NCBI GenBank assembly: GCA_015852425.1
Contig: JAAAIG010000843.1
Location: 4,250 to 16,437 of the forward strand
Source of the DNA: Gryganskiella cystojenkinii
Lineage: Eukaryota; Mortierellomycota; Mortierellomycetes; Mortierellales; Mortierellaceae
DNA length: 12,188 nucleotides
Direction of reading: 5' to 3'
A model generated the notes under the pieces. It was given only the letters and a program-made list of their open reading frames with translations, made no database searches and was not told the origin of the DNA. Below are positions 1 to 12,188 of the stretch, piece after piece (position 1 is the first letter of the stretch; every line of letters starts with the position of its first letter). Position numbers and translations under genes: made by a program.

Positions 1-300
1 TTTTTTTACTTCTTTCCCTCCGCCTTGCCTTTGTTTGTTGGGGTGGTCGGGTTGTGTCCAAGGTGTCGGGGTGTCAAGGTCGCTAGCTGTATGTTGTGTC
101 CGTTTGCCGATATGAAGGTGGTGATCAACCCCTCGTTGTCGCATCGCACGGATGAGCGCTCATGAATGACAAAGAAATAACATAAAAGCGGTCAAGCTCG
201 GGATGAGCATCGTCCCTGAGCATTCTCTGTGTCATCTGTGCGATCACTTTCAACGCCGAAAGTGCCCTTTTATCTATTTGCTCATCTGTGCTCTCTTTAT
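1..300. other. 3' flank of the methyltransferase gene; nothing further supported
   Basis: These 300 bases lie downstream of the stop codon at 301-303. On the minus strand an A-rich ATAAAGAGAG follows the stop at once, and AGATAAAAGG lies about 27 bases past it; either could serve for 3'-end formation, weakly. The left edge (about 1-50) is T- and pyrimidine-rich on the plus strand. Short frames here show no recognisable protein. Confidence 0.5.
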
Positions 301-1785
301 TCATTCTTTGCTCATTGCAATGTCACACGCTTTCGAGTGCCTGCTCTCTTTTACTGTAGTGGAATTGTCTGTGCCCTCACCAGTGCTCTGCAAGTCCTCG
401 TTCGAAGTGCACGTGTAGGGCCACTCTTTGACTTTTGTGAACACAAGGTAGCAGGCCTAATTGAAAAGAGTTGTATTAAGCAGTCAGTGACCAAAATACG
501 ACTACAGCAATACAGGTACAGGGTGCGAGCACCAGACTGAAAGACAGAAAATGATCATCGAGTCTGTCCGAATCCGGAAAAGGTCAATCTTACGTGAACA
601 ATGGGCAAGTGTGCGGTGGGCATTTCATCGTCAGGGATGCAGATCTCCTCCTGGAACTCGGACCAGTTTGTGATCTTACGCCTGTCCTTCTGATAGCCAT
701 CAGGTACGGCCTCGACTATTCGAGGAGTTAATATTAGTCGAGTTGGAAAAAAAATTGTCGCGGTCAGCCTTCGTGCACCATTAAACCTTCACAGGCACAA
801 GAAACTGGAGGCTCAAGCTGCTTACTTAATTCCTTGAGCTTCAAGCATTGATCGCCTACTACCCGGATTACATCCTCCATAAAAAGCATGCTGAGTGGTA
901 TCAGCTTGCCTGTCTCCGTCCGAAAGTCCTGCGCACCTATAACAAGTACACCGGAGAGCGGCAGACCTTGAGCCGCTTGAAGAGCAAGGTGCATGATGGC
1001 CGTCCTGTATGCTGTAATTTGATGAGACTGGAGAACAGTGCTCGGAATATGGGCAATCAATCGCAAGGCTGTCGGTGCTGGTGCAGGGAAAATTGGGGAC
1101 TCCTTTGCTATCTTGGTTTGGTGTCCAATGTCATCTGAGGTCTCTCCAAGATTCGTTATGAGGCCCTATTTCATCCAATGATATAGGCGTTAGAGGAGCA
1201 TGTCAATAGCACCATCCTTCAGTTTCCCGTCACACTCACCAGGGCCAATAACATCCGGTTGTTCTCTTGAATCTTTTGGAGTCGATCGCGCTCATACGAC
1301 ACAAGGCCATCCTCTTCAGGCGGAAGGGTATCTATCGTGGCGAGATAAATAAAATGTTTGATTCTTAACCAATTGAAGCTTTAAAGCAGCAGGTGACTTG
1401 TTCGCAAGACTCACCCACAGGTTTCTCATCCCAACGAGGGACTGATGCTTCATGTGGATCATCAAGTGTGAACCGCAGCTTGAGCTCTTCCCAATTCGTT
1501 TCGTTCTTGCCAAAGCGTTCGACCTACGACGGGTATCATAGGAACGCCAAATAGTAGCATGAGAGAAAAGAAAAAGAGTTCCATTGCAAGATTCAATAGC
1601 AGGTAGCCTTTCAAAGTTTTCAAGTTGCTTTACCATCCTGGAAGCACACAACGTGGGGAAATCAAACTCCTCGGTCGGTTTGAATGTCCAAACAGAGCCC
1701 ATGACCACGCTTTTCCGTTCGATCGGACAGCTTGGCGTCGCATGAAGCTGACTTGAAATCTTGACATGGTCCAAGATAGAGTAAT
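301..1785 (-). other. C-terminal block of the methyltransferase half, exons 15-20
   Basis: Residues 1750-2071. After VVMGSVWTFKPTEEFDF and VERFGKNETNW comes a charged helix (YERDRLQKIQENNRMLLAL). It is followed by a conserved-looking block: GVLVIGAQDFR (1938-1948), PLSMLFMEDVI, LKLKELIEAVPDGY and LPIVHACYLVFTK (to about 2028). That block resembles the late strands of an amino-methyltransferase without motifs I and IV. The last 40 residues are polar and unremarkable, ending at TGA (301-303). The last junction uses acceptor 457 because it restores the HACYLVF ending; a nearer acceptor at 537 would give a different tail. Confidence 0.65.
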
Positions 1786-4700
1786 CTGTTCATTCGGACA
1801 AACCACTCGTAAATATTTCAAATATCATAGTCAGCAAATGGTCAATCGCAGCCAAGCACAAGCTGTACGTCCTACTTACCAGGCCGTAGCACCATGGTAT
1901 CGTGTCCTTCCTTTGGAACTTTCCGCAGCGTTGCAATGAACTCGTGCGTGAAGCATAAAAAGTCGAATTGTACGCAGAGATAGGTACCCAACCCAAACAT
2001 TGCGCAGTATCTTTGTCTTTTGACAACAAGCTCCTCAAGTTCAAAGCCTTCATCAATATACTGGCGGATCATTTGAAAGCTCACTGGAACATAAAAGCAG
2101 TGCTCCCGATTGTCGCCGATGCCGAGAGTGCATCTACGGCCCATTTTCAGAACTCTATATGTCTCTCGAACAACGCTATTCATCTCGCGCTGGAAATCAA
2201 TGGTGTTTCCAAATCTCGAAAGGTCGCCTGAATTGGGTTGGACAGTAAAGCTCTGTCAGTAAAGGGTTATGCAAAAGTTCAGTATGAAATCATTCCAAAT
2301 CAGCTTGCAGGGTATACCGTCAATATGAGTGGAGTAAGTCACGCAGTCTTTGTACGGCGGATGGGAGAGGACATGGTCAAAGCTTTCATTTGCAAACATC
2401 GGTCCTTGAAGCCTTCGGGCGTCGCCTTGCAATATCATGGGACGATGTTCAGCTTTGATTGAGCCATCTTGTGGTACAGCAAAGGAGCAGTTCCGAATTG
2501 ATAGCGTGAGTGCCGTCTGAAACATAACACGACCGTCAGTTAGATTTCCTGGAGGAGCCGATATTTTGTAGATAGGCCTTATCTTCATAGTGACTGATTA
2601 CTTACAGGATTTATATCTATGGCTGTGCAACTGAGAGCTCATTGGTCATTATCATATTCAATATTCGAGGTCATCTCACTACTTTCATTATGTACAACTT
2701 ACCATCGTCCGAGCAAGAAGCACTCGATCGCATCTGTACCACGACCTAGAAAATTTGAAAGAATTTTGGCATTTGGCTTTGTGTATCGAGTGATTGCCCT
2801 TTTAAACGTATGATGCGTAAGTAGTCTATTCAACCGCAACAGCCAAAAGCGTATCAAGTCCTATTGCAGCGGATGAGAAACCCCTTTACCTTCTCACCGT
2901 CTGTGGGAGCCATGTTCCGTGATAGTCCGTCCCTGAATGGGTCGCCCCTAAAGAGTAGAAAGTTTTGTCCGTTGTTAATCTTCGCTGACTATCGTCGCGG
3001 AGTTGAAGAAAAAAAAAATCCTCCGCTTCAGCAAGGTGTGTTACATCGAGGAGCCCGGCCAGGAATATCGTAGTAGGTAGTATCCACAGGCAGGGAGTAT
3101 AGTTGATTCTCTGCAGGCCCATAAGAATCCAGATACACTGCCTGTGAAAACGAATGGTCGAACCGAACGGACGAAACTGCAGTCCGAGTCAAGTATGGCG
3201 AATGAGAGTAGTCTTCTGCCGAGGTCGCATAGTAGTCCTTTCCTTCCTGAATATCGAGATAAGTCTCAGCAGACATGAGCGCATCATCTTCTAGATGCTC
3301 ATCCTGCTGTTGTTCCTGTTGCAAATTCAGCACAGGTGTTGACTTGGGCTGTGGGGGTAGTTCTTTAACTGGCCCAGCCAAAAAACAATGTTCGCACATA
3401 AGCACACCTTGGTACCCTATATAAAAAAAAAAGAAAAGAGGAAAGAGCACAGTAATCATTAGTCATCAAAAAAACGACCGGTATATGAAGCCCTCTTCCT
3501 GCTTGCGTACCTTTCCTCCATGACGACGAGGTCGTTGACCAACAATAAGAGCATACACGCTTAGAGAGACTCCTCATCTTGGGTCTGTAGTTTATATGCT
3601 TCTTCCTCGCTGCCATGTTTTCATCCTGTTGTTGCACTTTTGATGCTTCCTCTGCAATTTGTTCGCTCTGAATCAACTCCAGGGCTATGAGGAAGTACCG
3701 TATATGAAAAATAGTTTAGACGTAGGCAGCTGTGACTCGGTGTTGATGAGTGTTATCGGCGCACATGATATCATTTATCCTCTGTGGTCTTTACATGTAA
3801 CCTTGAAATCTTCCATACAGTGCTCGTGTTTTCCACTGTCTTTCGCAAAACACTATCACGTTTTAGTTCCCACAAATATCGTTAATGCATGAGCAAAATG
3901 CGAGCAAGCTCAGTCCAAGAGAGCCGGACAGTAAAAATGTTAAATGCTTACCTCCTGACAAAGGTCAAAAGTATGAAAGTAATCCGAGCTGCATTTGACG
4001 CAGGTGTGCCAAGGGTACACTCCAAGGATTTTTGAGCATCGATCGCAGCTAAAAGACTCGTCATAAATCTCTATGAGACGGAAGACAATTAAAATATAGC
4101 TCGTTAGTGCCAAATTCCTGCCGCAAGCCTGTTTGCTGTGGCGATCATATTTCTTGATTTCTTGCCTCGTTGCTGCAAAGCACGCTCATGCTGCGGACAC
4201 CAAAAGATAACCCCGTCTTCGAAATGCGCCATGGGCTTTCCTGTACATGGCACATGAAAGCTGCGATAGCACTTTGGGTCGAAGCATCCTATGGTCGCGC
4301 CCTTTTCCTTGCAAACGGAGCATTTCTATTTTCAAAGAAGCCAAGAGGCAGAGTCAAGTCAGAGAGTTGTTAGCTGCTTCAAGCCCACTGATGATGAGCT
4401 TCAGATTTAGTTGCCCTACCACAGTTCGTCCTCGCCGCATCGCTGTTGAAACATTAAACCACGCTCCGTCTTTAGCTTGAATGACCTCTGGAGAGTATCG
4501 TGCACAGTTGTTATGTGCCCAAAACGGCCGACTCTTGGTGACGCCATATCGATTCGTGGAAGACAACAGAAATGGAAATGGTCCAATAAAACTGTCCCTC
4601 TCACTGCCCTCGTCATTACAAAACGCGCAAACTTTTCTACTTTTCAGCCTCTCGACCATCAGGTAGCCTTGATCGCTGTCTTGACCTATCCAAGTGCTTA

Positions 4701-7700
4701 GATCGCCTTGGTTCCCTGTTTCCATAGTTGCCATCATTGGTAGCTCTGGTTCACTGTAAGCCATATCCAGCTGATCCTTTTCGAAACGCGTAATAATGCC
4801 GCCTTTGACTGGATGCACGCCATTCGGCCCCACGATAACCTTGGTTGCAAAAGATGATCGTGGGTGATCATGATGCTCCGGAAAAGCATTCGAAAAGCAC
4901 CACAAGCATAAATTGAATGGATTGCTATCAGATCCAGCAGATTTTGCCTCAACCTCGCAATACATGCAGTAAATACTGTGTTTGTCAGGAGTTATAAATA
5001 AAACAGAGTAAAAAGAGGAGTAGCTTAGCAATTAGGTGCTATCAACGGTATTGAGGTCAAAATTACACGTAATAGATTTGATCATACCGAAATTGACTGA
5101 TTTTGACACGACATTGGACACAGTTGACTTCCATGGCGGCTTCTTCAGCCGAAACGCTCTCTGCAAGCTTTGTCATCTCGGCCGTGGATGCGGCAGACTC
5201 GCTCATCAAAAGTTCCTCGTCATCAGGCTTGGCTGTGGGCGAGACCGAGCAATCGTTGGTCTCCTCGAGGGCGCCGGGACTTGTATTGGCAGTCGTACCG
5301 GACCTAATATTGCCATCAGAACTGGCGATAGGTGTCTCGTCTGGAGTAAATTGTGGAGTAGCAATCGGCTGCGCCAACCTCGGATCATATTGGAGACGTT
5401 CACTGTTGATGTCGATCCACTCGTCGTACACCGCATGATATCCCTCATAATGCACAAGAACTCGACTGTTTCTGACATCCTTGATCAAAGCTGACAGCCA
5501 TTCCAATTGTTTATCTCTAGCTCGGATCCGTGTTCCTGGAACCATCTTGCGTTTGAGGAACGTGATGTGGTTATCGACGAGGACCCGCTTCCCCTTGCTG
5601 GATCGGGTTAGACTTCGAAGACTCTGAAAGGTTCCTCCACTGGTGTCCTGATCGTCCTGGTTTTGGTGGGGATTGAGCATGGACTTGAGAAGTCGACGTT
5701 CTTTCAATAGTTTGGCCATCCTGCGCTGTTTTTGTTTTGCCTTTTTGATATCTAAGGATTCTTCTTTCTGGATGACAACTTTCGGGGTCTCAATATAGCC
5801 AGCTTCATTGAAAAGAAGATCAGCCGTGCCCGCACCTGAGATTCCGAGAATGCGCGACGATAGCGATCCAGGACGCCTGATGCCTTGTTTGCGGTCTGAG
5901 AGAACTTTGGTCAGCCTGACTTTGCTTCGTTCAAACGTGTTGTTGAGAATGTCCCGTCGATCGGATTCATTATAGATGACTTGGCGATCAAATTGTACCA
6001 TAGGCGAGTGGCACATATTCCTTGTAGCCAATTCTCGCATCTTTCGTAGGTGCTCTGGATCCTTCTCCGCCTTTAACACTCGCCTTTGTGTCTCAGTAAT
6101 GTCTCTACTCCTCCCTGTGAAATTGCCCGTTCGATTGGCTAGCGCCTCTTGCCGAGCCTCTAGGATGGCGACAAACTTTTCTTTCGTCTTTGTTCTCTTG
6201 TAGGTGTCTTCACCCTCTCCTCCGCCATTGCTAACGTTTGCAGGCCCAAGACCAGTCTGTTTCGTCAATAGTGGCGCCTCCTCCGGAGGATAGATCACGA
6301 TGCTGTTGAGGACGAGCCCAGTATTCAAGACGCGGTGAATGATCCTGCGGATCTCTGACTCCTCGTCGTCGTATTGGAATTGTTCAGTGTCCTCCGCCTG
6401 AAGGCCAAGATTAATCGGGTTCCCTGGAGTACTTTGAACTTGAGGCCGCTCCGTGGAGGTAGAGTCTCCGTCTCCTGTGTGTTGAGGTTCAGGTGACGGC
6501 ACTAAGGGTGGCTCGATGATCTCGGTGCCATCGAAGGTCGATTCAACTGATGTATCGCTCATCGAACGGGACCGCAACGGTGACGATAGAGTTGTTGCCT
6601 GCACGCCATCCGAATCAGTGCGCCATGGCGATATCTGATTGATTTCCATCACATAATCCTTCCCTGTAAATTCCAGGCTGACAGCACCAGCAGCAGTGGT
6701 GCTCACATCCGTATCACCAATATTGTCTTGAGGCAACGACAACGACAATGGAGACTTGATGTCAATCGGTGGCCATTGTTCGATCTCAGAGGATCCATTT
6801 GCCAAGACATGTTTAGATCGCTTCACGTCCTTTTCACTAGTGTTGTTGCGCTGAGTCACGGACAGACCCTGAACGAGTTCTTCGGTCACCAATGAGGAGA
6901 GCTTGCGCTTTGAGGATCCTTTCTGATTCTTCTTCAAGCGTGGCTGTTCGGATATAGCTACCACCGTTCCATTTTCATTAGACGAGCTCCGGTTGGGTGT
7001 TACTGGGTGAGTCCGGGCATCGATATTCAAGGCGGTGTTGATGCTCACATGATCTAGATAGACCTTTCGTTCCTCTATCTCCGTTTCTGTCAACACGCTC
7101 AATCGGCGGCTATCCGAGGTGATCCACTCGTCCCACTCGGGACCCCACTCATCAAATCGAACTCGAATCCTGCCTTGTTCTAAAGCCGCCATTGTTCCAA
7201 AATACCAAGTACCATCCACATGGCGCACCTTCACAGGTCGACCGAAGGTATATCCGTGAATGTTGGCATCCTGTCCAATGGAGGCTTGACCTCCGAGGAG
7301 CTTTGATGCCGTCCTTGTTAAGAATGCTCCGGTGGTGTGAAAGTCTTGAGCATTGGATTCATCCATTGGACGGCTGTTGGAACCGATACCGAACATGTTA
7401 TCACGCGGTGCTATCGCTCGGGGAGGTATATGACTGTCCAGAGCTTTTGGCTTCCTCCCACGTTTCTTTCCTACTTTAGCAGAGGGAAAAATAGAATGGA
7501 ATGCGGAAGGGACTTTCTTTGGCTCTTTCAAAGCGACTTCTGTACGATCTATAGCGCAAAAGAGTTAGTATCCCCAGTTAGTGCAACGGCAATCTTGGCA
7601 AAAGGACATTTTAAAGGTGAGGAGTCCTCAAGCATCGATCGTTTTATGCAATATACCGTTAGCTAATACCCATTTATCACCACCTCCCAGTTCTGTGGTC

Positions 7701-8338
7701 TGCTGAGTCACTGAGGCTGAGTTAATGTGAGTAACGGAAGCCGAGGGCAGTGTTTCGATAGCTTCGGCGCAAGTTCTGATTGCGTTCGTGTGTTGTGCAT
7801 CGCGACTCTCACCAGTTTGACGTGTGAACCCTATACACAAACGAAAACGTGTCAGTCGTATGTTTCTCGATTCATAATCAAACGCTAACCCACCCATACG
7901 CAAACCGGAGCCTTCTCCATCCTCACCTTGGCCTAGCTTATGGGTCAGGTCGAAGATCTGGTCCGTTGGAAGCGCGCTTAAAGGGACAGACAACGCGTCC
8001 TTAACGTGGTTCTGATCAGGAACAAAGCCAGTATTAGGCCTAACAGGCTGTTGCTTCAGCCTTCCGCTTCCAGCTATGGCACGCATGAGTCGGTAGCATA
8101 CTTTGCACACGTTGAGTCGGCCGAGTTTTAGGATCTGAACACCCGTCAAGTTACAGGATTCACAGGACTTTCCCTGGATGTGAATGTTGGAAACGGTGTC
8201 CTCCTCTTGTTGGTCAGCGCCGCCTGTTGGGCTTCCTGAGCCTTGGATTAGCAAGTCGGCAGGGATAGGGACTTTTCGGGGTCTCCCTCGACCGCGCTTA
8301 GGTACGACCTGGACCTCTGCTTGCGTCATTGGCTCCAT
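301..8338 (-). CDS. Tudor/PHD/ZZ/GATA-finger chromatin reader fused to a bacterial-type DNA amino-methyltransferase, 20 exons
   Basis: Predicted exons in transcription order: 8338-7894, 7830-7657, 7548-5088, 4975-4420, 4325-4166, 4070-3952, 3852-3795, 3684-3511, 3416-3045, 2947-2890, 2798-2703, 2630-2606, 2516-2318, 2227-1880, 1785-1634, 1523-1415, 1331-1240, 1165-826, 715-594, 456-301. They total 6216 nt (2071 residues) and every junction keeps phase. The start at 8338 lies in a strong context (CCCACCATGG), and the extended frame upstream is closed by a stop. Seen in the translation: AT-hooks (about residues 15-22 and 234-241), a GATA-like finger (59-81), Tudor-like domains (308-358, 877-928), ZZ-like (1016-1064), extended PHD (1143-1258), ZZ (1274-1316), GATA finger (1369-1393), methyltransferase (about 1490-1748) and a C-terminal block (1800-2071). 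Inferred role: nuclear enzyme that reads histone marks or DNA and methylates the exocyclic amino group of adenine or cytosine in DNA. An RNA substrate cannot be excluded. Least certain junctions are 2890/2798, 4166/4070 (GC-AG) and 594/456. Confidence 0.85.
1880..3096 (-). other. Catalytic amino-methyltransferase domain (bacterial type), exons 9-14
   Basis: The spliced translation (about residues 1490-1748) reads DTTYYDIPGRAPR, WATHSG..YHGTWLPQT, then ITRYTKPNAKILSNFLGRGT (SAM loop, motif I, around 1542-1547), AIDINP (acidic residue Asp1563 after strand 2), LQGDARRL, and DHVLSHPPYKD (catalytic motif IV, HPPY at 1618-1621). GRRCTLGIGDNREH and ELEELVVKRQRYC follow. This order and the tryptophan-ATH...W-P...RY segment match prokaryotic N4/N6 DNA methyltransferases. 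Members transfer a methyl group from SAM to adenine N6 or cytosine N4; which one cannot be decided from motifs. A THUMP/Trm11-like RNA methyltransferase is the main alternative, but no THUMP domain is visible. Confidence 0.8.
3385..3553 (-). other. GATA-type zinc finger, split across exons 8 and 9
   Basis: Cys1369-x2-Cys1372-x17-Cys1390-x2-Cys1393 with the core SSSWRKGYQG matches the GATA finger pattern (CxxC...T.lWRrg..G..LCxxC). The 3417-3510 intron falls inside the finger, at a Gly codon. GATA fingers bind DNA with GATA cores. Here the residues after the last Cys (FLAGPV) differ from the usual GLYYK, so specificity may differ. The finger lies about 100 residues before the methyltransferase and could target it to DNA. 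Confidence 0.75.
3820..4047 (-). other. ZZ zinc finger 2, split across exons 6 and 7
   Basis: Exon 6 supplies Cys1274-x2-Cys1277, Cys1289-x2-Cys1292 and FDLCQE with Cys1303. The small 58-nt exon 7 opens with Cys1306-Phe and then KHEHC (His1314, His1316). The DLCxxCF signature and terminal His pair are standard for ZZ fingers. The motif is complete only if the 3853-3951 intron is removed and exon 7 is included, which is how that exon was found. Confidence 0.8.
4071..4165 (-). other. Probable GC-AG intron between the ePHD and ZZ exons
   Basis: Exon 5 reads past the ePHD and meets a TAA with no good GT donor. The sequence CGAG|GCAAGA matches the consensus of the minor GC-AG intron class, and CTCATAG lies 95 bp further. 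Joining there keeps phase and yields HERALQQREIYDESFSC straight into the ZZ finger. A weaker GT donor (GTGCTT, 20 bp upstream) also keeps phase but fits consensus poorly. Confidence 0.6.
4188..4629 (-). other. Extended PHD (ePHD) domain
   Basis: The pre-PHD half shows Cys1143-x2-Cys1146, then FWAHNNCARYSP with His1181 and Cys1184. After the 4326-4419 intron the PHD half shows Cys1214-x2-Cys1217, Cys1226, Cys1231, FHVPC with His1236/Cys1239, and FWCPQH with Cys1255/His1258. This is the C2HC plus C4HC3 layout of ePHD modules found in MLL-type, JADE/BRPF and PHF6 proteins. These modules bind histone tails or DNA and sit in chromatin regulators. It is the clearest single sign of a chromatin function here. 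Confidence 0.85.
4864..5122 (-). other. ZZ-like zinc finger 1, split by an intron
   Basis: Cysteine pairs Cys1016-x2-Cys1019, Cys1030-x2-Cys1033 and Cys1050-x2-Cys1053 are followed by a His cluster (His1061, 1062, 1064). That is the cross-brace arrangement of a ZZ or related finger. The first pair ends exon 3 and the rest begins exon 4 after the 4976-5087 intron, whose removal restores the motif, so motif and splice prediction support each other. ZZ fingers often bind histone H3 tails or protein partners. Confidence 0.65.
5384..5539 (-). other. Tudor-like domain 2 of the fusion protein
   Basis: Residues about 877-928 run PGTRIRARDKQLEW, RVLVHYEGY, YDEWI and NSERL. This closely follows the PHF20-type Tudor pattern (RLEAKD...W, VLVHFE..., YDEWI, S.RL) and is the better conserved of the two Tudor copies. 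About 520 residues of low-complexity, Ser/Thr/Gln-rich and basic sequence separate it from Tudor 1, so the two probably act as independent reader modules. It ends about 90 residues before the first zinc cluster. Confidence 0.8.
7094..7246 (-). other. Tudor-like domain 1 of the fusion protein
   Basis: Residues about 308-358 contain VRHVDGTWYFGT, RIRVRFDEW, WDEWI and SRRL in order. This is the pattern of the PHF20/chromo-barrel type of Tudor domain: basic first strand, aromatic W-Y, V-x-F-x-x-W, then DEWI and a closing R-L. Family members bind methylated lysines on histones or p53 through an aromatic cage. The aromatics are present, but binding specificity cannot be read from the sequence. Confidence 0.7.
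7831..7893 (-). other. 63-bp intron without stop codons, in phase
   Basis: GTGGGT donor, CTGAC branch site and TTTGTGTATAG acceptor mark a short intron between exons 1 and 2. Its length is a multiple of three and it has no in-frame stop, so unspliced RNA would still code, adding 21 residues (GLAFDYESR...LCI). The adequate splice signals favour removal, but the sequence alone cannot exclude that it is exonic or retained. Confidence 0.6.
8096..8164 (-). other. N-terminal GATA-like zinc finger next to an AT-hook
   Basis: Residues 59-81 of the fusion protein show Cys59-x2-Cys62-x15-Cys78-x2-Cys81, a treble-clef spacing close to GATA fingers (normally x17-18). About 40 residues before it, RGRGRPRK (residues 15-22) is a textbook AT-hook that would bind the minor groove of AT-rich DNA. 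A second AT-hook-like stretch, KKRGRKPK, lies near residues 234-241. Together they suggest that the N-terminus contacts DNA directly. The call rests on motif spacing only. Confidence 0.6.
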
Positions 8339-8364
8339 GGTGGGAATGACTGGCTCTGGGAGCG

Positions 8365-8456
8365 CTGTAGAGTGCCAAACATATCAGTCTCTGATTGCTG
8401 ATTCGACGAGATTTTGAGCCATCTAATGATCCAATTTAAAAAGTTTCTTTCACTAC
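8365..8456 (-). promoter_or_regulatory. Possible 5'-leader intron carrying two upstream AUGs
   Basis: Upstream of the start at 8338, an AUG at 8422 opens a 12-codon frame (stop at 8384), and an AUG at 8382 opens an 18-codon frame that overlaps the main start. Both lie inside a candidate 92-bp intron with donor GAAG|GTAGTG (8456) and acceptor CTCTACAG (8365). Splicing would remove both; unspliced leaders would probably translate poorly. The donor is only moderate. Confidence 0.35.
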
Positions 8457-8870
8457 CTTCTCTCTTTTATTGTGGCGCGTCCTTTCCAGAGTTGAGGGTG
8501 TCGAGCGAGGCCGACGGAAGGAATGACGACAAAATGAAAGCGAGGGCTGCTGGCTAAGGATCTGCAAAGGATGAGTAGAGATTTGAACTGGAGAAAAAAC
8601 ACAACAAAAAAAAAGTTGAGTGCTTGTGTGGATATGTGTACGTGTGTGTACAAGAGGCGCTGGAGCATCGATGCTGTGTCATCCCTCACCTCTCCACAGA
8701 AGCAATTGGTCGACAGACAGGGGTCCTCAGAGGAGCGATGCAAGGGAGTTTGAAGGGGCGCAAACAAAAAAAAGGGGGAAGGGGTTAAATCAATGTGCCA
8801 CGGCAATGGTAGCATTGTTTCTCAGCATCGACAACTAACAAATATCCGCTCCCTCCCACAACAGCGCGAC

Positions 8871-8923
8871 TATTTCTTTTTCTTTCTTACTTTTCCACTT
8901 TGTTTTCTACTCCCCTTCTCCCC
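8871..8923 (+). promoter_or_regulatory. Pyrimidine-rich tract in the intergenic region
   Basis: About 53 bases are almost entirely C and T on the plus strand, ending in CTACTCCCCTTCTCCCC. CT-rich blocks upstream of transcription starts are common in filamentous fungal promoters. This one lies about 820 bp upstream of the RGS start codon, so it could mark a distant promoter with a long leader or be simple low-complexity sequence. Confidence 0.35.
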
Positions 8924-9221
8924 AAATTGCCTTCGTTTTACGTCCATTAACTCTGTTCGAAGCTCAACCCCTCCCGCCTGGTCAAGTCAACCTTTAGAAA
9001 GGTACTTCTTGCTAGTCAATTTGAAGTCGGAATTGACTGTCTACCTCGAGTGCATGCGCTCTACTCAATTCAAGACGTTCATTGGGCTAACGTTCATTTG
9101 AAAAAAAAACGCCTGTCCTCCATGCGTTATTTCACTGCTGAGAGAACCTGCACTGCTGTATTATTTTGTTGCTCTTTATTTGTGCGTGCCTTTTCTGAGC
9201 CTGCATGTGGGAAGAGAGTAT

Positions 9222-9236
9222 GAGAGAGAGAGAGAG
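9222..9236. repeat. (GA)n microsatellite
   Basis: Fifteen bases of perfect GA dinucleotide repeat lie in the intergenic region about 500 bp upstream of the RGS start. Short GA runs can bind GAGA-type factors or simply be slippage products; nothing here decides between these. Confidence 0.7.
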
Positions 9237-9742
9237 CAAGAGTATGGAAGGATATGCTTTCATTTCTTCAAAAACCGTCGTCCTTGTTGCTTTGATTGAC
9301 TCACGGTCAACACAACCGTCGTGAGTGGAGGACTCATTGCATCGATAATGGAAGATGCTACCAAAAAATGGAAATACGTCTCCTTGGCTTTTGTTCTGTT
9401 TGCAGGACAGCGTTCATTTAAGTCGACCCCTTTGTTTCGGCTGTCTTTCCTTACCAGAAACGATTAGAACCCTTGGGCTGGCCGAAAGTCTGTTGTTTTT
9501 GTTGTCTCCTTGATCAATAGCGTGGGAAACGTGAAACTGAGCATAAGGGAGAATGCAGCAGGAAAGGAGCCGAAGAAATGAAATGGGATAGCGTGTCGAT
9601 GACACGACAGTGACAAAGAGAGCAACGGATCGATTACGCGCAGCGAATGTTGATGATAATATATTATATTTCGTTTTTTACAACTAACTAACTTCAACCA
9701 TCGCTTGCCGATTCACTGTCTCTTCTTTTATTCGCCTCACAC

Positions 9743-12132
9743 ATGGCTGTTAGTCTCTTGCCACCATCAAACCCTCGTCCTCAAACCTCGTGTATATCTA
9801 GTACGGACAAGAAAGCATATCCCGCAATGAAGACGACAACATCTGGTCGCGCCTTCGCGAAGGTACGACACCATTTGGTACACAGAATATCGATGAAGCG
9901 GGAAAGGTCGAAACACAACTGACTGACTGCAGGATCCTTCTGAACTCGACTTGTTTCTTTATTAGAACATCTTTGACCTCTTCGCGACCTTGATGATCTC
10001 GCTCCCGATCGAAACTCACAAGAGCATGTTCAAAAGTTATCCAAACTCTTTTACAGCCGAAGAGGCCATCCGAAACTTACGAGGGCTGCAGTTTATTCAA
10101 GCTCACAAAGAAACGGACCCCAAAGACCCAACTAGAATCATCACGCGGGTCGTTACCACCCAGTTCTCTCTCGCTCCAGACATGGCCAAGAACCTCTGCC
10201 AGACCTTTATGGACGCTCGGCTGTGCGAGAATGCCGTTGATCCCGGAAAGAGAGAGTTTCAATCCAAAGGTGTCTACCAAGTCACGGGGAAAGGTGCCCA
10301 CATTGTTGAAAAGTTCGTCCACAGAAACTCTTTATCGGTCGATGACACACGGCACATTACTGCCAATGCGACGCCAAGGATCTTGTTCCTGGAGAGGACT
10401 GAGGATGAGGATGCGATCGTGTTGAATCAAAAAGCAGTCGACGCTATCTTTAAGCGCTTTGCGGGGCTTAAGCCAAACACTACCGCGGCCTCCTCATATG
10501 CAGGGTCGCCTGGTGGAGATGGACCAGCCTCGAGTCCAAAGCGTGATCGAGTTCAGGTCAATGCTGATCGTTGTAATGGTATCGAAGTCAAGGATCAGCA
10601 ACACAACTATGATATGTACAGACACACGTTCTACGGAAAGGCGGCAGTCGAATGGCTGTTGGATTATACTACTGTCATCAGCAAAGAGGAGGCTATCCGG
10701 ATCGCCCAAGAAATGGTCACCGCAAGGTACATTGAGCAGGTCGGAGAGGAGGTCGGCCCAGGGCCATCACTCTTCAGGAGTGGAAACTCTGCTCTATATC
10801 ATTTTACTGAGCTTGGACGGGCGGTCGTTGGTTGGGAAAGTTTCGTCCGCAGCCGCAACAGCAGCGTGAACACAGACTGGATGGATGGTAAGGAAAAAAA
10901 AAAAAAACTTCAGTGGCTAGCATATTCGTAAATCTCTCGTTGCGACATCATGCCTGCTTGTTCTAACTGAAACAATATCCTTTTTACTCATAGAGAAATC
11001 TCCATTGGGGCCAAGACTGGAAAGAAGCCACCCTGAGATGCATCTACTCTCGACTCAATTCAAGTTGACTTCGAGCACTACTCCTCGGCTACCCATCTCG
11101 GTGACCAGGGAGAGGCAGCGATCGACAGACGAATCATCGCTCTACAATGGAACTGCAACACTGTCTTCTGCGGACGACACCCTCAGCCAGTCTAGTCGGC
11201 GTCTGTCTCAGATTCTCAATGACCCCGCACTGCAGTTTTCACTCTCCGATGCTCCTTCGAATTATGCGCCGTCATCTACCGGAAAAGAGTCGGTCGGCTA
11301 CCGGGAGTGTAACGGCAGTATAGCAGGCTACAACAGCAGCGGTGGCGTTTATTCTTCCTTTTCAACACCCATTACAACATCTTCTTCTCAAGTCACAACC
11401 TCCGCTCGCCTCAATTTGATTCTCTCCAATTTGACATTGAGAGAGATGTTCAAAAGCTTTTTGAAACAAAATATCTGCGAGGAAAACTTGTCTTTCTATT
11501 TGGAAGTTCTAGACTACAAGAGTCGCTTCAACACCTTGATCCACTCTACTCGACTATACGCTCAATCCTTAGCGCTCCTTGTAAGTCAACAGCAACAGCA
11601 AGACAGTATAGTGACCCCAGACGCAGCAACCGAAACGACTCCTGGATTATCTGCAGCAGTACCGTCACAGCCGGCGCCTCACCCAACCACTTTGCGGGAG
11701 CTCGAGAAACAGATCTGCACACAGGCTTTCGCTATCCACGAGACGTATTTGATTTTGGGAGCTCCCAAGGAGCTAAACCTACCTCATCAGATGCGTCAGG
11801 ATATCACGACGTACATGCAGGCTGTTGTCAGGAACATGGAAATGCCAGAGTCAACACCATCTTTAGCCGAAGCAGGTCCTTTAGGACCTCCACAATTCCC
11901 CAGACTACCATCAGACGTTGGACCAACAGAGAATGAAGGGAGAGGTAGCTACGGAGCCGGCAGCGCCGGTAGCAGTAGTGCTAGCGGCAGCAATACGTCA
12001 GGTTCAAAAGAATTGATTCACATCTCACTCTTTGACAGGATCCACGAACATGTCTTCAGGCTAATGTCAACAGACTCTGTCCCCAAATTCATTCGCACAG
12101 ACAAGTACCGCGAAGTGATGATGAGCAAGATC

Positions 12133-12188
<56 letters not shown>
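9743..12188 (+). CDS. Sst2/FlbA/Rgs1-type regulator of G-protein signalling (DEP-DEP-RGS), 3' end outside the window
   Basis: Exons 9743-9862, 9966-10887 and 10994-12188 (open at the edge), with phases agreeing; about 745 residues are visible. The ATG at 9743 is the first after an in-frame TAA at 9689. DEP1 (about residues 41-160) contains IFDLFATLMISLPIETH and SFTAEEAIRNL. DEP2 (about 243-331) contains FYGKAAVEWLLD and ALYHFTELGR. The RGS domain starts near 490 (LREMFKSFLKQNICEENLSF), continues with FAIHETYLILGAPKELNLP, and ends near 720 with SVPKFIRTDKYREVM. In this family DEP domains tether the protein to G-protein-coupled receptors at the plasma membrane, and the RGS domain speeds GTP hydrolysis on the G-alpha subunit, ending pheromone, nutrient or growth signals. 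The RGS core is split by two polar loops (Gln/Pro/Thr-rich; Gly/Ser-rich) and abuts a polyglutamine run. No other family fits. Confidence 0.9.
9863..9965 (+). other. First intron of the RGS gene, with a decoy acceptor
   Basis: Donor AAG|GTACGA and acceptor TTTCTTTATTAG join Ala-Lys to the DEP1 start NIFDLFATL in phase. A nearer acceptor, GACTGACTGCAG (ending 9932), also follows good branch-like CTGAC copies, but its use reads GATCCTTCTGAA... and stops at the TAG of the real acceptor. Confidence 0.7.
10888..10993 (+). other. Second intron of the RGS gene
   Basis: Donor GATG|GTAAGG and acceptor TTTTTACTCATAG, with a TCTAACTG branch-like site, join exon 2 to exon 3 in phase at a Glu codon. The frame otherwise ends at a TAA (10929-10931). 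A run of 13 adenines (10894-10906) follows the donor closely. The exon 3 frame is open for 1195 nt to the window edge. Confidence 0.85.
12136..12188 (+). repeat. Perfect CAA trinucleotide repeat encoding polyglutamine
   Basis: At least 17 uninterrupted CAA codons plus a partial one start directly after MMSKIK at the end of the RGS domain and run to the window edge, so full length is unknown. All codons are CAA with no CAG, which suggests recent slippage expansion. Smaller CAA/CAG clusters occur in the RGS loop near 11587-11603. Confidence 0.95.

Follow-up and report, generated by a model that had tools for sequence, protein, structure and literature searches.

The window (the whole stretch of 12,188 nucleotides analysed, from Gryganskiella cystojenkinii) carries a gene that likely encodes a chromatin-targeted DNA amino-methyltransferase, as predicted from its sequence. 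The enzyme, for which DNA is the putative substrate, is probably an overlooked route by which early-branching fungi chemically label their chromosomes. The family is not a product of chance matching, since residues 880-1700 of the preliminary gene model find 157 proteins at E≤0.001 and the best 120 of them all reach E≤1.3e-163.

Gene model and chromatin-reader modules

On the minus strand, a frame can be read in consistent phase from an ATG at 8338 through 20 exons to a stop at 301. Of the 19 introns, 18 have GT-AG borders; the exception, after 4166, is GC-AG. Exon borders were set by comparison with orthologues in an alignment of six, and the final model is 60.0-62.7% identical over 1476-1554 columns to single deposited proteins of Entomortierella, Linnemannia, Podila and Dissophora. 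The C-terminal residues (about 17) are uncertain, because the partial NCBI model P0001 (662 aa) has a different end. The gene and its N-terminal modules are as follows.

301..8338, minus strand: whole gene, 20 exons, 2071 aa, from phase, splice signals and alignment to six orthologues
8338-7894, 7830-7657, 7548-5088, 4975-4420, 4325-4166, 4070-3952, 3852-3795, 3684-3511, 3416-3045, 2947-2890, minus strand: exons 1-10
2798-2703, 2630-2606, 2516-2318, 2227-1880, 1785-1634, 1523-1415, 1331-1240, 1165-826, 715-594, 456-301, minus strand: exons 11-20
8273..8296, minus strand: AT-hook RGRGRPRK, aa 15-22
8096..8164, minus strand: small zinc knuckle CxxC-X15-CxxC, aa 59-81, from sequence
7462-7445, minus strand: second, weaker AT-hook RGRKPK
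7094..7258, minus strand: Royal-family domain 1 (Tudor/chromo-like), aa 304-358, conserved in orthologues
5378..5554, minus strand: Royal-family domain 2 (MBT/Tudor), about aa 872-930, PF02820 at E 1.3e-7
4870..5125, minus strand: ZZ-like zinc finger 1, aa 1015-1062, exons 3-4, from Cys/His spacing
4182..4635, minus strand: extended PHD (ePHD), aa 1141-1260, exons 4-5
3814..4047, minus strand: ZZ-like zinc finger 2, aa 1274-1318, exons 6-7, from the Cys/His pattern
3385..3553, minus strand: GATA-like zinc finger CxxC-X17-CxxC, aa 1369-1393, split by an intron

In the Pfam search, for which the preliminary model was cut in three and matches were reported to E≤0.1, the ePHD lies above cut-off with both PF13771 (48.1 bits, E 1.4e-12) and PF13832 (35.9 bits, E 9.3e-9). 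Royal-family domain 1 gave sub-threshold SAWADEE and MORC2-chromo matches, and in relatives (P0075 and others) it is above cut-off for MBT, Agenet or chromo-like profiles. There is no Pfam call for ZZ in the gene itself, and relatives reach only E 0.007-0.008: the counterpart of finger 1 in P0028 matches ZZ_ADA2 at E 0.0068 and that of finger 2 in P0166 matches PF00569 at E 0.0079, both below cut-off. The GATA-like finger missed the PF00320 cut-off (16.7 bits against 26.8, E 0.0057); among the best 120 of the 157 relatives, P0121 has a precomputed PF00320 match. No Pfam family matched the zinc knuckle at E≤0.1. The sequence VKRGRGRPRK is present in three of the six aligned orthologues.

The sequence-only reading had described a single phase-consistent frame of 20 exons, which phase, splice signals and the orthologue alignment bear out. 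Its list of AT-hooks, two Tudor-like domains, ZZ, ePHD and GATA fingers with an FLGRGT/HPPY methyltransferase also holds, with the first Tudor-like domain and GATA below cut-off and ZZ uncalled in the gene itself; it made no mention of a degenerate second methyltransferase lobe or of the nuclease neighbours of some prokaryotic relatives.

The two methyltransferase lobes and their prokaryotic relatives

The C-terminal part of the protein consists of two lobes.

1712..3096, minus strand: methyltransferase lobe 1, catalytic, about aa 1490-1773, from PF01555, PDLC03376 and predicted fold
2735..2752, minus strand: FLGRGT, AdoMet-binding motif I, aa 1542-1547
2352..2363, minus strand: HPPY, catalytic motif IV, aa 1618-1621
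424..1711, minus strand: lobe 2, degenerate second methyltransferase copy without motif I, aa 1774-2031, from profile comparison and predicted fold
1043..1057, minus strand: IAHIP, the lobe 2 counterpart of HPPY, aa 1903-1907, with H retained and PPY gone

Lobe 1 matches N6_N4_Mtase (PF01555) at E 7.9e-10 in Pfam and the PADLOC Type II methyltransferase PDLC03376 at E 4.6e-34, the latter with a query from the preliminary model that contains one spurious piece of 9 aa. Motif I precedes motif IV, indicating an unpermuted enzyme. Among the best 120 of the 157 relatives, F[LS]GRGTD is found in 114, SHPPY in 113 and GDNR in 112, and in the seven without SHPPY the stretch is missing from the deposited model.

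The H of IAHIP in lobe 2 is present in 110 of 114 fungal rows, the remaining four being gaps. Within the prokaryotic family, lobe 1 aligns to lobe 2 (hhalign, 97.7%, E 2.1e-12), pointing to internal duplication, and prokaryotic lobe 2 aligns to fungal lobe 2 (99.4%, E 1.5e-21); the profiles comprise only those rows in which both lobes are findable by a text pattern (114 of 185 protein rows and 31 of 80 prokaryotic rows). By this profile comparison, the fungal methyltransferase is a one-chain pseudo-dimer whose degenerate lobe is common to the prokaryotic family.

The prokaryotic set covers 80 of at least 559 confirmed loci, of which seven rows of 300 aa or less were left out of HMM scoring. 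The fungal lobe-1 HMM recovered 73 of 73 members at 94-229 bits (median 205), against at most 64.8 bits for three other unpermuted methyltransferases, 18.5 bits for four Trm11-like proteins and 43.9 bits for 21 ORFs from PF01555 loci that were picked by pattern and are presumed to be permuted. With the lobe-2 HMM, the highest score among the prokaryotic family is 61.6 bits, against a maximum of 11.2 outside it. The median score and the PDLC03376 match agree with the initial proposal of a prokaryotic-type amino-methyltransferase fused to histone and DNA readers.

A different ORF on the same strand lies directly downstream at 63 of the 80 prokaryotic loci (excluding L051, where it is a methyltransferase fragment). 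When these genes are named from one or two representatives per cluster, the representative is a DpnII endonuclease for a cluster of 10 loci, a Type II endonuclease with DUF6996/6997 for one of five and PD-(D/E)XK_11 for one of three; clusters with a nuclease as representative thus total 18 of the 80 loci. The fungal protein shares with the PDLC03376 family, which is bacterial and archaeal, a degenerate second lobe, the motif order X-I-IV and the motifs FxGxGT, HPPY, GD-x-R and KRQ. Unlike that family, the fungal proteins have about 1500 additional residues of chromatin readers, and no recognised nuclease is found alongside in the window's contig. One flanking gene is a DEP-RGS gene, and on the other flank (contig bases 1-4300) there is no uninterrupted ORF of at least 110 aa, a search that an intron-split gene would escape. 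Since no companion restriction endonuclease was found, the fungal gene is, as judged by homology and gene context, a relative of a restriction-modification methyltransferase and not a restriction-modification system.

Other eukaryotic DNA methyltransferases

In the MT-A70 family, an active and an inactive methyltransferase half operate as a pair, and METTL14 and Mta9 serve as the DNA-binding and stabilising halves for their partners. The fungal protein resembles MT-A70 enzymes (Mta1/AMT1, METTL3-METTL14) in having both halves, but here they are on one chain and belong to a different family. Neither PF05063 (MT-A70) nor PF02384 (MetB) matched the protein at E≤0.1, and its motif is HPPY, not DPPW. 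Membership of either family is thereby ruled out, as had been supposed for MT-A70 from the letters alone. In the same genome, MT-A70 was found at two places above cut-off and PF02384 at one place (0.013), below cut-off; PF01555 itself was not detected there at E≤0.1, presumably owing to the introns that interrupt the domain.

MetB of Mucoromycota is also a bacterial-type DNA methyltransferase retained in early-diverging fungi, where it writes asymmetric 6mA; unlike the present gene, it is MmeI-like (PF02384) with its own target recognition domain (PMC11258239). The bdelloid N4CMT likewise joins a captured amino-methyltransferase of PF01555 type to a Royal-family histone reader, but it is permuted (beta type), carries its chromodomain at the C-terminus and is known from bdelloids (PMC8885841). 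The fungal protein is unpermuted and two-lobed, with many N-terminal readers, and is spread over early-diverging fungi; its motif I stands before IV and its Royal-family domains are N-terminal, so that it does not have the N4CMT-type layout.

Proposed function and the methylated base

The fusion is retained in fungi with intact AdoMet-binding and HPPY motifs. In the proposed mechanism, the Royal-family, ZZ-like, ePHD and GATA-like readers would bind modified histones and DNA, lobe 2 may act as the DNA-binding and stabilising half by analogy with METTL14 or Mta9, and lobe 1 would transfer a methyl group to the exocyclic amino group of a DNA base. Chromatin state would then count as much as sequence in the choice of sites.

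Neither motif IV nor the neighbour genes discriminate the methylated base. N4-cytosine is favoured slightly, because in Mucor, where the gene is present, asymmetric 6mA is reportedly accounted for by MetB and symmetric 6mA by Mta1: the asymmetric mark is lost in metB mutants, and the symmetric one disappears altogether when mta1 or p1 is mutated (PMC11258239). With a lower but still considerable probability, the same captured enzyme, which would remain a DNA amino-methyltransferase, places 6mA at particular sites or stages as a third 6mA writer and makes no 4mC. Early-diverging fungi are rich in 6mA, and one neighbour cluster among the prokaryotic relatives is DpnII-like; endonucleases of the DpnII family cut GATC, which is usually protected by 6mA. 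Moreover, metB deletion still leaves part of the 6mA in Mucor, the decrease being 70-75%, although the losses stated for metB mutants and for mta1 or p1 mutants leave little for a third writer under the conditions tested (PMC11258239).

Relationship to Trm11-like RNA methyltransferases

The evidence on descent relative to Trm11-like proteins is mixed. The tRNA methyltransferases Trm11, TrmN and Trm14 lead the list of solved structures nearest to the predicted fold of lobe 1, and the PDB sequence closest to the fungal domain is aTrm11 (5e71, E 1.3e-4). In AU tests, a topology that nests the fungi within the Trm11-like rows is rejected (p 0.0002), while a looser grouping with them is not (p 0.147); the Trm11-like rows were taken as the top TIGR01177 hits in eight genomes, and every one scores under that family's cut-off. 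Placement within RNA methyltransferases, against which the sequence-only reading had staked its proposal, is thus rejected in its strict form but not in the looser one. The tree of the family was built from 30 of 34 sequences of eukaryotic type, metagenome proteins included, together with 36 from prokaryotes (alternate extractable loci and three more) and three of the four Trm11-like ones; its outgroup branches were flagged as long.

It is conceivable, though unlikely, that the substrate is RNA (e.g. tRNA or snRNA) and that the readers merely tether the enzyme to transcribed chromatin. The structure list, the 5e71 match and the surviving grouping favour this, but the restriction-linked family scores far higher with the lobe-1 HMM than the Trm11-like proteins do, nesting is rejected, and the lack of permutation may by itself lift unpermuted folds above permuted DNA methyltransferases in a fold search. 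The tRNA m2G methyltransferases Trm11, TrmN and Trm14 carry a THUMP domain. In the fungal protein no THUMP was found at E≤0.1 (Pfam) and no Trm11/TIGR01177 match at E≤1 (NCBIfam), and it has HPPY and no DPPY-type motif, in contrast to the DPPYG of the Trm11-like L086 and L088.

Loss of enzyme activity, with the lobes left as a scaffold that gives a chromatin complex structure or senses AdoMet, is quite improbable. HPPY is atypical, and decay does occur in this two-lobed family, since lobe 2 has lost motif I; nevertheless, retention of FLGRGT-type, SHPPY and GDNR motifs in 112 to 114 of the best 120 of the 157 relatives goes beyond a scaffold's needs.

Fungal distribution and age

According to a precomputed table, 95 of the best 120 of the 157 relatives carry the ePHD and PF01555 in one deposited protein, and they belong to Mortierellomycota, Mucoromycota, Glomeromycota, Basidiobolus, Kickxellomycota, Dimargaritales and two chytrids. 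The rozellid Paramicrosporidium (P0166) likewise has ePHD and methyltransferase on one protein. An artefactual fusion of two adjacent genes is scarcely credible: deposited models of some Mortierellaceae do split the gene (e.g. in Mortierella alpina, where P0003 and P0084 bear consecutive locus tags), but these single-protein relatives contradict two separate genes, the outcome that would have undone the first interpretation.

In the tree, a single clade on a long stem unites the eukaryotic rows, which range from the rozellid and chytrids to zygomycetes, and a recent private capture is ruled out. Given its spread over early-diverging fungi and a rozellid, the reader-methyltransferase fusion is an old fungal gene. 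The suggestion of an independent capture stands with respect to bdelloid N4CMT, which differs in motif order and readers, and falls as a recent or local origin. No ascomycete or basidiomycete is among the named rows of the best 120 of the 157 matches, and the other searches for relatives covered only the roughly 8000 candidates with most words in common, so that absence from Dikarya is at most apparent. A viral carrier was rejected, as none of 23 pattern-matched stretches in viral contigs was confirmed with the fungal profile; one of 21 was confirmed with the prokaryotic profile.

Eukaryotic amino-methyltransferases were reportedly surveyed by Iyer in 2016. The literature search found no publication describing a family of chromatin readers with a two-lobed methyltransferase, although an earlier mention is possible. 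The family may have been overlooked because the deposited genes encountered here are mostly named hypothetical proteins and some are split or truncated.

Significance

Early-diverging fungi belong to the eukaryotes with the best support for unusual DNA methylation, for which MT-A70 complexes and MetB have been reported as writers. The present family adds a third candidate writer, which occurs in mycorrhizal fungi and zygomycetes as well as in chytrids and a rozellid and is already joined to histone readers, and the question whether fungi carry 4mC or another amino mark becomes directly testable. As a tentative scenario, somewhat short of probable, the fungal stem lineage captured a two-lobed restriction-modification methyltransferase and fused it to histone readers. 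It would since have served as a third DNA writer (of N4-methylcytosine or chromatin-directed 6mA), working as a catalytic/inactive pair on one chain, and its apparent loss may help explain Dikarya without such marks. If true, this would be another prokaryotic amino-methyltransferase turned chromatin enzyme, apparently older and wider in distribution than bdelloid N4CMT.

Gene model and neighbouring gene

The gene is predicted to encode a product of 2071 residues in a 20-exon frame on the minus strand, running from window position 8338 to 301. It lies in a contig (C908) of 16437 bases, from an assembly of 35.0 Mb in 1050 contigs. The exon frame was built by a simple splice search, after which four borders were corrected against orthologues.

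Corrected borders of the gene and the neighbouring gene (window positions)
5088, minus strand: donor of exon 3, border corrected against orthologues
3852-3795, minus strand: exon 7, corrected against orthologues, which completes a ZZ-like finger
3684, minus strand: acceptor of exon 8, border corrected against orthologues
2798, minus strand: acceptor of exon 11, border corrected against orthologues
9999-12186, plus strand: gene with DEP (1.3e-21) and RGS (5.1e-17) domains

One of the 19 predicted introns, at window position 4165 inside the ePHD/ZZ region, is of the GC-AG type. The top protein match is a partial NCBI model from Gryganskiella cystojenkinii itself (P0001, 97% identity), which starts in exon 7, misses the HPPY stretch and has a different end; because of this different end, the last ~17 residues of the 20-exon model are uncertain. 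The DEP-RGS gene, coding for a regulator of G-protein signalling, is transcribed divergently and leaves the window within a glutamine-repeat stretch.

Reader and methyltransferase domains

In the preliminary model, made before border correction, Pfam profiles matched MBT (1.3e-7), ePHD (1.4e-12) and N6_N4_Mtase (7.9e-10); neither the first Tudor-like domain nor the GATA finger reached the cut-off. In relatives such as P0075, the MBT, Agenet, MORC2-chromo-like and Tudor profiles exceed their cut-offs, and ZZ matches in relatives all stay below theirs. Loose and uncontrolled text patterns pick out 108 of the 120 listed relatives for a ZZ-like Cys/His series, 70 for a GATA-like series and 55 for an AT-hook core. 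As for the methyltransferase, F[LS]GRGTD is present in 114 of these 120 proteins, SHPPY in 113 and GDNR in 112; in the seven relatives without SHPPY, the stretch is absent from the deposited model. The readers look like a series of Royal-family, ZZ, ePHD, ZZ and GATA modules, which would probably bind modified histones and DNA.

Distribution among fungi

Searches with the methyltransferase part, with residues 880-1700 and with a profile returned 36, 157 (120 listed) and 58 proteins, respectively. According to a precomputed table, ePHD and PF01555 occur together in 95 of the 120 listed relatives of the 157. The carriers named include Mortierellomycota, Mucoromycota, Glomeromycota, Calcarisporiella and Basidiobolus, as well as Kickxellales and allies, Smittium, Dimargaritales and Syncephalis, and the chytrids Spizellomyces, Fimicolochytrium, Geranomyces and Borealophlyctis. 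The model from the rozellid Paramicrosporidium saccamoebae combines the methyltransferase with ePHD and a ZZ that scores below threshold, and no Royal-family match was found in it. No name from Dikarya appears among the 120 listed of the 157 matches, the remaining 37 being outside the list.

Three metagenome proteins, P0160 (911 aa), P0163 and P0034, group with Paramicrosporidium in the tree, hinting at further rozellid-like carriers; P0160 and P0034 have both ePHD and this methyltransferase. A relative from Ambispora (P0071, 2695 aa) additionally has protein kinase domains, probably through a gene-model fusion.

The Mucor ambiguus orthologue has been deposited as 'DNA methylase N-4', and most names displayed among the 120 listed relatives are 'hypothetical protein'. 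The fungal fusion protein is not mentioned in the accessible portions of PMC13297926, PMC12695648, PMC7862722, PMC8298701 and PMC12344493. The bdelloid N4CMT is described as permuted and without eukaryotic homologues (PMC8885841), and thus the fungal protein is a separate case.

Prokaryotic relatives

Bacterial and archaeal genomes were scanned with three prokaryotic homologues, and at least 593 stretches matched, 559 of which encode relatives. The 80 loci kept for analysis (L002-L081) are mostly metagenome-assembled and come from many phyla, including archaea. Viral contigs yielded a single confirmed relative. A different ORF lies directly downstream on the same strand in 63 of the 80 loci. 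The representatives tested matched DpnII endonuclease for a downstream cluster of 10 loci, a Type II endonuclease (DUF6996/6997) for a cluster of five and PD-(D/E)XK_11 for a cluster of three, giving 18 loci with nuclease-type clusters. Representatives of the downstream clusters of 15, 12 and 7 loci gave no Pfam or PADLOC nuclease match, and these conserved families beside the two-lobed methyltransferases may be undescribed restriction endonucleases.

Proposed mechanism and methylated base

The product is most likely an enzyme that would read histones and write on DNA by one chain. Mucor lusitanicus carries the gene (P0131). In a report on this fungus, most asymmetric 6mA is ascribed to MetB, the deletion of which lowers total 6mA by 70-75%, and symmetric 6mA to Mta1/P1 (PMC11258239). 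The term 'PF01555' is absent from the main text of that report. With these assignments, 4mC or a site- or stage-limited 6mA would be left for the enzyme described here. Our guess slightly favours 4mC as the product over a 6mA limited to particular sites or stages.
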